A program made the position numbers and the translations under genes. From contig NZ_JAFVMF010000002.1 in the NCBI RefSeq assembly GCF_017377715.1, positions 186,001 to 250,000 on the forward strand: 64,000 nt of DNA. Reading direction: 5' to 3'. The notes below the pieces were generated by a model, which saw only the letters and a program-made list of their open reading frames with translations, made no database searches and was not told the origin of the DNA. This stretch comes from Acetobacter sacchari. Its GTDB lineage: Bacteria > Pseudomonadota > Alphaproteobacteria > Acetobacterales > Acetobacteraceae. Every line of letters starts with the position of its first letter. The stretch's first letter is position 1. Shown one piece after another: positions 1-64,000 of the stretch.

Positions 1-216
1 CATTGAAAAACTGCCCGCGAGAACGGGGTGCAGCAGATCATCTTCCGCGCGCGGCAGGATCGCCGTCACGCCAGTCCTGATCGCGTGCTCGCCTTCACCC
101 GAGATCAGCGTCTTGTAGCCGACCCGCACGCCCGGAACGTCTGTAATCGCATTCAGCGGGCCCGGTGCGCCAGGAAGAGGCAGGGCTAGTTCTCTGGCGC
201 GTGGACGGCTGGGCAT
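1..216 (-). CDS. DmpA/P1-family peptidase (S58), N-terminal fragment
   Basis: A 72-codon open frame starts with ATG at 216 and runs off the left edge of the window, so only the N-terminus is visible. Residues 18-32 (GPLNAITDVPGVRVG), followed by an IRTGVTAILPR stretch, match the start of the DmpA/BapA family of self-processing N-terminal-nucleophile aminopeptidases (MEROPS S58). In that family the precursor cleaves itself before a Ser that becomes the nucleophile. That Ser would lie outside the window, so activity cannot be judged. It lies downstream of the PQQ dehydrogenase on the same strand, with a gap of about 256 bp. No strong ribosome binding site is seen. Confidence 0.8.
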   Translation of the reverse strand, partial: MPSRPRARELALPLPGAPGPLNAITDVPGVRVGYKTLISGEGEHAIRTGVTAILPRAEDDLLHPVLAGSFSM

Positions 217-472
217 TGCAAAATCCGAATAGTGAGCGTGTGCCGGGAGTTAAGGACGCCCCGCCCGGGCGCGCAAGACTGTTACGAATGTGAAGCAACC
301 ACCTGACGCACGATAGACACGAGCGAGTTGCTCTTCCTCCCCGGTCTTCGGCTCGTCTCTTCGCACGTCGGATCGAGCCATCGCCGTATTCCGGAAGCGT
401 ATCCACTTACGGCATTTCGTAGCCGCGACCCAATTGTTCTGACGTGCATCCTTTACCCGCTCGCGAGACGCA

Positions 473-2644
473 TCAATGGCGCACCGCGACGTACCCTGTC
501 GCGGCATTTTTCGCTTCGTTCGCCAGATAGGCGTGGATGTCGTCCGCATCGGATTGTGTCAAGATATCGGAAAAGCTCGCCATTCCGGCCGCGGAAAGCG
601 CACCACCGAGAACGATCTGGTCAAACGCGCGATGCGTCGACTCCTGCATCGTCAAAAGATTTGGGGCAATACCGGCTTTTCCAGGAACGTGACATCCCGA
701 ACAACGAGCGTAGTCAAAAAGACGGGCGCCGCGCGCAATCATCTCGGGCGAAGTCCTGATTCCAGATGGCGGCGATATCGCGACCACCGAACGATCGACC
801 AACGCCGGGGTCGGCACAGCGCCGCCGTCCAGCGCGAAAACCACAATGCGCCCTGCGTTGCCATAGCGATACCCCGCCGAATTTTCTGGAAACTCCCAGG
901 CGGACGCTCCACCGAGACCGGCCATAACTGCAATGTACTGACGTCCGGCGACGGCATAGCTGACAGGCGCGGCCATGATTCCTGTGCCGACGCGAATATG
1001 GCTGAGCGGCGCTCCGGTTCTGGCGTCGTATATGTTCAGAAATCCGGTCGCATCCCCCTGCGCCACGATATCGCCGCCTGTCGAAAGCACGCCTCCGCTT
1101 TGCTCGGGATCCGTGCTTGTAACCACAGACCATGCCGCCCGCTGATGAACCGGGTCATAGGCCTGCAACGTATCGTGGCGAATGACCGGGATATCAGCTT
1201 CGCCTTTCTGTGCACGGGATATCGCGGCGCGGTCCGTGACATCCATCGAATTGTCCGTGCCGCGATGGTAGGCAAGATCGCGCGACAGTGAAAAAACCAT
1301 CGGGAAATCCAGCGTTGGGATATAAACATATCCCGTCCTGTGACTATATGACATCGGCCGCCAGTTATGGCCGCCCGCCTCCCCGGGATAAACCAGCTTC
1401 GGCTCGCGCGAGTAATCCCCCTGAGCCGTAAACACGGGCCGTCCGGTTTTCATGTCGATATGATCAGCCCAGTTTACGTCGGTATATTTTTCCGCCGAGA
1501 TCAATTCTCCAGTCGCTCTGTCAAGGACATAAAAAAATCCGTTTTTCGGTGCCTGAACCAGAACTTTCCGCAACTTTCCAGATATCGTCAGATCGAGCAA
1601 CGTCATCTGCTGCGTCGCGGTAAAATCCCAGCTATCCTTGGGTGTCGTCTGATAATACCATTTCATGCGACCGGTTTTTGGATTAAGCGCGAGAATTGAA
1701 GACACAAACAACGTGTCGCCCCCGCCCGGACTGCGAACGAACGCCGGGTGTGGAGATCCGTTGCCTGTCCCGACATACAGGAGATTCAACTCGGGATCAT
1801 ATGCCATCGCGTCCCAGGCAGCCCCGCCTCCCCCCACGTCCCAACGACTCTTCGGGCCCCAGGTCGGCGCCGCTATCGCCAGTTCAGGATTCTCCTGCGG
1901 TTTGGACGGGTCGGCCGGAACAATGAAGAAGCGCCATGCAAAAGCGCCGGTCTCGGCGTCGAAAGCAGTGAGGTAACCGCGCACACCCATCTCGGCGCCG
2001 CCATTGCCGATGACGACGTTGCCTCCGGCGATCTGCGGCGCGCCGGTGCTGGTCAAAAAACGATCATGGTCGATGATCGTATCGCGAACCCATATTTGTC
2101 GCCCGGTCCCGGCGTCCAGCGCAAAGAGCCGTCCGTCGAGCGCTGCGACATAGACCCTGCCTTTCCATACGGCCACGCCACGATTGACAATGTCGCAACA
2201 CGCCCGCCTGGCCCATCGTCCGTCGACATGTGGATTGAATGTCCATAGCTCGCGCCCCGTCGCCGCATCGAGCGCATAGACCACTCCCCAGTTTCCGGTC
2301 GCATACATGACCCCGTCGATCACAACGGGCGACGCCTCCAGACCACGCGTGGTTCCGGTATTGTATTGCCAGGCAAAGCCAAGCCTCTCGGCATTGGAAT
2401 CATTGATCTGGCTAAGCGGGGAGTAATGATCGGCCGCAAACGTCCGGTTCGTCGCGTACCAGTTTTGCGGTTCGGCATCCGCCTGCGCCATGCGCGCCTC
2501 GTCAATCGCGCCAGGCTGCTTCGGAGATGTTGGCTTGAGGCTCTCCGCATAGGCCGGATCTCCCGGAATATTTCCCGAAGCGACGCCACATACGGCGAGG
2601 AGTATAACAGGCAGGAACAGCGTGATGCGGCGTGAGATACACAT
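473..2644 (-). CDS. PQQ-dependent quinohaemoprotein alcohol dehydrogenase
   Basis: Predicted periplasmic enzyme of the methanol/ethanol PQQ-dehydrogenase family with a C-terminal cytochrome c domain, 723 aa. The ATG at 2644 is chosen because a signal peptide follows at once (MCISRRITLFLPVILLAV). The open frame extends further upstream, but only through the inverted-repeat leader. Visible features: vicinal cysteines at 149-150 (RACCDIV), a PQQ/metal-site Glu near 103 (GLEAS), the probable catalytic Asp at 340 in DSWDFT, and a haem motif CSGCH at 648-652 with a possible Met ligand near 688. The residue two after the catalytic Asp is Thr, not Asp, which points to the calcium type rather than the lanthanide type. 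No cytochrome subunit gene (adhB) is adjacent, so it may be a soluble type II enzyme or a stand-alone AdhA paralogue. The substrate, probably an alcohol or polyol, cannot be read from the sequence. Confidence 0.9.
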   Translation of the reverse strand: MCISRRITLFLPVILLAVCGVASGNIPGDPAYAESLKPTSPKQPGAIDEARMAQADAEPQNWYATNRTFAADHYSPLSQINDSNAERLGFAWQYNTGTTRGLEASPVVIDGVMYATGNWGVVYALDAATGRELWTFNPHVDGRWARRACCDIVNRGVAVWKGRVYVAALDGRLFALDAGTGRQIWVRDTIIDHDRFLTSTGAPQIAGGNVVIGNGGAEMGVRGYLTAFDAETGAFAWRFFIVPADPSKPQENPELAIAAPTWGPKSRWDVGGGGAAWDAMAYDPELNLLYVGTGNGSPHPAFVRSPGGGDTLFVSSILALNPKTGRMKWYYQTTPKDSWDFTATQQMTLLDLTISGKLRKVLVQAPKNGFFYVLDRATGELISAEKYTDVNWADHIDMKTGRPVFTAQGDYSREPKLVYPGEAGGHNWRPMSYSHRTGYVYIPTLDFPMVFSLSRDLAYHRGTDNSMDVTDRAAISRAQKGEADIPVIRHDTLQAYDPVHQRAAWSVVTSTDPEQSGGVLSTGGDIVAQGDATGFLNIYDARTGAPLSHIRVGTGIMAAPVSYAVAGRQYIAVMAGLGGASAWEFPENSAGYRYGNAGRIVVFALDGGAVPTPALVDRSVVAISPPSGIRTSPEMIARGARLFDYARCSGCHVPGKAGIAPNLLTMQESTHRAFDQIVLGGALSAAGMASFSDILTQSDADDIHAYLANEAKNAATGYVAVRH

Positions 2645-2687
2645 TTCTGTATCGTAATTATGAACGTGATGCTCAGCAAGACGATAC

Positions 2688-2741
2688 CTTACCCCATATG
2701 ATTCATCCGGGCGATGGTTCGGATGAATCATATGGGGTAAG
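2688..2741. repeat. Perfect 22-bp inverted repeat with 10-nt loop
   Basis: The left arm at 2688-2709 and the right arm at 2720-2741 are exact reverse complements; both contain CATATGATTCATCCG or its complement. The loop is 10 nt. It lies about 44-100 bases upstream of the chosen PQQ dehydrogenase start, in its 5' leader. No T-run follows on either strand, so it is not a typical terminator. It could be an operator for a dimeric regulator, an RNA hairpin controlling translation, or a small repeat element. Confidence 0.9.
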
Positions 2742-2945
2742 CCGGTTATGGCTTTTGTAAATATGGTGGATATTGAAAGCAGGTGAGACGCCTGTTTCTC
2801 TCGACGCCTCAAAAAATGAGCATCAACATGAATGCCAGAGAGTATCCGTAAACAGTATTCACATTGCCATATGAGAATTTCTCAACATTCGGATTCCCGA
2901 CCACAGGTGCAATCGAAAATCCAAAATTTCTTCAAATATAAAACT
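2742..2945. other. Gap between PQQ dehydrogenase leader and GST gene
   Basis: About 200 bp, AT-rich, with no gene. It holds the likely promoter of the PQQ dehydrogenase; no other element is clear. Confidence 0.4.
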
Positions 2946-3827
2946 TCAAGATTTCTTGACCAATCGACCCTGATTTTTAGTCTCGAAATCCGAAGCGTCA
3001 TGTCGTTCATGGAGCTGACTGGACGGCTCTCCGAATACCCGGTTGACCATGCGTCCACGCTGTACTGCAGGCCGCTCCAACAGCCGATCCGCCCAGGCCT
3101 TGAGGTGAGGATAGTCCTGTACGCTCAGGAATGTGGCGGCGTCATTATAAAGCCAACCCTCCACCAGACCGCCATACCATGGAAAAATCGCCATATCGGC
3201 AATGGTATACTCATCGCCCGCGATGAAAGGACTTTCCGCAAGGCGCCGGTCCAGCACGTCCAGTTGGCGTTTGGCCTCCATAGAAAAACGATTGATCGCG
3301 TATTCTATTTTCTCCGGCGCGTACGCATAAAAGTGTCCAAAGCCGCCGCCGATATAGGGCGCGCTTCCCACCTGCCAGAAAAGCCAGTTGAGGCATGCTG
3401 TCCGGTGAGCAATATCTTTCGGGATGAACGCCCCAAATTTTTCCGCGAGATACAGCAAGATGGAGCCAGATTCAAAAACGGCTATCGGCTGTTCATAACT
3501 ATGGTCGACAAGCGACGGGATTTTGGAATTCGGATTGATTTCCGTGAAGCCTGAGCCGAACTGATCGCCATCGCCAATACGGATGAGCCAGGCGTCATAT
3601 TCCGCCTGGTTGTGCCCTGCGGCCAGCAGCTCTTCGAGCAGGATTGTGACCTTCACACCGTTGGGCGTACCCAAAGAGTAGAGTTGAAGGGGATGCTTGC
3701 CCACAGGAAGCGGCTTGTCATGGGTAGCCCCTGCTGTCGGACGGTTTGTGCTGGAAGCTTTTCCGCCATCAGGCGCTGTCCACGTCCAGACTTTAGGAGG
3801 CACGTAGTCCGATGGTCCGGTCATCAT
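2946..3827 (-). CDS. yghU: YghU-type glutathione S-transferase family protein
   Basis: 293 aa, the usual length for the YghU/Nu-class group of GST-fold disulfide-bond oxidoreductases. The N-terminal extension (YVPPKVWTWTAPDGG, then NRPTAG) and the thioredoxin-fold segment LYSLGTPNGVKVTILLEEL, with the Thr-Pro-Asn active-site pattern, are hallmarks of this subgroup. The SNAIL-type NPNSKIPSLVD segment and a helical C-terminal domain with FIAGDEYTIADMAIFPW follow. Members reduce small disulfides or organic peroxides with glutathione and are cytosolic. The ATG at 3827 has an AAAGGGA ribosome binding site; a second in-frame ATG follows at once. It appears to be a single-gene unit, with a gap of about 300 bp to the PQQ dehydrogenase leader. 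Confidence 0.9.
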   Translation of the reverse strand: MMTGPSDYVPPKVWTWTAPDGGKASSTNRPTAGATHDKPLPVGKHPLQLYSLGTPNGVKVTILLEELLAAGHNQAEYDAWLIRIGDGDQFGSGFTEINPNSKIPSLVDHSYEQPIAVFESGSILLYLAEKFGAFIPKDIAHRTACLNWLFWQVGSAPYIGGGFGHFYAYAPEKIEYAINRFSMEAKRQLDVLDRRLAESPFIAGDEYTIADMAIFPWYGGLVEGWLYNDAATFLSVQDYPHLKAWADRLLERPAVQRGRMVNRVFGEPSSQLHERHDASDFETKNQGRLVKKS

Positions 3828-4383
3828 GATATCCCTTTTGACAATGCTGAGAACTGGTCTGACGCAAGGTCCCGTGCGCGTCTTCGTCTATAAGACTGTT
3901 GAGTCGCCGCCCGTTCCTGATGGCACGATCCCGGTCAGCCGCCGAGCGAACGTCCATCATCTTCATGATGCGCGCAAGCGCCAGGTCGACATTCACCCGG
4001 CCAGCCCACGCCTTTCAGGACAGGCGCCGTCCCTTCGAACCACCCTACGCGGATATTCCCGCACTCGCATAACGATCAGCGATGGTAAAAGATTGACCGT
4101 CCAGACGAGCGTCCGCGTCTCGAACATTTCGCGCTGCTTCATGGCGATGCCGATTGATCGCGCCGCCATGACGTACAGGCGCTGGATACCGGACATAAGC
4201 AGTCCGCCCTATTTGACCGTGCCCCGACGGCATAAACTGCAGGACGAAAGCAGAGCGAGCGCGTCTCACCCCGAATTAGAAAATGTTCGAAAGCGCCGCG
4301 ACGACATCAGCAATATCTCTCCAATTCTCCATCCAGAACATTCGCGCTGCTTCTCCTGATGAAGCGTGTTCTTCACGACGCCA
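3828..4383. other. 556-bp gap with possible decayed minus-strand coding remnants
   Basis: No intact gene is seen. Minus-strand frames at about 4045-4269 and 3793-3996 have protein-like composition, including the phrase ARLDGQSFTIADRYA, which recalls the C-terminal domain of glutathione S-transferases (family pattern G-FT-IADI), but stops and frame changes interrupt it. This could be a degraded GST-like gene next to the intact yghU-type gene. The evidence is weak; it may be plain spacer. Confidence 0.3.
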
Positions 4384-5637
4384 CTACCCAATCAAAAGTC
4401 GAGCACAAAGTGCCGGGAACAGCGCAACAGGCATTGCCACCGCTCCCACCTTCAGAAATTGCAAAAACCCGACATTTTCGCCGCCGCGACGGATCACCTG
4501 CAGCCAGAGAATTGTGGCCAGAGACCCCGTAACGGAGAGATTTGGACCGAGATCGACCCCGACCAACAGATTGTCCACCACCAGCCGTGACGCGTGAGCG
4601 TGTGCTATTGCCTCACTCGCGATCAACCCGGCCGGCAGATTGTTTATGATGTTCGAGACAACCGCAAGAATGGCGCCAGAACCAAACGCCCCGATCGCAG
4701 CGGCAGTTTTCGTGACTTCCTGAAGCCAGAGGGCAATCTGCCTGACCAGCCCGGTACTTTCGATCGCTCCCACCTGAACGAACAATCCGGCCACAAGCGG
4801 TAGAACGCCCCAGGAAATTTCCCGCAGGGGCGTCAACGGCGAAAACCGGGCTATCGCGGACACTCCCAGAGCCGTCGCAACGCCAGCAAACGCCGTAGGC
4901 ATTCCAAGAGGCCGGTCGAAAGCGGATGCCGTCACGAGGAGTAACGCCGTCAGGACAATGCCACCAAGGGCCGCCTTGCCACCCGCGGCAAGCCGAATCG
5001 TTTCGACCCGAGCAGCGCACGGCGGTCTCAGGCGCTTCAACTCCATCAGACGCAGCACGAAATATGTCGTCGAGATCGCGATCAATGACGGCAACGCGAA
5101 TGAAGCCATCCACGACCCGAGAGCCGGGAGTGCGCCGTTATAAAGGACCAGATTAGCCGGGTTGGACACTGGCAGAACAAAGCTGGCGGCATTGGCGACG
5201 AGCGCACATGCGAACAACATCGGAAGCGGATCAGCTTCCGCCTTGGTCGCCGCCGCGAGCACCGCAGGCGTCAGGACAACGGCCGTTGCGTCGTTGGACA
5301 TGAATGTCGTCACAACGACGCCAGCAAGATACACCAGCGTAAACAGTCTGACCCTAGACCCCGCTGCGTGATTGACGGCCCAGTTTGCAATCCAGTCGAA
5401 GACGCCGTTCGCCCGCGCCGTTTCGCTGAGCAGCATCATGCCCGTCAGGAAGAGGTATACGTCTCCTCCTTTCAAAATGCCGGCGCATGCCGTGGACAGC
5501 GGCGACAGTCCCGTGAGCACCAGCAGGGCCGCCCCCGTCACTGCCCATACCCATTCCGCGACCCGGAACGGCCGGACAATAATGCCCGCGGTTGTCATTA
5601 CGGCGATCGCCCAGATCGCTTCATGATGAAACGTCAT
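4384..5637 (-). CDS. ArsB/NhaD-superfamily anion permease
   Basis: 417-aa polytopic inner-membrane protein with about ten to twelve hydrophobic helices. Two family signatures are visible: SNDATAVVLTPAV at 114-126 and ANAASFVLPVSNPANLV at 148-164, both conserved in arsenite/antimonite permeases of the ArsB type and related ion transporters. ArsB exports arsenite, but related members carry other anions, and no arsR, arsC or arsA gene is nearby, so the substrate is open. Its ATG overlaps the stop of the upstream MFS gene by four bases, so the two are translationally coupled and probably work together. The stop lies next to a long non-coding gap. Confidence 0.8.
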   Translation of the reverse strand: MTFHHEAIWAIAVMTTAGIIVRPFRVAEWVWAVTGAALLVLTGLSPLSTACAGILKGGDVYLFLTGMMLLSETARANGVFDWIANWAVNHAAGSRVRLFTLVYLAGVVVTTFMSNDATAVVLTPAVLAAATKAEADPLPMLFACALVANAASFVLPVSNPANLVLYNGALPALGSWMASFALPSLIAISTTYFVLRLMELKRLRPPCAARVETIRLAAGGKAALGGIVLTALLLVTASAFDRPLGMPTAFAGVATALGVSAIARFSPLTPLREISWGVLPLVAGLFVQVGAIESTGLVRQIALWLQEVTKTAAAIGAFGSGAILAVVSNIINNLPAGLIASEAIAHAHASRLVVDNLLVGVDLGPNLSVTGSLATILWLQVIRRGGENVGFLQFLKVGAVAMPVALFPALCARLLIG

Positions 5638-6896
5638 GCAGGGACTCCGTCAGCGGAGCGCATTGTCGAAGCCGCGCAGATCCATAGCCCCAGAGACATG
5701 ATTGCAAAACAGCCAAGAGTATAAAAAGCCGCTGAATAACCGAGATCCTCGGCAAGCCAACCGCCGAGCGCAGGAGAAAGGCTTGCTCCCACTCCCTGCG
5801 CGGTCATAACGACGCCCTGCCCGACATTGATCCGCCCGGTTCCGCTAAGAAGACGCGCCACCAGCCCGGGTACGGCGACGCTCTGGAGCCCGGCGCCGAT
5901 TCCATCAAGAAATTGTACGGGCCACACGCCCCAGTGCTGAATGAAACTCCCTGCGACCACGGCGCGTAATGGCAATGCCGCGAACGATATGAGCAATACG
6001 ATCCAGTAGCCACGTTCCCTGACGAAGCGTATTGCTAAAAGGCTGGCGATGATCATCACGGCCTGAGCAACCACTACTGTCGTCGCGGTGAACATTGCCG
6101 GGTCGCCTTTGCCCGCGCTGACGACCGCCATTCCGTAAAGCGGCAGCATTGCAGCGTTACCAAGATGGAAGAAGCAAAGGCACGCCGCCAGTATCAGGAC
6201 GGGCTTATGCCGTAGAAACGACCTCAGTCCCTCGATCCTGCCATCATCATGATTCTCGTTAGTCTGCAGCCCACGTGCGGCATTATGGTCGATGGACTTC
6301 GCCGGGATCGTGAGGACAGCCGCAATGGCGAACAGGCCAAACGCAACTTCGAGGCAGAAAATCGCTGACAGGCCGAAACGCAAGCCCAGCCAGCCGGAAA
6401 GCCCGGCCCCAACCATGTTACCAGCATGGTTCCACGCCTGATTACGACCTGTCTGCGCACCGAACCCTTTCTGGCGCACGATCCCAAGCGTTACGCCCGT
6501 CATCAGAGGGCCGATCGCGGCGCCAGCCAAAGCCGTCGCAAACTGGCTGATCGTCACGACGAACGCAGATTGTGAACTCAATAAAAGGAGCGAGGCGGAA
6601 ATGGCGCATAACGCCGCCACAATGACGAGCGAACGTTTTTTCGTGGTATGGTCGACAAGCGCACCGGCAGGAATGGTTGCGATCATTCCGGCAATGCCGC
6701 CCGCAGTCATGACAGATCCGATTGGTCCTGTCCGCCAGCCATGGTCCTGAAGAAAGACCCCCAGAAAAGGGCCTATACCCGCCTGGACATCGGCCATGAA
6801 AAAATTCAATGCGCATAGTGCGAACAACGCGCGGTTCAGGCTCGGGGAATAAAGACTACCATCAATGCTAACAGAGACAGGGGCGTTCTTTGTCAT
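5634..6896 (-). CDS. MFS transporter
   Basis: 420 aa with the twelve-helix pattern of the major facilitator superfamily. The loop between helices 2 and 3 reads AGALVDHTTKKRSLV, a variant of the MFS motif A (G-x3-D-x2-GRR), and a hydrophilic central loop lies near residues 205-230. The last four bases overlap the start of the ArsB-type permease, indicating one transcript with coupled translation. The substrate cannot be deduced; pairing with an ArsB-like permease suggests an efflux role, which is inference. The ATG at 6896 has a weak purine-rich region upstream and opens onto a 287-bp region divergent from the gluconate permease. Confidence 0.85.
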   Translation of the reverse strand: MTKNAPVSVSIDGSLYSPSLNRALFALCALNFFMADVQAGIGPFLGVFLQDHGWRTGPIGSVMTAGGIAGMIATIPAGALVDHTTKKRSLVIVAALCAISASLLLLSSQSAFVVTISQFATALAGAAIGPLMTGVTLGIVRQKGFGAQTGRNQAWNHAGNMVGAGLSGWLGLRFGLSAIFCLEVAFGLFAIAAVLTIPAKSIDHNAARGLQTNENHDDGRIEGLRSFLRHKPVLILAACLCFFHLGNAAMLPLYGMAVVSAGKGDPAMFTATTVVVAQAVMIIASLLAIRFVRERGYWIVLLISFAALPLRAVVAGSFIQHWGVWPVQFLDGIGAGLQSVAVPGLVARLLSGTGRINVGQGVVMTAQGVGASLSPALGGWLAEDLGYSAAFYTLGCFAIMSLGLWICAASTMRSADGVPA

Positions 6897-7183
6897 CGGG
6901 CTCTCTTCATCAGCCGCAATGCTTAACCGCTCTCTGGCCGATAAGTTACGAAAACATTTTTCGTTCGTCTCTTTTTTAGCTGGCTCCTGATCAGCTCATC
7001 GTGGGCGCCGCCGTGTATGGATGAGCGGGGCGCAAAGCATGCCGTCTACTAAAGAAAAAACATACGTATTCGTTAGGCGAGGGCGCGAACAGTCGCATCT
7101 GCAAGTGCGGGAGTCGCCATAAGAAATCCCGCGCAACGAGAACGGGCGAACCTCAACCGTGAAGAAACGCCAGTTCTCACGAG

Positions 7184-8650
7184 ATGATGATCCCTCCCTC
7201 CTGCCAAGGCGTGCTTCATGACGGGCCAAAGAAACAGACGAGGCCAAAACCCTTGCATCATCTGACGGCGTGGAACGCCCACGACACCGGCGTCATCATT
7301 TCCTGCGCGCTCGCCCTGCTGGTCATCGTTGTGACGATCAGTCTGGCGAAATTGCCTCCATTTCTTGCGATCCTGCTCGGCGCCATCGTTTTCAGCGCCA
7401 CCGCGGGTCTGGACATAGCGAAGGCCATCGCATCCTTCCAGACAGGAGCGGGTCATTTGCTGGGAGACAGTGGCCTCATCATCGCGCTGGGCGCGTTGCT
7501 GGGCGGCATGGTGGCCGGCAGCGGCGCCGCCGATCGATTGGTGACGGCGCTCCTGAGTCCGGGCGGCAGGCCTCTTTCGGCGCCCGCGCTTCCGTGGTGC
7601 GTGGCCGTCGCCGCGATGCTGGTGGGGTTGCCGCTGTTTTTCGAAGTCGGACTGGTGATCATGCTTCCGCTCGTTCTCGGCATCGCCCGAACCGCGCGTC
7701 AGCCAGTGCTGCGTATCGCTATTCCCGCCCTTGCGGGCATGACTGTGCTGCATGCGCTGGTCCCGCCGCATCCGGGGCCCCTCATCGCCATATCCGCCCT
7801 GCACGCCTCTCTGGGAACGACATTGCTGCTCGGACTGGCGATAGCTGTGCCAGCCGTCGTCCTCGCAGGACCTGTGTATGGAAATTTTCTTTCCGCCCGA
7901 CCGGAATACCGAACGATCTCGACGGCGGCGCTGACGAGTTTCTCTTCTCCCGGCGACATGCGGCAGGGACGACAGCCCTCTCTGCTCGCCGCCGCGATGA
8001 CGATCCTGCTTCCTGTCGCGCTGATGCTGGCGCGCACGGCGTCAGAGTTATGCCTGCCCCAGAACGGTATGGCTGCACATATTCTCGACACCGTTGGCGA
8101 GCCCTTTATGGCGCTTCTGCTTTCAGTATTCTTTGCTGTGATCGTTCTCGGCTGGCTGCGCCGCCAGCCGCGTCGTGAAACAGGCCGCACGTTGCATGAC
8201 AGCCTGCCGCCGCTCGCCGTGCTTCTGCTGACCATCGGCGCCGGGGGCGGGTTAAAGCAGGTTCTGCTCAGCGGAGGGATCGCCGAGACGATCAGTAAAA
8301 TCGCGGAATCATCGCCTTTACCTCTCGTCGTCCTGGCGTGGCTGATCGCGGTCTGCCTTCGTCAGGCGACGGGATCTGCGACGGTCGCGACTTCAACGAC
8401 CGCAGGGCTCATGGCTCCGCTTCTCGCGACGATGGGACTTTCGTCTCCACAAACATCGCTTGTCGCGCTTTCAATCGGAGCGGGTTCCGTTTTCTTCTGC
8501 CACGTCAACGATGCCGGTTTCTGGATGGTTCACGAACTGTTCGGCCTGACGCTGAAACAGACCGTGATGGTCTGGTCGGTCCTCCAGACGATCGTCTCCC
8601 TGACCGGGCTGGCTCTATGCAGCGCGATCTGGGTCTTGCTGGCGTCATAA
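7184..8650 (+). CDS. GntP-family gluconate:H+ symporter
   Basis: 488 aa, slightly longer than typical GntP/GntT permeases (about 440-450), with many hydrophobic helices. The signature PPHPGP is at residues 194-199 and a HVNDAGFW segment lies near the C-terminus; both are characteristic of the GntP family of gluconate, idonate or related sugar-acid symporters. It would import gluconate across the inner membrane, fitting an acetic acid bacterium that makes gluconate in the periplasm. The start is uncertain: ATGs at 7184 and 7187 lack a clear ribosome binding site, and a TTG just before HHLTAWNAHDTG (about 7253) would give the usual family length. Gene stands alone; a hairpin follows its stop. 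Confidence 0.88.
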   Translation: MMIPPSCQGVLHDGPKKQTRPKPLHHLTAWNAHDTGVIISCALALLVIVVTISLAKLPPFLAILLGAIVFSATAGLDIAKAIASFQTGAGHLLGDSGLIIALGALLGGMVAGSGAADRLVTALLSPGGRPLSAPALPWCVAVAAMLVGLPLFFEVGLVIMLPLVLGIARTARQPVLRIAIPALAGMTVLHALVPPHPGPLIAISALHASLGTTLLLGLAIAVPAVVLAGPVYGNFLSARPEYRTISTAALTSFSSPGDMRQGRQPSLLAAAMTILLPVALMLARTASELCLPQNGMAAHILDTVGEPFMALLLSVFFAVIVLGWLRRQPRRETGRTLHDSLPPLAVLLLTIGAGGGLKQVLLSGGIAETISKIAESSPLPLVVLAWLIAVCLRQATGSATVATSTTAGLMAPLLATMGLSSPQTSLVALSIGAGSVFFCHVNDAGFWMVHELFGLTLKQTVMVWSVLQTIVSLTGLALCSAIWVLLAS

Positions 8651-8654
8651 TAGA

Positions 8655-8698
8655 CAAAGCGGGAGTGGCGGATTCCGCCTCTCTCGCTTTGCAAAATC
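8655..8698 (+). terminator. Probable intrinsic terminator after the gluconate permease
   Basis: The arms 8655-8671 and 8675-8691 pair at 15 of 17 positions plus one G-U wobble around a 3-nt loop, followed by a weak T-containing tail. It sits four bases after the permease stop and before the convergent aminotransferase, so it may act in both directions. Confidence 0.65.
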
Positions 8699-8768
8699 CT
8701 TTTCGCGAACACCGTGGTTTTCTTCGTCTGCGACCGGAGCGCAGAGTCTCCCCTGCTACGCGAGCGCC

Positions 8769-10229
8769 TCAGGCGGCCAATGGCGTAAAGCGAGCCGTAC
8801 TCTTGTCGCAATGATACAGGGTTGCGATTTCCGCGGCGTCCCGCGCCAGTTCGTCCACGGCGCCAATGATGAACTGCGCCTTCTGGTCGTCGAGAAGCAC
8901 GCTCAGATTCAGGCGCGTCCAACCCGGTTTTTCAATTTCTTCACCACTTAGAATTGAATTTCTTAATTCCAAAGAATGTTCACGCCCTATCCCGAGCAAA
9001 TCGTGCGCATACGGCCCTGCGCAAGCGCAACCACCGCGCGCCTGCACGCCGTAGCGATCGGACAGCATGCGCGTGAAAAGCTGCTGATGGATAAATCCAT
9101 CTCCCTGCTTATCGCGCACCCTGATGGAAAATATCGGCAACGAACGCGCCGTCGCGCTGTTACCCAGAATTTCGATCCGGTCGTTACGTCGCCAATACTG
9201 CAGCGCGCGTTCGCGTAACTGCGCATGGCGAGAGTCCATTCTGGACTGACCGATGGCGTCCTTGACCAGAAAGGCCAGCGCGGCGCGGATATCGCCGATC
9301 ACGTTCGGTGTGCCGGATTCCTCTCGGCTGACGACATTCGCCGAATAGTCATGTCCCCATGGCGAGACGAAGCGCACGGTGCCGCCGCCGGGACAGACCG
9401 GCCGTTCAAGCGTAACAGCCTGCCTGCGCACGACCAGCACGCCGGAAGCACCTGGCCCGCCGAGAAATTTGTGCGGTGAAATAACGATCGCGTCTTTCTG
9501 GAATTCCGTTCCTGCACGCATGTCCACAGACAGGTAAGGGCCGCCTCCCGCGTAGTCCCACATCACAGCCGCTCCGTGGCGACGCAGCATGGCGCTGACA
9601 GCGTCCACGTCGGTCATGACGCCGGTGACGTTCGACGCCGCCGAGAACGCGCCGACCTTCAACCGCTCCGGTCCAGCCGCCTTCAGCGCCGCCTCAAGAA
9701 GGTCCAGATCAGGTCCTCCCTGAGCGGCTTCAGCTATGGTTACGATCTCCGCTCCGGACTCGCGCCAGGGCAAGATGTTTGAGTGGTGCTCATACGGGCC
9801 GATAAAAACGACCGGACGAAATGTCCCTTCGCGCGCGGCCGAACCCACACCCAGCAGCTCCACCAGCCGGTTGATTCCTGCAGTAGCGCCGGAGCCCACG
9901 AAGATCGTTGCGTAATCGTCCGTCGCCCCACACTGGGCGGCAATAATCTTGCGCGCAGCTTCCCGAGTGCGCGTCATGTACATGCCGCAGAACGAGGCCT
10001 CGGTGTGGCTGTTCGCGTAATAGGGCAGAACATGCTCGAGAATGAAATCCTCGACCTGCCGCAGGGAGCGGCCGGAGGCGACGTAATCCGCGTACACCAG
10101 AGGATGGACGCCGAAAGGTCCCGGGACCGGAGCGCCCTCGCCGATCAATCCGTCGCGCAATGCAGACAAAACGTCGCCTGTGGCGAGAGAGGATTCGAAA
10201 CGGTCGAACGGCGCACGATCGGCAATCAT
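8769..10229 (-). CDS. Class V aminotransferase (cysteine desulfurase-like fold)
   Basis: 486 aa, PLP-dependent, fold type I. The PLP-binding Lys is K254 in SPHKFLGGPG, the Asp that contacts the pyridine nitrogen is D225 in WDYAGGG, and SNVTGV (199-204) and YEHHSNILPW (about 146-155) are further class V signatures. It is longer than SufS/CsdA (about 400 aa), and the C-terminus carries an extra domain. The last part includes a GGCACAGPY stretch, where cysteine desulfurases have their catalytic-Cys loop. It belongs to the broad group annotated as selenocysteine lyase/cysteine desulfurase-like; the real substrate is unknown. It diverges from the adjacent Lrp-type regulator across 109 bp, which suggests control by it. 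A CAGGTGAG site precedes the ATG. Confidence 0.82.
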   Translation of the reverse strand: MIADRAPFDRFESSLATGDVLSALRDGLIGEGAPVPGPFGVHPLVYADYVASGRSLRQVEDFILEHVLPYYANSHTEASFCGMYMTRTREAARKIIAAQCGATDDYATIFVGSGATAGINRLVELLGVGSAAREGTFRPVVFIGPYEHHSNILPWRESGAEIVTIAEAAQGGPDLDLLEAALKAAGPERLKVGAFSAASNVTGVMTDVDAVSAMLRRHGAAVMWDYAGGGPYLSVDMRAGTEFQKDAIVISPHKFLGGPGASGVLVVRRQAVTLERPVCPGGGTVRFVSPWGHDYSANVVSREESGTPNVIGDIRAALAFLVKDAIGQSRMDSRHAQLRERALQYWRRNDRIEILGNSATARSLPIFSIRVRDKQGDGFIHQQLFTRMLSDRYGVQARGGCACAGPYAHDLLGIGREHSLELRNSILSGEEIEKPGWTRLNLSVLLDDQKAQFIIGAVDELARDAAEIATLYHCDKSTARFTPLAA

Positions 10230-10304
10230 GGTTTTGGCTCACCTGAATGATGTCATGGTGATTCGACCACGATCGAAGGCGCGAATTCCAACTCATATTC
10301 TGCT

Positions 10305-10327
10305 TTGAAACACAAATTTTGTTGTCA
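10305..10327. promoter_or_regulatory. Candidate operator between aminotransferase and Lrp-type gene
   Basis: The intergenic region holds an AT-rich near-palindrome, ACAAATTTTGT (10312-10322), 17 bases before the regulator start. Lrp/AsnC proteins often bind such AT-rich imperfect palindromes in their own divergent promoters. This is inferred from position and symmetry only. Confidence 0.35.
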
Positions 10328-10338
10328 TATGATCTGAC

Positions 10339-10800
10339 ATGGCCGCTGATCTTGATCATATCGATCGCGCATTGCTTCGCGCATTGCAGAAAGACTCCTC
10401 CCTCTCTCAACGCGCCCTCGCGGACGTTGTCGGACTGTCGCAGAACGCCTGCTGGCGACGTCTTTCGGCATTGCGCGAAAAGGGGTTTCTCGACAGGCAA
10501 ACCCTGCGGATCGACCCGGCGGCGCTCGGGCTCGGGCTGGTCGTGTTCGTCATGGTGCGCACCCGCCACCACGACCAGCACTGGCTGCAACGATTTAGAG
10601 CGCTCGTGCTCGGCCTTCCGAACGTGACCGATTTCCACCGGATCGCCGGGGATTACGATTACATGCTCAAGATCGTGGCGAAGGACATGAACGCTTTTGA
10701 CACGGTCTACCGGCAGTTGATCGAGAAGATCGATCTGGACACGGTCACATCCTACATCTCGATGGAGACAATCGCCGACAGCCGGGACCTGCCCGTGTGA
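10339..10800 (+). CDS. Lrp/AsnC-family transcriptional regulator
   Basis: 153 aa, the normal family length. Residues 5-60 form the AsnC-type helix-turn-helix (IDRALLRALQKDSSLS, then ALADVVGLSQNACWRRLSALREKGFL), and residues about 68-145 the RAM effector-binding domain, including the GDYDYMLKIV strand. Proteins of this type sense amino acids and control adjacent genes. It is divergent from the class V aminotransferase, a common arrangement for a local regulator of an amino-acid catabolic enzyme. The ATG at 10339 lacks an obvious ribosome binding site and may be leaderless or weakly translated. Confidence 0.92.
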   Translation: MAADLDHIDRALLRALQKDSSLSQRALADVVGLSQNACWRRLSALREKGFLDRQTLRIDPAALGLGLVVFVMVRTRHHDQHWLQRFRALVLGLPNVTDFHRIAGDYDYMLKIVAKDMNAFDTVYRQLIEKIDLDTVTSYISMETIADSRDLPV

Positions 10801-11079
10801 CGGCGCGCATACGCCACCATCCATATAATCGCGCGTCTACGGCTTTCTTGCGCTTTATCGCTCGCCCGCTGCCACAGTCTGCGCTCGGCCACGTCAGGCG
10901 CACGTTCCTCAACGTCCGCCACACAGGTAGCGCCGCGACAGCCGAACGAGGTTAATCCGTCACCGAACCGAGACCGCCTCCGTTCTAGCATGCCTCGCGC
11001 GAAGGCCACACGTCAGGACGATATGGTCGGGGCGCCCTGCCCCATTTCTCCAAAACCTCCGAACGGCGATCATGCCCCC

Positions 11080-11943
11080 CTACCGCAACAGGCCCCTGAC
11101 CACGACGCGCAGCCGGTCCCCAAGTCCCCGCTCCTGCCCCATTTGGGCCGGATCCCGCCGCAGATCGCGCACGGCCAGCGTCGCGGGCAGTGACGCCAGT
11201 CGCAGGGCGTGACGTTGCGACCCTGCGCTGCGCCGGGAGCCCAAGTCCCCTGACGGCAACAACGCCGCCCCCTCCGTGCGCAAGGAAGCGACGAGAAGCG
11301 CCAGTCGGTCTGGTTCGATTTTTGTGAGTCCGGCGCGATCTTCAGGATCGAGGCCGGCGGCAACCAGCGCCTCGGACGGAAGCGCTGACCGTCCGCCCGC
11401 CAGCACCGCAGGCAAGTGACGCAGCAGCGCGCCTGCGGCGTAGGCTGCGCCCGCCTCCTCAACACGCTCCAGCAACGCCGTGTCCTTCAGCCCGAGCAAC
11501 GACCCGACAATACGTTGCATCTGCCCTGAGCCGTCGCGCATCGCTTGCCGCCATGCCGCCCAGTCCGGCAGACCATAGAGTTCGTTTTCGCGCGCTTCGA
11601 GAATGGTCAGCAGAGGTTGCGGCTGTATCCGCCCTTCTTCGAGCAACCCGCCCAGAGTCATCGCGACATCGTGACGGGCCTGAAAACGACGTGCAGGCGC
11701 CTGCACGATGTCGCGCCACCACTGCAACCTGATAAGCCCCGCCATGGGGCCAGCCACCGCCGACGATACGGGCTGATGGAGCGCGCGCACGATCTCGCAG
11801 TTGAACGCGATCACCGCGAACGCAGCACTTCGCACTGCGGGCGACAGGAACATCGCGCACAGAAACCTGTCGGGATCGCGTTTGCGCGCAATCTCGGCGC
11901 AGGCCCGCGCTGCGCGGGTCACCGCATCTTCTTCCGCGTTCAT
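11080..11943 (-). CDS. Squalene/phytoene synthase-fold protein, NDUFAF6-like
   Basis: 287 aa from the ATG at 11943, preceded by AAGGA; the open frame continues upstream without conserved sequence. The segment FLSPAVRSAAFAVIAFNCEIVRAL, then GLIRLQWWRDIV, and the GQMQRIVGSLLGL helix match the squalene/phytoene synthase fold. The two DxxxD metal-binding motifs of true prenyl synthases are not present: the first motif position reads FNCEIVRA. This is the pattern of the NDUFAF6 group, mitochondrial complex I assembly factors with many alphaproteobacterial homologues. A non-catalytic assembly role is therefore more likely than sterol or carotenoid synthesis. It is divergent from sodB. Confidence 0.75.
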   Translation of the reverse strand: MNAEEDAVTRAARACAEIARKRDPDRFLCAMFLSPAVRSAAFAVIAFNCEIVRALHQPVSSAVAGPMAGLIRLQWWRDIVQAPARRFQARHDVAMTLGGLLEEGRIQPQPLLTILEARENELYGLPDWAAWRQAMRDGSGQMQRIVGSLLGLKDTALLERVEEAGAAYAAGALLRHLPAVLAGGRSALPSEALVAAGLDPEDRAGLTKIEPDRLALLVASLRTEGAALLPSGDLGSRRSAGSQRHALRLASLPATLAVRDLRRDPAQMGQERGLGDRLRVVVRGLLR

Positions 11944-12078
11944 CGCGTTACGGTCCTTATGGAGATGAATGGCGCCGCGCGGGGCCTCCGTCTCTTGACG
12001 GTCCCCCGGTCGGCACATAGCTGTTGCGGGCGGCGCCACTCCGCCCTGAACTCAGGATAAATCACCAAGGAGCATGTC

Positions 12079-12687
12079 ATGGCCTTCGAACTGCCAGCCC
12101 TCCCCTACTCCTACAATGCGCTTGCCGCCAAAGGCATGTGCCAGGAAACCCTGGAGCTTCACCACGACAAGCACCATCAGGCCTATGTCACGGCTCTGAA
12201 CGGCTTTGTTGAAGCCAAGCCGGAACTGCAGGGCAAGTCGCTCGACGAGATCATTCTCGCCGTCAAGGGCGACGCCGCGTCCGCGCCGGTGTTCAACAAC
12301 GCCGGGCAACACTGGAACCACATCCTGTTCTGGAACAACCTGTCCGCGAGCGGCGGCGGCATTCCGGGCGCGCTTGAAGAGAAGATCAAGAGCGACCTCG
12401 GCAGCGTCGAGACGTTCAAGGAAGAGTTCAAGAAGGCCGCGACGACGCAGTTCGGCTCGGGCTGGGCATGGCTGGTTCTGACCCCGGCCGGCAAGCTTGC
12501 CGTGACCAAGACCGCCAATGGCTCCAACCCCCTCGCCGAAGGGCAGGGCAAGGCTCTGCTCGGCCTCGACGTGTGGGAGCACGCCTACTACCTCGACTTC
12601 CGCAATCGTCGTCCCGACTACATCACCAACTACCTCGACAAGCTCGCCAACTACGAGTTCGCCGAGGCGCAGCTGAAGGCCGCCTGA
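12079..12687 (+). CDS. sodB: Iron superoxide dismutase
   Basis: 202 aa. Converts superoxide to oxygen and hydrogen peroxide in the cytosol. The metal ligands are H28 (LHHDKHH), H81 (WNHILFW), D164 and H168 (LDVWEHAYYLDFRN). Q77 in the N-terminal half (NNAGQHW) is the position that marks Fe-type enzymes, so iron is the expected metal. An AAGGAGC ribosome binding site precedes the ATG, and a very strong intrinsic terminator follows the stop. It is transcribed alone, divergent from the NDUFAF6-like gene. Confidence 0.97.
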   Translation: MAFELPALPYSYNALAAKGMCQETLELHHDKHHQAYVTALNGFVEAKPELQGKSLDEIILAVKGDAASAPVFNNAGQHWNHILFWNNLSASGGGIPGALEEKIKSDLGSVETFKEEFKKAATTQFGSGWAWLVLTPAGKLAVTKTANGSNPLAEGQGKALLGLDVWEHAYYLDFRNRRPDYITNYLDKLANYEFAEAQLKAA

Positions 12688-12696
12688 TTCCGGATC

Positions 12697-12730
12697 GATA
12701 AAGCGGAGCGCGTCTGCGTCCCGCTTTATC
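12697..12730 (+). other. Hairpin just after sodB
   Basis: GATAAAGCGG at 12697-12706 pairs perfectly with CCGCTTTATC at 12721-12730, with partial pairing inside. It lacks a T-run and lies upstream of the main terminator, so it may protect the sodB mRNA 3' end. Confidence 0.5.
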
Positions 12731-12753
12731 GGGGGAAACCGGCCTGCGACGAG

Positions 12754-12790
12754 AAAGGGGGACGATCCGATGGATCGTCCCCCTTTTCTG
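12754..12790 (+). terminator. Strong rho-independent terminator of sodB
   Basis: The arms 12754-12768 and 12772-12786 are perfect 15-bp reverse complements around a GAT loop. The G/C-rich part GGGGGACGATCC is followed by TTTT on the plus strand and, on the other strand, by TTTC, so it may also stop leftward transcription. Confidence 0.92.
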
Positions 12791-12875
12791 TAGCAACCGT
12801 GTGAGACGCGTTGCGAGCGGCTAACATGCCTCACCGTCTCGCCTTACCGCCAGCCTCCTGATCGGAAGCCGACGT

Positions 12876-13394
12876 TCAGGTCCGGGCCGCCCATTGCGCG
12901 ATCAGATCGACCACGGCCTGCGCCGACATGCGACGCGCGTTTCCGAGAGCCGCCGCGCCGTCCGGATCGAGCAGCTTGCCGTCCGGCGTCACGATCAGCA
13001 CGGTCGGAACTGATTTAATGGTCACGCCATAACCCTGCGCGATGTCCATGTTGGCGTTGAAACGGTTCACATTCACGCTGACCGTTTCGAAGTTCTGCCC
13101 CAGCCATGTATTCACTTCCGGAATCGCAAAAACGCCCGCAAGCATCCGGCAGTCGGGGCACCAGTTGCCGCCAAAATCGATAAGCACCGATTTTCCGCTG
13201 GCCTTGGCGCGCGCGAACGCCGCCTTGACCGCCGTCGGGCCGTCTTCAGCTGGGGCATAGGGCGCCGCCACCGGGCTGATCGCGGCAGCGCCGACCCGCG
13301 GCGCTGGCGTAAGGTCGCGGGCGGACGCCGCCAGCGGAGACAGGAACGGGAGCGTGGCGAGCAGAGCCGCCGCCGTGGTCAGACGACCAGCCAT
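12876..13394 (-). CDS. Exported thioredoxin-family protein
   Basis: 172 aa with a cleavable-type signal peptide (about residues 1-25, ending SPLAASA). A thioredoxin domain follows, with the redox motif CPDC at 79-82 in GNWCPDC and a cis-Pro segment SVPTVLIVTPDGK. It resembles the DUF899/thioredoxin_7 type that handles thiol-disulfide exchange in the periplasm; the partner is unknown. No dsb or cytochrome c maturation genes are adjacent. It ends about 90 bp from the sodB terminator, convergent with sodB. Confidence 0.85.
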   Translation of the reverse strand: MAGRLTTAAALLATLPFLSPLAASARDLTPAPRVGAAAISPVAAPYAPAEDGPTAVKAAFARAKASGKSVLIDFGGNWCPDCRMLAGVFAIPEVNTWLGQNFETVSVNVNRFNANMDIAQGYGVTIKSVPTVLIVTPDGKLLDPDGAAALGNARRMSAQAVVDLIAQWAART

Positions 13395-13566
13395 AACATA
13401 TCCTTCGGTATCAGCGCGGTACGGACGAATGGCCGAATGCCGCGCGCTTCAGTGTGTTCTTATGGGAGCTTGCCTGCTCAGACGGATGAATCCGTCCGAG
13501 CCACGCCTGCTCCCGTCCGACGCAAGAGGATTGCGCCGTGTGCTTGTTCACATGAGCGGCGCACGA

Positions 13567-14508
13567 TCACGACGCAACGGGATCGGCCCAGAAAAATGTG
13601 ACCTCGTGTTTGTTATGCCACAAATGCGCGAGCGACGCTCCGGGGATGGCGGCGAAGGCGTCCATGGTCGCAAAGTCCGTCTCACCCTGAAACTTGACGC
13701 TCATGACGATACGCGCCGCCCGGCCTGCGTCGATCCACCGCCGCACAAGCGCCAGAAGACGCTCCGGGTAGGCGATGACGTCCGAGAACAGCCAGTCGAC
13801 GCGCTCGACCGAGGCAGGGTCGATCCCGAAAGCGCTTTCCTGCCGAAACGTCACACTCGGCATGGCCGCGACCTGTGGCGCGAGCGGCGCACGATCGACA
13901 GCCGTGACCGACGCCCCGAGTTGCGCGATCGCCCATGTCCAGCCACCCGGCGTCGCGCCGAGATCGACGCATGTTTCGCCGGGTTGAGGCCAGCGGCCGA
14001 GCCGCGTGCACGCCTCCCACAACTTGAGATAGGCGCGCGAGGGCGGCCCTTCCCTGTCCTCGACAAAGCGGGGAACGCCCGAGGGGAACGGACTCGTCTT
14101 GGTGGGGGAGTAAAGAAGTTCATCCGTCTCCAGCAGCGTCCAAGCGCCCAGATGGCTCGCTGGCGCCGGCTGCGGAAAGATGAGCGAAGCAGCCTTCACC
14201 GGCGGCAGGCGCTCCAGGATAAGGTTCGCCCGGCGGAAATGACCCGTGGGAACCAGTGCCCAGTTGCGCTGCACACCACGCAGGACGCTTGCCGCGTCTC
14301 CTATCGAGGCGATGTTTCGTCGCTCTGGCGCCGTCCATATGTCGAGCGCCCAGACGCTCGGCGCCGGAGGCTGCTCCGAAATGGCCAGCGGCCCGATCCA
14401 GTTCAGGTCGCCCGCCCCCAGACGATTCAGTTCGGCGGCGAGAACGTTCTCCAGTCCGGGCGCCGCCTGATAGACGCTGCCGCAACGGCTCCGCTCAGCG
14501 TCACTCAT
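13567..14508 (-). CDS. RlmM-like 23S rRNA 2'-O-methyltransferase
   Basis: 313 aa. The C-terminal half is a Rossmann methyltransferase with SAM-binding motif VDLGATPGGWTW (181-192). The K-D-K-E tetrad of RrmJ-type 2'-O-methyltransferases is visible as K162 (YLKLWEA), D243 (LFSDVIAYPE), K272 (SVKFQGE) and E302 (KHEVTFFW). The N-terminal half resembles the THUMP-like region of RlmM, which methylates C2498 of 23S rRNA. The target is inferred from family. The start codon ATG at 14508 overlaps the end of the upstream DUF423 gene by eight bases, so the two are co-transcribed. Confidence 0.85.
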   Translation of the reverse strand: MSDAERSRCGSVYQAAPGLENVLAAELNRLGAGDLNWIGPLAISEQPPAPSVWALDIWTAPERRNIASIGDAASVLRGVQRNWALVPTGHFRRANLILERLPPVKAASLIFPQPAPASHLGAWTLLETDELLYSPTKTSPFPSGVPRFVEDREGPPSRAYLKLWEACTRLGRWPQPGETCVDLGATPGGWTWAIAQLGASVTAVDRAPLAPQVAAMPSVTFRQESAFGIDPASVERVDWLFSDVIAYPERLLALVRRWIDAGRAARIVMSVKFQGETDFATMDAFAAIPGASLAHLWHNKHEVTFFWADPVAS

Positions 14509-14881
14509 GGATCGCGAACGCGACGGCCAGCACGAGCCAGGACAGGATCAGGATCGACCCGCCGGTCGGCGCGACAGCCCCCAGATGGTGACCCGTGAAT
14601 GCGGTGAAGTAGAGCGCGCCGCAGAAAATCAGCGTCCCGAGCACAAGACCGTTGCCGCCAAGAGCCATCAGGCGCGTCGGCTTTCTGACGCCGAGACCTA
14701 ACCCCACAAGCGCCAGAGCATGCCACATATGCATTTCCACAGCGCTATGCGCGATCTCCCGCCCCGCTCCGAGTCCGAACCGCTCCGCAGGAAGGTGGGC
14801 CGTGACCGCCCCCATGGCCACCGCCGCACAAGCGAGCAGCGCGCCAGCCGAACGCCAGAAACGCGCCATCAGAACCAACAT
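14501..14881 (-). CDS. DUF423 family small membrane protein
   Basis: 126 aa with four hydrophobic helices. The SAGALLACAAVAMGAVTAH start, the MHMWHALALVGLGL helix and FCGALYFTAFTG segment are typical of DUF423 (YwdK-like) inner-membrane proteins, whose function is unknown. The ATG at 14881 is preferred over 14869 because AAGGA lies seven to eight bases upstream. The 3' end overlaps the RlmM-like gene. The region above it is AT-rich and divergent from the DUF4142 gene. Confidence 0.85.
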   Translation of the reverse strand: MLVLMARFWRSAGALLACAAVAMGAVTAHLPAERFGLGAGREIAHSAVEMHMWHALALVGLGLGVRKPTRLMALGGNGLVLGTLIFCGALYFTAFTGHHLGAVAPTGGSILILSWLVLAVAFAIHE

Positions 14882-15101
14882 AAAGACATCCTTGAAATTC
14901 GCCGAACCTTCTTAAGAAGTCATCAGCAGTCGAACACATCACTTACAACTATTACATCTGTAACATAAGACGGTATGGGCGTCAGGTTTGTGCAATCTAT
15001 ATAGAGCGTGTTAACGCCATTTCAGCTAATCAGCCTGTGGGTTTCTTCGGTCGCAGGCCTCGGGTTCTCGTCGAAGCTATCGGCAGTGGAGTATGTTACC
15101 A

Positions 15102-15686
15102 ATGAAACAGAAAAAAAACTGGCTGGCGGTCGCCGCCATGCTTCCTCTAGCCGCTTGCGCCGACCACCCCAAGCAGTTTAGCGGACCGCTTCTGCCCGCC
15201 ATGGACGAAGCGTTCGTTCATCAGGCCGCCGAAAGCAATCTCGTCGAAATTGCGATCAGCAACGCCGAGTCCAGTGAAGGTCACTCCGCAAATATCAAGA
15301 CCTATGCAGGATCGGTAGTGACAGACCACACGGCGGATCAGGATCGCCTGAGTGGAATCGCCAAGGCCCACGGCTTCACCCTGCCGAGCGAACCCACGCC
15401 CGACGACCAGAAGCTGATCGAGCGCCTGACCAGCCAGAAGGGCTCTCGTCTCGATCACGCGTATCTTGCCGAAATCGTCAAGCAGCACAAAAGCGCAGAA
15501 GCTCTGATGAAGCAGGAAGCGACGACGGTCGCCGATCCTGACCTGAAATCTTACGTGGCGGACATGCAGGTCAGCGAGAAAGCCCACCTTCAGAGCGCAG
15601 AAAAACTCTCCGGCGGTCGCCGCTCCGTACGCCGACACTCAGCGCATACGCAGGCTGCTGCGCCGGGCGAGCCGACGGGCTTCTGA
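15102..15686 (+). CDS. DUF4142 lipoprotein
   Basis: 194 aa. An N-terminal lipoprotein signal with lipobox LAAC (Cys at 19) precedes a ferritin-like helical DUF4142 domain: DEAFVHQAAESNLVEIAIS, SANIKTYAGSVVTDHTADQDRL, and LDHAYLAEIVKQHKSA. Such proteins are anchored in the envelope, and their role is unknown, often linked to stress. The start at 15102 is chosen over 15093 because GGAG lies ten bases upstream. A 9-bp hairpin follows the stop. The C-terminal 25 residues are basic and His-rich. Confidence 0.88.
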   Translation: MKQKKNWLAVAAMLPLAACADHPKQFSGPLLPAMDEAFVHQAAESNLVEIAISNAESSEGHSANIKTYAGSVVTDHTADQDRLSGIAKAHGFTLPSEPTPDDQKLIERLTSQKGSRLDHAYLAEIVKQHKSAEALMKQEATTVADPDLKSYVADMQVSEKAHLQSAEKLSGGRRSVRRHSAHTQAAAPGEPTGF

Positions 15687-15693
15687 GTCAGAC

Positions 15694-15725
15694 GTCACGG
15701 GGACTCGCGCGAAACGCCCCGTGAC
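15694..15725 (+). terminator. Hairpin after the DUF4142 gene
   Basis: GTCACGGGG (15694-15702) pairs perfectly with CCCCGTGAC (15717-15725) eight bases after the stop. No T-run follows, so termination is plausible but not certain. Confidence 0.5.
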
Positions 15726-15854
15726 TGCGTAACGACACTCGACTATGCAGGCGCATGTCGCCGGAGCGGAGCGCACTACCCGCAAGCAAGTGTTGACACT
15801 ATTTTCACATGCACTTGACGCTTTTTCGCCCGCAGTCCTGAAAGGGCCAGTCTC

Positions 15855-16442
15855 ATGGTCGTGAGAATAGACCGGGTGACCACCAGAGGCGGTGATCGGG
15901 GTGAAACGTCCCTCGGCGATGGTTCGCGGATCAGCAAGGCTTCCGCACATATCGCAGCGCTCGGTTCGCTCGACGAGGCGAACACAGTCATCGGCGTTCT
16001 TCGCGCACATGTCATGAATGACAACGCGCTCGGAGACCGCCTCAGCGCCTTGCAGAACATGCTCTTCGATCTCGGCTCAGATCTTTGCCAGCCTCAGGAC
16101 AACGCCAAGGCCCAACGCGTCTCCATCTCTCTGGCCGAAGATATCGATCAGGAAATAGATCATCTGCGAGAGAAGCAGGAGCCGCTGCGAAGCTTCATCC
16201 TTCCCGGCGGTTCGCTGCCCGCAGCATGGGCGCATATGGCCCGCGCGTCCGTCCGTCGCGCCGAACGTGATGTGGTTGCGCTATCCCAGAGCGTCGAGAT
16301 CAACGGCGCTATTGTTTCTATTCTTAACAGATTGTCCGATTACTTCTTCGTTCTCGCCAGACATTTGAACGACGACGGCAGAAACGACACGCTGTGGGCG
16401 CCGGGACGTTCATTGCGAGAGGCGTCTATCCCCGACACATGA
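15855..16442 (+). CDS. pduO: PduO-type cob(I)alamin adenosyltransferase
   Basis: 195 aa. Transfers the adenosyl group of ATP to cob(I)alamin to form adenosylcobalamin. The family signature TRGGDRGETSLGDGSRISK occupies residues 10-28. FILPGGS (about 112-118) and the helix ARASVRRAERDVV form the rest of the ATP/cobalamin site, and LNRLSDYFFVLAR closes the four-helix bundle. AAAGGG lies eight bases before the ATG. No B12-dependent enzyme is in the window. The gene is followed by about 245 bp without a gene. Confidence 0.93.
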   Translation: MVVRIDRVTTRGGDRGETSLGDGSRISKASAHIAALGSLDEANTVIGVLRAHVMNDNALGDRLSALQNMLFDLGSDLCQPQDNAKAQRVSISLAEDIDQEIDHLREKQEPLRSFILPGGSLPAAWAHMARASVRRAERDVVALSQSVEINGAIVSILNRLSDYFFVLARHLNDDGRNDTLWAPGRSLREASIPDT

Positions 16443-16687
16443 CGCCAGACGTCGAGGCGGGCGTTGGCCACACCATACTCATTCGGGCTTCGTTATCTTC
16501 CTTCTTGAAACGTGGATAACGTCATGCTAGAGGGGGCCAACTTTACCGTATAAACAGCCTGAACAAGCCTCTGGCGGCGGGCGGTAACGTTGCGATAATT
16601 TTTTCAAATAATTCCGTCCCGCCAAACCAGCGTGCGACACGCCTGCGATCAGGCCCGAACAATACAACGATTTCTGAAAGAACGGTA

Positions 16688-17359
16688 GTGAACTCCGGAT
16701 TTCTAAAAAATTCCAAATTGGACGAAGATCTGTCCGAAGACTCCCATGTTGACAGCAGCGCCGAGGAGGCCGCTCTTCGCGCCGCTCTCAACCGCCTCGG
16801 CTCCCAGCGCGCGCCAAGCCCGCCCCGCACGGGTAACACGCCCCGCCCCGTAAACGATGCGCCAGCGCGTCTCTCGCTTCGTCCCACAATGGACCAGAAC
16901 CAGCAGCGCAAACGTCGTTTCGTACGGGACGGCGACGTGCAGGTCGAGCGGCAGGCGTTGACGCGCCCGACCGGCCGCACCGCGCATTTTTCTGAAACGG
17001 AGAGCGTCGATCTCGATCGCCACAAGCGTCTTCTCGACGATGAGCGACGTTTGCGGGAGCAGGCCGAACGTCAGTTGAGCGAACTTGAGACATCACATCG
17101 CACGATGAAAACCCGGCTGGGACATGCGGAGATGCTTCTCAATGAACTGAAGCAGTCTCTCGCGACGCGCAACATGGAATTGGCGGATCGGACCGCCGAA
17201 CTCTCCGCCGAACGTTCCGGGCGTCAAGCGGCCCTCGCAGAGATCAAGGATCTGCGGGCACAGATCGCAGCCGCGCCCAAAAAGCGGGAGCGCGTAGCAC
17301 GGCAGCAGGAACTGACTCTGGCTGATGAACCAGAACCTGTAAAATGGTGGAAAGACTGA
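16688..17359 (+). CDS. Hypothetical coiled-coil protein
   Basis: 223 aa starting at GTG 16688; no clear ribosome binding site, so the start is uncertain. The N-terminal half is polar, Pro- and Arg-rich and probably disordered. Residues about 108-200 form a long coiled coil (DLDRHKRLLDDERRLREQAE, then heptads through AEIKDLRAQIAAA). The C-terminus is short and charged, ending PVKWWKD. No known domain is recognised. It overlaps the next gene by 16 bp, and the pair probably acts together: a cytosolic coiled-coil protein with a small membrane protein. Function not assigned. Confidence 0.65.
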   Translation: MNSGFLKNSKLDEDLSEDSHVDSSAEEAALRAALNRLGSQRAPSPPRTGNTPRPVNDAPARLSLRPTMDQNQQRKRRFVRDGDVQVERQALTRPTGRTAHFSETESVDLDRHKRLLDDERRLREQAERQLSELETSHRTMKTRLGHAEMLLNELKQSLATRNMELADRTAELSAERSGRQAALAEIKDLRAQIAAAPKKRERVARQQELTLADEPEPVKWWKD

Positions 17360-17862
17360 GACGTCTTTCCATTTTGTCCGATGCAACCTCGAACATCCGG
17401 GAGGGGGTCGGAAACGTAATCGTCATCGCATCCTGCGCCGCAGCCGCCGCAGCGTTGATCGTACCCGACCTTATCTTTGGTTTTCTGACTTTACTCAGAA
17501 GCGTTCTGGAGTCGCTTTTTCTACCCTGTAAGCTTCTTTTTGACCTTGCATCATGGCTGTCAGGAGGATCTTCAGTGCAAAGCGCTGTCTCCAGCGTAGA
17601 CAACGCTCGCGCTGACGCCACGCATGTCAGGGCGCTTCACGCATATCTACCCACAGTCATAGTCATTATTGGCCTTATGGTCTATTTCTTCAACGAGGGC
17701 AGCCGCAACGCAGCCACTCGGTTCATTGCTCCCGGCCTGCATACCGTCGCCGCTTTTCTCATTTTTTCACCAACTGCGTTGATTCTTTTTCCTGCCATCT
17801 GCATCGAGGCGATCTCAACAATCGAATCCAGAGAAAAAACGCGTCATCGGGATGAACGGTGA
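17344..17862 (+). CDS. Hypothetical membrane protein
   Basis: 172 aa with several hydrophobic segments at about 22-52 (VGNVIVIASCAAAAAALIVP onward) and further segments near 100-116 and 130-155. The ATG lies inside the end of the coiled-coil gene, 16 bp overlapping, so translation is probably coupled. No conserved family is recognised. The C-terminus is charged (REKTRHRDER) and probably cytosolic. Confidence 0.6.
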   Translation: MVERLRRLSILSDATSNIREGVGNVIVIASCAAAAAALIVPDLIFGFLTLLRSVLESLFLPCKLLFDLASWLSGGSSVQSAVSSVDNARADATHVRALHAYLPTVIVIIGLMVYFFNEGSRNAATRFIAPGLHTVAAFLIFSPTALILFPAICIEAISTIESREKTRHRDER

Positions 17863-18338
17863 CAACGCGGACGCACGGATTTTCGATTAAATTAACTCGC
17901 ATTATGGAATATTTTTATTTTCTTGGTTTTTGCTGACATGCTCTACCCGAATTCGATTTTTTGCATCAGGTGTGACGTTTCAGAAAATCGTCCACACAGC
18001 GAGAATATTGATTAATTATGCAAACCAATACACGCGGTTGACGAAGGCTGCTTTCGAGACCACGAACAACGCTCGTATCGGCAATAACGAAGTGACCAAG
18101 CGTATCGTCTCAGGCGAATTTCTTGAAAATACGTATGTGTAATGCCCTTTATAGAAAATATCACCAATTACTGTTTGCTATTTATTGATACAAAGCTTGT
18201 GCACGGAAAGCCGAACACAACATCGGACTGGGAGCCATTTAGGCATGCGCCGTCCGATACGACGACGCCCCGCCATGACTTACCGCGAGCATCCCGGCAG
18301 CACCGACCCGATCATCGAGGTGGCCATATGCGTCCACT
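17863..18338. other. 476-bp AT-rich gap with a possible gene remnant
   Basis: No complete gene is supported. The left part is AT-rich. At about 18274-18345 a plus-strand frame begins ATG and reads MTYREHPGST, then DPIIEVAICVHFNPP, which looks like the start of a real protein (the pattern resembles the N-terminus of TIGR04255-type proteins) before it runs into the antisense of the next gene. This could mark a deletion junction. Confidence 0.3.
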
Positions 18339-19436
18339 TCAATCCGCCGGCGGTCGACTCGTCAAAATCCGATCTATTTGCTCCGGCGTCATCGAAACAC
18401 CGAAGTAATCTTGATAAAATTTCTTACTGTCTTCTGGAAGATCATACTTCCCGAACAAGTCCGGGTGCAGCAACTTCGCTACCCAGCGCAGTTGCAGCAG
18501 CACTTCCGACCCGTAACGATCCCAAGGAAAGACTCCGGTGGGATTCGTGAACACCTTGCCGTTTCGAACTGCCCGCAACACTTCCCACCCGGCCGGGGCT
18601 GGACTACCAGAGGCAGGAAGCGGCACACCCCCCTGAACGATGATCACATCCGGGTCCCAGACCTGAATCTGCTCCATATCGACCGGGCGCATGTTTCCGG
18701 ACACCTCACCCGCGGCGTTTCTTCCGCCTGCGCGCGTGATCCATTGATCGATGATCGTGTCGCGTCCGTCGACCATGAGGGGAAACAGACTTTTAAGATG
18801 AAGCACTTTCGGGCGGGCCGCAGCGGGCGTGGCGGCAAGGACTGTATCCAACTCGACGAGTTGAGTGTCGAGAGCCGCGTTGTAACGCGCCGCCTTCTCG
18901 CGCGCAGTGACGTCATTCAACGCGGCTGCAGTCAGTTCGACGGAACGACGCAACCCCGCCATGTCCCGAAAGCTCATATCGAGAGTCGGCAGTCCGGCTT
19001 CACGCAGCTTGCTCGCGTCGGTCAGCCCGGTGGACACGAACACAAGATCGACCTTGTCCGCCAGCAATCCCTCTACGTCAGCCGAACCCGGCGTCACAAA
19101 TCGTGCAGTTCTCAGCGCCGGGCTAACCTGAAACAGCCATGGTTGGTTGGCTGGCTTGTCGACCGTGACAACGACGCGATCCGCCGCTCCCAACATCGCG
19201 ACAACTTCGTTATGCGCAAACCAGAGATCGGCTATCCGAACCGGATGCGCCGGCGTTAAAACCTTTTCCCCCTTCATATCGGACGCTGTGATCGTGCCGT
19301 GTGGCGAGGGCGCACACCACCCCTGCTTCAGCCCCGCGCCGATCAACACGAGTAAAAGACCTGCGCCAACGCGGTACACGCGCAGGCTTTTTCGTGGCGT
19401 GAATGTGGAAGGTCGCACGACGTTGCCCAGACTCAT
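18339..19436 (-). CDS. Periplasmic binding protein for iron-chelate or cobalamin uptake
   Basis: 365 aa with an N-terminal hydrophobic export segment (VGAGLLLVLIGAGLKQGWC; the Cys may be a lipidation site). The domain is a class III (BtuF/FhuD/FepB-like) binding protein: HPVRIADLWFAHNEVVAMLGAADR, then VEGLLADKVDLVFVS, and a long connecting helix. The C-terminal lobe includes WDPDVIIVQGG and WEVLRAVRNGKVF. It would capture a ferric siderophore, haem or corrinoid in the periplasm and deliver it to an ABC permease, but no permease or ATPase gene is adjacent. The ATG at 19436 has a poor ribosome binding site. Confidence 0.85.
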   Translation of the reverse strand: MSLGNVVRPSTFTPRKSLRVYRVGAGLLLVLIGAGLKQGWCAPSPHGTITASDMKGEKVLTPAHPVRIADLWFAHNEVVAMLGAADRVVVTVDKPANQPWLFQVSPALRTARFVTPGSADVEGLLADKVDLVFVSTGLTDASKLREAGLPTLDMSFRDMAGLRRSVELTAAALNDVTAREKAARYNAALDTQLVELDTVLAATPAAARPKVLHLKSLFPLMVDGRDTIIDQWITRAGGRNAAGEVSGNMRPVDMEQIQVWDPDVIIVQGGVPLPASGSPAPAGWEVLRAVRNGKVFTNPTGVFPWDRYGSEVLLQLRWVAKLLHPDLFGKYDLPEDSKKFYQDYFGVSMTPEQIDRILTSRPPAD

Positions 19437-19562
19437 TTTGCATTGTCTATAGTCATGCAGATATAGATCAGGCAGAAGCCGCCTCTGACAAGCGGGGGCG
19501 ACGCGCTTTCCTCACTCTGTTGCCGACACGACACAATGTGGCGCAAAGCCGCTCTTGCGCCG

Positions 19563-20537
19563 TCAACCTCCTAGCGGCGGAGCCTTCGTTTGACCTGCTG
19601 CGGCAGTTCCTGGCGCGCCCGCCTGCCCCGGGGGCTTGATAGGCGCGACGTCGCGTCCGGTGTAGCGCGTGATCATCTCTCCGACGGCCTCCGCCGCCTG
19701 CTGCGCCGCCGCTACAGCCACGTCCCCCCACATCCCGTCCAGCGAATGGGCCTGAATGTCGTGAAGCTGCGTCGCGATCCCGACTTCCTTGTCGTGGCTA
19801 TCCGTCACGCGCCACGCGATCTCGATGCCCTGCTGCGGATTGTTGCGCGATCCCGGCGGACCCGCCGTCAGCTTGACTGTGGTCGCCACCGTAAAATCGG
19901 CGTCCTGAGGCGATGTCTGGATGGTCTGCTCCGACCCCCGAAACGACGCGGCGAACGCCCGCGCCAGAGAAACGTCGCCGTCGCCTGGAGCGCCGGTCAC
20001 TCCCTTGAACCATACGCGCGCCCGGCGATGCTTCAGGCTATGCGGGTCCTGATCCATCTGATCCGCCTGAATGCCACTCAGAGCAGACACGACCTGATCC
20101 GCCCCCTCATGCGCGACCTGCGCGACGCCGCCAGAATCGACAGCCGACCAAGCCTCGACCGGCACGCCGGTTCCCTCTTGCGTCGCACGCACCGTCCCTG
20201 CGGGCGTCATAATGCTGTAAAGCGGAACGATCTGGCCGCCGCGCCGCTCGGTCCGGAGCTTCAGCCACCAGTCGCCGGGGCGCGTCGGCTGCGCGATCGC
20301 GGGCACGGACTGCTGCAGCAGAATCGCGGCGATATCCTTCGCCCAGATTACCGCGAGTTCGGGCTTCATCTGCACGTCCGTCGGCGTCGGCACGTCGAGA
20401 CGCGACGGCGGCGGATTATGGGCCAGCTCGCTCGCCACGCCGCCGGGATTTCTGAACGGGTGCGGCACGTCGAGACATCCGGTCAGGCCGATAACCGAAA
20501 CCGCCGCCGCCAATGAAGCGATATGACGCACGGTCAT
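19563..20537 (-). CDS. Lipoprotein of unknown function, co-encoded with pgeF
   Basis: 324 aa from ATG 20537, which overlaps the pgeF stop by four bases. It begins with a lipoprotein signal, VSVIGLTGC (Cys 21), followed by a Pro-rich linker and a domain with AVIWAKDIAAILLQQSVPAI, DWWLKLRTERRGGQIVPLYSI and SHDKEVGIATQLHDI segments. No named domain is recognised. The position at the end of a lgt-midA-pgeF-like operon suggests an envelope role. The frame could start upstream, but the added sequence is Arg-rich antisense-like sequence and does not support it. The Ala/Pro/Gly-rich C-terminus is probably disordered. Confidence 0.8.
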   Translation of the reverse strand: MTVRHIASLAAAVSVIGLTGCLDVPHPFRNPGGVASELAHNPPPSRLDVPTPTDVQMKPELAVIWAKDIAAILLQQSVPAIAQPTRPGDWWLKLRTERRGGQIVPLYSIMTPAGTVRATQEGTGVPVEAWSAVDSGGVAQVAHEGADQVVSALSGIQADQMDQDPHSLKHRRARVWFKGVTGAPGDGDVSLARAFAASFRGSEQTIQTSPQDADFTVATTVKLTAGPPGSRNNPQQGIEIAWRVTDSHDKEVGIATQLHDIQAHSLDGMWGDVAVAAAQQAAEAVGEMITRYTGRDVAPIKPPGQAGAPGTAAAGQTKAPPLGG

Positions 20538-21352
20538 GCGACGTCTCCGTTTTTTCTTGGCGCTATGACGGAGATCTGATGGCCGATATGGCCGCCGCCC
20601 GCCAAAGTTCGCCGCCTGTGGCTGTAAAAGCGGTGCTCGTCGCTCAGTGTGTCCACACCGAGCGACAGTGCTTCGCCAACACCGGCCGCGCGCAGACGCC
20701 ATTGGCAATAACCGGCAAGATCGAACTGATAATGCCCGTCGCGGACGCCGGATGAGAACCATTGCGCCGCCGCTGCGTCGCCCCCATCCCGCAAGACGGC
20801 GGCGCGCATGTCTTCGCCGACTTCATAACTCCGGCTGGCGATGCAGGGACCAACCACCGCCACGACGTCCGCCGCTCGCACGCCGCATGATTCCATCGCG
20901 CGCAGCGTCGCCTCCAGCACCCCGCCAACCGCGCCGCGCCACCCGGCATGCGCAGCGCCGACCACGCGACCGTCGCGCGACGCGAACAGCACCGGCGCAC
21001 AATCCGCCGTGATCACGCCCAGCGCCACGTCAGGTCGCGTCGTCACCATGGCGTCAGCCTTCGCGCCTTCGCCAAACGCCCATGGTTCGTCAACGATGAT
21101 CGCATCGGCGCTGTGGACCTGCGACACCCCGAGCAGCATCTCCGGCGCGACGTCGATCTCGACCGCCACTCGTCGACGATTTTCACGGATGGCGTCCGGA
21201 TCGTCACCGGAGCGCGCCGAACAATTCAGACTGGCGTACGGCGTTGCCGAGACGCCACCCAGCCTTGTGAAAAATCCATGCCGCGTTCCGAGCAGAGCGG
21301 GAGCCCGCAGCACCCAGTCTTCTGGCGCGGAAAAACCGCCGTCAGTCGTCAT
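20534..21352 (-). CDS. pgeF: Peptidoglycan editing factor PgeF (YfiH, laccase-domain)
   Basis: 272 aa from ATG 21352 (MTTDGGFSAPEDWVL). The metal site motifs of the multi-copper polyphenol oxidase fold are visible: VSQVHSADAI, then VITADCAPVLFA and GAAHAGWRGAVGG, with VGPCIASRSYEVG. This family removes L-Ser from mis-made UDP-MurNAc peptides (PgeF), and some members act on purine nucleosides. It lies in an overlapping operon: the MidA-like gene ends 11 bp inside its start, and its end overlaps the lipoprotein gene. Confidence 0.93.
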   Translation of the reverse strand: MTTDGGFSAPEDWVLRAPALLGTRHGFFTRLGGVSATPYASLNCSARSGDDPDAIRENRRRVAVEIDVAPEMLLGVSQVHSADAIIVDEPWAFGEGAKADAMVTTRPDVALGVITADCAPVLFASRDGRVVGAAHAGWRGAVGGVLEATLRAMESCGVRAADVVAVVGPCIASRSYEVGEDMRAAVLRDGGDAAAAQWFSSGVRDGHYQFDLAGYCQWRLRAAGVGEALSLGVDTLSDEHRFYSHRRRTLAGGGHIGHQISVIAPRKNGDVA

Positions 21353-22406
21353 TGCGCGAACTCCTTTGTCCCGTCGTGGAAAATGGGCCCCCGTCAGGCT
21401 CGAAGCCCGGCGGAGCGACCTGCCCTGGCGATGCAAGCGCGAGCGCCTTGAAAAGACGCCCCATACGCTCGGGCGCCATCAACCGGTCCAACCCGGAACG
21501 AATCGCCCCCGCCTGCTCCGGCGCGCTTTTGCACAACGCCGAGGCGCGTTCGACGGCGCCAAGCGACGCAAGCAAACGCCCCTGCTCCACGACACCAAAA
21601 TTTTGTGCCCCTCGCAGTTGTGCGGCAGCGCCGAACGCCTCGAAATCGACATGCGCCGTCAGGTCAGCGGAACCGGGATCGACGAGCGGCGATGTTGGAC
21701 GGCCGTCGCGCAGCGCCTGCAGAGAGTCGCCGGGCAGCGAACGCGCCGTCCCGTAATCGACGAACAATGCGACACCCGGATCGGCGAGGAGCCTCTCGCC
21801 CACAGCTTCGGCGAACGCCAGCGCCGCCGGGCAGATTTCCACGACGTCGTCCAGCTCCGCATCGCGCGTGGGGAGTTCCGGCGGGACGTCGAGAAGGCTT
21901 TCGAGGCGCCAGTCGCCGCCTTCAACATAGCGTTCGCCCCAACCATCAGACATTCTGATGAACTGACGGATCGGCAGCGCATCGAGAAACTCATTGGCCA
22001 GAAGCACCAGGCGCCCACGCGGCACGGTCTCCAGCGTCTCGTGCCAGACCGGCGACACGGGAAACGGGCGCAGCGCGTCCGCCTGACACGCGCGCAGGCG
22101 CGGCGAGGTCTCGATCAGATGCACGGCGCCGCCCTGAAGAAAGCCCGGCGCCGCCCGCGTGATAACGCGCAGGGCGTCAGCCATGAGCGTGCCCCGTCCC
22201 GGACCGGCCTCAACCAGATGTACCGGACCGCCCAGCCGCGCCCCTGCGACGACGCACCACGCCCCGAGAATTTCTCCGAAAATCTGGGATATTTCGGGCG
22301 CCGTGATGAAGTCGGAAAAAGGGTCGCGCCCGGCGTAATACGCAGCGTTGGCCCGCGCCATGAAAACGTCCAGCCGCTCAGCGCCCACCGCGCCTGCCGC
22401 AGTCAC
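21342..22406 (-). CDS. MidA/NDUFAF7-type SAM-dependent methyltransferase
   Basis: 354 aa from GTG 22406, with GGAG upstream. Residues about 15-50 carry the family start ARANAAYYAGRDPFSDFITAPEISQIFGE, then the SAM site VHLVEAGPGRGTLMADALR and VLLANEFLDALPI. The family includes mitochondrial NDUFAF7, which dimethylates an Arg of a complex I subunit during assembly. It overlaps the start of pgeF by 11 bp and begins 28 bp after lgt. The last 30 residues are polar. The methylation target in this organism is inferred from the family. Confidence 0.9.
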   Translation of the reverse strand: MTAAGAVGAERLDVFMARANAAYYAGRDPFSDFITAPEISQIFGEILGAWCVVAGARLGGPVHLVEAGPGRGTLMADALRVITRAAPGFLQGGAVHLIETSPRLRACQADALRPFPVSPVWHETLETVPRGRLVLLANEFLDALPIRQFIRMSDGWGERYVEGGDWRLESLLDVPPELPTRDAELDDVVEICPAALAFAEAVGERLLADPGVALFVDYGTARSLPGDSLQALRDGRPTSPLVDPGSADLTAHVDFEAFGAAAQLRGAQNFGVVEQGRLLASLGAVERASALCKSAPEQAGAIRSGLDRLMAPERMGRLFKALALASPGQVAPPGFEPDGGPFSTTGQRSSRNDD

Positions 22407-22434
22407 GGGTCAAGCTCCACGTGCCGAGCGAACA

Positions 22435-23283
22435 TCACGCCACTTCGTGGGCGTGGTCCACGGCCACGGGAACGCCTGCGTATCGCGGCGTCCGGAATGC
22501 GTGGATCATCAGCCCCACGCCGGCGACGATCATCGGCAGGCTCAGAATCTGTCCCATCGTGACGCCAAATGCGAGGAAGCCAAGGAAAGCGTCCGGCTCG
22601 CGAAAAAACTCACAAAAAATCCGCGCGCATCCATATCCGCAAAGAAACAAGCCCGCCAGAAAGCCCGGACGCTCCCGAAGAGTGGTGCGCCGCGCGGCAA
22701 GGATCATCACGGTGAATAACAGCGCGCCTTCCGTCAGCGCCTCGTACAGTTCGGAAGGATGACGCGGGATCGGGCCGCCGTTCGGGAAAATCATAGCCCA
22801 CGGAAGGGAGTCGCTCGCCTGCCGTCCCCAAAGCTCCCCGTTGATGAAATTGGCGACGCGTCCCAGCCCAAGACCGATCGGCACGCAGACCGTCACCCGA
22901 TCTGAAAACGCGAGGAAATTGAGCTTTTCTCGCCAGGAAAACAACGCGAGCGCGATGATGACGCCGCTGGCGCCGCCATGGAACGACATCCCCCCACGCC
23001 AGACCTCAATGATCGCCAGCGGGTGCGTGAGATAAAAGCCCGGCTGATAGAACAGCACGTAACCAAGCCGCCCGCCGAACACCACGCCGAGCGTCGCCCA
23101 GGTCAGAAAATCGTCAGCCTGCCGCGTACTTGCGGCGCGCGGCGTCCACGCGACCAGCCTCTTCAGCAGGATTACGCCGAGAACGAGCCCGACAATATAT
23201 GCGAGGGCGTACCAACGTATCGCCAGCGGGCCGAAATGAATCAGCACCGGGTCGAACTGCGGGAACATCAGAACGGGAAGCAT
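22435..23283 (-). CDS. lgt: Prolipoprotein diacylglyceryl transferase
   Basis: 282 aa, polytopic inner-membrane enzyme that transfers diacylglycerol from phosphatidylglycerol to the lipobox Cys of prolipoproteins. Signature sequences are MSFHGGASGVIIA and GLGLGRVANFINGELWGRQ, containing the conserved Arg, Asn and Glu residues of the Lgt signature. The start FPQFDPVLIHFGPLAIRWYALAYIVG is typical. The ATG at 23283 has AGGA about ten bases upstream; a second ATG lies five codons later. It heads the lgt-midA-pgeF-lipoprotein operon. Confidence 0.96.
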   Translation of the reverse strand: MLPVLMFPQFDPVLIHFGPLAIRWYALAYIVGLVLGVILLKRLVAWTPRAASTRQADDFLTWATLGVVFGGRLGYVLFYQPGFYLTHPLAIIEVWRGGMSFHGGASGVIIALALFSWREKLNFLAFSDRVTVCVPIGLGLGRVANFINGELWGRQASDSLPWAMIFPNGGPIPRHPSELYEALTEGALLFTVMILAARRTTLRERPGFLAGLFLCGYGCARIFCEFFREPDAFLGFLAFGVTMGQILSLPMIVAGVGLMIHAFRTPRYAGVPVAVDHAHEVA

Positions 23284-23310
23284 CGAGCGGATTCCTGAGG
23301 CGGAGAGGCG

Positions 23311-24291
23311 TTAGATGTAGGGGTCGCTTCCCGCGAGATAGTCGCGGACATATCGGGTCACGCCATCTTCGAGAGAGGTGAAGGGGCGGTCGTATCCTGC
23401 GGCGCGCAAACGCGACATGTCAGCGCAGGTAAAGGATTGATATTGACCGCGCAAGGACTCGGGCATGTCGACGAACGTGACGTCCCGCGGCACGCTGGCG
23501 GCATCGCAGACGGCGTATGCGAGATCCAGATATGTGCGCGCGACCCCGGTTCCGCAGTTGAACAGGCCGCTGACCAGCGGGTTGTCGTAGAGCCAGAGCA
23601 TGACGTCAACGACGTCGCCCACCCAGATAAAATCGCGCCTCTGCTCTCCGTCGGCGATATCCGGCCGATCCGACCGGAACAGACGCGCCGGACCGCCCGC
23701 GCACACATCGTCGTATTTGACCTTTACGACGGAAATCATCGATCCCTTGTGATATTCATTGGGACCGTAAACGTTGAAGAACTTGAGCCCGACCGACTGC
23801 GGTGGAACCGCGTCACTACCCCTCATCCGCCTGAACGTATGCTGATCGAAGACGTGCTTCGACCACCCGTAAAGGTTCAGGGGCTCCAGCCTTGGCAGCG
23901 TCTCCGGCGCGTCCGAAAACTGCTCCGGCCGGTCCGCCGCCCCATACGTGGCTGCAGAGGACGCGTATATAAAGCGCGCCCGGTTCTGCGCGCACCATGT
24001 CCAGAGACGTTCCGACAGCGCGACGTTGGTGCGCCAGACCAGATCGCCATCACGTGCGGTCGTGGCGCTGATCGCTCCAAGGTGAAACACCGCCTCGACG
24101 CCACGAGCGCCAGAGAGGAAACCGTCCAGATCTTCGGGCGCCACCAGTTTCGTCGGCGGATGAGGCCGCAGGTTGCGCCATTTGCCGCCGTCGCGCAGGC
24201 GGTCGACGACGACGACGTCCAGACCGCGCTGCGTCAGCGCGGCGACAAGACAGGAGCCAATGAAGCCGGCGCCGCCGGTGACGATGATCAT
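23311..24291 (-). CDS. hldD: ADP-L-glycero-D-manno-heptose-6-epimerase
   Basis: 326 aa, extended SDR fold. Epimerises ADP-D-glycero-manno-heptose to the L-form used for the lipopolysaccharide inner core. The NAD(P)-binding motif TGGAGFIGS is at 5-13, and the catalytic YxxxK is YGWSK in LEPLNLYGWSKHVFDQ. The FNVYGPNEYHKGSMISV loop is typical of HldD/RfaD. Start ATG 24291 is preferred over GTG 24300 because AAGGTGG lies eight bases upstream. The stop is 27 bases before the lgt start, so it may lead the same transcript. Confidence 0.94.
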   Translation of the reverse strand: MIIVTGGAGFIGSCLVAALTQRGLDVVVVDRLRDGGKWRNLRPHPPTKLVAPEDLDGFLSGARGVEAVFHLGAISATTARDGDLVWRTNVALSERLWTWCAQNRARFIYASSAATYGAADRPEQFSDAPETLPRLEPLNLYGWSKHVFDQHTFRRMRGSDAVPPQSVGLKFFNVYGPNEYHKGSMISVVKVKYDDVCAGGPARLFRSDRPDIADGEQRRDFIWVGDVVDVMLWLYDNPLVSGLFNCGTGVARTYLDLAYAVCDAASVPRDVTFVDMPESLRGQYQSFTCADMSRLRAAGYDRPFTSLEDGVTRYVRDYLAGSDPYI

Positions 24292-24440
24292 ACGAACCAC
24301 CTTATAAAGAGCATCCGCTCACTGCCAAACTCTTGACGGGGCCGGGACACGCCAATTGGATTAATCGCCCGGCAACGCTTATAAGCCAGATTCTGTGAAG
24401 AACCGCGCCTCTCGCGGTTGCTGTTGTCAGGAGGATCGGA

Positions 24441-24785
24441 ATGTCCGACCGACCGCGTCTGTTCGACGACCTTGCCGGTGTTGCCGGCGGCGCGATTTCC
24501 GCCATCGCGGGAGTCAGGGAGGAAGCCAATGCTCTGGTGCGTTCGCGCGTCGACGAAGCGCTTGCCCACCTTCAGGTCGTCCGCCGCGAAGAGTTCGAAG
24601 TCGTGCGCGAAATGGTCGCTAACGCCAGACTCGCCAACGAAGACGCCGAACGGCGTATCGCCGCGCTGGAGCAGCGTGTGTCCGAACTGGAGAACCGCCT
24701 TGCCGGGCGCTCGGACGGTTATGCTCCCTCACAATCCACATTTACGTCCGGAAGCAACGACGGCAGCTCAGGATTCGTCGGCTAA
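24441..24785 (+). CDS. ubiK: UbiK-family accessory protein
   Basis: 114 aa, small helical coiled-coil protein of the BMFP/UbiK family: RLFDDLAGVAGGAISAIAGVREEANAL, then a C-terminal coiled coil EDAERRIAALEQRVSELENRL. In Escherichia coli UbiK is an accessory factor for aerobic ubiquinone synthesis and binds UbiJ. A very strong ribosome binding site, GGAGG, lies upstream. It is divergent from hldD and first in a run with the YbjN-like and proC genes. Confidence 0.88.
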   Translation: MSDRPRLFDDLAGVAGGAISAIAGVREEANALVRSRVDEALAHLQVVRREEFEVVREMVANARLANEDAERRIAALEQRVSELENRLAGRSDGYAPSQSTFTSGSNDGSSGFVG

Positions 24786-24944
24786 CCACCGTTACAAAAA
24801 GTCCGCCTGCCCTCCTTGCAGGGGAGTTCGCGGGTCCATAGGCTCGAAAAAATGCGACGAGTCGCCAGCGCCCGTCGCATGATTCGCAGACGACGCCGAC
24901 CATGTCTTCGAACATGGGATGGTTTCATGGCTTGGGAGTCCAGC

Positions 24945-25448
24945 ATGCCTGCTCTGACGATGACCACCTCTTCTCCCAACTCCAACCCTCTCGACCTCAT
25001 GGAACAAATTGTCGGAGGCTACGAATGGGCCTTCGACCGCCGTAACTCTTCGGAAATGGCCGCCGAGGCCCCTGGCAAATGGTGCGACTACGGTCTGTAC
25101 TTTTCCTGGTCGACCGAATTGAGCGCGATGCACTTCACCTGCACCTTCGATCTCAAAGTGCCTGAACAGCAGCGCAAAGCCCTGTTCGAACTGATCGCGC
25201 TGGCCAACGAACGCCTCTGGATCGGTCATTTCGGACTCGATCTGGACGACGGCATGCCGATGTTTCGCCATGCCGTTCTTCTTCGCGGCGCGCCGGGCGC
25301 GTCGATGGAAAGTCTGGAAGACATGGTCGACATCGCCATCAGCGAATGCGAGCGCTTTTATCCGGCGTTTCAATTCGTGCTCTGGGGGGGGAAAAGCCCC
25401 GCGGATGCGCTCGACGCCGCCATGCTGGATTGCGTGGGCGAGGCCTGA
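24945..25448 (+). CDS. YbjN domain protein
   Basis: 167 aa. The conserved alphaproteobacterial YbjN block is seen: NPLDLMEQIVGGYEWAFDRR, CDYGLYFSWSTELSAMHFTC, NERLWIGHFGLDLDD and ECERFYPAFQFVLWGGK. YbjN proteins have a type III secretion chaperone-like fold and an unclear stress or regulatory role. The ATG at 24945 has GGGAG upstream; ATG 24927 is also possible. The stop overlaps the proC start (TGATG), so the two are coupled. Confidence 0.85.
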   Translation: MPALTMTTSSPNSNPLDLMEQIVGGYEWAFDRRNSSEMAAEAPGKWCDYGLYFSWSTELSAMHFTCTFDLKVPEQQRKALFELIALANERLWIGHFGLDLDDGMPMFRHAVLLRGAPGASMESLEDMVDIAISECERFYPAFQFVLWGGKSPADALDAAMLDCVGEA

Positions 25449-26275
25449 TGGCCGGACAGAAGCCGCCTCTTCTGCTAATCGGCTGCGGTAACATGGGGGG
25501 CGCACTGTTCGACGCGTGGGCCGCGGCGGGACTAGCGCCCTCCGTCGTTCTCGACCGCAAAAAGGAATCCATTCCTGCCCCGCACCGACTTGTCCGGTCG
25601 GCGGCGGAAATCCCAGCCGACTTCACCCCATCCGTCATCGTGCTCGCGGTCAAACCTCAGACCGCGGCCCAAGCCATCACAGACCTACTTGCCGCACGGC
25701 CCGATATCGCCGCCAACGCAACGATCCTGTCCGTCATGGCTGGCGCCACTACAGCGACTATTGGAGCTGCCATGCACGGTGAAGGTTCCGTAGCCCCGCC
25801 AGTCGTGGTGCGTGCGATGCCTAATACGCCCAGCGCCATTGGACGAGGCATGACCGGCCTGTTCGCCGCTCCCGGGACGCCACAGGCCAGCCGCGCGCTG
25901 TCCGAGTCTTTGCTCACGGCCGTAGGATCAACCGTCTGGGTGGAGCATGAAGAGCAGATAGACGCTGTCACAGCTGTTTCCGGGAGTGGGCCTGCCTACG
26001 TGTTTCTCCTGGCTGAACTGCTCGAGCGCGCCGGCGTTGAACAAGGTCTTCCCGCTGACGTCGCACGCCTGCTCGCCCGCAAGACGGTTTCCGGCGCGGG
26101 CGAACTTATGGACCGCTCGCCAGATGACGCTGAGCAACTGCGCCGCAAAGTGACCAGCCCCGGCGGAACGACCGCACAGGCGATCGGAGTTCTTGCGGCG
26201 AAAGATGCCTGGCCGACCGCGATCTCGGAAGCCGTGGCGGCCGCAACCCGGCGAGCACGGGAACTCGCCGTCTAG
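25448..26275 (+). CDS. proC: Pyrroline-5-carboxylate reductase
   Basis: 275 aa. Last step of proline synthesis: reduces pyrroline-5-carboxylate with NAD(P)H. The Rossmann motif LLIGCGNMGGALF is at 9-21, followed by VLAVKPQ, then RAMPNTPSAIGRGMTGLFA and the C-terminal AVSGSGPAYVFLLAELLERAG and SPGGTTAQAIGVL motifs of the active site. The ATG shares a base with the stop of the YbjN-like gene (TGATG). Confidence 0.96.
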   Translation: MAGQKPPLLLIGCGNMGGALFDAWAAAGLAPSVVLDRKKESIPAPHRLVRSAAEIPADFTPSVIVLAVKPQTAAQAITDLLAARPDIAANATILSVMAGATTATIGAAMHGEGSVAPPVVVRAMPNTPSAIGRGMTGLFAAPGTPQASRALSESLLTAVGSTVWVEHEEQIDAVTAVSGSGPAYVFLLAELLERAGVEQGLPADVARLLARKTVSGAGELMDRSPDDAEQLRRKVTSPGGTTAQAIGVLAAKDAWPTAISEAVAAATRRARELAV

Positions 26276-26301
26276 AGCGGCCTTTATTGTTATTCGGAAA
26301 C

Positions 26302-26967
26302 ATGAGTACGCCGCCGATGGAAAACGACCACTTCGACTCCGCCCTTCTCGCAGCCACAATGTCGCTGGCCGCGAGCCGGGGATGGCGCAACTTCACCCTG
26401 ACGGACGTCGCGCGCCATGCCGATTTCGATATGGGCGACGTCCGTGCGCGTTTCCCCTTCAAAAGCTCGACGCTCCTGCTTCTCGGCACGTTGGCTGACC
26501 GTTCGTCGCTGGTCGATGACGGAAGCGTAGCTTCACCGCGTGAGGCGCTTTTTGATCGGCTGATGCGTCGCTTCGACGTGTTTCAACAGTACCGGGAGGG
26601 CGTTCTCGCCGTCCTGCACGCACTGCCCTACGACCCCGCGCTTGCGGGGTTGCTCGGTGGCGCCACGCTTAACAGCATGCGCTGGATCTCCGACGCATCG
26701 GGCGTGAATACACGAGGTCTCGAAGGTCTGGTCCGTATTCATGGCGTGACGGCCGTATGGGCTTACGCCCTGCGCGCCTGGGAAAAAGACGACAGCGAAG
26801 ACCTCGGCGGAACCATGGCTGCGCTTGAGCAGGCGTTGGATCGCGCGGAACGTCTGGGGCTATTTCGCGGCGCCATAGAGAAAGGCGTCCAGCCGAGCGA
26901 AGCAGATCTGCCTTCGGACGCCGCTGGCCACACCGAACCCGGTGAGTGGGTCGACAACGAACACTGA
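26302..26967 (+). CDS. TetR-like / COQ9-like protein
   Basis: 221 aa. The N-terminus has a TetR-type helix-turn-helix (LAASRGWRNFTLTDVARHAD, then DVRARFPFKSSTLLL). The C-terminal part (WISDASGVNTRGLEGLVRIHGVTAVWAYALRAWEKDDSEDLGGTMAALEQALDRAERL) resembles the COQ9-type or TetR ligand domain. Since it follows a ubiK-like gene by less than 2 kb, a link to ubiquinone synthesis through COQ9 is possible, but a DNA-binding regulator is equally possible. ATG 26302 is taken, with GGAA just upstream. Confidence 0.65.
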   Translation: MSTPPMENDHFDSALLAATMSLAASRGWRNFTLTDVARHADFDMGDVRARFPFKSSTLLLLGTLADRSSLVDDGSVASPREALFDRLMRRFDVFQQYREGVLAVLHALPYDPALAGLLGGATLNSMRWISDASGVNTRGLEGLVRIHGVTAVWAYALRAWEKDDSEDLGGTMAALEQALDRAERLGLFRGAIEKGVQPSEADLPSDAAGHTEPGEWVDNEH

Positions 26968-27033
26968 CCAGCGGAGTGGCTTTACGAGCGGCTTAAGCCG
27001 CTCTAAAAGAGCCGCCAGCGAGATTACCGCCAG

Positions 27034-27108
27034 TGGGGCGTAGCCAAGCGGTAAGGCAGCGGATTTTGATTCCGCCATTCGGAGGTTCGATCCCTCCCGC
27101 CCCAGCCA
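27034..27108 (+). tRNA. tRNA-Gln (anticodon TTG)
   Basis: A full cloverleaf: acceptor arms TGGGGCG (27034-27040) and CGCCCCA (27098-27104), anticodon stem GCGGA/TCCGC with loop TTTTGAT and anticodon TTG, T-loop GGTTCGATCC, discriminator G and an encoded CCA at 27106-27108. It decodes CAA (and CAG by wobble). It lies between the TetR-like gene and the HU gene. Confidence 0.97.
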
Positions 27109-27228
27109 AAATCATCCAACAAATATTGAAGCGCCGCGGAACTATATGCCGGACCAGCGCATCCGAATTATCTTCAGATCAGACGGCTACCGTTAGAGCA
27201 CACGCGAGCCTCACCCGCAGACCCACGG

Positions 27229-27262
27229 GAAAGCTCCTTCGCCGACGCCACGGCGAAGGAGC
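27229..27262 (-). terminator. Intrinsic terminator of the HU gene
   Basis: GCTCCTTCGCCG (27233-27244) and CGGCGAAGGAGC (27251-27262) form a perfect 12-bp stem with a 6-nt loop. Read leftward, the stem is followed by TTTCCC, so it fits termination of the minus-strand HU gene. Confidence 0.75.
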
Positions 27263-27302
27263 CCACCACTCGAAAAGCGGTCAGAAACGTGCGGAGCGAC
27301 AA

Positions 27303-27572
27303 TCAGACAGCCTTCTTCAAGTTGGGGCTGGCCTTGAAGCGCACCGTTTTACCCGCCTTCACCTTGACGGGCTCCCCCGTACGCGGATTAAGGGCTTTGC
27401 GGGCCTTAGTCTTCTTGACCGTGAACGTGCCGAAGGAAGGCAAGGTAAATCCACCTTCCTTCTTCAACTCCTTGACGATCGCCTCCATCAGGTCCGCCGC
27501 CGCCTGGTTCGCCGCAACGCCAGTGCAGTTGATTGAATCCTGAATAACGGCGGCTATAAAAGCTTTACTCAT
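27303..27572 (-). CDS. hup: HU-family DNA-binding protein
   Basis: 89 aa, the normal HU length. It shows the DNA-binding beta arm (FGTFTVKKTKARKALNPRTGEPVKV) and a KTVRFKASPNLKKAV C-terminus, with the helical N-terminal dimer domain. It compacts and bends DNA as a nucleoid protein. The ATG at 27572 is followed by MSKAFIAAVIQ. An AT-rich divergent region separates it from the RgpF-like gene. Confidence 0.95.
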   Translation of the reverse strand: MSKAFIAAVIQDSINCTGVAANQAAADLMEAIVKELKKEGGFTLPSFGTFTVKKTKARKALNPRTGEPVKVKAGKTVRFKASPNLKKAV

Positions 27573-27803
27573 TGGCCGGATATACCTCCTATTTGCACGC
27601 AGCCTTAAACCGTTCAGGAAAGATTTTATTGACGAGACGATCGCAAGCGGCGTTGCCGGTTAACGCAGTATAAATAATGAAACCACAGAAAATGGTGTGA
27701 TCAAAACAAAATTTTCCGAGACAAATAAAGAAACTTCATTCGGATCACAGCCAAAACGCGTTATCCATCGCGGACAACGCTTCAACTCTCAAGCGGACAA
27801 TCA

Positions 27804-28667
27804 ATGCCTCCTCGCGCCACCTCCGTTTGCCTTTTCGCCGCATATGCGCCTGACGGCATATTGCCGCCCCACACGCTTTATTATTTATCTCAGCTCTCGA
27901 ACGAAGGATTTATCATCCATATCGCTCTTGCAGGAGCGCCTCATGCCTCCCCCGATTCACTGACATTTTGCGAGACGCACGGTATAAAAATCTGGCCCAG
28001 GCCCAACGCAGGCCTCGATTTCGGCAGCTGGCAATACCTGAGACGCGTGGGCTGCGCTGATGGCGCGACCCAAGTACTCCTCGCCAATGACAGTGTGTTC
28101 GGTCCAATGACGCCCCTAACCCCGATCTTTGCCAAAATGATGCATAATGACGCTCCCGTGTGGGGCCTCGTGGGCTCCAGAGCTATTACGCGCCATCTTC
28201 AATCATGGTTCGTTTGCTTTGAGAAAAAAAGTTTTGAGCATCCCGTCATAGCCAGATTTTTTGAGCAGGACTTTGTAAACATGTCCCGCGAAGAGGTGAT
28301 ATGGCACGGAGAGCTGGGGTTGACGGCGGCATGCAATACAGCCGCTCTGGCTTTTGACGCCGTATGGAAAGACTGGGATGGCTTTTTAAGCCGCTTCTTC
28401 CCAGCCAACCCAATGCATATACGCTGGCGTCGTTTTGCAGCCGGCCACGATATTCCGTTCATTAAAATTGAACTAATTCGTGACGATCCCTTCAACCTTG
28501 GAGTCGCGCAGAAATGGCGTCACATTGTGCAGGATCAATATGGCTTTGACCCGCTTTGGATCGAGGCTTACCAGATGGGGCACGAACAACAACTCAGTCG
28601 ACACACAAAGAAGCCTAATATGATTGGAAAAATATTATATAAAATACTCTGTGGGATACATCCGTAA
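27804..28667 (+). CDS. RgpF-like (rhamnan synthesis F family) protein
   Basis: 287 aa. The start TSVCLFAAYAPDGILPPHTLYYLSQLSNEGF and RPNAGLDFGSWQYLRR, then VLLANDSVFGPM and HLQSWFVCFEKKSF, match the RgpF family (PF05045). Such proteins accompany rhamnose-rich cell-wall or O-antigen polysaccharide synthesis and are thought to be glycosyltransferase-related. Base composition is lower in GC than its left-hand neighbours, suggesting horizontal acquisition. It is first in a group of surface-sugar genes. Confidence 0.8.
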   Translation: MPPRATSVCLFAAYAPDGILPPHTLYYLSQLSNEGFIIHIALAGAPHASPDSLTFCETHGIKIWPRPNAGLDFGSWQYLRRVGCADGATQVLLANDSVFGPMTPLTPIFAKMMHNDAPVWGLVGSRAITRHLQSWFVCFEKKSFEHPVIARFFEQDFVNMSREEVIWHGELGLTAACNTAALAFDAVWKDWDGFLSRFFPANPMHIRWRRFAAGHDIPFIKIELIRDDPFNLGVAQKWRHIVQDQYGFDPLWIEAYQMGHEQQLSRHTKKPNMIGKILYKILCGIHP

Positions 28668-28779
28668 ATTATAGAAAATAAAAATCCATTTTCACTCAAA
28701 GCACATAACGGAACATATTTTTCTCAAATAAATTATCAAAAGATTCTACCCACACCGTAATAGTTATTTTATATTGCAT

Positions 28780-29979
28780 TTACTTGTAATTTATACTTAC
28801 ATTACTATCAACCACATTACTCCTGCCGATACGTTTTCGACGATCAATCATAACCTCAAAAGCTTGCCTAATACGAGCTATCGCCGCCGGTTTGTAAGGA
28901 AAAATTTCCGAAGAGTCGCGATCATGGACGATCATTCCCGTTTCTACTTCAAAAATTACGACCTGCCCCTCGAGGGACAAACCGAAATCCAGCCCGAAAT
29001 AATCTAGTCCCACACGCGTTGCAATCTCACGCAACGCAACGATGACCGATGTAGGAAAATACGATGCCATGTCACCCATGAACCGCGCCTCTTCCGCACG
29101 GCGGTCCGGGTAATGTTCCATGTGAGCATTGTAGTACCAAACAGCCCAGTCGTCATGCACAGCTAGATGAACAGGAAATGGTTCACCGTCGATAAACACA
29201 ACTCTATATTTTCTGTATAATCCGTCTCCATTCTTGGAATCAAAAAAATCCGTTACAAAAAACGTGGCCGAGACGTCTGCGTGGCGACAATATGCGTCCA
29301 GTTCAGATCGACAACCCAACTTGCGCAAATTCAACCCAGCATGAGACGATATTGGCCGGATAAGCACCGGATATTCCACAATAGAATCAAATGGTTCCTT
29401 CAAAATACGACAAACCGGAACCACAACATTCCTCAAACCAGACAGAAATCGCGAAACCTCCGAGCGAGATACTGCTTCTACTCGATTCGGCTGGTTGATT
29501 ACCGACAAACCGCTACGACGCGCAAAATCTTCCGCTTGTGACAAACACTGTTGGGAACGTGGGTCCTCGGCTATTCCAACCAGAAGACAGTCTGGCGCCG
29601 GCGTCAAAGAAGACATTGTCCTGACCAAAGAGGCGTTCGTCGAAAAATCACCCGTCATCCATAAAGTATGGACCGCCGTCGACTGATCCAGAAGCATACC
29701 TATCGGCGCATTTGCCTGAAAATTTCCTGGCGCAGCAAGAACCAGCAGACATCTAAGAGGGTCTGCTCTACCTTCGCCGGATCTCACGAACGGGTCTATA
29801 GCTATGGCTATATTCAAATGATCCAGAGCCGTATTTTCGTCCCCGCACACCAAACAGGCTTCCCAAAGCGCATAACGCAAACTCGCCTGACGCGCCGGAG
29901 GGACATCCTCTTTCAGACATTCCTCCAGATGGGCCCGCGCCACTCGCGGGTCGTTCGAAAATTCTGAAAAATCGAGCAT
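28780..29979 (-). CDS. TPR plus ATP-grasp-like protein
   Basis: 399 aa. The first 65 residues are helical and TPR-like (RVARAHLEECLKED, then ALDHLNIAIAIDP). The rest looks like an ATP-grasp ligase of the RimK/D-Ala-D-Ala type: VEYPVLIRPISSHAG (Arg-containing nucleotide loop), FVTDFFDS, YRKYRVVFIDGEPFPVHLAVH, and the metal-binding end GLDYFGLDFGLSLEGQVVIFEVETGM. The last motif has Glu and Thr in the region where classical ligases have E-x-N, so catalysis is uncertain. The gene is AT-rich and reads towards the RgpF-like gene. Probable role: ligase linked to the glycosylation island (inference). Confidence 0.6.
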   Translation of the reverse strand: MLDFSEFSNDPRVARAHLEECLKEDVPPARQASLRYALWEACLVCGDENTALDHLNIAIAIDPFVRSGEGRADPLRCLLVLAAPGNFQANAPIGMLLDQSTAVHTLWMTGDFSTNASLVRTMSSLTPAPDCLLVGIAEDPRSQQCLSQAEDFARRSGLSVINQPNRVEAVSRSEVSRFLSGLRNVVVPVCRILKEPFDSIVEYPVLIRPISSHAGLNLRKLGCRSELDAYCRHADVSATFFVTDFFDSKNGDGLYRKYRVVFIDGEPFPVHLAVHDDWAVWYYNAHMEHYPDRRAEEARFMGDMASYFPTSVIVALREIATRVGLDYFGLDFGLSLEGQVVIFEVETGMIVHDRDSSEIFPYKPAAIARIRQAFEVMIDRRKRIGRSNVVDSNVSINYK

Positions 29980-30065
29980 GCGACTTATTAGAAGGCCGAA
30001 ACTGCTAATTTGTCGTAAATACCCCTCCTTGCCATAAAAACCTTATCGGGCGCGTAGAAATACCT

Positions 30066-32819
30066 TCAGCCTTGGTTGGCGCGTGCTTCAACCTGCTCCT
30101 TCAGCATCGTTAGGAGCTCATCAACCTGATCTTCAAACGTCGCAAGCGTATGCTTTAGAGGATTCGTATAGTCACTAAATCGATCCACCTCGCCGAGCAC
30201 CTTCTCTATCGCATTCTGCAGCGCGCCGACGCCACCGCTGAGCGGCACCAAAGTCCCGTTGACCCCGTCGACGATATCTTCGGACTGCCCACCCGGACTC
30301 GTCGCGATTACCCAGACATCCCTGGCAAGAGCCTCTCGCACCGTCAGCCCATAGCTCTCCATCCACTGCGACGGAAACAACAGCACGTCGATCTCATTGA
30401 AGAAGTCGTCCATAGTGTCTGGGGAATAAGCGTCTCGAACGATGACTGTTCCTTTTGCCTTCCAATCGTGAGTAATGATCGACTGGAAACCCAGATTCAG
30501 TTTGTTATCGATCAGCACCAGTCGCCAGTCGCTCGAATCCAGCCGTTCGAACGCCTCACGGACGAGCGGATACCCCTTTACAGCTTCGACGCCGCCAACA
30601 TACCCGAACCGCAACGGAGCGCCGCGAGGACGAGGATTACGGGGTGCCTTCGGCCAGAAAAACCCGTTACGATTAACTCTGATGGCGTCCGACGGTACGC
30701 CATTTTCAATGTAGAGGCGGCGATGCGCTTCACTCGGCGACAACAGGAGCGCCGCACCGGCAAGCGTTTGCTTCATCATATCCGCCCGGAGGCCCAAATG
30801 CCGGGCCTCTGGCACACAAAGCTGACAGACGCGCGGATCAATACGGCGCTGCGCGCAATACGTACCATCCTTGCGAACCATGAACTGCCGTTCACATAGC
30901 CACCATGCGTCATGCACGGTGATGATATAAGGCACGCCGCGCTCGGCGCACGCATGGAGAACTCCCAGCCCAAGTCCTTGCATCGAATGAAAATGAACGA
31001 TGTCAGGACGATAAGCTTCAAGCCAAGCGACGAACTGCCGCGTGACCCTCGGATTATCGAGGGAGGCCGCCGAATCAACGTGCAGCGGCAAGGGAGACCC
31101 CAGGACAGAAACGCCCAGAACCTCGTATCTTACTGACGAGGCGTACCGCCTCGGGTTGGGGGCTGAGGCCGTAAAGACGGCAACATCCACTTCACGCTCA
31201 GACAACCGTTTGACCATCTCCTCGGCGATTAGCGTGGCTCCGCCAAATGTCCTCGGCGCGAAGTAGATGTTTGCTGCCATTAAACGCAACCTGCCCGATG
31301 GCCTCGCGACTGGCGGCGGAAAGCATGCGGCGACCTGCGTCGCAGCGATTGCGTCGGGTCGATAGCGAGTCATGACGTCGCTGTAGGCGCGCTCTGCAAG
31401 CTGTTGCCGGATTTCGGAATTCCGGGCGAGCATTAAAAACGCATCTCGCCACTCCTCCATGCCCTCCGCGAGAAGTCCATTGATCCCGGGCTGGATCACC
31501 TGTCTGAACGTATCCCGTGGCGAGCATATCGAAGCCACCCCAAGAATACTGGCCTCAATGAACTTTATGTTGCTCTTGGCGTCGTTAAATAATGTCGCCT
31601 CAAGAGGGGCGACTGCTATATCCGCTTCGGCAAGTAGCGCCATATAGTTCGGATAATCTCTACCCACGATATGTTCGATACGCTCAGAAACCCGCGCAAA
31701 CTCTTCCGGAAGAGTAAGTTCGCCCACAATACGCAGGCGTAAGCGCGGTTCGCTCTCCATCGCCGCCAGCAGACCTTCGGCGCACTCCCTGAAGTCTGCG
31801 TCATGCGTTTTGGTTCCTGACCCGTAGACGATCAGAATGTCCTGTAACGGCATGACCGATGCTTTAGAGCGCACGTCGCGTAACCGTTCGGCAATTTCGA
31901 GAGTCTGTCGATCCAGCGCGTTTTCAATCACGTGAACGTCGGCGATTCCCGCACGACGCATAGCCTCCCCAAGCGCCTGCGTGGACGCGATCGCACGATC
32001 GCAACTCAGCAAACACTCGCGAAAAAGCCTAACTCCATTAAGAAGTTCCGACTTCTCCGCATTCGACAAACCAGAGACGTTGCTGTTTTTGACATATTCG
32101 TCGTGATCGAAAATCAGATCGTCAACTTCCCACCACGGCGAGAGCGACAATCGTCGAGCCTCCTTAATTACCTCTTTAACGGGCTCAAATGCCGGCACAC
32201 GGTAGAAAATTACCTCAGTACATGTCTGCAATGCCGTTATCGCGGCCTCAATGTCCCGCCAGTCAACGACCTCCACCTGCCAACCCAGGCTCTCTAGTTG
32301 CTCCTGCTTTTGCCAGACGCGATATTTTGCACATTGCCGCAGGGTCAATTCAGCAATGATAGAAACTTTGGGGGTCAACTCTTTCAGACGAGACGCAGCA
32401 ACGCTCTTGCTGTCGACATTCTCAGCGACGTGAATATTAGGACCGGATGCTAGTGGTCCATTGTGTGGTTTTTTTATTTGCTGACGCCGCGCATGAATCC
32501 GCGCATATGCGCGTCTTGATAAGGCAGACACACCCTCGTCGCGCCGAATTTCTCGGGCACGCCGAACCAGCAGGGAAAAGCGACTGCCAGACGGCAATTT
32601 TCCATGAAGAACGAACCACAGCAGACGAACCGCGCGACCTACACGCACGACCTTGGAACCAGACCAGATATTCAGGGTCTCGCGAAGCGCACTGCCCTCC
32701 GCCGCCAAACCATCTGCGCGCATACTGTGAACGGAGGCGGCGCATCGATAACTGGCAGCCAGAGCTTCTGCCTCTCGCAATTTCTGTTCGAGCGCCTTGA
32801 TAGCCAACGATTCGTTCAC
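30066..32819 (-). CDS. Two-domain glycosyltransferase (917 aa)
   Basis: The frame extends to 32885, but the GTG at 32819 is taken because a coiled coil starts there; no start has a good ribosome binding site. Layout: coiled coil (1-50); first GT-B-like domain (about 150-500) with EVDDLIFD at 231-238 and APLEATLFNDAKSNIKFIEA at 404-423; second GT4-type domain (about 510-900) with FGGATLIAEEMVKRL, then VHFHSMQGLG, HDAWWLC, and LLFPSQWMESYGLTVREALA. The first domain matches the central domain of the second large glycosyltransferase of this region. It likely builds a surface glycan or glycosylates the adjacent beta-roll protein; the acceptor is unknown. Confidence 0.85.
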   Translation of the reverse strand: MNESLAIKALEQKLREAEALAASYRCAASVHSMRADGLAAEGSALRETLNIWSGSKVVRVGRAVRLLWFVLHGKLPSGSRFSLLVRRAREIRRDEGVSALSRRAYARIHARRQQIKKPHNGPLASGPNIHVAENVDSKSVAASRLKELTPKVSIIAELTLRQCAKYRVWQKQEQLESLGWQVEVVDWRDIEAAITALQTCTEVIFYRVPAFEPVKEVIKEARRLSLSPWWEVDDLIFDHDEYVKNSNVSGLSNAEKSELLNGVRLFRECLLSCDRAIASTQALGEAMRRAGIADVHVIENALDRQTLEIAERLRDVRSKASVMPLQDILIVYGSGTKTHDADFRECAEGLLAAMESEPRLRLRIVGELTLPEEFARVSERIEHIVGRDYPNYMALLAEADIAVAPLEATLFNDAKSNIKFIEASILGVASICSPRDTFRQVIQPGINGLLAEGMEEWRDAFLMLARNSEIRQQLAERAYSDVMTRYRPDAIAATQVAACFPPPVARPSGRLRLMAANIYFAPRTFGGATLIAEEMVKRLSEREVDVAVFTASAPNPRRYASSVRYEVLGVSVLGSPLPLHVDSAASLDNPRVTRQFVAWLEAYRPDIVHFHSMQGLGLGVLHACAERGVPYIITVHDAWWLCERQFMVRKDGTYCAQRRIDPRVCQLCVPEARHLGLRADMMKQTLAGAALLLSPSEAHRRLYIENGVPSDAIRVNRNGFFWPKAPRNPRPRGAPLRFGYVGGVEAVKGYPLVREAFERLDSSDWRLVLIDNKLNLGFQSIITHDWKAKGTVIVRDAYSPDTMDDFFNEIDVLLFPSQWMESYGLTVREALARDVWVIATSPGGQSEDIVDGVNGTLVPLSGGVGALQNAIEKVLGEVDRFSDYTNPLKHTLATFEDQVDELLTMLKEQVEARANQG

Positions 32820-33000
32820 AATACCCACACATGACTTGGAGATTTTCGTATGACAGCAAAACGAAAGTCCCCTTTCGAATAACACCGCGAAATTGAAGAC
32901 GCGGAATCATCCGACCGAGGCTATTCGAGACGCGCCATTAACGAAACGTCCATCTCTCTGTGTCGAGAATTACAAACAAATACAAGAGCGGCCTTGCTGC

Positions 33001-33036
33001 CAAAAAAGAAAAGCCGGGCGAAATGCCCGGCTTTTC
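33001..33036 (-). terminator. Intrinsic terminator of the beta-roll gene
   Basis: GAAAAGCCGGGC (33008-33019) and GCCCGGCTTTTC (33025-33036) form a perfect 12-bp stem with a 5-nt loop. On the minus strand it is followed by TTCTTTTTTG. It lies about 40 bases after the beta-roll gene stop. Confidence 0.93.
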
Positions 33037-33077
33037 ATAGACAGAAAAAATTTGTCAAAAATTTGTTTGTGCAGCTC

Positions 33078-34463
33078 TCAGGAACCAAGAACAAATTGCG
33101 AGCTGGTAAGGCTGGCAACATTGTCAAATTTGATCGTGCTGCCATCAGACAGCGTGATCGTCGTGCTGCCGTTGCTGTTTACCTGGTTGGTAAGGGCAGT
33201 AGTCAATTCGGCTTCCGTGTACTGATACAGGAATACGAAGTTTCCGGCGGCAGAACCGAAATCCGTAATTTCATAAGAAGCGCCGGCAATCCCGTTACGG
33301 AAAGCGAACTCGTTGGCTGCGCCCGAACCACCGGTCATGGTTGCGTCGCCCACACCCGCGACCAACGTATCCGACGCCGTTCCGCCAATGAATACCTGGG
33401 TGCCGCTGTAGCCAGCAACATTACCAAACGCCTGCACGCCATACGTCGAGTTGGCCGCATTCAGTGTCTCGTTGCCACTGTTCGCAACAAACAGAGACCC
33501 TTTACTGCCCGTCGTATCGAGCGTGACATCGAGCCCGACGCCGCCAAAGATCGTCGCAGACGACGCGGTAATCGTCGTCGTGCCGGTCCCGAGGAAGGTC
33601 AGAGATGCGCTGGCGTCAATGCTCGCATTTTGCGCGCCGTACACCGTGGCGTCGCCAGACGCGGAAATCGTGTCAGACACACCCGCGTAAACAGCAGATC
33701 CGGCGCCAGCAAGAGAGATGGTGTCGCCGGTGCCCGCGACAATCGTCGACGTGCCGCCGACCGTGATGAAGTTATCACCGCTGCTAGCGTCATTGATATA
33801 AGCGTCGGCGCCAACATTAATAACGGAACTGCCGCCGTAAACCGAAACGCTCTGACCGCTGTTGGTACCGCCAAGAATTGTGTCCTGACCGTAAGACGCG
33901 ACAGCATTCGAACCGTGATAGATCAGGATCAGGTTATCGCCCGTGCCGGCGTTTATCGTGTTGCTGCCGGTTCCGGCGACAATAGTGTCGTTTCCGTCGC
34001 CAGTCGTGATGGACCAGTTGCCAGCGCCGGACGACTGATCGCCCGTGAACAGGTTATTGCCCGCCGCGGCGATAAACGTGCCGTTCGACGCTCCTGCCTG
34101 AAATTCGATCCCGAACTGGGTGCCACCGACGACACTGAGCGTGCCAGACGAGACGCCGCTGGCGTTGACGTTAAACGCCCCGGTCGGCGTGGTCCCCAGA
34201 TCACCACCGAACACGATGTATTCGAGATTACCCGACAACGTGTAGGTGCCGGTCCCTGTGAGCACAGCCAGACCAGCCGCGTTACCTGTAAAATCGTACG
34301 TTCCGCCGCTTGATAAAGCTTCGCCGTTCAGAGTGCCGACAATGCTCGTCAGCTCATCACTGAAACTCGTCACCAGCGCTCCGAGCGACCCAGTCGCAGC
34401 CCCATCGACGGTGACGTTGATGGCGGATCCGGAAGATGCGCCCTGAACGGTAACAATTGCCAT
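33078..34463 (-). CDS. Secreted RTX-like beta-roll protein
   Basis: 461 aa, very rich in Gly, Ser, Thr, Ala and Asn. It has no Cys, only two Lys and one Arg, so it is strongly acidic. It lacks a Sec signal peptide. RTX-type calcium-binding repeats are seen at 155-173 (GDGNDTIVAGTGSNTINAG), and degenerate GxGxDxUx repeats continue through most of the protein. The C-terminus ends TIKFDNVASLTSSQFVLGS, which suits a type I secretion signal. It is predicted to be exported to the cell surface as an adhesin or S-layer-like protein. It is flanked on both sides by large glycosyltransferases, so it may be glycosylated. No type I transporter genes are in the window. Own strong terminator downstream. Confidence 0.8.
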   Translation of the reverse strand: MAIVTVQGASSGSAINVTVDGAATGSLGALVTSFSDELTSIVGTLNGEALSSGGTYDFTGNAAGLAVLTGTGTYTLSGNLEYIVFGGDLGTTPTGAFNVNASGVSSGTLSVVGGTQFGIEFQAGASNGTFIAAAGNNLFTGDQSSGAGNWSITTGDGNDTIVAGTGSNTINAGTGDNLILIYHGSNAVASYGQDTILGGTNSGQSVSVYGGSSVINVGADAYINDASSGDNFITVGGTSTIVAGTGDTISLAGAGSAVYAGVSDTISASGDATVYGAQNASIDASASLTFLGTGTTTITASSATIFGGVGLDVTLDTTGSKGSLFVANSGNETLNAANSTYGVQAFGNVAGYSGTQVFIGGTASDTLVAGVGDATMTGGSGAANEFAFRNGIAGASYEITDFGSAAGNFVFLYQYTEAELTTALTNQVNSNGSTTITLSDGSTIKFDNVASLTSSQFVLGS

Positions 34464-34640
34464 TAGTCACATCCCTCTACGTTACCCACAGCGACAGACG
34501 CACCTTTTGCGGATCGCCACTCGGTCTGGTTTGTAGATGAAGTTTCGCAATCGTCGCAACCAGAATCTGACCGCCAGAATAGAAAAAAAACATTATAACA
34601 TTTACTTTTCAGTCTCTATTTTGAGCACTCCACCACCCAA

Positions 34641-34694
34641 GGTAGCAAATACAACCCAGCCGGGATTTTATAGTTAATTTTTCATTAAATTCAT
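34641..34694 (+). repeat. Copy 1 of a diverged 54-bp element
   Basis: Starts GGTAGCAAATA and contains GATTTTAT and TTAAAT blocks; it matches copy 2 (35049-35100) at most positions with two one-base gaps. It lies about 180 bp upstream of the beta-roll gene start. Confidence 0.75.
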
Positions 34695-35048
34695 ATCAAA
34701 AATCGCCAAATACAGAAATCCCAACTCCGCAACTTTACCGATTTTATCTAAACAAAAACGACGCCGCTCCCCCAATTTTCGACGACTTTGCCTCAAGACT
34801 CCAAACCGAATCGATCAGCCGCGTTTTCGCGAAAAAACACACTCCGTATCGCTCTTTCCTCACGTCATCCGGTTTGCCATAACCAAACTCACCGGAAGCA
34901 AACTGCCTCCATTATGCTATCGACCCAAAACTATACTTATCCACAGCACCGCCTCACATTATTTATGTAATATTATTACTCGACGCCTGAATCTTGCCTG
35001 CAACCGAGCAGGAAGAGCGACCGCACTTGGAGCGCGCCACCGTATCGG

Positions 35049-35100
35049 GGTAGCAAATAGAACCTGCCCTGATTTTATGGTGAATTTGTCTTAAATGCAT
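35049..35100 (+). repeat. Copy 2 of a diverged 52-bp element
   Basis: Same orientation as copy 1 and about 400 bp downstream of it, sharing GGTAGCAAATA, AACC, GATTTTAT, TTAAAT and CAT in order. It ends 60 bases before the chosen start of the second glycosyltransferase gene. A shared promoter or regulator site, or an old duplication, would explain it. Confidence 0.75.
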
Positions 35101-35160
35101 ACGGAACAGCGTCACTGTGAGCGCGATCAATTGAATGATTCTCGCGATAGGGCCGCCACA

Positions 35161-38100
35161 ATGCGCGACGCTTCTTTTTTTGCTTTCGCCAGCAAAAGCC
35201 TTGCGCCCGCTTTCACACACGCCTTCAAGGGAGACGGCGACCTCTCCCCGTACGCTCATCTGCCATTTCTGGCCTGCCTGCTTCAGTCCCAGATTCCAAC
35301 GGAGGCGCTTTTCCTCGATTCGTCGCGCTCTTTGGCTGAGTGGACGACTGAATTCATCGTCGCCGAGAGTCTGCCCACCGCAGTTCACGCGACCGACGCT
35401 GCTGGAGAAACACCACCAAGCTGGGATAAGATCGCCCTTCTCCACATCGACGCGACGACGCCGGCCAGTCTTATTGAAGAACGGCTTGATCGTTGGATGC
35501 CCCGCCTCCGTGAAGACGGAGCGCTTTTGATCTACGGCGTCGAAACCCCGCGTGGCGCCGCATTGTGGCGCCGCCTGTCAGCCAAAAGCGCTTCCTTCTT
35601 GCTGACAGGAGGGCCGGGGCTTGGGCTGCTCGCGCCACGTTCGATACCGCCAGCGCTCACTTGCCTACTCGGAGCGCCCGGTCAACGGCTGAGCGACGAC
35701 GCGCTCACCCGCCTCAAATATCACTTCTCGGCTCTCGGCGAGACGGCGGCCAACCGAGCGGGACGCGATAGCGCGATGGCCGCGGCGCAGGCCCGGGAAA
35801 ACGCTGCGCGCGACACCCGCATACGATTGACTGAAATGACGGCAGCTTTGCGCACAAGCCAGGAACGTGAAGATGCCGCCAGCCGCCTCGAAGCGAAGCT
35901 TGCTGACGTCGAGGCGCGGCTAGCACGCAGTACAGAGGCGCTGGAGCGGACCAGACGTCGGGTTGCAGAGCAGCAGGAATTGCTAGAGGCAGCAAGAATC
36001 TGGATGGAACAGGCGTTCCCTCTCCTTACTTCCCAGAGCACCGCGACGGCCGAACTCTCCCGGCAATTATCTTCGCATGAAGAGGCGCTGACGGTGCTTC
36101 GCTCATTTCTTGAAGCTCCGACGGGACTGGTACGCCGCTTCGCCCGCGCCGTCCTGCACCCAGATTTCTCGCCCTTCGTACCCACGACGCCCGAACCACC
36201 GCGCCTCGCTTTGTGCGCGCCGCCACCCACCATACCCGCCTGGCGCGACGAGCCGCCTCCTCAAGAAATCACGTCGACGTCCCCTACTCAGGAAACGCTC
36301 GGCACCGAAATCCTGATCGAGGCCCCATCTCTGGCGCAACGCCTTATTCCAGCGAGCGCCCGTCAGCGTAACGTTCTGTTCGTCTCAGGCGAGCCGACGA
36401 CGCCCGGCACGATCTACAGATGCCAACGTAACGCCGCCGCCTGCGCTGCCGCCGGACACGTCACGCGGGTCTGCGATTGCGCCGCTGTCGGCCCTGACGA
36501 GGTGGCGTGGGCGGATGTGCTGATTTTATGGCGCGTCGTTTACAGCGAACACGTCAATATCCTTATTCGTCTTGCACACGAACGTGGCGCGATAGTGGTG
36601 TTCGACGTCGATGACCTCGTCTTCATTCCGGCGCTGGCCAATATTTCGGTAATCGACGGAATTCGAACGATCGGCGTCACTGAGTCTGAAACCAACAGTC
36701 TGTTCGCCGGGTTCGGGGTCACCCTCAACCGGTCTGACGCCTGCATCGGCACGACCGACACGCTCGCCCATCATATGCGGCGGCTGAAACCGCTGACCTA
36801 CACGCTTCCCAACATATTCGACCACTCTTGCCTGGCGAAAAGCCGCCTCGCCGTCCGCCATCGCGCCTGGGAGGGAGCGGACGGGCTGGTGCGTATCGGC
36901 TACGCGTCGGGCACCCGCACACATCAACGCGATTTCGCGCTGGTGGCCGACGTGCTGGCGCGCCTGCTGTACCAACGCCCCGAACTGCGGCTTGTGCTGT
37001 TCCGCGAGCCCGGCAATCACAAACCGATCCTGCTCATGGACGAGTTCCCCGCACTTGCGTCGGTCGCGGCGCAAATCGAATGGCGCGATACGGTGCCACT
37101 CGCGGATCTTCCGATGGAATTCGCCCGCTTCGATATTTCCATAGCCCCCCTTGAGACCGGCAACGTGTTCTGCGAGGCGAAAAGCGAGATAAAATTTCTC
37201 GAGGCGGCTCTCGCCGGGGTTCCTTCGATCGTCTCTCCAACCGCGCCGTATCGTGCGACCGTGGTCGAGGGCGTCACCGGGTTGATGGCCGACACGCCTG
37301 ACGAATGGGACCAGGCCCTACGGCGCCTGCTCGACGACGCGCCTCTTCGCTCGCGGATGGCGCGCGACGCGTTCAACCATCTGCTGTGGAATTTCGGCCC
37401 AGAGCGTCAGGCTCTCCTCTTCGAGACGATCATCATGTCATTGGGAGATGAAGTCGCAGCGGCGCGCGCCACCGAAACGATGCTGGCGCGCGGCTCATAC
37501 CGCAGCCGTAATCTGCCGGAAATTCCCGAAAGCCAGACGCTGTTCATCCATGATGCTCTGGGTGAAGCACAGGTGACGGTTCTGATCACATCCCATAACT
37601 ATGGCGATCTCATCGTTGAAGCCCTCGAATCAGTACGGGCGCAAACGATGCGAACACTCGACCTTATCGTGGTCGATGACGTGTCCGAAGACGATTCCGC
37701 CGCCGTCGTCCTGCAGTGGGCGCGCAGACACGCGGGCAGATTCAACCGCCTGCTCGTGCTTGCACCGTACCGTAATGTCGGCCTCGGCGGGGCGCGCAAC
37801 ATTGGCGTATCCGCTTCCGAAACGCCGTTCTTCCTGTCATTGGACGCGGATAACCGGCTGCTGCCGGACGCATGCGAGGCGCTGCTGGAAGCCTGCGTCG
37901 ACGCGGCTTACGCCTACCCGTCGATTCGAACTTTCGGGGAAGGACACTCGTCCAAAATCATGGGCGATCTGCCGTCACGGCCGCTTGGACTGGCGGGGGA
38001 GAACTACATCGACGCAATGGCTATGGTCGCCAAATGGGCCTGGGCCGCCGCTGGCGGTTATTACGTGAGCAGGGAGGCCATGGGGTGGGAGGATTTCGAC

Positions 38101-38295
38101 CTCTGGTGCTCACTGGCGGAAATGGGACTCCGAGGCGCGCGTCTAGCGCGCGTCGCCGCGGAATACCGCATGCATGACGCCTCAATGACCAGCTCCGTAA
38201 CCGAGCGGAGCGCGCACAAGGCGCGCGTCGTAGCCTATATCAAGGCCCGACATCCGTGGGTGGACGTGCACCACGAGGCCTTCGCTCGCGCATAA
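35161..38295 (+). CDS. Multidomain glycosyltransferase (1044 aa)
   Basis: ATG 35161 (MRDASFFAFASK) is taken; the frame is open from 35095 but no clear ribosome binding site is seen at either. Layout: N-terminal methyltransferase-like region (about 1-190) with HIDATTPASLIEERLDRWMP; a long coiled coil (about 195-310); a central GT-B-like domain (about 340-770) with FDVDDLVF and APLETGNVFCEAKSEIKFLEA; and a C-terminal GT-A family 2 domain (about 805-1044) with VTVLITSHNYGD, IVVDDVSEDD and the DxD-like LDADNR. The central domain is a paralogue of the first domain of the 917-aa enzyme. It probably makes a surface glycan; the acceptor is unknown. Confidence 0.85.
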   Translation: MRDASFFAFASKSLAPAFTHAFKGDGDLSPYAHLPFLACLLQSQIPTEALFLDSSRSLAEWTTEFIVAESLPTAVHATDAAGETPPSWDKIALLHIDATTPASLIEERLDRWMPRLREDGALLIYGVETPRGAALWRRLSAKSASFLLTGGPGLGLLAPRSIPPALTCLLGAPGQRLSDDALTRLKYHFSALGETAANRAGRDSAMAAAQARENAARDTRIRLTEMTAALRTSQEREDAASRLEAKLADVEARLARSTEALERTRRRVAEQQELLEAARIWMEQAFPLLTSQSTATAELSRQLSSHEEALTVLRSFLEAPTGLVRRFARAVLHPDFSPFVPTTPEPPRLALCAPPPTIPAWRDEPPPQEITSTSPTQETLGTEILIEAPSLAQRLIPASARQRNVLFVSGEPTTPGTIYRCQRNAAACAAAGHVTRVCDCAAVGPDEVAWADVLILWRVVYSEHVNILIRLAHERGAIVVFDVDDLVFIPALANISVIDGIRTIGVTESETNSLFAGFGVTLNRSDACIGTTDTLAHHMRRLKPLTYTLPNIFDHSCLAKSRLAVRHRAWEGADGLVRIGYASGTRTHQRDFALVADVLARLLYQRPELRLVLFREPGNHKPILLMDEFPALASVAAQIEWRDTVPLADLPMEFARFDISIAPLETGNVFCEAKSEIKFLEAALAGVPSIVSPTAPYRATVVEGVTGLMADTPDEWDQALRRLLDDAPLRSRMARDAFNHLLWNFGPERQALLFETIIMSLGDEVAAARATETMLARGSYRSRNLPEIPESQTLFIHDALGEAQVTVLITSHNYGDLIVEALESVRAQTMRTLDLIVVDDVSEDDSAAVVLQWARRHAGRFNRLLVLAPYRNVGLGGARNIGVSASETPFFLSLDADNRLLPDACEALLEACVDAAYAYPSIRTFGEGHSSKIMGDLPSRPLGLAGENYIDAMAMVAKWAWAAAGGYYVSREAMGWEDFDLWCSLAEMGLRGARLARVAAEYRMHDASMTSSVTERSAHKARVVAYIKARHPWVDVHHEAFARA

Positions 38296-38324
38296 TGGCC
38301 TCAGATCGACTCGCGAGGAGGCGC

Positions 38325-38714
38325 TTACGCAGCCTCTTCGCCACGCTCCCGCCGCCGTAGCAGCCTTGCAATAGAACGTTGGATGGCAAGGCGCTCCCCA
38401 ACATCGAGGCGCCGGTAAAGTCGCAGCAGGTCGACCTCGTCGATTGTCAATTCGACCGCCACGTCCTGCGTGGCCATGCCGTTCAGGAACACCTCCAGCG
38501 GAACGCCAAGAATCTCTGCAACCCGGGGTAGATGCTCGCGTACGCGACCGTCGCGATCGGTTTCCCAATGCGCAACAGCGCTACGCGACATGCCCAGCGC
38601 ATCGGCCAGATCGGCCTGCGTCAGTCCGGCATAAAGCCGCAAGGAGCGAATCCGCTGTCCTAGCGTCTCCTGACTGCCCAACTGGGCGGGAATGTCGGGT
38701 CCAGATGAATCCAT
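38325..38714 (-). CDS. XRE-family helix-turn-helix regulator
   Basis: 129 aa. Residues about 18-75 form a Cro/C1-type HTH: LGQRIRSLRLYAGLTQADLADALGMSRSAVAHWE. The C-terminal half is helical and rich in Arg and Leu (DLLRLYRRLDVGERLAIQRS), with no recognised sensor domain. It starts 45 bases after the gcvP stop on the same strand, so it may be read from the gcv operon, and is convergent with the large glycosyltransferase. Its targets are unknown. Confidence 0.85.
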   Translation of the reverse strand: MDSSGPDIPAQLGSQETLGQRIRSLRLYAGLTQADLADALGMSRSAVAHWETDRDGRVREHLPRVAEILGVPLEVFLNGMATQDVAVELTIDEVDLLRLYRRLDVGERLAIQRSIARLLRRRERGEEAA

Positions 38715-38759
38715 AGCTCAACGCCTCCTGTGGCAGGCGACTCCAAAACCGGAGTCCGC

Positions 38760-41627
38760 TTACCGGTACGCCGTCATATCAGGACATGTGCAGACAAGGT
38801 TACGATCGCCGTACACATTATCGATGCGGCCTATCGGAGGCCAGTACTTCACCGCTGGCGAAACTCCCGGCGGGAAGCACCCCTCGGCGCGTGCATAGCG
38901 GCGATCCCATTCGGCCGCGCCAAGATCGGCCGCCGTATGAGGCGCATGGCGCAGCGGTGAAGCAGCTACGTCCATCCGCCCTGCCTCAATGAGCGCGATC
39001 TCGGCGCGGATCGCCAACATAGCGTCGCAGAAGCGGTCGAGTTCCCGACGGCCTTCGGATTCCGTCGGCTCGATCATGAACGTGCCGGCCACCGGAAAAC
39101 TGACCGTCGGCGCATGAAAACCGAAATCGATCAGGCGCTTGGCGATGTCGTCCACCGTCACGCCGGTCGCATCCTTCAGGGGCCGCAGATCGACAATGCA
39201 CTCATGCGCCACACGCCCCTTCGACCCGCGATAGAGAATCGGATAGGCGCCTTCCAACCGCGAGACGATGTAATTCGAATTCAGAATCGCAAGCGTCGTG
39301 GCGCGCGCAAGCCCGTCATCGCCCATCAGGCGGATATACGCCCAGGAAATCGGCAGGATGGATGCGGAGCCGAAAGGCGCCGCCGACACGGCAGCCTCGC
39401 CCAGCGCCTCCGGACGGCCCGGCAGGAACGGAGCAAGATGCGCGCCGACGCCAATCGGCCCCATGCCGGGACCACCGCCGCCATGCGGAATGCAGAACGT
39501 CTTGTGCAGGTTGAAGTGGCTGACGTCCGCGCCGTAACGGCCCGGCTGCGCCAGACCGACCTGGGCGTTCATGTTCGCGCCGTCGAGATAGACCTGCCCC
39601 CCCGCGTCATGCACGAGCGCGCAGATCTCGCGCACCGCCTCCTCGAACACGCCATGAGTCGAGGGATAGGTGATCATGATCGCCGCAAGCTCGTTCGCGT
39701 GCTGCGCGATGCGCGCCTTCAGGTCGTCGATGTCGACATTGCCGTTCTCATCGCACTTCACGACGACGACCTTCATGCCGACCATCTGCGCCGAAGCCGG
39801 GTTGGTGCCGTGCGCCGACGCCGGGATCAGGCAGACATCGCGCTGCGTCTGGCCGCGTGAACGGTGCCAGCCGCGAATCGCCAGAAGCCCCGCGTATTCG
39901 CCCTGCGCGCCCGAATTTGGTTGCAGCGACACGGCGTCATAGCCGCTGATCGCACAGAGCCAATTTTCAAGATCCGCGAACAGGGCCGTGTAGCCCTTCG
40001 TCTGCTCGGCGGGTGCGAAGGGGTGGATGTCCGAGAAGCCCGGCCATGTGATCGGCGTCATCTCCACGGTCGCGTTCAGCTTCATGGTGCAGGAGCCGAG
40101 CGGGATCATCGTGCGGTCGAGCGCCAGATCCTTGTCCGCCAGACGGCGGATATACCGCAGCATCTCCGTCTCGGAACGATGCGTGTTGAATACGTCCTGC
40201 GTCATGAACGGCGTCTCGCGACGCAGCGCCTCGGGCACGCCTTTCGACAGGCCAGATTCGACTGAAATTTTCGACAGCAGATCATTCGCGCCGCCGAAGC
40301 ACGCCCAGACAGCCTCGACAGTCTCGGGAGTAGAAGTCTCGTCGAGGCTCAGGCCGATACGCCCGGCGCCCACGCGACGGAAATTCATGCCTGCGGCAAC
40401 GGCTCGCGCATGAACGCGCTCCGCTTCATCAGCGGCAAGCGTCACCGTGATCGTGTCGAAGACGCTGTCCGTTTCCACCGTCAGCGACAACGCGCGCAGG
40501 CCGTCAGCCAAAGCCGCCGTCAGCCCGGCGATACGACGAGCGATGGCGATCAGGCCTTCCGCGCCGTGATACACCGCATACATGCTGGCGAGCACAGCCA
40601 GCAGAACCTGCGCCGTGCAGATATTGGACGTGGCTTTCTCGCGGCGGATATGCTGCTCACGCGTCTGCAGGGCGAGGCGAAGCGCCTGCCGACCGCCGCT
40701 GTCGACGGAAACGCCGACCAGACGGCCCGGCATGTTACGCTTGTACTCGTCGCGAACCGCCATATAGGCTGCGTGCGGACCGCCGAATCCCATCGGCACG
40801 CCGAAACGCTGCATCGATCCGACCGCGATGTCTGCACCGAGCGCGCCAGGCGACGCCAGAACGGTCAGGGCCAGCGGATCCGCCGCCATGACAGCGACTG
40901 CGCCCGCGTCGCGCAGAGCCACGATCGCGGCGCGCGGGTCGCGAACTGCGCCCGAGCTGCCCGGATAGGAGAACAACGCGCCGAAAACGGCGTCTGCCCG
41001 CAGGTCAACAGCCGGATCGCCGTAAACCAGTTCGATCCCGATTGGCTCGGCGCGCGTGCGCAAAACGGCGATGGTCTGGGGATGCGTGTCGGCGTCGACG
41101 AAGAACGCCGCGCTCCTGTTCTTCGCCACACGCCGCGCCAGCGTCATCGCTTCCGCCGCCGCCGTCGCCTCATCAAGGAGGGATGCGTTCGCAACGTCCA
41201 GCCCGGTCAGCTCAGTGATCAACGTCTGGTAGTTCAGCAGGGCCTCCAGACGGCCCTGACTGATCTCCGGTTGATACGGCGTATAAGCCGTATACCAGGC
41301 AGGATTTTCCAGAATATTGCGCTGGATAACCCCAGGCAGAACCGTTCCGTAGTAGCCCTGTCCGATCAGGGAGGTCATCACGACGTTGTCGTCCGCGATC
41401 TCCCGCAGACGCTTCAGAACCGCGACTTCCGACCAGCCAGCGCCAATGCCCATCGGCGCGCTGGCGCGGATGGACGCCGGGATCGTCTCGTCAAGAAGCG
41501 CTGCTTCGCTGCCGAGACCCAAGGCCTCGAGCATGGACGTGATTTCCGCCTCTCTCGGGCCGATGTGCCGGGAAGCGAAGGCGTCGGCTGACGGACGAAG
41601 GCTGGACCAGGGGCTCTGGGCGGTCAC
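38760..41627 (-). CDS. gcvP: Glycine dehydrogenase (decarboxylating), P-protein
   Basis: 955 aa, the full length of the single-chain P-protein. Decarboxylates glycine and passes the aminomethyl group to lipoyl-GcvH. The PLP Lys lies near residue 697 in [18 protein letters not shown]. The start [18 protein letters not shown] and [38 protein letters not shown] are family hallmarks. The GTG at 41627 is chosen because AAGGA lies eight bases upstream; the frame above it is not conserved. Third gene of gcvT-gcvH-gcvP. Confidence 0.97.
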
Positions 41628-41792
41628 GATGACAATCCTTGTGAGATGAGGCGATGTGAAGCGAAGGGGCGCAGACGACGCGACGGGGAGCGTCGTCACA
41701 AACAGGACGGGCGGACGCATGCGCAACGGCAGGACCGCGTCACCCTGAACTGCTGATCTGTAGCGCGGCCCGCAGAACGAACCGCCAGTCCG

Positions 41793-42155
41793 TCAGCCGA
41801 TCAGAGCCTTGTAAGCTTCGGCGTCGAGCAAGCCGTCGAGTTGCGAAGCGTCCGTGATGCGCAGAGTGAACATCCAGCCATCCGCCTCAGGCGCCGAATT
41901 GATCAGCGACGGATCGTCGGCGAGCGAGGGATTCGCATCCACCACCTCTCCGTCCACCGGCGCGTATATGTCCGACGCCGCCTTCACAGACTCAACGACC
42001 GCAGCCGAATCGCCCTGTTTGATCGCGCCCTGCGCGGTCACTTCGAAGAAGACGATTTCGCCCAGCTCTTCGGCCGCGTGAGCGGTGATCCCGACGGTCG
42101 CGACGTCGCCGTCGACGCGGAGCCATTCGTGTTCCTTCGTGTAGTACGTGGTCAT
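41793..42155 (-). CDS. gcvH: Glycine cleavage system H protein
   Basis: 120 aa. Carries the lipoyl arm that shuttles the aminomethyl group between P, T and L proteins. The lipoylation Lys is in VVESVKAASDIYAPVDGEV. The start MTTYYTKEHEWLRVDGD at 42155 has GAAGAGG upstream. Located between gcvT (60 bp) and gcvP (165 bp). Confidence 0.97.
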   Translation of the reverse strand: MTTYYTKEHEWLRVDGDVATVGITAHAAEELGEIVFFEVTAQGAIKQGDSAAVVESVKAASDIYAPVDGEVVDANPSLADDPSLINSAPEADGWMFTLRITDASQLDGLLDAEAYKALIG

Positions 42156-42215
42156 GCACGCCTCTTCATTACGATTTTGAAACATTTATCACCGTGCCCG
42201 ACGGGCGCGTGATCT

Positions 42216-43349
42216 TCAACGCTTGAAACCCGGAGGAACGAACGGCATGGCCGCAACCGTCACAGGCGTTCGGCGCCCGCGCAATTCGGCGAAAATCGCC
42301 GAACCCGTCTGCGCATACGGCGTGGCCACATATCCCATGGCCACTGGAGCCTGAAGAGTCGGACCAAAAGCGCCTGACGTCACAACGCCGATCGGCTCTC
42401 CGCCCTCGACCTCAGCGAACAGCGGCGCGCCGCCCCTGATCGGGGCGCGGCCCTCGACCAGAAGCCCGACCCTGCGGCGCGGCGCGCCTTCGGCGAACTG
42501 CCGCTGGATGACGTCGCTGCCGGGAAAACCGCCTGCACGGCCGCCGTCCGCACGACGGATTTTCTGGATCGCCCACTCAAGAGCCCCTTCAACGGGCGTC
42601 GTGGTCTCGTCGAGGTCTGATCCGTACAGGCACAAACCCGACTCCAGGCGCAGACTATCGCGCGCGCCAAGGCCGATCGGCGCGACCTCCGGCTGCTTCA
42701 GCAGCGCGCGAGCCACCCGCTCTACATCCGCGTCATTGACGCTGATCTCGAAGCCATCTTCGCCGGTGTAACCCGAACGCGACACGATCACGTCCAGACC
42801 GTCGAAATCGGTCTGGATCACGTCCATGAACTTCATATCCGCAACAGCGGGCGCGAAACGGGCCAGAGCCTGTTCCGCCTCCGGTCCCTGCAGGGCGATC
42901 AGCGCACGGCGGTCCATCGGCTCGACCTCGCAGGTCGGCGACAGGACGGACTGGAACAGCGCAGTGTCCGCAGCCTTGCAGGCGGCGTTCACCACGATCA
43001 GGAACCGGTCGCCCAGATTGGCGATCATCAGATCGTCGAGAATTCCACCCTTGTCGTTCGTCAGGAACCCATAGCGCTGCCGCCCCGGCTTCAGACCGAC
43101 GACGTCGACGGGCACGATCGTCTCGATCGCGCGGGCCGCCGACGCCATGTCGCCGTCAAGCGGGCGAACCGAGACCTGCCCCATATGGGACACATCGAAC
43201 AGTCCGGCTTTGGCGCGGGTGTGAAGATGCTCGGCCATGATGCCGGCCGGGTATTGCAGCGGCATCGCATAACCCGCGAAGGGCACGATACGCGCTCCAA
43301 GTTCCTTGTGCAGCGCGAGGAGCGGCGTCTCCAGCATCGCCTCGCTCAT
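42216..43349 (-). CDS. gcvT: Aminomethyltransferase, glycine cleavage T protein
   Basis: 377 aa. Transfers the methylene group from aminomethyl-GcvH to tetrahydrofolate and releases ammonia. Seen: LHKELGARIVPFAGYAMPLQYPAGIMAEH, GLFDVSHMGQV, SRSGYTGEDGFEISV and LGARDSLRLESGLCLYGSDLDETTTPVE. The ATG at 43349 lacks its own strong ribosome binding site and overlaps by four bases the end of an 18-codon leader ORF that has one. An ATG four codons later is another possible start. First gene of the operon, downstream of a tandem glycine riboswitch. Confidence 0.96.
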   Translation of the reverse strand: MSEAMLETPLLALHKELGARIVPFAGYAMPLQYPAGIMAEHLHTRAKAGLFDVSHMGQVSVRPLDGDMASAARAIETIVPVDVVGLKPGRQRYGFLTNDKGGILDDLMIANLGDRFLIVVNAACKAADTALFQSVLSPTCEVEPMDRRALIALQGPEAEQALARFAPAVADMKFMDVIQTDFDGLDVIVSRSGYTGEDGFEISVNDADVERVARALLKQPEVAPIGLGARDSLRLESGLCLYGSDLDETTTPVEGALEWAIQKIRRADGGRAGGFPGSDVIQRQFAEGAPRRRVGLLVEGRAPIRGGAPLFAEVEGGEPIGVVTSGAFGPTLQAPVAMGYVATPYAQTGSAIFAELRGRRTPVTVAAMPFVPPGFKR

Positions 43350-43402
43350 GACGAGAGCCGACAGAGGACGAGGAACGGGAACGCAGGCGTAAAAGAAAAC
43401 AT
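43346..43402 (-). CDS. 18-codon leader ORF coupled to gcvT
   Basis: ATG 43402 is preceded by GGGAGG at seven bases, the best ribosome binding site in the leader. It encodes MFSFTPAFPFLVLCRLSS, a hydrophobic peptide, and ends TGA, overlapping the gcvT ATG as ATGA. The reading frame differs from gcvT. It may couple gcvT translation to ribosome loading after the riboswitch. No homologue is known to me. Confidence 0.55.
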   Translation of the reverse strand: MFSFTPAFPFLVLCRLSS

Positions 43403-43417
43403 CGGCACACCTCCCGA

Positions 43418-43435
43418 ACCCGGCGTGAGCCGGGT
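43418..43435 (-). promoter_or_regulatory. Hairpin next to the leader ribosome binding site
   Basis: ACCCGGC and GCCGGGT form a 7-bp stem with a 4-nt loop directly upstream of the GGGAGG site. It is a likely part of the riboswitch expression platform. Confidence 0.5.
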
Positions 43436-43448
43436 CAGTTATGCGCCC

Positions 43449-43603
43449 CTTCTGTCCGTTTGCCTGAGATCGCTATCCCGTCGGCGGACGCGTGCCGCGT
43501 CACTCTCCAGAAGTCAGTGTCATAGGGTCCGTTAGCCTGAGAGATTCCGGGGCGGTTGCTCCTTCGGCGTCGGGCCTTGCAGCCCGAACTCTCCCTCTAT
43601 GAC
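43449..43603 (-). promoter_or_regulatory. Tandem glycine riboswitch
   Basis: Two glycine aptamers on the minus strand. Aptamer 1 spans 43603-43519: outer stem GTCATAG/CTATGAC, then GGGAGAG, CCGAAGGAGCAA and TCTCAGGCTAACGGAC. Aptamer 2 spans 43513-43449: outer stem CTTCTG/CAGAAG, then GGAGAG and TCTCAGGCAAACGGACAGAA. Only five bases separate them. Glycine binding is expected to turn on gcvT-gcvH-gcvP. Confidence 0.95.
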
Positions 43604-43692
43604 GCCGCAGATGTCGCATTCGACCATTGCGAAGTCAAACGAAATCGACGCATCCGAACGCCCTGCGCGACACACGTCGCACAGGGGCGCCA

Positions 43693-44565
43693 TCAGTCGT
43701 TCGAAGCCGGCAAATTCGCCGCAATATACGGCGGCAGGTTGAACGACCCGACATGGATCTCGGGCGTCCAGTACTGCGTCTTACCCAGAAGCCCGGCCTC
43801 GCGCGCACGTTCCCGCACGACCCCGACATCCTGCCTCGCCGGGTTGCCGCCCTTCGAAGCGACGCCAAGCGTCATGAACCCGCCGACATAGGTCGGGACC
43901 GCAGCGACATACGCCGACACGGTTGAAAAAAAACGCGCGCGGCGCAGGCTGGTCTCGCGCAGTTCGTCAGCCTGCATGAACGGCACGCCACACTGGTTAA
44001 CGATCAGACCCTGTGGCCCGAGGATCCGCGCGCAGTGCTGATAGAACGCATCGGTGAACAGCACCTCGCCCACGCCGATCGGGTCGGTGCTGTCGACGAT
44101 GATCACATCGAACGACTCATCCGCAGCTTTCGCCACATACTCGATTCCGTCGCCAACGATGACATCGGCGCGCGGATCGTTCCACGCAGCGCCCGCGATC
44201 TTCGGAAGATATGTTTTGGAAAGTTCGATGACGTCTCCGTCGATCTCGACCATAACAGCCTTCTCGACGCCTGGATGCTCCAGAACCCGACGCAGCACGC
44301 CGCCGTCGCCAGCCCCGATGATCAGCACGCGCTTCGCAGCGCCGTGCGTCAGCAGCGGCACGTGGGTCAGCATCTCCTGATAAACGAACTCGTCCCGTTC
44401 TGTAATCTGAATGGCGCCGTCCAGCACCAGAACCCGACCGTGCGACTCACTTTCGAAAATTACTATATCCTGAAAGTCGCTTTTCTTGCGGACCAATTCC
44501 CGATCAACCCGGAACCTTTGTCCCCACGCCGAGTACAGCTCTTCATTCAGCCATTCGGTCGACAT
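43693..44565 (-). CDS. speE: Spermidine synthase
   Basis: 290 aa. Transfers the aminopropyl group from decarboxylated SAM to putrescine. Start MSTEWLNEELYSAWGQRF; ligand motif RVLIIGAGDGGVLRRVLEHPGVEKAVMVEID, catalytic Asp in VIIVDSTDPIG, and GVPFMQADELRE. ATG 44565 has GGGGAT upstream. It lies directly after an intrinsic terminator that separates it from speD. Confidence 0.96.
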   Translation of the reverse strand: MSTEWLNEELYSAWGQRFRVDRELVRKKSDFQDIVIFESESHGRVLVLDGAIQITERDEFVYQEMLTHVPLLTHGAAKRVLIIGAGDGGVLRRVLEHPGVEKAVMVEIDGDVIELSKTYLPKIAGAAWNDPRADVIVGDGIEYVAKAADESFDVIIVDSTDPIGVGEVLFTDAFYQHCARILGPQGLIVNQCGVPFMQADELRETSLRRARFFSTVSAYVAAVPTYVGGFMTLGVASKGGNPARQDVGVVRERAREAGLLGKTQYWTPEIHVGSFNLPPYIAANLPASND

Positions 44566-44576
44566 CGCGTATCCCC

Positions 44577-44607
44577 ATATAAAAGAGGCCGGGACTTGCC
44601 CGGCCTC
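44577..44607 (-). terminator. Intrinsic terminator between speD and speE
   Basis: GAGGCCGGG (44585-44593) and CCCGGCCTC (44599-44607) form a perfect 9-bp GC-rich stem with a 5-nt loop, followed on the minus strand by TTTTATA. Only about a dozen bases then remain before the speE start, so read-through must supply speE unless a promoter overlaps. Confidence 0.9.
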
Positions 44608-44635
44608 GTTCATTACACTTCAGAGCACCCTGAAA

Positions 44636-45097
44636 TCAGGCGACCTTGCCGCGTCTCTGCTCGTCAACGACGATGCGGCCAGCGTTGAACAGCCGCTGCA
44701 TCACCGGAATCGCAAGATGCGGATCGCATGCGCCGCACATGAAAATGTCGACAGCCGCGAAGTCGCGCTCCGGCCACGTGTGGATCGAAATATGGCTCTC
44801 TGCGAGCACCACCACGCCCGACACGCCGCCGTTCGGGGAAAAGTGGTGGAAATGACTGTGCAGAATCGTGGCGCCCGCCGTCACAGCCGCCTCACAGAGA
44901 ACGGCGTCGATCCGCTCCGGATCGTCGAGGTTCGACGCATCCCACAGATCAATCAGCAGATGAGTGCCGGCGAATTTTTCGCCATCACGTTCGACAAAGT
45001 AATCCTTCCGCTCCTCTTCGTGAGAGGCGACGGAAACAGAAACCTGGTTATTGCTCGGGAGTTCCGAGACCATCCCCAGTTGAGCAAGTGCGTTCAT
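44636..45097 (-). CDS. speD: S-adenosylmethionine decarboxylase proenzyme
   Basis: 153 aa, bacterial class 1B type. The protein cleaves itself between E100 and S101 in LAESHISIHTWPE to form the pyruvoyl cofactor; H106 and C121 (DIFMCGACDP) are the likely catalytic partners. It makes decarboxylated SAM for SpeE. ATG 45097 (MNALAQLG) has GGGGGT upstream; the frame continues upstream without family similarity. A leader with two hairpins precedes it. Confidence 0.96.
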   Translation of the reverse strand: MNALAQLGMVSELPSNNQVSVSVASHEEERKDYFVERDGEKFAGTHLLIDLWDASNLDDPERIDAVLCEAAVTAGATILHSHFHHFSPNGGVSGVVVLAESHISIHTWPERDFAAVDIFMCGACDPHLAIPVMQRLFNAGRIVVDEQRRGKVA

Positions 45098-45470
45098 CAC
45101 GTACCCCCAAACCAGTAGACAGCCTGTTGGGCAAAATTGCCCCCTTGGGCCAAGAAGGGGGTTGATAGGGCGTGATCCCCCGGGACGCAAGCTGTTTTTG
45201 CGGTCTCGTTTGTGAAGATTTCGCCTCAAGCCAAGTAGAGCTGGCCATCAATGGCGGAGCGTCGCAGCTATGCGCCCGGCAGACCAATGGCGGAGCGCCA
45301 CTCTCACAGAGAGGAACCGCGGCGATATCGCCTTTCAGGCACAATTGAAACGATGTTTGGCGGCTACGAGGCCAATCCTGCTAAACGCGACACAAAAATT
45401 TCTTACAAACGGCGTTGGCTGGACAGTTCATCCGCATGATGCAAGGCCGCCTCAAGGCGACAGAAACCCT
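45098..45470. other. speD leader and gap to the flagellar operon
   Basis: 373 bp without a gene. On the minus strand, two hairpins occur: a 7-bp stem at 45140-45146/45155-45161 and a short GGGC/GCCC stem at 45129-45132/45139-45142. The hairpins lie about 30-65 bases before speD and could regulate it. No further coding signal is seen. Confidence 0.5.
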
Positions 45471-48023
45471 TCAACGTTGGCCGGATCGCAGCCGCAAATC
45501 TTCCTCCGGCGACGTCACCAGCAATGTGAAGACACGTTGCCGCTCCGCCGTCATGCGGCGGCCGCCGATCCAGTCACGGAGACGATCCAACGTCGCCCAA
45601 TCATTGACCCGGGCGGCGTCACTCGCCAGCCTGATCGCGAGATCCTGCTGCATGTTGGACAGGTCACCTTTTTCGGGAAGCTTTCGGGTGGCCAGACGCC
45701 CGACCACAAGCGTCGCATCGGCCCATTTGCGCTGCTCCTCCAGAAGTCGCCCGCGCAGATCGAGCGCAGCGTCGCTCTCATCCTGCGCAAGCATCTGCAA
45801 CGCCTCGTCCTTGCCGCCTTCCTGCGCAAGCAGTCCTGCGGCGATCACGCGCCGACGGGAGACGACATCCGACGGAGCGCCGGTGTCCGCCGTTTCATCC
45901 AGCGCACGACGCGCCTGCCCCAGCCGCTTCGCCGCGACGTCAGCCTCCGCCAGCCGCGCGCCCCATTCCGCGCGCAAGGTGTCGTCAGCGGCGAGCGACA
46001 AGGCTTTCTCAAGTGCGGAAGCCGCCTGCCCCGGAAGACCGATCGCCTGCAACTGCGTCGCCAGACCGGCCAGAATGCGCCCCTTCACGACGGTGTCAGG
46101 AATCTGATCGATATGGCTTTCAACAAGCGCGACCGAATCTATAACGTCGTTCGCGCCGGTATTCGCGCCATGATCTGAAGCGTTGGTCAGGTTATCCAGT
46201 ATCGTTTCGACCTGCGACGAATCCGCCGAACGCTGGTCGGGAAAAACACTCTCCATCTCATCGATCGCGTGCAACGCTTCGCGCCACGAGCCAGCCTGCA
46301 TGAGTGCGGCGATCTGAGCTTTGCGAACGTCGAGCTCTCGTCCGACCAGGCGGGCCTGAAGGAAAAGGTCACGATACGCTGTCGCCGCCTCGGCGGGAGA
46401 GATACGCTGCAATTGCAGCTTAAGTCCGATCGACTGCTCGCGTCCCAGCTCCACTTGCCTGTCGTCACGACGCGCAGCCAAACGTTCGAAGGCCGCAAGC
46501 GCTCCCTGCCTGTCCCCATGCCTCAACAGCAGAAATGCGCGAGCCGGATCGAACGCCGGATCTGGAGACAATTCTCCAAGAGCCCCCAGATCGCCTTCCG
46601 AGCCGTTCTGAGCGATGAATGTCGCCGCCTCAGGCTGCAGTTGCTCCCGCAGAGGCTGTGGATACGTTTTAAGGCGCGGGTATCCGACAGCAAGCAACGC
46701 CGCCGCCTTGGCGCGATCTCCTCCGGCGCGAGCAAGATAGAGCCCACGCCAGAAACTTCCGTTTTCGCGAGGATCTGGCTGCTCGAGCGCGCTCGCCGCC
46801 TGCGTATCGCCGCTCAACAGCGCCGCTGCGGCTGCAAGCAGCATCACGCCGGGGCGACCTGCGAGCGCAGGTTGGTCCTTGACTGCGGTGTCCACGATGG
46901 AACGCGCGGTCTTCGCATCCCCCATGGCGAAAGCCGCCCGCGCTGCTGCAAGTCTCGGTCCGCCACGACTCTCAGGCGGAGCGAGCGCAGCCTGCGTCCA
47001 ACGTCGCCGAAAATCCTCGCGCAAAGCGGCCGGCGTCAGGGGCCGGAGCCCGAGCCACGACCAATCGACGTCATCATCGGCAAGAGAGGACGGCATCGCA
47101 TTAACGACGGGCGCCGCATTCTGCCCTATAGCATCGATAAATGGACCGCCTGCACCACTGCGCACGTTGATCCTGTCTGACTCGACTGCAAACACCACGC
47201 CCTGAGCGGCAGGCCAGATTTCGTAACCGACATGATGCCGGAATGTCGTTCCGCCAGATACCTCCTCCGCCGATGTCCCGATCTGCAAGCGCGCGCCGGA
47301 AGACGGGTCTGCAAGCGCGATTACTCGCCCCGCCTTCGGCATTGGATACAGGACGCCACCGTCCTTTTGCTCCGGCGTAATCGATGACGTCTGATGCGGG
47401 TGTCCGCTCCCGTCCTCCGTCGCGAGGATCCACCCGCCGGGCGCTTTGCTTAAACTCAGCGAACCCTGCCTGCCGGTTGGCACGGTGATAATGGCGCTGT
47501 CGCCCAGAAGATGCACGTTGAGAGCCGAAAACGGTCCTGAGTCGCGCAAAGCGGCCGCATCCATCGCTACCGCGTGATCCGCGACGATCACGAAGGTTTT
47601 CTGCGACCAGAATCCGGCGACGCCTGTGCTGTCGCCCAAAGGCAGAAATATCTTGGTTACGGCGGGCGTTTTTTTTTCGGTCGTCACGCCTGACGCCGCC
47701 CCTGTATCCGGGGTTGCTGGAGAAGGCGCGCCGGAACGCGAGGCATTATCTGGGGGCGTTGCGGGAGGTTGGGTGGTCGCCGGAGCAGCCGCCCCACTGG
47801 GCGCTGGCGTTACGAGATCTTGTCTCCACCCGACCGGCAGCCCCCCTGCTCCCGCCGGAGTTGGCGAAGTCGATGCAGGCGCAGCGGCAGGATGAACCTT
47901 CTTGTGCTCTCCGGCAGAGGTGACGCCGGAGCCGCTCGCGGCGTCGGCCGCTAGGCTCCACCCGCAAGCCGTCGCAATCGAAAGCGCCAAAGATAATCTT
48001 GTCCGCACACCAAATCCCTGCAT
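45471..48023 (-). CDS. Exported helical-repeat protein of the flagellar operon
   Basis: 850 aa, unrecognised. ATG 48023 opens a signal peptide (MQGFGVRTRLSLALSIATACGWSLAADA). Next come an Ala/Pro-rich linker (about 30-110), a beta-rich domain (about 120-300: KIFLPLGDSTGVAGFWSQK, VIVADHAVAMD) and a long alpha-helical TPR-like region (about 330-820: AAARAAFAMGDAKTARSIV, RAFLLLRHGDRQGALAAFERL). It is last in the fliL-fliM-DUF6468-motE order, so a periplasmic flagellar or motor-associated role is likely. It has no known domain name that I can give. Confidence 0.75.
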   Translation of the reverse strand: MQGFGVRTRLSLALSIATACGWSLAADAASGSGVTSAGEHKKVHPAAAPASTSPTPAGAGGLPVGWRQDLVTPAPSGAAAPATTQPPATPPDNASRSGAPSPATPDTGAASGVTTEKKTPAVTKIFLPLGDSTGVAGFWSQKTFVIVADHAVAMDAAALRDSGPFSALNVHLLGDSAIITVPTGRQGSLSLSKAPGGWILATEDGSGHPHQTSSITPEQKDGGVLYPMPKAGRVIALADPSSGARLQIGTSAEEVSGGTTFRHHVGYEIWPAAQGVVFAVESDRINVRSGAGGPFIDAIGQNAAPVVNAMPSSLADDDVDWSWLGLRPLTPAALREDFRRRWTQAALAPPESRGGPRLAAARAAFAMGDAKTARSIVDTAVKDQPALAGRPGVMLLAAAAALLSGDTQAASALEQPDPRENGSFWRGLYLARAGGDRAKAAALLAVGYPRLKTYPQPLREQLQPEAATFIAQNGSEGDLGALGELSPDPAFDPARAFLLLRHGDRQGALAAFERLAARRDDRQVELGREQSIGLKLQLQRISPAEAATAYRDLFLQARLVGRELDVRKAQIAALMQAGSWREALHAIDEMESVFPDQRSADSSQVETILDNLTNASDHGANTGANDVIDSVALVESHIDQIPDTVVKGRILAGLATQLQAIGLPGQAASALEKALSLAADDTLRAEWGARLAEADVAAKRLGQARRALDETADTGAPSDVVSRRRVIAAGLLAQEGGKDEALQMLAQDESDAALDLRGRLLEEQRKWADATLVVGRLATRKLPEKGDLSNMQQDLAIRLASDAARVNDWATLDRLRDWIGGRRMTAERQRVFTLLVTSPEEDLRLRSGQR

Positions 48024-48102
48024 TGCGGCCCAACAGGCACTCGAACCAGCTCGGCGCAAATGAACTAATAAAATAATCTACAAACCGAATTAAGAATTTT
48101 CG

Positions 48103-48864
48103 CTAGCCATTCTCTCCGGACCTGACAACCTCGCGACGAGGAAACAGCCCCGCAAGGGCCTGCGTCGTCGTCGTAGCGCGCTCCGGAGACATCCCGGCGA
48201 GAATAGCCGACGCTTTCCGAGGATTCATCTTGCCCATCACAGGGACAAGCACCTGCAGGTCAAGAACATTGAAAATCGACGCCGCGTCGCGAGGCGCCAT
48301 CGCCTCGTATATTTTAACCAGCCGGTCGATATCGCCGTCGCTCAGGCGTTTTTCATCTTGCCCCTTCTTCGATAGGGTCGATCGTTCCTGATCATATTTC
48401 TTAAGTCTTGACTCGAGCGCCTCCTGCGAAGTTTCAAGCGCCTGCTTCATTTCATCGAGGCTTCTAGCTTCCTCCTTGAGCTCCTGATCGCGTTGCGCAA
48501 CATCCGCGAGGAGCGTTTGCTTACGGTCCTCCGCCTTGTGGTCAATATCCAGAGAAGGATCGTTCGTCTGCCCGACGCAGGGAGTCTCTTTCGAACAGAC
48601 ATCGTTCGCAGCGGCACTCGCGCCTCCCTGCTCCGGAGCTGCTTTCGCGGACGAAGCCGTGCCGGATTGCGCATCCTTGGACGCCGTCGAAGCTGGAAGC
48701 GCCAAAGCATCGCTGACAAGACCGACGCCAACGTCCTCAACGCCCGGCGTCAGGAGCGACGACGTCAGCACATACAGCTTCATCGCCAGCAACCCGCCCA
48801 TGAGCCCGGACGACAGTTGAAACAGACGCTGAGAGGATAACCTTGGCGGCATGAAGCGGCTCAT
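48103..48864 (-). CDS. motE: MotE-family flagellar protein
   Basis: 253 aa. N-terminal transmembrane segment (about 16-40), Ala/Ser-rich periplasmic linker, a coiled coil (about 110-170: LLADVAQRDQELKEEARSLD), and a C-terminal MgtE-N/FliG-like helical domain, YEAMAPRDAASIFNVLDLQVLVPVMGKMNPRKASAILAGM. This is the layout of MotE, a periplasmic chaperone-like factor for the motor stator. The gene overlaps the DUF6468 gene by four bases and starts inside it. Confidence 0.8.
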   Translation of the reverse strand: MSRFMPPRLSSQRLFQLSSGLMGGLLAMKLYVLTSSLLTPGVEDVGVGLVSDALALPASTASKDAQSGTASSAKAAPEQGGASAAANDVCSKETPCVGQTNDPSLDIDHKAEDRKQTLLADVAQRDQELKEEARSLDEMKQALETSQEALESRLKKYDQERSTLSKKGQDEKRLSDGDIDRLVKIYEAMAPRDAASIFNVLDLQVLVPVMGKMNPRKASAILAGMSPERATTTTQALAGLFPRREVVRSGENG

Positions 48865-49367
48865 CCCATTCGCAGCACACGAAGCAAATCCTGCTCCGCT
48901 GCAGTCCGGACACGTGACCTCTGCTCATAGGGACGCGGCGGGGCCATTCTTGGCTCAGCGCTTATGGAAGATTCATCCACAGGCGCTTTCCCGGCAGCCG
49001 GAAGTTGTCGGGTCCCGTCTGGGGTCGGGTGCGCCTCCGAGCGCTCTCCCTGCCGGATCAGACCATCGAGGCGCCCCGCTATGGCGTCGCCTTTCTCCGC
49101 CAGCGCCTCAAGCTCGGCCTGCAACAGCTTGGACTGATCAATCATACGGCTGAGGGCGCGACCACTGACGTCACTGGCGCGCTTCAGTTTCTCGACTCCG
49201 CCCTCAGCCCGATGACCGCTTGCATCCAGGCGGGCGACGAGATCAACCAGTTCCTGTCGGTCGCGTCTCAAAACCGCAAGCGCTCGACCGAGATGGATAC
49301 TGTAAAATATTCCCAGCGCCAGCAGGATCGAGAGAGAAATTTCGATAGCGTATTGGATCGCCGTCAT
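48861..49367 (-). CDS. DUF6468-type flagellar-operon protein
   Basis: 168 aa. An N-terminal membrane helix (IEISLSILLALGIFYSIHLG) is followed by a coiled coil (about 28-100: LVDLVARLDASGHRAEGG, then KLLQAELEALAEKGDAIAG) and a Pro-rich tail ending EQDLLRVLRMG. The DUF6468 family is confined to flagellar loci of Alphaproteobacteria and has no known function. It lies between fliM (12 bp) and motE (ATGA overlap). Confidence 0.75.
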   Translation of the reverse strand: MTAIQYAIEISLSILLALGIFYSIHLGRALAVLRRDRQELVDLVARLDASGHRAEGGVEKLKRASDVSGRALSRMIDQSKLLQAELEALAEKGDAIAGRLDGLIRQGERSEAHPTPDGTRQLPAAGKAPVDESSISAEPRMAPPRPYEQRSRVRTAAEQDLLRVLRMG

Positions 49368-49379
49368 CTCATTCTACCG

Positions 49380-50501
49380 TCAGGAATACAAATTAACGGA
49401 GTTTTCGATAAGCGTACGCGCGCCGAGAAGATCTTCTTCGATCTTGACCGCGATGCTCTCTTTCTTCCTGCCCAGACGCCCGGTGAACATGGGTATCTCG
49501 CCGCACCGCAGTTTGACCGGTTGGCCGGATCGCTGATCAAGAACGATGAGCGCCCCTTCCCGCAAGGCTATGACTTCGGACAATTTCATCGTCTGTTCTG
49601 ACAGAACCGCCTCCAGCTCGACATCGGTGCCGCGCAGTTCCGCGCCCAGATGGGTCTCCCATATGGAGTCCCGACCGAATTTCTCCCCCATGAACTGCTG
49701 CAACAAAAGATCGCGAACCGGTTCCAGAGTCGCATAGGGCAGTAAAACATCGATATTGCCACCCCTGTCGTCCATTTCGACGCGCATGCGCGCTACGAAC
49801 ACGGCGTTCGACGACCGTGAAATAGCCGCGAAACGCGAATTGACCTCAAGCCTTTCGAACTTGAAATTTATCGCGCATATCGGGTTAAACCCTGACGAAA
49901 GGTCGGACAGGATAAGCCGGACCATCTTCTCGATAAGCGCACGCTCGATTGTAGTGTGCACGCGCCCTTCCACGTTGAGGGGACGCGCGTTGCCGCCCCC
50001 GCCCAGAAGCACGTCAACCATCGAGTAGGTCAGAGACGAATCGACGACCATCAATCCGTAATTTTCCCACTCCTCCGCCTTGAAAACGGCGAATACGCAA
50101 GACGCCGGTATACCATTGAGATAATCGCCGAACCGCATCGAATTGATACCGTCTATGGAAACCTCGACGTTGTCGTTTGTAAAATTTCTCAAACTCGTCG
50201 ACACGATGCGCATCAGGCGATCGAACACGACCTCCAGCATGGGCAGGCGTTCATAGGTCACCAGACCAGAGCCTATGACGCGCTCCAACCCGCCGACACT
50301 GCCGCTATCCACAGAACCGAAAGAATTTCCCAGAATGCTGTCGATTTCCGACTGATCAAGAATATGATCGTCATCGGAAGCGCTCGCGTCTTCAAACGCC
50401 GCCTTTCCATAATCCGCGCCGCTGGCGGCCAGATCTCGCAGGGAAGCAGTCGGACCAGGGCGCGGGATCGCGCCGCCAGGTTCTTCGCCGGAGTCGGTCA
50501 T
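49380..50501 (-). CDS. fliM: Flagellar motor switch protein FliM
   Basis: 373 aa. Cytosolic C-ring component binding phospho-CheY. The N-terminal region carries DQSEIDSILG, the CheY-binding peptide; the middle domain contains SLTYSMVDVLLGGGGNARP, and the C-terminal SpoA domain contains LREGALIVLDQRSGQPVKLRCGEIPMFTG. ATG 50501 overlaps the fliL stop by four bases. Confidence 0.96.
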   Translation of the reverse strand: MTDSGEEPGGAIPRPGPTASLRDLAASGADYGKAAFEDASASDDDHILDQSEIDSILGNSFGSVDSGSVGGLERVIGSGLVTYERLPMLEVVFDRLMRIVSTSLRNFTNDNVEVSIDGINSMRFGDYLNGIPASCVFAVFKAEEWENYGLMVVDSSLTYSMVDVLLGGGGNARPLNVEGRVHTTIERALIEKMVRLILSDLSSGFNPICAINFKFERLEVNSRFAAISRSSNAVFVARMRVEMDDRGGNIDVLLPYATLEPVRDLLLQQFMGEKFGRDSIWETHLGAELRGTDVELEAVLSEQTMKLSEVIALREGALIVLDQRSGQPVKLRCGEIPMFTGRLGRKKESIAVKIEEDLLGARTLIENSVNLYS

Positions 50502-50974
50502 TGCACGAGAAATTCCGTGAAGAGCAGGTCTCTGACTTCGATGGGCGCAAGTTGAACTGCGATACGCCCGAGCAGCGCCTCCCTCAGGCGATAAACACCG
50601 TTGCCGCTCAACTCCGCCTGGGTGCACTCATGCAGGTAGGACTGAAAAATGTTTTGTATCTGCGGCATCTGGGCGTCGACTGCCTCGTACGTTCCGCCCC
50701 GCACTTGCAACTTGGCCGAAATTTTTACGAACACCGGACGCCCACCGCCCGTATCGAGATTGGACATCATCGTGGGAATATCGACAATAAATGGCTCGTC
50801 CTGAACCTTTTGGGCCGCCTGTCTGGGATGAGCGGCGCCGCGCGATTTGTAATAGTAGAATCCGCCCCCGAGTGCGGCCAGCAGAACCGCCGCGCCTGCC
50901 AAAAGCAGAATTTTTTTGCTCTTTTTCTCGGGCGCAGGCGCGTCCACGCCGTCCGTTTCAGCCTTGTCCGCCAT
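50498..50974 (-). CDS. fliL: Flagellar basal-body protein FliL
   Basis: 158 aa. Short cytosolic Lys-rich N-terminus, one transmembrane helix (KILLLAGAAVLLAALGGGFY) and a periplasmic stomatin-like domain ending LLFTEFLVQ. It associates with the stator. ATG 50974 has GAGG upstream. First gene of the operon; the gap above is 828 bp. Confidence 0.93.
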   Translation of the reverse strand: MADKAETDGVDAPAPEKKSKKILLLAGAAVLLAALGGGFYYYKSRGAAHPRQAAQKVQDEPFIVDIPTMMSNLDTGGGRPVFVKISAKLQVRGGTYEAVDAQMPQIQNIFQSYLHECTQAELSGNGVYRLREALLGRIAVQLAPIEVRDLLFTEFLVQ

Positions 50975-51802
50975 TCCGATCCTCGAACCACGCCGAGCGC
51001 GTTCCTCTCGACGAGAGATTTCACGCCACGGCACACTATGACCCCTACCCGACGAGACGCGCTACGAGAGACGCATCGACTACAGTCCCCCGGAATATCT
51101 GCATCAGATGGTAATCGGCATCCTGTTAAGGCATCCCTAATTTCGGAGACAAACCGTCTGCCGGAAGGGTTCCATCAGTAAGACGCACCGGCCGCGGAAG
51201 TCGTAGCGCCCACGCTGAGAGAAACGTCATTGTTCTTCAACAGGCGCTCGAAATATCGCCGCACACACTCTCCGACCTTTGGCCGTGTGAGGAAGCAACA
51301 CAGCAAGACTGAAAGCCCAAGCACGAAAAACGCACAGCCGGGCTTCAGGGAAAATGTTCAAATATCGCCCCGATTTCAGCCCGGAGCCTGCCGTTTTTCC
51401 TGCCTTCAATAGTTGACCCGCGCCTTTACAGATGGGCTCTATTCGTTACCGAAAAAAGTATTTTCCAAATAAATTAACCATCAATGCACTTTAAGATCGG
51501 TCTTTATGCCGCACCAAGACGAAAAACTCGGCGGCATATCCATAGCGACGAACAGACTTCCAGAATTTCGTCGGACTGCGCCGCGATCACGCTATGACGT
51601 AAATTATCAGAGGCCAGTCAACTCAACACATCCGACCACAAGGCGAAGATCACAAGCGCAAACCACAACTCACGCAGCCAAATCTTGACTACGCGTGTCG
51701 CTCACAAGCTCGACCATTTGGGTCGTCGACCAGCCGGAAGCCCACTACAAAATCTCATCGTCGATTTTCAGGCTTCCCACGGCTCACGCTCTCGCCGAAG
51801 CG
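50975..51802. other. 828-bp gap upstream of fliL
   Basis: Probable promoter region of the flagellar operon. One frame on the minus strand, 51175-51357, reads like a small membrane protein (VLGLSVLLCCFLT, then RRYFERLLKNNDV, ending GATTSAAGASY) but has no ATG and no ribosome binding site; GTG 51324 is the best start. It is not called as a gene. Confidence 0.4.
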
Positions 51803-52378
51803 TCACTGCGGCTGGCTATTCATCTCCTGCATCAACGCCTGAGTACCCTCAGGGTTGGCGCGAATCATCGCAACGTTCGCGGGGTTGAGCTTGGGCGCCT
51901 GCCCGGACGCCTGCGCCTCCTGATTCGACGTGATGGCGACAGTCATGCCGAACGCCGTCAATCCGAGCACAAAATCGCGCGGCGTGAACCCGTGCGCACT
52001 CAACACCGGCTGAATGCCCGGAACGGCGGAGACGCGGGCGATCGTTGCGTCCAGGGAGAGCCGGTCGGGCGGCGGCGGTTGCAAGCCGTTGGCTCGCAGG
52101 GACTGCACAGTGGCGTACATCCGGGGGATAAAATCTTTGGGAAGCGGATACCGCGCCGCCGTCTCGACATCGCGACGCATCGCCGCCATCTCGGCGGCCG
52201 AAGGTTGGGCCGGAGGCGTGGCCGCCTGAGACTGCGTATCCTGCGCCAACGCCGGCGCAGCCCGCAGAGCGAACGCTCCAGAGCCCACCCCCACCGCAAC
52301 AAGCAACGATCCTGTCAGCCGAAGCCCTGCTCTGGTCCGCTTGTTCAAAGACGCGCGACGATAAGTCCAGTTACTCAT
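51803..52378 (-). CDS. Secreted hypothetical protein
   Basis: 191 aa. The N-terminus has an Arg-rich stretch and hydrophobic export signal (LTGSLLVAVGVGSGAFALRAAPALAQ) likely cleaved after ALA. The rest is Ala/Pro-rich then helical with ARYPLPKDFIPRMYATVQSLRANG and HGFTPRDFVLGLTAFGMTVAIT. No domain is recognised. The start overlaps the stop of the M29 aminopeptidase by four bases, so the two are coupled. Confidence 0.7.
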   Translation of the reverse strand: MSNWTYRRASLNKRTRAGLRLTGSLLVAVGVGSGAFALRAAPALAQDTQSQAATPPAQPSAAEMAAMRRDVETAARYPLPKDFIPRMYATVQSLRANGLQPPPPDRLSLDATIARVSAVPGIQPVLSAHGFTPRDFVLGLTAFGMTVAITSNQEAQASGQAPKLNPANVAMIRANPEGTQALMQEMNSQPQ

Positions 52379-53634
52379 GCTGCAGCCACCCACTCTCCAT
52401 GTCGCATCAACGGCGCCGCGCCGCCTGCATCATCCAGTCCGTCTACATCGATTTCGCCAGAACCGATCATCCAGTCGATGTGGATCAGGCTGCTGTTCGC
52501 CCCACGCTCGGCGAGTTGTTCCGGGCTTTGCCCGTGTCCATCGACAAGACATTCGGTATAGGCCTGTCCCAGCGCGATATGGCTGGACGCATTTTCGTCG
52601 AACAGCGTGTTCTGGAACAGCAAACCACTCTGAGAAATCGGGGAGGAGTGCGGCACCAGAGCGACTTCGCCCAGACGTCGCGCGCCTTCGTCCGTATCAA
52701 GGACCCGGCTCAGTACGCTCTCACCCTTCGACGCGCGCGCCGAGACGATACGCCCAGCTTCGAACGTAACTTCGATATCCTCGATCAGCGAGCCCTGATA
52801 CGAGAGCGGCTTCGTGCTGCGCACATACCCGTCGACACGCATGCGGTGCGGCGTCGTGAACGCCTCCTCGGTCGGGATGTTCGGATTGCAGACCACGCCA
52901 TTTTTCGCGGCGTTCGCGCCCCCTGCCCACAGATGGCCGTCCGCCAGCCCCACAGTGAGATCGGTCCCAGGTCCCGTAAAACGCAACGCAGAGAAACGGC
53001 GATCATTAAGAGCGGCGGCGCGTCGATGAAGTTGCGCGTTATGCGCAGCCCAATCCGCGACCGGGTCGGCGCCGTTGACGCGAGACGCCGCGAAAATGGC
53101 GCGCCACAGCTTCAAAACTGCCTCGCCCTCCGGTTCTCCGGGGAAGACAAGCGCCGCCCAGGCGGGCGTCGCCGCCGCCACAATGTTCCAGTTCACGGCA
53201 AAGCTAGTGATGATCTCCAACGCCGGACGATTGGCCACTGACGCCGCGCGGCTGGCGCGCGCTATCCGGTCCGGCTCCTGCCCACTCAGCAGACCTGGAT
53301 TGCCCCCCGTAATCGCAAGCCGCGCGGCGCCGGAACGAAAGCCGTTGGCCATCCCCTCCGCGAGCCAGGTCGCGGCGACGTCAAACGTGTCGTCAGCCGC
53401 GTTGGCGTAACGCGCGAGCGTCGCCTCGTCGTCCGAATACATCGTGGTCACCAGCGACGCCCCGGCCTTGTAGGCATGCTCGGTGATGCGCCTGACCAAC
53501 GGAACCGCCTCAAGCGGCGCGGTGACGATCACCTGCTGTCCATGCGCAATGTTGAGTCCCACGTTGACGGCGGCGCGGGCCAGACGGTCGACGCCCGCCG
53601 AGATTTCAGCGTCGGCGGATTGAGATGTGGCCAT
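52375..53634 (-). CDS. M29-family metalloaminopeptidase
   Basis: 419 aa, the length of aminopeptidase T/AmpS. Metal ligands and active site: PNIPTEEAFTTPHR, LVPHSSPIS, NASSHIALGQAY and LIHIDWMIGSGEIDVDG. It removes N-terminal residues from peptides using divalent metals, in the cytosol. ATG 53634 follows a 348-bp region divergent from the TonB receptor. Confidence 0.92.
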   Translation of the reverse strand: MATSQSADAEISAGVDRLARAAVNVGLNIAHGQQVIVTAPLEAVPLVRRITEHAYKAGASLVTTMYSDDEATLARYANAADDTFDVAATWLAEGMANGFRSGAARLAITGGNPGLLSGQEPDRIARASRAASVANRPALEIITSFAVNWNIVAAATPAWAALVFPGEPEGEAVLKLWRAIFAASRVNGADPVADWAAHNAQLHRRAAALNDRRFSALRFTGPGTDLTVGLADGHLWAGGANAAKNGVVCNPNIPTEEAFTTPHRMRVDGYVRSTKPLSYQGSLIEDIEVTFEAGRIVSARASKGESVLSRVLDTDEGARRLGEVALVPHSSPISQSGLLFQNTLFDENASSHIALGQAYTECLVDGHGQSPEQLAERGANSSLIHIDWMIGSGEIDVDGLDDAGGAAPLMRHGEWVAAA

Positions 53635-53982
53635 ACAGTCGAGGCTCCGTATACAGGCGAGAACGCGGGATCGGCCCCCAAAGGCCGCCCGGGCGACACC
53701 CGCGAAGGGTAGGCCCCGCGAGCGGAAAAGGGCAAGTGCGCCCCGAGCTCAGGATAAACCATTGAAACATCTCCAGCGCCACGTGGAGACGATTACGCCC
53801 GGAGCGCAGTCGCACCCTGGACGTTGACGCACGCCGAATAAGGCCATTGCCCGGAACGTTGGACTGCACGCTAAAACGCCCTGCCAAAGGCTCTAGCGAG
53901 AAATTCGGCGACAGTCATTGATAATGGTTCTCAATATCATATAGACTTACCGCACCCCCAATATTTACGGTTCCCCTCTCGA
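53635..53982. other. 348-bp divergent region with Fur box
   Basis: Separates the aminopeptidase from the TonB receptor. Apart from the Fur-like site at 53920-53938, nothing clear is seen. Confidence 0.5.
53920..53938 (+). promoter_or_regulatory. Fur box
   Basis: GATAATGGTTCTCAATATC resembles the Fur consensus (GATAATGATTCTCATTATC) at 16 of 19 positions and lies 45 bases before the TonB-receptor ATG. It suggests derepression under low iron. Confidence 0.85.
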
Positions 53983-56136
53983 ATGCGTCGCCAATCCCCC
54001 CTGCTGCCTGCGCTTCTCTGTGCAGCAGCGCCCATGCTTGCGCCCTCTCACGCCGACGCCGCACAATCCACAAATCAGACGACGTCCCCGGATTCCGGGC
54101 CGTTTCTTTCCAGCGAAGCCGAAACTGTCACCGTGCGTGCGACAAGAAAAAAGCTGCTGGTCGATACGGTCGCGGCCGCAACCAAGACCGCGACGCCCAT
54201 CGAGCAGACGCCGCAGAATGTTACCGTCATCACTCAGGACCGCATGCAGCTTCTGAATTCACGCAGCGTTTCTGAAGCGGTGCGTTACTCCGCAGGCGTT
54301 TCAGACTACGGCTCCAAAGACGATCCACGCGGCTATTTCGGCACCATCCGGGGTTTCACGCCGGATATCTATCTCGACGGCACGCGGACGCCGGACGCTG
54401 CAAGCTCGCAATCCTTCAGCATTGAGCCATGGGGGCTGGAAGAGATCGACGTCCTTCGCGGCGCGTCTTCCTCGCTTTACGGATCCGGGCAACTGGGCGG
54501 CATCATCAACGCTGTCAGCAAGCGCCCGCGGCCCGATCAGAAAAACGAAATCTCGTTCCAGACAGGATCGTACAGCCGCGTTCAGGGCGCAGCAGACGTG
54601 GGCGGAACGCTGAACAAACAGCACACCCTTCTGTGGCGCTTCAACGGTCTGATCAGAAAATCAGACACCTACGCCAAAAACATCCTCAATAACGAGATTT
54701 ACGTAGCGCCATCTCTACGATGGATCCCCGATCAGAAAACAGACTTTACGTTTCTGAGCAGCTTCGAGCAGCTCGATGCCGGGTCAACAGCGCAGTTTCT
54801 GCCTGCGCAGGGCACCGTGCAGTACAATCCGAACGGTCAGCTCCCGCGCAATATCCTGATGAGCGATCCCAATTACGACGTCTACTCAAAACGGCAGGTT
54901 GCCGTCGGCTATGCCTTCAAGCGCGAAATCACACCGAATTGGACAATTTCGCAAAACATGCGTTACGCCCATCTCGATCTTCTCTATCGCTTCGTCACCG
55001 CCGTCGCCCTGAAATCCGACGAACGCACCCTGACGCGCCAGGCGTTGCTCCAGTCCGCCAATTACAACAACGTCACGCTCGACACACGTTCCGAGCTGAA
55101 ACTCAATACGGCGGGCGTCCATCACAACCTGCTGTTCGGCACTGACTTCCGCAGTGATTTCATCGCCACGCGGCGTGGGCAAAAGACCGTCTCTTCACTA
55201 GACCTATACAACCCAGTCTACACGACGATTTCGTGGCCGACCTATGGCAGCAAAACCAACACCAACGAGACTGAGACGCAACTTGGCGTCTATGCACAGG
55301 AGCAAGCCGACTGGCGCGGCTTCCATCTGACGTTGTCCGGGCGGGGAGACTTCACTCAAAGTCTGACAGTCGACAACCTGACCTCTACGCGAACGCCTCA
55401 ACGCAACAACGCCTTCACCGGACGTGTCGGACTGCTCTATCAGTCCTCGTTCGGTCTTTCTCCCTATGTCGCGTATTCGACGTCCTTCCAGCCGCAGGTC
55501 GGCGTCACCCGCCTCAACACCCCTTATGTGCCGACCAAAGGGAGGCAGATCGAGGCAGGCGTGAAATATCGTCCGCCAGAAAAGAGTTTTTTAGGCAATT
55601 TCATGCTGACAGCGGATGTTTTCAGCCTCGTCGAGACAAATGTTCTGACGACCGATCCTGTGGATTCCACATACGACATCCAGACCGGACGACAGCGCAC
55701 GCACGGGTTCGAGGTCGAAGGGCTGGGCCGCCTGCCCTGGAACATCGACTTTCTCGCGTCGTTCACGTGGCAGGACCCGCGCATCACCAAATCAACCGAC
55801 GCAAGTGAGGTCGGGCAGCGGCCGACGACCGTCCCATCCCATATGGCGTCCCTGTTTCTCAAACGGGACGTGCGGCTGACGCCAGACTGGCGCGGCGGAG
55901 TCGGCGGCGGCGTGCGATACACGGGGAACACCGCTGGCGCACTGCCAGCAACATTCCTCGTGCCAAGTCAGCTCGTCTGGGATCTGGAAGCCCATATCGA
56001 CTACCGGCAGTTCAAGATTCAATTTAACGGCACAAATATCACGAACCGAAAATACGTATCTGTCTGCACACGCTCCGTCGCCTGCGCCTGGGCCCCGGGA
56101 CGAGCGGCGTTCGTAACCCTGTCTTACGATTTCTGA
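53983..56136 (+). CDS. TonB-dependent siderophore receptor
   Basis: 717 aa outer-membrane barrel. Signal peptide (about 1-26, ending SHADAA), a TonB-box-like region (AETVTVRATRKKLLVDTVAAATKT), plug domain (about 70-200: IEQTPQNVTVITQDRM, GFTPDIYLDGTRTPD, EIDVLRGASSSLYGSG) and a 22-strand barrel to the C-terminal Phe (VTLSYDF). It takes up ferric siderophores (FhuA/FoxA-like); the exact ligand is unknown. Regulated by Fur, given the upstream box. No neighbouring ABC genes. Confidence 0.93.
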   Translation: MRRQSPLLPALLCAAAPMLAPSHADAAQSTNQTTSPDSGPFLSSEAETVTVRATRKKLLVDTVAAATKTATPIEQTPQNVTVITQDRMQLLNSRSVSEAVRYSAGVSDYGSKDDPRGYFGTIRGFTPDIYLDGTRTPDAASSQSFSIEPWGLEEIDVLRGASSSLYGSGQLGGIINAVSKRPRPDQKNEISFQTGSYSRVQGAADVGGTLNKQHTLLWRFNGLIRKSDTYAKNILNNEIYVAPSLRWIPDQKTDFTFLSSFEQLDAGSTAQFLPAQGTVQYNPNGQLPRNILMSDPNYDVYSKRQVAVGYAFKREITPNWTISQNMRYAHLDLLYRFVTAVALKSDERTLTRQALLQSANYNNVTLDTRSELKLNTAGVHHNLLFGTDFRSDFIATRRGQKTVSSLDLYNPVYTTISWPTYGSKTNTNETETQLGVYAQEQADWRGFHLTLSGRGDFTQSLTVDNLTSTRTPQRNNAFTGRVGLLYQSSFGLSPYVAYSTSFQPQVGVTRLNTPYVPTKGRQIEAGVKYRPPEKSFLGNFMLTADVFSLVETNVLTTDPVDSTYDIQTGRQRTHGFEVEGLGRLPWNIDFLASFTWQDPRITKSTDASEVGQRPTTVPSHMASLFLKRDVRLTPDWRGGVGGGVRYTGNTAGALPATFLVPSQLVWDLEAHIDYRQFKIQFNGTNITNRKYVSVCTRSVACAWAPGRAAFVTLSYDF

Positions 56137-56239
56137 CCCGCTGCCCCATCAACTGGAGTAGCCGATACACATCTCTGTGAGAGGCTCACGATACGTCTTG
56201 CGTCCGAACAACACTTCGGAATAACATACATTCATATAA

Positions 56240-56270
56240 AGAATAAGAAGGCGCAACGTTCGTATGCGCC
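56240..56270 (-). terminator. Terminator after the small ORF
   Basis: GGCGCA (56250-56255) and TGCGCC (56265-56270) form a short stem; read leftward it is followed by TTCTTATTCTTTATA. It lies directly after the small ORF stop and would end the aminotransferase transcript. Confidence 0.6.
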
Positions 56271-56274
56271 CCCT

Positions 56275-56469
56275 CTACCTTCTGATCAACCTCGCAATGC
56301 CAGCTTTTGGATACGTTCTGAAACTGGCTTGATCGAACGGAATCTGACGCAAATCCTCAAAGTCCGATGGAAAAACCATTCTATCTACGGCGATAGCCGA
56401 CCGCGCAGATCGATCCAGAAGCACAGGCGCATGTGTTCTCTGCCCCAAATAGGCCCCACCTGACGGCAT
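56275..56469 (-). CDS. Small ORF coupled to the aminotransferase
   Basis: 64 aa. Its ATG shares a base with the stop of the aminotransferase (TGATG), and a terminator-like hairpin follows its stop, which supports a real gene. The sequence has VLLDRSARSAIAVD and FPSDFEDLRQIPFDQASF. No family is recognised. It may be a gene fragment. Confidence 0.4.
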   Translation of the reverse strand: MPSGGAYLGQRTHAPVLLDRSARSAIAVDRMVFPSDFEDLRQIPFDQASFRTYPKAGIARLIRR

Positions 56470-57620
56470 CAGGTGACGCGAGACTCAGCGTCTCGTGCAG
56501 CGAACCACGGCGTCATTCGGGCGATGGCCTCCGCGATACGATCGGTCGACACTGCGAAGCTGAAGCGGATGAAACGTTTGCCGTCGACGGGATCAAAATC
56601 AACGCCCGGCGCAATCGCCACCCCGGTGTCCCTCAAAAGCTTCTCACAAAAGGACAGACTGTCCTGTGTGAGATGTCCAACATCCGCGTAGATGTAAAAA
56701 GCGCCGTCCGGCGGCGCGATGCGTTGCAAGCCCCAGGTTGGCAACGCGGCAAGAAGAAGATCACGGTTGCGGCGATACACCCTTACATGGCCGTCAAGCT
56801 CGCCACGACAGTCAAACGCCGCCAACCCCGCATGCTGACTCAACGATGACGGAGTCAGGAACAGATTCCCCATGCGCGCCCGTGCTGCGGCGATCTTCTC
56901 TTCCGGCACGACAAGCCAGCCAAGCCGCCACGGCGCCATACTGAAATACTTTGAGAAGCTGTTCACGATCATGGCGTCCGGCTCATACTCCAGAACGCTG
57001 TGCGCCGGATCTCCGAAGCTCAGACCGTGGTAAATCTCATCGGACACAATGCGGATTCCACGCTCCCGGCACACCGCCACGATGGCGACAAGTTCCGGAC
57101 CCGAGAGAATGGCGCCCGTGGGATTCGCCGGGCTCGCGACGATCACACCGTCGGGCGCAGGCTCGACGGCTGCGAGAAGTTCAGCAGTCAGCTGAAATCT
57201 CTCTTTCTCGCCACACGGAATTTCTACCGGTTCTATATGCAGCGCACGCAGAGTGTTCCGATATGCGACGTATCCTGGCCGCGCCAACGCCACCCGCGCA
57301 CCCGGCGCGAAACAACTGGTCAAGGCAAGAACAAGAGCAGGGGAGGCGCCGGACGTTAGAAGGATACGTTCGGGCGAGACTTCAACGCCATAACTCTCCG
57401 CGTAATGGCGAGCGATCCGCACCCGTAGCGGCTCGCTCTCCCAATATCCCATCGGGTCGGTATCCAGCACATGGTGCGCGCGTTCAATGGCTTCGCGCGG
57501 CGCGCTTGTCGACGGCTGGCCGAACTCCATGTGGATAATGCTGCGGCCCTCCGCCGCGAGCCTGTGCGCGAGCGCGCTGAGCGTAATGGCGTGAAACGGA
57601 TCAATCGAAGGCACAGTCAT
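56469..57620 (-). CDS. PLP-dependent aminotransferase class I/II
   Basis: 383 aa. Fold type I: ILLTSGASPALVLALTSCF, then VASPANPTGAILSG, VSDEIYHGLSFGD and the PLP Lys in VNSFSKYFSMAPWRLGW; the C-terminal Arg segment is RFIRFSFAVSTD. Probably an aspartate-type aminotransferase; substrate unknown. ATG 57620 follows the mannitol dehydrogenase gene by 86 bp on the same strand and may be part of its transcript. Confidence 0.9.
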   Translation of the reverse strand: MTVPSIDPFHAITLSALAHRLAAEGRSIIHMEFGQPSTSAPREAIERAHHVLDTDPMGYWESEPLRVRIARHYAESYGVEVSPERILLTSGASPALVLALTSCFAPGARVALARPGYVAYRNTLRALHIEPVEIPCGEKERFQLTAELLAAVEPAPDGVIVASPANPTGAILSGPELVAIVAVCRERGIRIVSDEIYHGLSFGDPAHSVLEYEPDAMIVNSFSKYFSMAPWRLGWLVVPEEKIAAARARMGNLFLTPSSLSQHAGLAAFDCRGELDGHVRVYRRNRDLLLAALPTWGLQRIAPPDGAFYIYADVGHLTQDSLSFCEKLLRDTGVAIAPGVDFDPVDGKRFIRFSFAVSTDRIAEAIARMTPWFAARDAESRVT

Positions 57621-57706
57621 CGGCGGTCCAAACTATCGGCTAGGCCAGACATCCTGCCTGAAACAGCCTGAGACCGCCACTTTAACCAAAACCGCCGTCC
57701 TCTGGT

Positions 57707-59182
57707 TCAGTCTACAAGCGTCGCCAGTGTCTTCATCACGCCCATTTCGCGCAAAGCATGCACGTATTGCGTGACCCTGATGGCAAACGGATCATCTTCG
57801 CTCATGGCCAGCTCTGAAAACATCGGCAAACTGGTCAACGCCTTGATCGGGTCCGCCGCCAAGGCGCGCTCAACAGTTGGTAAATGCGGCTCGAACGGTT
57901 CGAAACTGTCCCCGCCGTCGGTCTTCCCGGCAAGGTATTGCAGGAAACAGGCGAGAACGAACGCGATGCGATCGGTCGACGCGCCGCGCTCGCGCAGCGT
58001 CGCCAGCGTCGGGAGCAGGAAAGTCGGCAGCTTGCTGCGCCCGTCGCCCGTGATGCGCGCCAGGCGATCTCCCACATGCGGATTGCCGAAGCGGGCCAGA
58101 ATCTTGTCCCTGTATTGTTCCAGATCCATCCCTTCCGGCGCAGTCAGAAGCGGCATGACGTCCTGCGTCATGAAGTCGAGCACCAGCTGGTGAATCAACG
58201 GATTATCCACCGCGCCCTTGACTGACTCCAGTCCCGCCAGTTGACCGGGATAAGCGAGCATCGAGTGCGACGCATTGAGCATCCGCACCTTCGCCAGTTC
58301 ATACGGATGCACATCATCCGTCATCCGCACACCAAACTGCTCAAACGGCGGGCGGGCGTTGCAGAAATTATCCTCTATCACCCACTGCACGTAATCCTCG
58401 GAAATGATCGGCAGGCGGTCATGCACGCCGCATTCCGCGTTTACCCGGTCAGCGTCCTCTTTCAGCACCGCAGGGGTAATTCGATCGACCATGGAGTTCG
58501 GAAACGTCACGTTTTCCTCTATCCATTCTCCCAACGAGGAATCCAGGGCCGTAGCGTGCGCGATCACCGCCTGACGCGTAATCGCGCCGTTGTGCCGAAG
58601 GTTGTCGCAGGACAAGACCGTGAACGGTTGCGTTCCCGCCTCACGCCGCCGACGCAGCGCCTCCACTATGTATCCAAACGCTGACGACGGCGTCGCCGGA
58701 GTGGCGAGTTCCGCCTGCGTCGCTCGTGCGCCAAGACGATACGTCCCGTTGTCCGGGTCCTGATTGTAACCACCTTCCGTGATCGTCATGGTGACAATGC
58801 GAATCTCAGGCGAAGCCATACGCCGCAGCACGGCTTCCGGGTCGCCCGGAGCAAAGATATATTCGATTATACTGCCGATAATCTGGTGCCTGACGTATCC
58901 GTCCGCTGCATACCGGGTCAACGTGTAGAGATCGTCCTGAGCGGGAAACGCTTCCAGTTTCAGGCGTTCCGTCGCGTCGTCGATTAACCCGACGCCAACG
59001 ATTCCCCAGTCCTGCAAGTCCGCAGCCTCCAGAACCTGATCCATATACCAGGCCTGATGCGCCCGATGAAAATTCCCGACGCTGAGGTGAACGATACCCG
59101 GTGTTACGACCGAACGGTCATAGGAAAAACAGGAAGTGTGTTCCGGAACATTCTTGAGGGTGTCGAGACGAAGGTCGATCAT
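57707..59182 (-). CDS. mtlK: Mannitol 2-dehydrogenase family protein
   Basis: 491 aa, long-chain polyol dehydrogenase. Oxidises mannitol (or a related polyol) to fructose with NAD. The motif KVRMLNASHSMLAY carries the KxxxxNxxH site typical of this family, and the N-terminal GIVHLSVGNFHRAHQAWYMD is the nucleotide-binding entry. ATG 59182 has AGGA upstream; the frame continues upstream without conserved sequence. Last enzyme of the polyol operon. Confidence 0.93.
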   Translation of the reverse strand: MIDLRLDTLKNVPEHTSCFSYDRSVVTPGIVHLSVGNFHRAHQAWYMDQVLEAADLQDWGIVGVGLIDDATERLKLEAFPAQDDLYTLTRYAADGYVRHQIIGSIIEYIFAPGDPEAVLRRMASPEIRIVTMTITEGGYNQDPDNGTYRLGARATQAELATPATPSSAFGYIVEALRRRREAGTQPFTVLSCDNLRHNGAITRQAVIAHATALDSSLGEWIEENVTFPNSMVDRITPAVLKEDADRVNAECGVHDRLPIISEDYVQWVIEDNFCNARPPFEQFGVRMTDDVHPYELAKVRMLNASHSMLAYPGQLAGLESVKGAVDNPLIHQLVLDFMTQDVMPLLTAPEGMDLEQYRDKILARFGNPHVGDRLARITGDGRSKLPTFLLPTLATLRERGASTDRIAFVLACFLQYLAGKTDGGDSFEPFEPHLPTVERALAADPIKALTSLPMFSELAMSEDDPFAIRVTQYVHALREMGVMKTLATLVD

Positions 59183-59406
59183 GGTTGATCCTGTAGCACG
59201 GCGACGAGCACGCAGGCCTGCATGTGTCGGAAGGCGAGCTTCGACAGCCGTCAACCGTCTCACCACGCGCTACAATAGCGCAACTCACCGCTCCCGTCAT
59301 CGTGACGATCGCGTGCCCGCCCTTGTCAAACACGCATGACTGGAACGCTGCATCCGGACGCCAGACCGGGGCGCCCCGCCTCGCGAAAGACGCCGCTGAG
59401 CGGCCT

Positions 59407-60180
59407 TCACCAGACGGTAAACCCGGCGTCGACATTGACGATCGCCCCCGTCATGAGGCTCGCGGCGTCAGAGGCCAGAAACTGCACCACCGACGCTACT
59501 TCGTCTGGCTGCCCCACCCGCCCCATAGGTGTTCCGTCAATCCACCGTTCATACAACTCAGGCTTTTCCATACCAAATCGCGTCAGGGTGGTTTCGACAT
59601 ATGTCGGCGCCACCGCGTTTACGCGAATGTTATTGGAAGCCCATTCCGCCGCAAGGGACCGGATATACTGATGCACGCCCGCTTTCGAGGCGTTATAGGC
59701 CGCCTGCTGCTGGGGGCGGTTCACGATCAGGCCCGACATGGACCCGATCGCGACGATGCTCCCGCGATTCTGCCGCAGCATCACCCGCCCCACAGCCTGA
59801 CAGCAGCGGAACATGCCGTTGAGGTTGATGTCGATCTGCCGCAGCCATTGAGCCTCCGACATGTCCTCGGCCTTGACCTCGGAGATGCAGAGTCCCGCAC
59901 TGGCGACAAGGATATCGATTTGGCCGAACTCGTCTTCAACGGCTTTGACCGCCGCATCGACGCTTTCCGTCGAGGTCACGTCCATACGCACCTGGCTCGC
60001 CTTGTACCCCTTCGCACGCAATTCGTCAGCGGAAAGAGACGCACGCACCTCATCCAGATCCGCCAGCACGACATGCGCGCCAAATTCCGCCAGCGCCTCC
60101 GCGCAACACAGACCTATGTTCTGGGCGCCTCCAGTCACGATCGCCACACGTTGATCAAGATTAAATTTTTCGGCGTACAT
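59407..60180 (-). CDS. SDR-family polyol dehydrogenase
   Basis: 257 aa. NAD-binding motif TGGAQNIG at 16-23; catalytic S149, Y162, K166 (AAYNASK). The conserved NVDAG lies near the C-terminus. It occupies the position of smoS (sorbitol dehydrogenase) in a smo-type operon and so is probably a sorbitol or arabinitol dehydrogenase. ATG 60180 is chosen because the frame upstream lacks similarity. It follows the ATPase gene by 13 bp. Confidence 0.9.
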   Translation of the reverse strand: MYAEKFNLDQRVAIVTGGAQNIGLCCAEALAEFGAHVVLADLDEVRASLSADELRAKGYKASQVRMDVTSTESVDAAVKAVEDEFGQIDILVASAGLCISEVKAEDMSEAQWLRQIDINLNGMFRCCQAVGRVMLRQNRGSIVAIGSMSGLIVNRPQQQAAYNASKAGVHQYIRSLAAEWASNNIRVNAVAPTYVETTLTRFGMEKPELYERWIDGTPMGRVGQPDEVASVVQFLASDAASLMTGAIVNVDAGFTVW

Positions 60181-60193
60181 TGATTTTGTGATC

Positions 60194-61303
60194 CTATGCG
60201 GCCATGCGACCTGATGAACGACGATGGAGCGCCACACCCTCCGAATTGAAGAGATGGCATCGCTCTGCAGGGAAAGAGAATGTGACTGCATCGTCCGCAT
60301 GAACGCGGACGCCGCCTTCCGTCTGGATCACGAGAAGAGCGCCATCCTGCATACGAACATGAAGATGTGCAGCGGAGCCTAGGTATTCCACTAGCTCCAC
60401 CTGCCCGCTCCCGCGATTCTCCACAGCGTGGCCCAGCCGGACATGCTCGGGACGAACACCCAGAGTCACTGCTGCGCCAATCAGACCCTGAGCGCCCCCG
60501 GCTACAACGACAATCTCCTGCCCCGATGCAAGGCGAACCCGGGCTTGCTCTTCAGATGCCGCGATCACAGTACCAGGAAGAAAATTCATTGGTGGAGAAC
60601 CGATGAATTTTGCGACGAACAGATTTCGGGGACAGTCGTAAAGCTCGAGCGGCGACCCCACCTGCTCGACGATTCCTTTTTGCAAAACTACGATCTTGTC
60701 CGCCATAGTCATGGCTTCGATCTGATCGTGCGTCACATAAATCGTGGTCGCCCCAAGCCGCCGATGCAGAGTGGCCAGTTCCACGCGCATCTGACCGCGC
60801 AGGGATGCGTCGAGATTGGACAATGGCTCGTCGAAGAGAAACACTTTCGGATTCCGCACGATCGCGCGACCGATAGCGACGCGTTGCCGCTGCCCGCCGG
60901 ACAATTGCCCCGGCTTGTGTTTCAGGTAGTTCTCAAGTTGCAGCGTGCGTGCAACAGCCATGATCTTCTCGCGGCGCTCCGCTTCCGGCGTCTTCGCCAG
61001 TTTCAGACCGAACTCCATATTCTGATAAACATTCATGTGCGGATAAAGCGCATATGACTGAAACACCATGGCGAGACCGCGTTCGGCCGGAGCCAGATCG
61101 TTCACACGTCGCCCGTCAATCAGAAGATCTCCGCTGCTGATGTCCTCCAGGCCCGCGATCATTCGCAGCAATGTCGATTTTCCGCAGCCCGAAGGCCCCA
61201 CAAAAACGACAAACTCCTTGCTCTCGATCGACAGATCGACGCCTTTTATGATTTCTTCGGACGTATAGGTCTTGCGAATGCTTTTCAATTCGACTGTAGC
61301 CAT
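60194..61303 (-). CDS. smoK: ABC transporter ATP-binding protein (MalK/SmoK type)
   Basis: 369 aa. Walker [10 protein letters not shown] (36-44), LSGGQ (134-138), Walker B VFLFDEP (154-160), and a C-terminal TOBE-type domain (about 245-360). It powers polyol import with the two permeases upstream. Spacing is 31 bp from the permease gene and 13 bp to the SDR gene. Confidence 0.93.
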
Positions 61304-61334
61304 CAGATGATTCCTTCACCCCTGCTCATGCCGG

Positions 61335-62162
61335 TCATTTGACGGCGCCGAATGTAAGGCCACGCACCAGTTGCTTCTGACTGATCCAGCCAAAGGCGAG
61401 GATCGGCGCCACAGCAAGCGTGGAAGCCGCCGATAATTTGCCAAAGAACAGCCCTTCAGGCGACGAGAACGACGCGATAAACGCAGCAAGGGGAGCAGCG
61501 TTCGACGACGTGAGGTTCAATGACCAGAACGCTTCGTTCCAACATAAAATCATCGACAGCAACGCCGTGGACGCAATGCCAGGCGTGGCCAACGGCAGCA
61601 GGACGCGCGTGATTTCCTGCCAGCGATTGGCGCCGTCCATCCGTCCGGCCTCCAGAATGGGAACTGGAATTTCACGAAAGAACGTGTAAAGCATCCACAC
61701 CGTGATTGGCATGTTCGTGAACATGTCCACCAGAGCGAGGCCCGTGACCGTATCCAGAAGATGCGTGTTCCGCGCGATCAGGTAAATCGGCACCAGCACC
61801 CCGACCGGCGGCAACATGCGCGTTGAAAGCATCCACAGAAGGGTTCCACGTGTGCGCTTCCCGGGAAGAAACGCCATCGCGTAAGCCGCCGGAATAGAAA
61901 ACAGAAGCGCCACGACTGTCGCGCCGATCGAGACGCCCAGCGTATTGAAAGTGACGCGCCAATAATTCGCCCGCTGAAACACCTCGTGATAACTCTCCAG
62001 GGTGGGGACGAAGAACAGCCGCGGCGGCGTAGCGATCGCCCCCGCTTCTCCCTTAAAACTTGTCAGGAACATCCAGAATATCGGGAAGAAAATCCAGATA
62101 GCGACGACCCACCCGACCGCCGCGATCACGAGACTTTTCCCTCGCGCACGTTGCCCCGCCAT
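61335..62162 (-). CDS. smoG: ABC sugar/polyol permease (MalG type)
   Basis: 275 aa with six transmembrane helices and the EAA loop EAGRMDGANRWQEITRVLLPLATPG for ATPase contact. Inner-membrane partner of the other permease. ATG 62162 lies four bases after the upstream permease stop. Confidence 0.92.
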   Translation of the reverse strand: MAGQRARGKSLVIAAVGWVVAIWIFFPIFWMFLTSFKGEAGAIATPPRLFFVPTLESYHEVFQRANYWRVTFNTLGVSIGATVVALLFSIPAAYAMAFLPGKRTRGTLLWMLSTRMLPPVGVLVPIYLIARNTHLLDTVTGLALVDMFTNMPITVWMLYTFFREIPVPILEAGRMDGANRWQEITRVLLPLATPGIASTALLSMILCWNEAFWSLNLTSSNAAPLAAFIASFSSPEGLFFGKLSAASTLAVAPILAFGWISQKQLVRGLTFGAVK

Positions 62163-62166
62163 ATCC

Positions 62167-63075
62167 TCAGACCTCCAGATGGCGGGCGACCGCCCGAACG
62201 AGAAACGCCGCTGCGATGTTGGCGATCACAATGGCGATCACCCCGCCCGCTGACGCGCCTCCGACATCGAACTGCAACAGGGCGCGGGAATAGATAAGGT
62301 AAGCGAGATTCGTCGACGCGACCCCCGGCCCACCCGCCGTCGTGACCATGATTTCAGCAAAAATTGTGAGAAGGTAGATGGTCTCTATCATGATGACGAC
62401 CGCGATCGCCCGGCTGAGGTGCGGCAGGACGATGTGAAAGAACCGCGCGACAGGTCCTGCACCATCCAGAAGCGCCGCCTCCTTTTGCTCCGCATCGAGC
62501 GACTGCACGGCGGTCAAAAGGATCAGCACAGCGAAAGGAAGCCACTCCCACGCCACGATCATCATCACCGTCAGCATGGGAAAGCGCTGCAGCCAGTCTA
62601 TGGGCGTCAGACCTACGGCGCGCATCATCCATGAATACACACCGTAAATCGGGTGCAGCATGAGATTTTTCCACAACAGGGCGGACACTGTCGGCATGAC
62701 GAAAAACGGGGAGATCACAAGGACACGCGCTACGCCGCGCCCCACAAACTCCTGATCATAGAGGACCGCAAGCAGCGTTCCTCCGCCAACGGAAATCACC
62801 AAAACGCCAATGACGAGAATAGCTGTATTGAGCAGCGACTGCAGAAAATCCGGGTCGGAGAGCAGGTACCAGTAGTTATTGACGCCGGCAAACCCATGAA
62901 GAGTCGGATCGACCAGATTATAATTCTGGAACGAGTACCAAAGCGTCAGCACAAGCGGAACGACGGACCAGACCAGAAGGACAAAGACCGCAGGCGCAAG
63001 CATCAGAGCCCCGCTTGCTCCCGCCCCTATCGCTGCCTTTCGGTGATGTTGCGATGCAGTCGTTACGGCGCTCAT
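62167..63075 (-). CDS. smoF: ABC sugar/polyol permease (MalF type)
   Basis: 302 aa with six transmembrane helices and the EAA-type loop KEAALLDGAGPVARFFHIVLPHLS. ATG 63075 starts 10 bases after the binding-protein stop. Confidence 0.92.
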   Translation of the reverse strand: MSAVTTASQHHRKAAIGAGASGALMLAPAVFVLLVWSVVPLVLTLWYSFQNYNLVDPTLHGFAGVNNYWYLLSDPDFLQSLLNTAILVIGVLVISVGGGTLLAVLYDQEFVGRGVARVLVISPFFVMPTVSALLWKNLMLHPIYGVYSWMMRAVGLTPIDWLQRFPMLTVMMIVAWEWLPFAVLILLTAVQSLDAEQKEAALLDGAGPVARFFHIVLPHLSRAIAVVIMIETIYLLTIFAEIMVTTAGGPGVASTNLAYLIYSRALLQFDVGGASAGGVIAIVIANIAAAFLVRAVARHLEV

Positions 63076-63085
63076 GCTGATATCC

Positions 63086-64000
63086 TCAATGCAGATAGCC
63101 GGTTTGGCGCATGGTGCGTGTTGTCGACGCTTGAGACGCGGCCAGGGCCTGATCCACCGTCATCTGACCTGACAGCGCAGCGGCGATCGTCTGCCCGACC
63201 TGCGTGCCGATCGCCTGAAACTGCGGGATGCTGACGAACTGCGCGCCAGTATACGGGCGCGGCTCCGCCGTCGGCGCATCCGGGCCGGCTTCGTTGATGG
63301 CGTTTTCCACGAACTTCGCGAACGGCGCTGCTTTCTGATACTCGGCGTTTTCATAGGTCGACTTACGCGTTCCGGCGGGCGCTGCCACCCATCCCTTTTT
63401 CTGTGCGACAAGATTCACATAATCTTTCGATGTCGCCCACGTCACGAAGGCTTCCGCATCCTGAATATGCTTCGAACTCGCAGGGACCGCCAGGTTCCAG
63501 GTCCAAAGCCAGGTCGGTCCCTTGCCATAAGGCCCCTTCGGCGACGCGGTGAACCCGACCTTGTCCGCGACCTGCGACTGCTTCGGATCAAAAAGCAAAC
63601 CGCCCGCCACGGTCGAATCGATCCACATCGCGCAGTGGCCGGTGGAGAAAAGCGCCAGATTTTCGTTGAAACCGTTCGATGTCGCGCCCGGTGGCCCGTC
63701 GGCGTTCAGAGCCGAAACGTACCAGTTTATCGCGCCTTTCCAGGCGGGCGTGTCCAGCATCGGCTTCCATCCCATGCCGAACCATTGTCCACCGTATGTG
63801 TTCGCCAGCGAGGTCACGAACGCCATGTTCTCTCCCCAGCCCGGCTTGCCACGAAGGCACACGCCATAAATCTGGTTGGATTTATTCGTTAATTTATCAG
63901 CATATTGCCTGATCTGGTCGTATGTCGGAGCCTCCGGCATCGTCAGGCCTGCTTTCTGGAACAGGTCCTTCCGATAATAGGTCATGACGCTCTCGGCGTA
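63086..64000 (-). CDS. smoE: Polyol ABC transporter substrate-binding protein, 5'-truncated
   Basis: The C-terminal 304 residues of a family 1 extracellular binding protein; the frame stays open to the window edge (first codons read YAESVMTYYRKDLF), so the true start and signal peptide lie outside. Seen: APTYDQIRQYADKL, GENMAFVTSLANTYGGQWF, STGHCAMWIDSTVAGGLL and a KSTYENAEYQKAAPF C-terminal region. It captures a polyol such as sorbitol or mannitol in the periplasm. It heads the visible operon. Confidence 0.9.
   Translation of the reverse strand, partial: YAESVMTYYRKDLFQKAGLTMPEAPTYDQIRQYADKLTNKSNQIYGVCLRGKPGWGENMAFVTSLANTYGGQWFGMGWKPMLDTPAWKGAINWYVSALNADGPPGATSNGFNENLALFSTGHCAMWIDSTVAGGLLFDPKQSQVADKVGFTASPKGPYGKGPTWLWTWNLAVPASSKHIQDAEAFVTWATSKDYVNLVAQKKGWVAAPAGTRKSTYENAEYQKAAPFAKFVENAINEAGPDAPTAEPRPYTGAQFVSIPQFQAIGTQVGQTIAAALSGQMTVDQALAASQASTTRTMRQTGYLH

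What the first reader, a model, noticed from the sequence alone, without database searches (positions are those of the whole stretch)
43346..43449. Coupled 18-codon leader ORF between glycine riboswitch and gcvT
The best ribosome binding site (GGGAGG) in the leader serves ATG 43402, encoding MFSFTPAFPFLVLCRLSS and ending in an ATGA overlap with gcvT, which has no good site of its own. A 7-bp hairpin abuts that site. The riboswitch may act by controlling leader-ORF translation, with gcvT coupled to it. I know of no described case of this arrangement.
Basis: partly seen in the sequence, partly recalled or inferred. Interest (0 to 1): 0.6.

Follow-up and report, generated by a model that had tools for sequence, protein, structure and literature searches.

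The report
Riboswitch-gated relay ORF before gcvT
A glycine-sensing RNA switch in this bacterium seems to control a tiny throw-away reading frame whose translation is then handed on to the glycine-breakdown gene gcvT, and related genera keep the hand-over while letting the tiny peptide's sequence drift.

Summary
On the minus strand a tandem glycine riboswitch is followed by GGGAGG (43415-43410), ATG 43402, an 18-codon ORF and an ATGA overlap with gcvT, whose own Shine-Dalgarno (SD) match is negligible. Alone this could be chance (0.34 in shuffles). Comparison argues against chance: in four clades from four genera (43 of 43 leaders, two starts set by hand) an SD-bearing ORF of 14-62 codons ends at the A/GTGA junction. 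Its length changed at least 13 times without breaking frame; the spacer upstream changed 14 times with 13 frame breaks (p 7e-7). The peptide drifts (pN/pS 0.6-1.1). The aptamer's 3' flank is more complementary to the leader-ORF start than to gcvT's in 42 of 43. In 19 of 20 outgroup genera a candidate gcvT start lies near where the leader ORF starts here. Best reading: the riboswitch gates a relay ORF, and gcvT is reached by termination-reinitiation. Translation, glycine dependence and ON direction are inferred; folding energies do not show a strong switch, and 23 of 43 have a fair gcvT SD. The claim of no precedent is wrong: the M. tuberculosis ppe2 B12 riboswitch works this way. New variant of a known kind.

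The parts
43515..43607 (-). glycine riboswitch aptamer 1
   Evidence: Rfam RF00504, 59.2 bits, E 1.1e-9
43449..43513 (-). second, shorter aptamer of the tandem
   Evidence: Tandem model RF03166 covers 43448-43610 at E 1.5e-13, below its gathering score; P1 CUUCUG/CAGAAG formed in the MFE fold
43441..43455 (-). 3' strand of aptamer-2 P1 and its flank (ACAGAAGGGGCGCAT), proposed partner of the leader-ORF start region
   Evidence: MFE pairing of the local segment with the SD-to-start spacer and codons 2-3 in the window; complementarity to the uORF start beats that to the gcvT start in 42 of 43 leaders
43418..43435 (-). 7-bp hairpin just upstream of the SD
   Evidence: Direct from sequence; by eye a hairpin is also predicted there in most of the leaders folded
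43410..43415 (-). Shine-Dalgarno GGGAGG of the leader ORF
   Evidence: Duplex energy -11.3, the strongest of the starts scanned
43346..43402 (-). 18-codon leader (relay) ORF, MFSFTPAFPFLVLCRLSS, stop included
   Evidence: frame conserved in relatives
43346..43349 (-). ATGA start-stop overlap
   Evidence: Sequence; ATGA 41, GTGA 2 of 43
42216..43349 (-). gcvT, aminomethyltransferase
   Evidence: Pfam PF01571 and PF08669
41793..42185 (-). gcvH, next gene on the same strand
   Evidence: Pfam PF01597; listed start (MFQNRNEEACM) probably upstream of the true one (inference)

Best explanation
A tandem glycine riboswitch controls ribosome access to the start of a short leader ORF instead of the start of gcvT. 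Without glycine, the 3' strand of aptamer-2 P1 and its flank pair with the leader ORF's SD-to-start region; glycine binding holds that strand in P1 and favours ribosome entry. Ribosomes that translate the leader ORF stop inside the ATGA junction and reinitiate on gcvT, which has almost no SD of its own in this species. The peptide is mostly a disposable relay: selection keeps the start codon, the open frame and the junction far more than the amino acids. Shown by sequence and comparison: anatomy, conservation of frame and junction, weak or absent peptide constraint, excess complementarity of the flank to the leader-ORF start. Inferred: translation of the ORF, reinitiation, glycine dependence and ON direction.
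For: (1) 43 of 43 leaders of four clades (window clade 13, g42 13, g117 13, g130 4) carry an ORF of 14-62 codons ending in A/GTGA with gcvT; start codon ATG 40, GTG 3; SD -6.2 to -11.3 in all 43. A rule that picks the start by SD and ATG alone, blind to the stop, finds this ORF in 36 of 37 and 5 of 6 later ones; L128 and L265 were set by hand. (2) Length changes after the start: 13, none frame-breaking; before it: 14, of which 13 frame-breaking; Fisher p 7.5e-7. With L139, L150 and the single-genus cases (41 rows, before the six later loci were added): 20 changes with 1 frame change, against 18 with 15. (3) Six loci fetched after the pattern was seen: 6 of 6 have the junction ORF from the ATG at +36 to +38. 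(4) pN/pS of the ORF 0.64-1.11 against 0.06-0.18 for the first 50 gcvT codons. (5) Aptamer flank complementary to the uORF start (mean z -1.5 to -2.4 in the four clades), hardly to the gcvT start (mean z -0.7 to +0.5); uORF better in 42 of 43. (6) In 19 of 20 resolved outgroup loci, one per genus, a candidate gcvT start with SD -5.7 or better lies 40-56 nt after the aptamer, near the place of the uORF start here (36-44 nt in the four clades); 2 of 20 have an overlapping ORF, with SDs of only -1.7 to -2.2. (7) An experimentally shown analogue exists (PMC11260477).
Against: No expression data. Opening the leader-ORF start region costs 13.1 kcal/mol with the P1 strand free and 12.0 with it held in the aptamer: a gain of only 1.1 in the window, and -2.0 to +4.5 over 22 species. 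The MFE fold of the whole leader keeps both P1 and a 7-bp stem over the spacer, so a simple P1 competition is not demonstrated. Complementarity for single sequences is often not significant against dinucleotide shuffles (window 0.11); g10 shows none, gcvT starts in 13 direct-output leaders are weak (mean z -0.97) and 10 of 20 outgroups show little. RNAalifold finds only one pair with compensatory change in the window clade. In 23 of 43 leaders (6 of the window clade, all g42, all g130) gcvT has an SD of -5.8 or better, so coupling need not be obligatory there. Some peptide constraint is not excluded: pN/pS is 0.64-0.74 in g42, g117 and g130, and the g117 second half and the g130 C-terminus look alike within the genus. 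20 of 47 leaders of the own genus lack such an ORF by the automatic rule and 10 more end 8 nt inside gcvT, where the frame is uninformative.
Confidence: 0.72

Rival explanations
1. Standby model: the SD near the riboswitch only loads ribosomes, which then initiate at gcvT 53 nt downstream without translating the leader ORF, as reported for the SAM-II riboswitch of metA in the alphaproteobacterium Sinorhizobium meliloti.
For: PMC9373788 (abstract and passages): the SD in the riboswitch is required, AUG1 is not used, translation starts 74 nt downstream at AUG2. gcvT here lacks its own SD.
Against: It does not predict that 13 of 13 length changes preserve frame, that the start stays ATG/GTG in 43 of 43, or that ORFs of up to 62 codons stay open.
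Confidence: 0.1
2. The leader ORF is translated and coupled to gcvT, but the riboswitch acts on something else (Rho-dependent termination, RNA stability, or gcvT directly); the ORF is a constitutive coupling device.
For: Small calculated gating energies. Rho-dependent control at a riboswitch-uORF leader is reported for the M. tuberculosis Mbox (PMC12810186, passages).
Against: The aptamer flank is more complementary to the leader-ORF start region than to the gcvT start in 42 of 43. No intrinsic-terminator-like site was found between the aptamer and gcvT; Rho sites were not tested.
Confidence: 0.15
3. Chance ORF: gcvT is translated independently from ATG 43349 or 43337.
For: The overlap arises in 0.34 of shuffles for this sequence alone, and the peptide is little conserved.
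Against: Frame and junction conservation across four clades and six later loci; no usable SD at 43349 or 43337.
Confidence: 0.03

Closest known systems
ppe2 B12 riboswitch and uPPE2 uORF, Mycobacterium tuberculosis (PMC11260477, NAR 2024; abstract and passages seen)
   Same: Riboswitch, then an SD-bearing uORF, an AUGA overlap and a main gene without SD; main-gene expression needs uORF translation; termination-reinitiation supported by experiment there
   Different: B12 class and an OFF switch in an actinobacterium. Here: glycine tandem aptamer, gcvT, presumed ON switch, conserved over several genera with the peptide mostly free to drift and length 14-62 codons
Mbox riboswitch and uORF2 of pe20, M. 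tuberculosis (PMC12810186, RNA 2026; passages seen)
   Same: A translational riboswitch directly controls a small upstream ORF
   Different: There the peptide itself is conserved, and the words overlap and reinitiation do not occur in the main text; here the junction is conserved rather than the peptide
SAM-II riboswitch of metA, Sinorhizobium meliloti (PMC9373788; abstract and passages seen)
   Same: Alphaproteobacterial riboswitch whose SD drives a start codon tens of nt downstream
   Different: There AUG1 is in frame with the gene and is not used; here the first start opens a separate frame that is conserved
Tandem glycine riboswitch of the gcvT operon, Bacillus subtilis (PMC5666159; passages seen)
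   Same: Tandem glycine aptamers upstream of gcvT; glycine turns expression on
   Different: Intrinsic terminator platform; no relay ORF in the passages seen
ATGA/TGATG overlapping gene pairs with termination-reinitiation (PMC6728339; abstract and passages seen)
   Same: The coupling junction
   Different: Those are ordinary gene pairs; here the upstream partner is a short, little-conserved ORF under a riboswitch

Membership tests
Glycine riboswitch (tandem) | Aptamer 1 matches RF00504 above the curated score | tested here: met
   59.2 bits against 32
Glycine riboswitch (tandem) | Second aptamer directly downstream | tested here: inconclusive
   Only aptamer 1 passes the gathering score; tandem model RF03166 spans both at E 1.5e-13 but 65.5 against a cut-off of 110; one search counts two RF00504 matches in this genome, the place of the second is not listed
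Glycine riboswitch (tandem) | Glycine binding changes gene expression | not testable with these tools
   Needs probing or reporters
Riboswitch-controlled uORF with start-stop coupling (ppe2 type) | SD-bearing uORF between aptamer and gene, overlapping AUGA | tested here: met
   43 of 43 clade leaders
Riboswitch-controlled uORF with start-stop coupling (ppe2 type) | Main gene lacks its own SD | tested here: met
   -1.7 in the window; but 23 of 43 leaders have -5.8 or better
Riboswitch-controlled uORF with start-stop coupling (ppe2 type) | Main-gene expression depends on uORF translation | not testable with these tools
   Only indirect: frame conservation
Riboswitch-controlled uORF with start-stop coupling (ppe2 type) | Ligand alters access to the uORF start | tested here: inconclusive
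   Complementarity supports it; computed gating energy is small
Peptide-dependent attenuator or leader peptide | Conserved peptide sequence under purifying selection | tested here: not met
   pN/pS 0.88-1.11 in the three groups of the own genus and 0.64-0.74 in g42, g117, g130, against 0.06-0.18 for gcvT

The most novel reading that the evidence does not exclude
A glycine riboswitch whose target has moved from gcvT to a nearly sequence-independent relay ORF: in one bacterial family the start that the aptamer gates was detached from gcvT and turned into a translated spacer of 14-62 codons, kept under selection mainly for start, frame and start-stop junction, so that gene control passes through termination-reinitiation. 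None of the rows shown by the seven paper searches made here describes this for the glycine class or outside mycobacteria.
Probability: 0.6. Interest if true: 0.66.

Novelty: new variant of a known kind. Interest (0 to 1): 0.56.

Why it matters
It turns a single odd leader into a conserved class of riboswitch output. A switch can govern a disposable ORF and pass control on by reinitiation, and one family appears to hold both direct and relayed output of the same aptamer, alive today for comparison. It also warns that a start codon predicted right behind a riboswitch may belong to a relay ORF rather than to the annotated gene, and that peptide conservation is the wrong test for such ORFs: frame and junction are what is kept.

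Tried and rejected
Peptide function: rejected as the main role, because pN/pS is 0.64-1.11 and by eye the peptides of different genera look unrelated (no comparison program was run). Intrinsic-terminator platform in the window: the scan found no terminator-like site between aptamer and gcvT. Internal gcvT start ATG 43337: SD -1.9, and the codon is ATT in L154. A search of named genomes with gcvT returned 80 loci, none above 64% identity; I made no further use of them, so organism names are not given, and 'acetic acid bacteria' would be recall or inference only. The MAFFT alignment of the flank-start stem was not in structural register, so RNAalifold was weak and I used per-sequence duplex tests instead. 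L244 (g111) carries a 10-codon ORF with ATGA, but of 20 loci fetched of 26 genomes in that genus gcvT was recognised in 7 and only this one (again as L269) has the overlap, so I do not count g111. Ten own-genus leaders whose ORF ends 8 nt inside gcvT were set aside because gcvT there offers stops in both other frames. The zero stops in the leader frame follow in part from how the ORF was defined and are not used as evidence. Start codons were set by hand for L128 (GTG) and L244 and for six later loci; the blind rule agrees in 5 of those 6, not for L265. The outgroup gcvT starts were chosen by hand from the candidates.

Full report
What is there. On the minus strand, about 85 nt after the end of speE (Spermine_synth), lies a tandem glycine riboswitch (aptamer 1 43607-43515, 59.2 bits; tandem model over 43610-43448, E 1.5e-13 but under its cut-off). 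After aptamer 2 come a 7-bp hairpin (43435-43418), GGGAGG (43415-43410), ATG 43402, 18 codons, and ATGA 43349-43346, in which the leader stop and the gcvT start overlap. The leader SD scores -11.3 kcal/mol, gcvT -1.7 and the internal ATG 43337 -1.9.

Is it chance? Given the start codon, shuffles with random frame produce a stop at the overlap in 0.34 of cases for the window, so this sequence alone decides nothing. I therefore looked at relatives. The genus holds 49 genomes. A riboswitch search of 147 relatives found matches in 115. A pattern for the aptamer-2 end in 397 genomes drawn from the family matched in 64 genomes of 14 genera. In all, 88 gcvT leaders were examined. Left out of that set were L157, L254-L257 and L260, where the riboswitch precedes another gene, L190 (a second copy of L161), and the family outgroups, treated apart.

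Distribution (unless said). In the window's own genus, 47 leaders: 15 end exactly at the ATGA/GTGA junction (13 of them form the clade with the window, SH-aLRT 99; L128 counted by a GTG start set by hand; L113 and L129 by TTG starts), 2 end within 5 nt of it (L139, L150), 10 end 8 nt inside gcvT, 20 have nothing of the kind by the automatic rule. In g42 13 of 13, in g117 9 of 9 and in g130 2 of 2 end at the junction, with ORFs of 22-31, 46-50 and 61-62 codons; the one g10 genome has a 15-codon case. The other 4 g117 and 2 g130 genomes with the pattern were fetched afterwards as a test: 6 of 6 have the junction ORF; the blind start rule picks it in 5 of 6. Fourteen leaders (g142 nine; g9, g23, g26, g37, g136 one each) have no leader ORF; in 13 of them gcvT starts 35-42 nt after the aptamer, and in L221 the start is unclear. 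The two rows left are L171 (g14, an uncoupled short ORF) and L244 (g111). Among family outgroups 20 of 26 could be resolved, one per genus; 19 have a candidate gcvT start with SD -5.7 or better 40-56 nt after the aptamer (L170 does not), several have more than one candidate, and 2 (L168, L170) have an overlapping ORF with a weak SD. So in related genera gcvT most likely starts about where the leader ORF starts here.

Frame test. For the four clades in which every sampled leader was kept (43 sequences), I counted length changes on a gcvT tree (quick method, minimum changes). After the leader start: 13 changes, 0 break the frame. Between aptamer and start: 14 changes, 13 break frame (Fisher p 7.5e-7). 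The start is ATG in 40 and GTG in 3; the gcvT start is ATGA in 41 and GTGA in 2. The leader SD is -6.2 to -11.3 in all 43. A wider set of 41 rows with L139, L150, L167 and L244, made before the six later loci were added, gave 20 changes with 1 frame change against 18 with 15. As a contrast, 14 of the 20 own-genus leaders without the ORF show 7 length changes, 4 of them frame-breaking.

Not mainly the peptide. pN/pS of the leader ORF is 1.05, 1.11, 0.88, 0.74, 0.71 and 0.64 in six groups, against 0.06-0.18 for the first 50 codons of gcvT in the same species. Values below 0.75 in g42, g117 and g130, and like-looking C-terminal parts within g117 and g130, leave room for weak constraint. On the whole the ORF is kept as a translated path rather than for its product.

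What the riboswitch gates. Local folds of 25 leaders chosen for display pair the 3' strand of aptamer-2 P1 or its flank with the leader start region, and in 33 leaders the expected number of such pairs is 7.6-12.9. The flank is more complementary to the leader-ORF start than composition-matched shuffles (mean z -2.36, -1.48, -2.07, -1.76 in the four clades) but hardly to the gcvT start (-0.69, 0.51, -0.16, 0.24); the leader start is better in 42 of 43, and in 44 of 46 with g10, L139 and L150. In seven outgroups the same flank is complementary to gcvT's own GUG start (GGCCAC with GUGGCC), with a matching double change in L184 (GGUCAC with GUGACC); z is -1.67 or lower in 10 of 20 outgroups and weak or absent in the other 10. 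The 13 direct-output leaders are weak (mean z -0.97) and g10 shows nothing. Against a simple switch: freeing the leader start region costs 13.1 or 12.0 kcal/mol in the window depending on the P1 strand, and the gain over 22 species ranges from -2.0 to +4.5; the MFE fold keeps P1 and a 7-bp stem together. Gating is therefore likely but not shown, and the ON direction rests on the known behaviour of glycine riboswitches (B. subtilis, PMC5666159, passages).

How tight is the coupling? In 20 of 43 leaders, the window among them, gcvT has an SD no better than -3.9, which leaves reinitiation as the natural route; in the other 23 (6 of the window clade, all g42, all g130) it has -5.8 or better, so there the gene may also be started directly or the SD may help reinitiation.

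Known or new. Seven paper searches were made; several matched hundreds of papers or more and showed only 12-20 rows, so they test absence weakly. They found the arrangement itself for another class: the B12 riboswitch of M. tuberculosis ppe2 controls a uORF with an AUGA overlap, and ppe2 needs its translation (PMC11260477). A second mycobacterial case controls a conserved peptide (PMC12810186). A SAM-II case in S. meliloti offers the standby rival (PMC9373788). A comparative study of glycine aptamers does not use the phrase open reading frame in its main text (PMC6944388). No row shown described a glycine riboswitch with a relay ORF. The finding is a new variant: another riboswitch class, another bacterial group, wide conservation, and selection mainly on frame and junction.

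Verdict.

Noticed in passing
L114, L116, L118-L121, L125, L133 (own genus): A sister group has no coupled leader ORF. gcvT has its own SD (GUAAGGCGGCGUGCAUG), and a GC-rich stretch with a short T run (GCTCCGTGTTTTTG in most) follows the aptamer, as if the platform had changed towards termination.
   Followed up: partly
L270, L276, L278, L281, L284 (genus g111): Leader start looks decayed: L270 has an ATG followed by TTT and a stop; the others read ACG at that place, and gcvT follows without an evident SD.
   Followed up: no
L171 (genus g14): A 15-codon ORF with an SD begins 30 nt after the aptamer but ends 76 nt before gcvT: an uncoupled leader ORF or a decayed relay.
   Followed up: no
L254-L257, L260 (genera g113, g128): The same kind of riboswitch precedes genes that look like glyA or serine dehydratase rather than gcvT (read from translations, no family search).
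   Followed up: no
L163, L180: The riboswitch precedes a gene for an FAD-dependent, D-amino-acid-dehydrogenase-like protein (read from the translation only).
   Followed up: no
L157 (second riboswitch place of genome G031): A glycine riboswitch precedes a small membrane protein gene of UPF0126 or TRIC look (read from the translation only).
   Followed up: no
L231-L243 (genus g42): gcvT has an SD of its own inside the leader ORF (-6.0 to -10.5), yet the leader frame is kept in 13 of 13; the role of two SDs is unexplained.
   Followed up: partly
window 43607-43693: No sigma-70-like promoter was found around the riboswitch (43300-43800), so the gcv leader may be read through from speD-speE or use another promoter type.
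   Followed up: no
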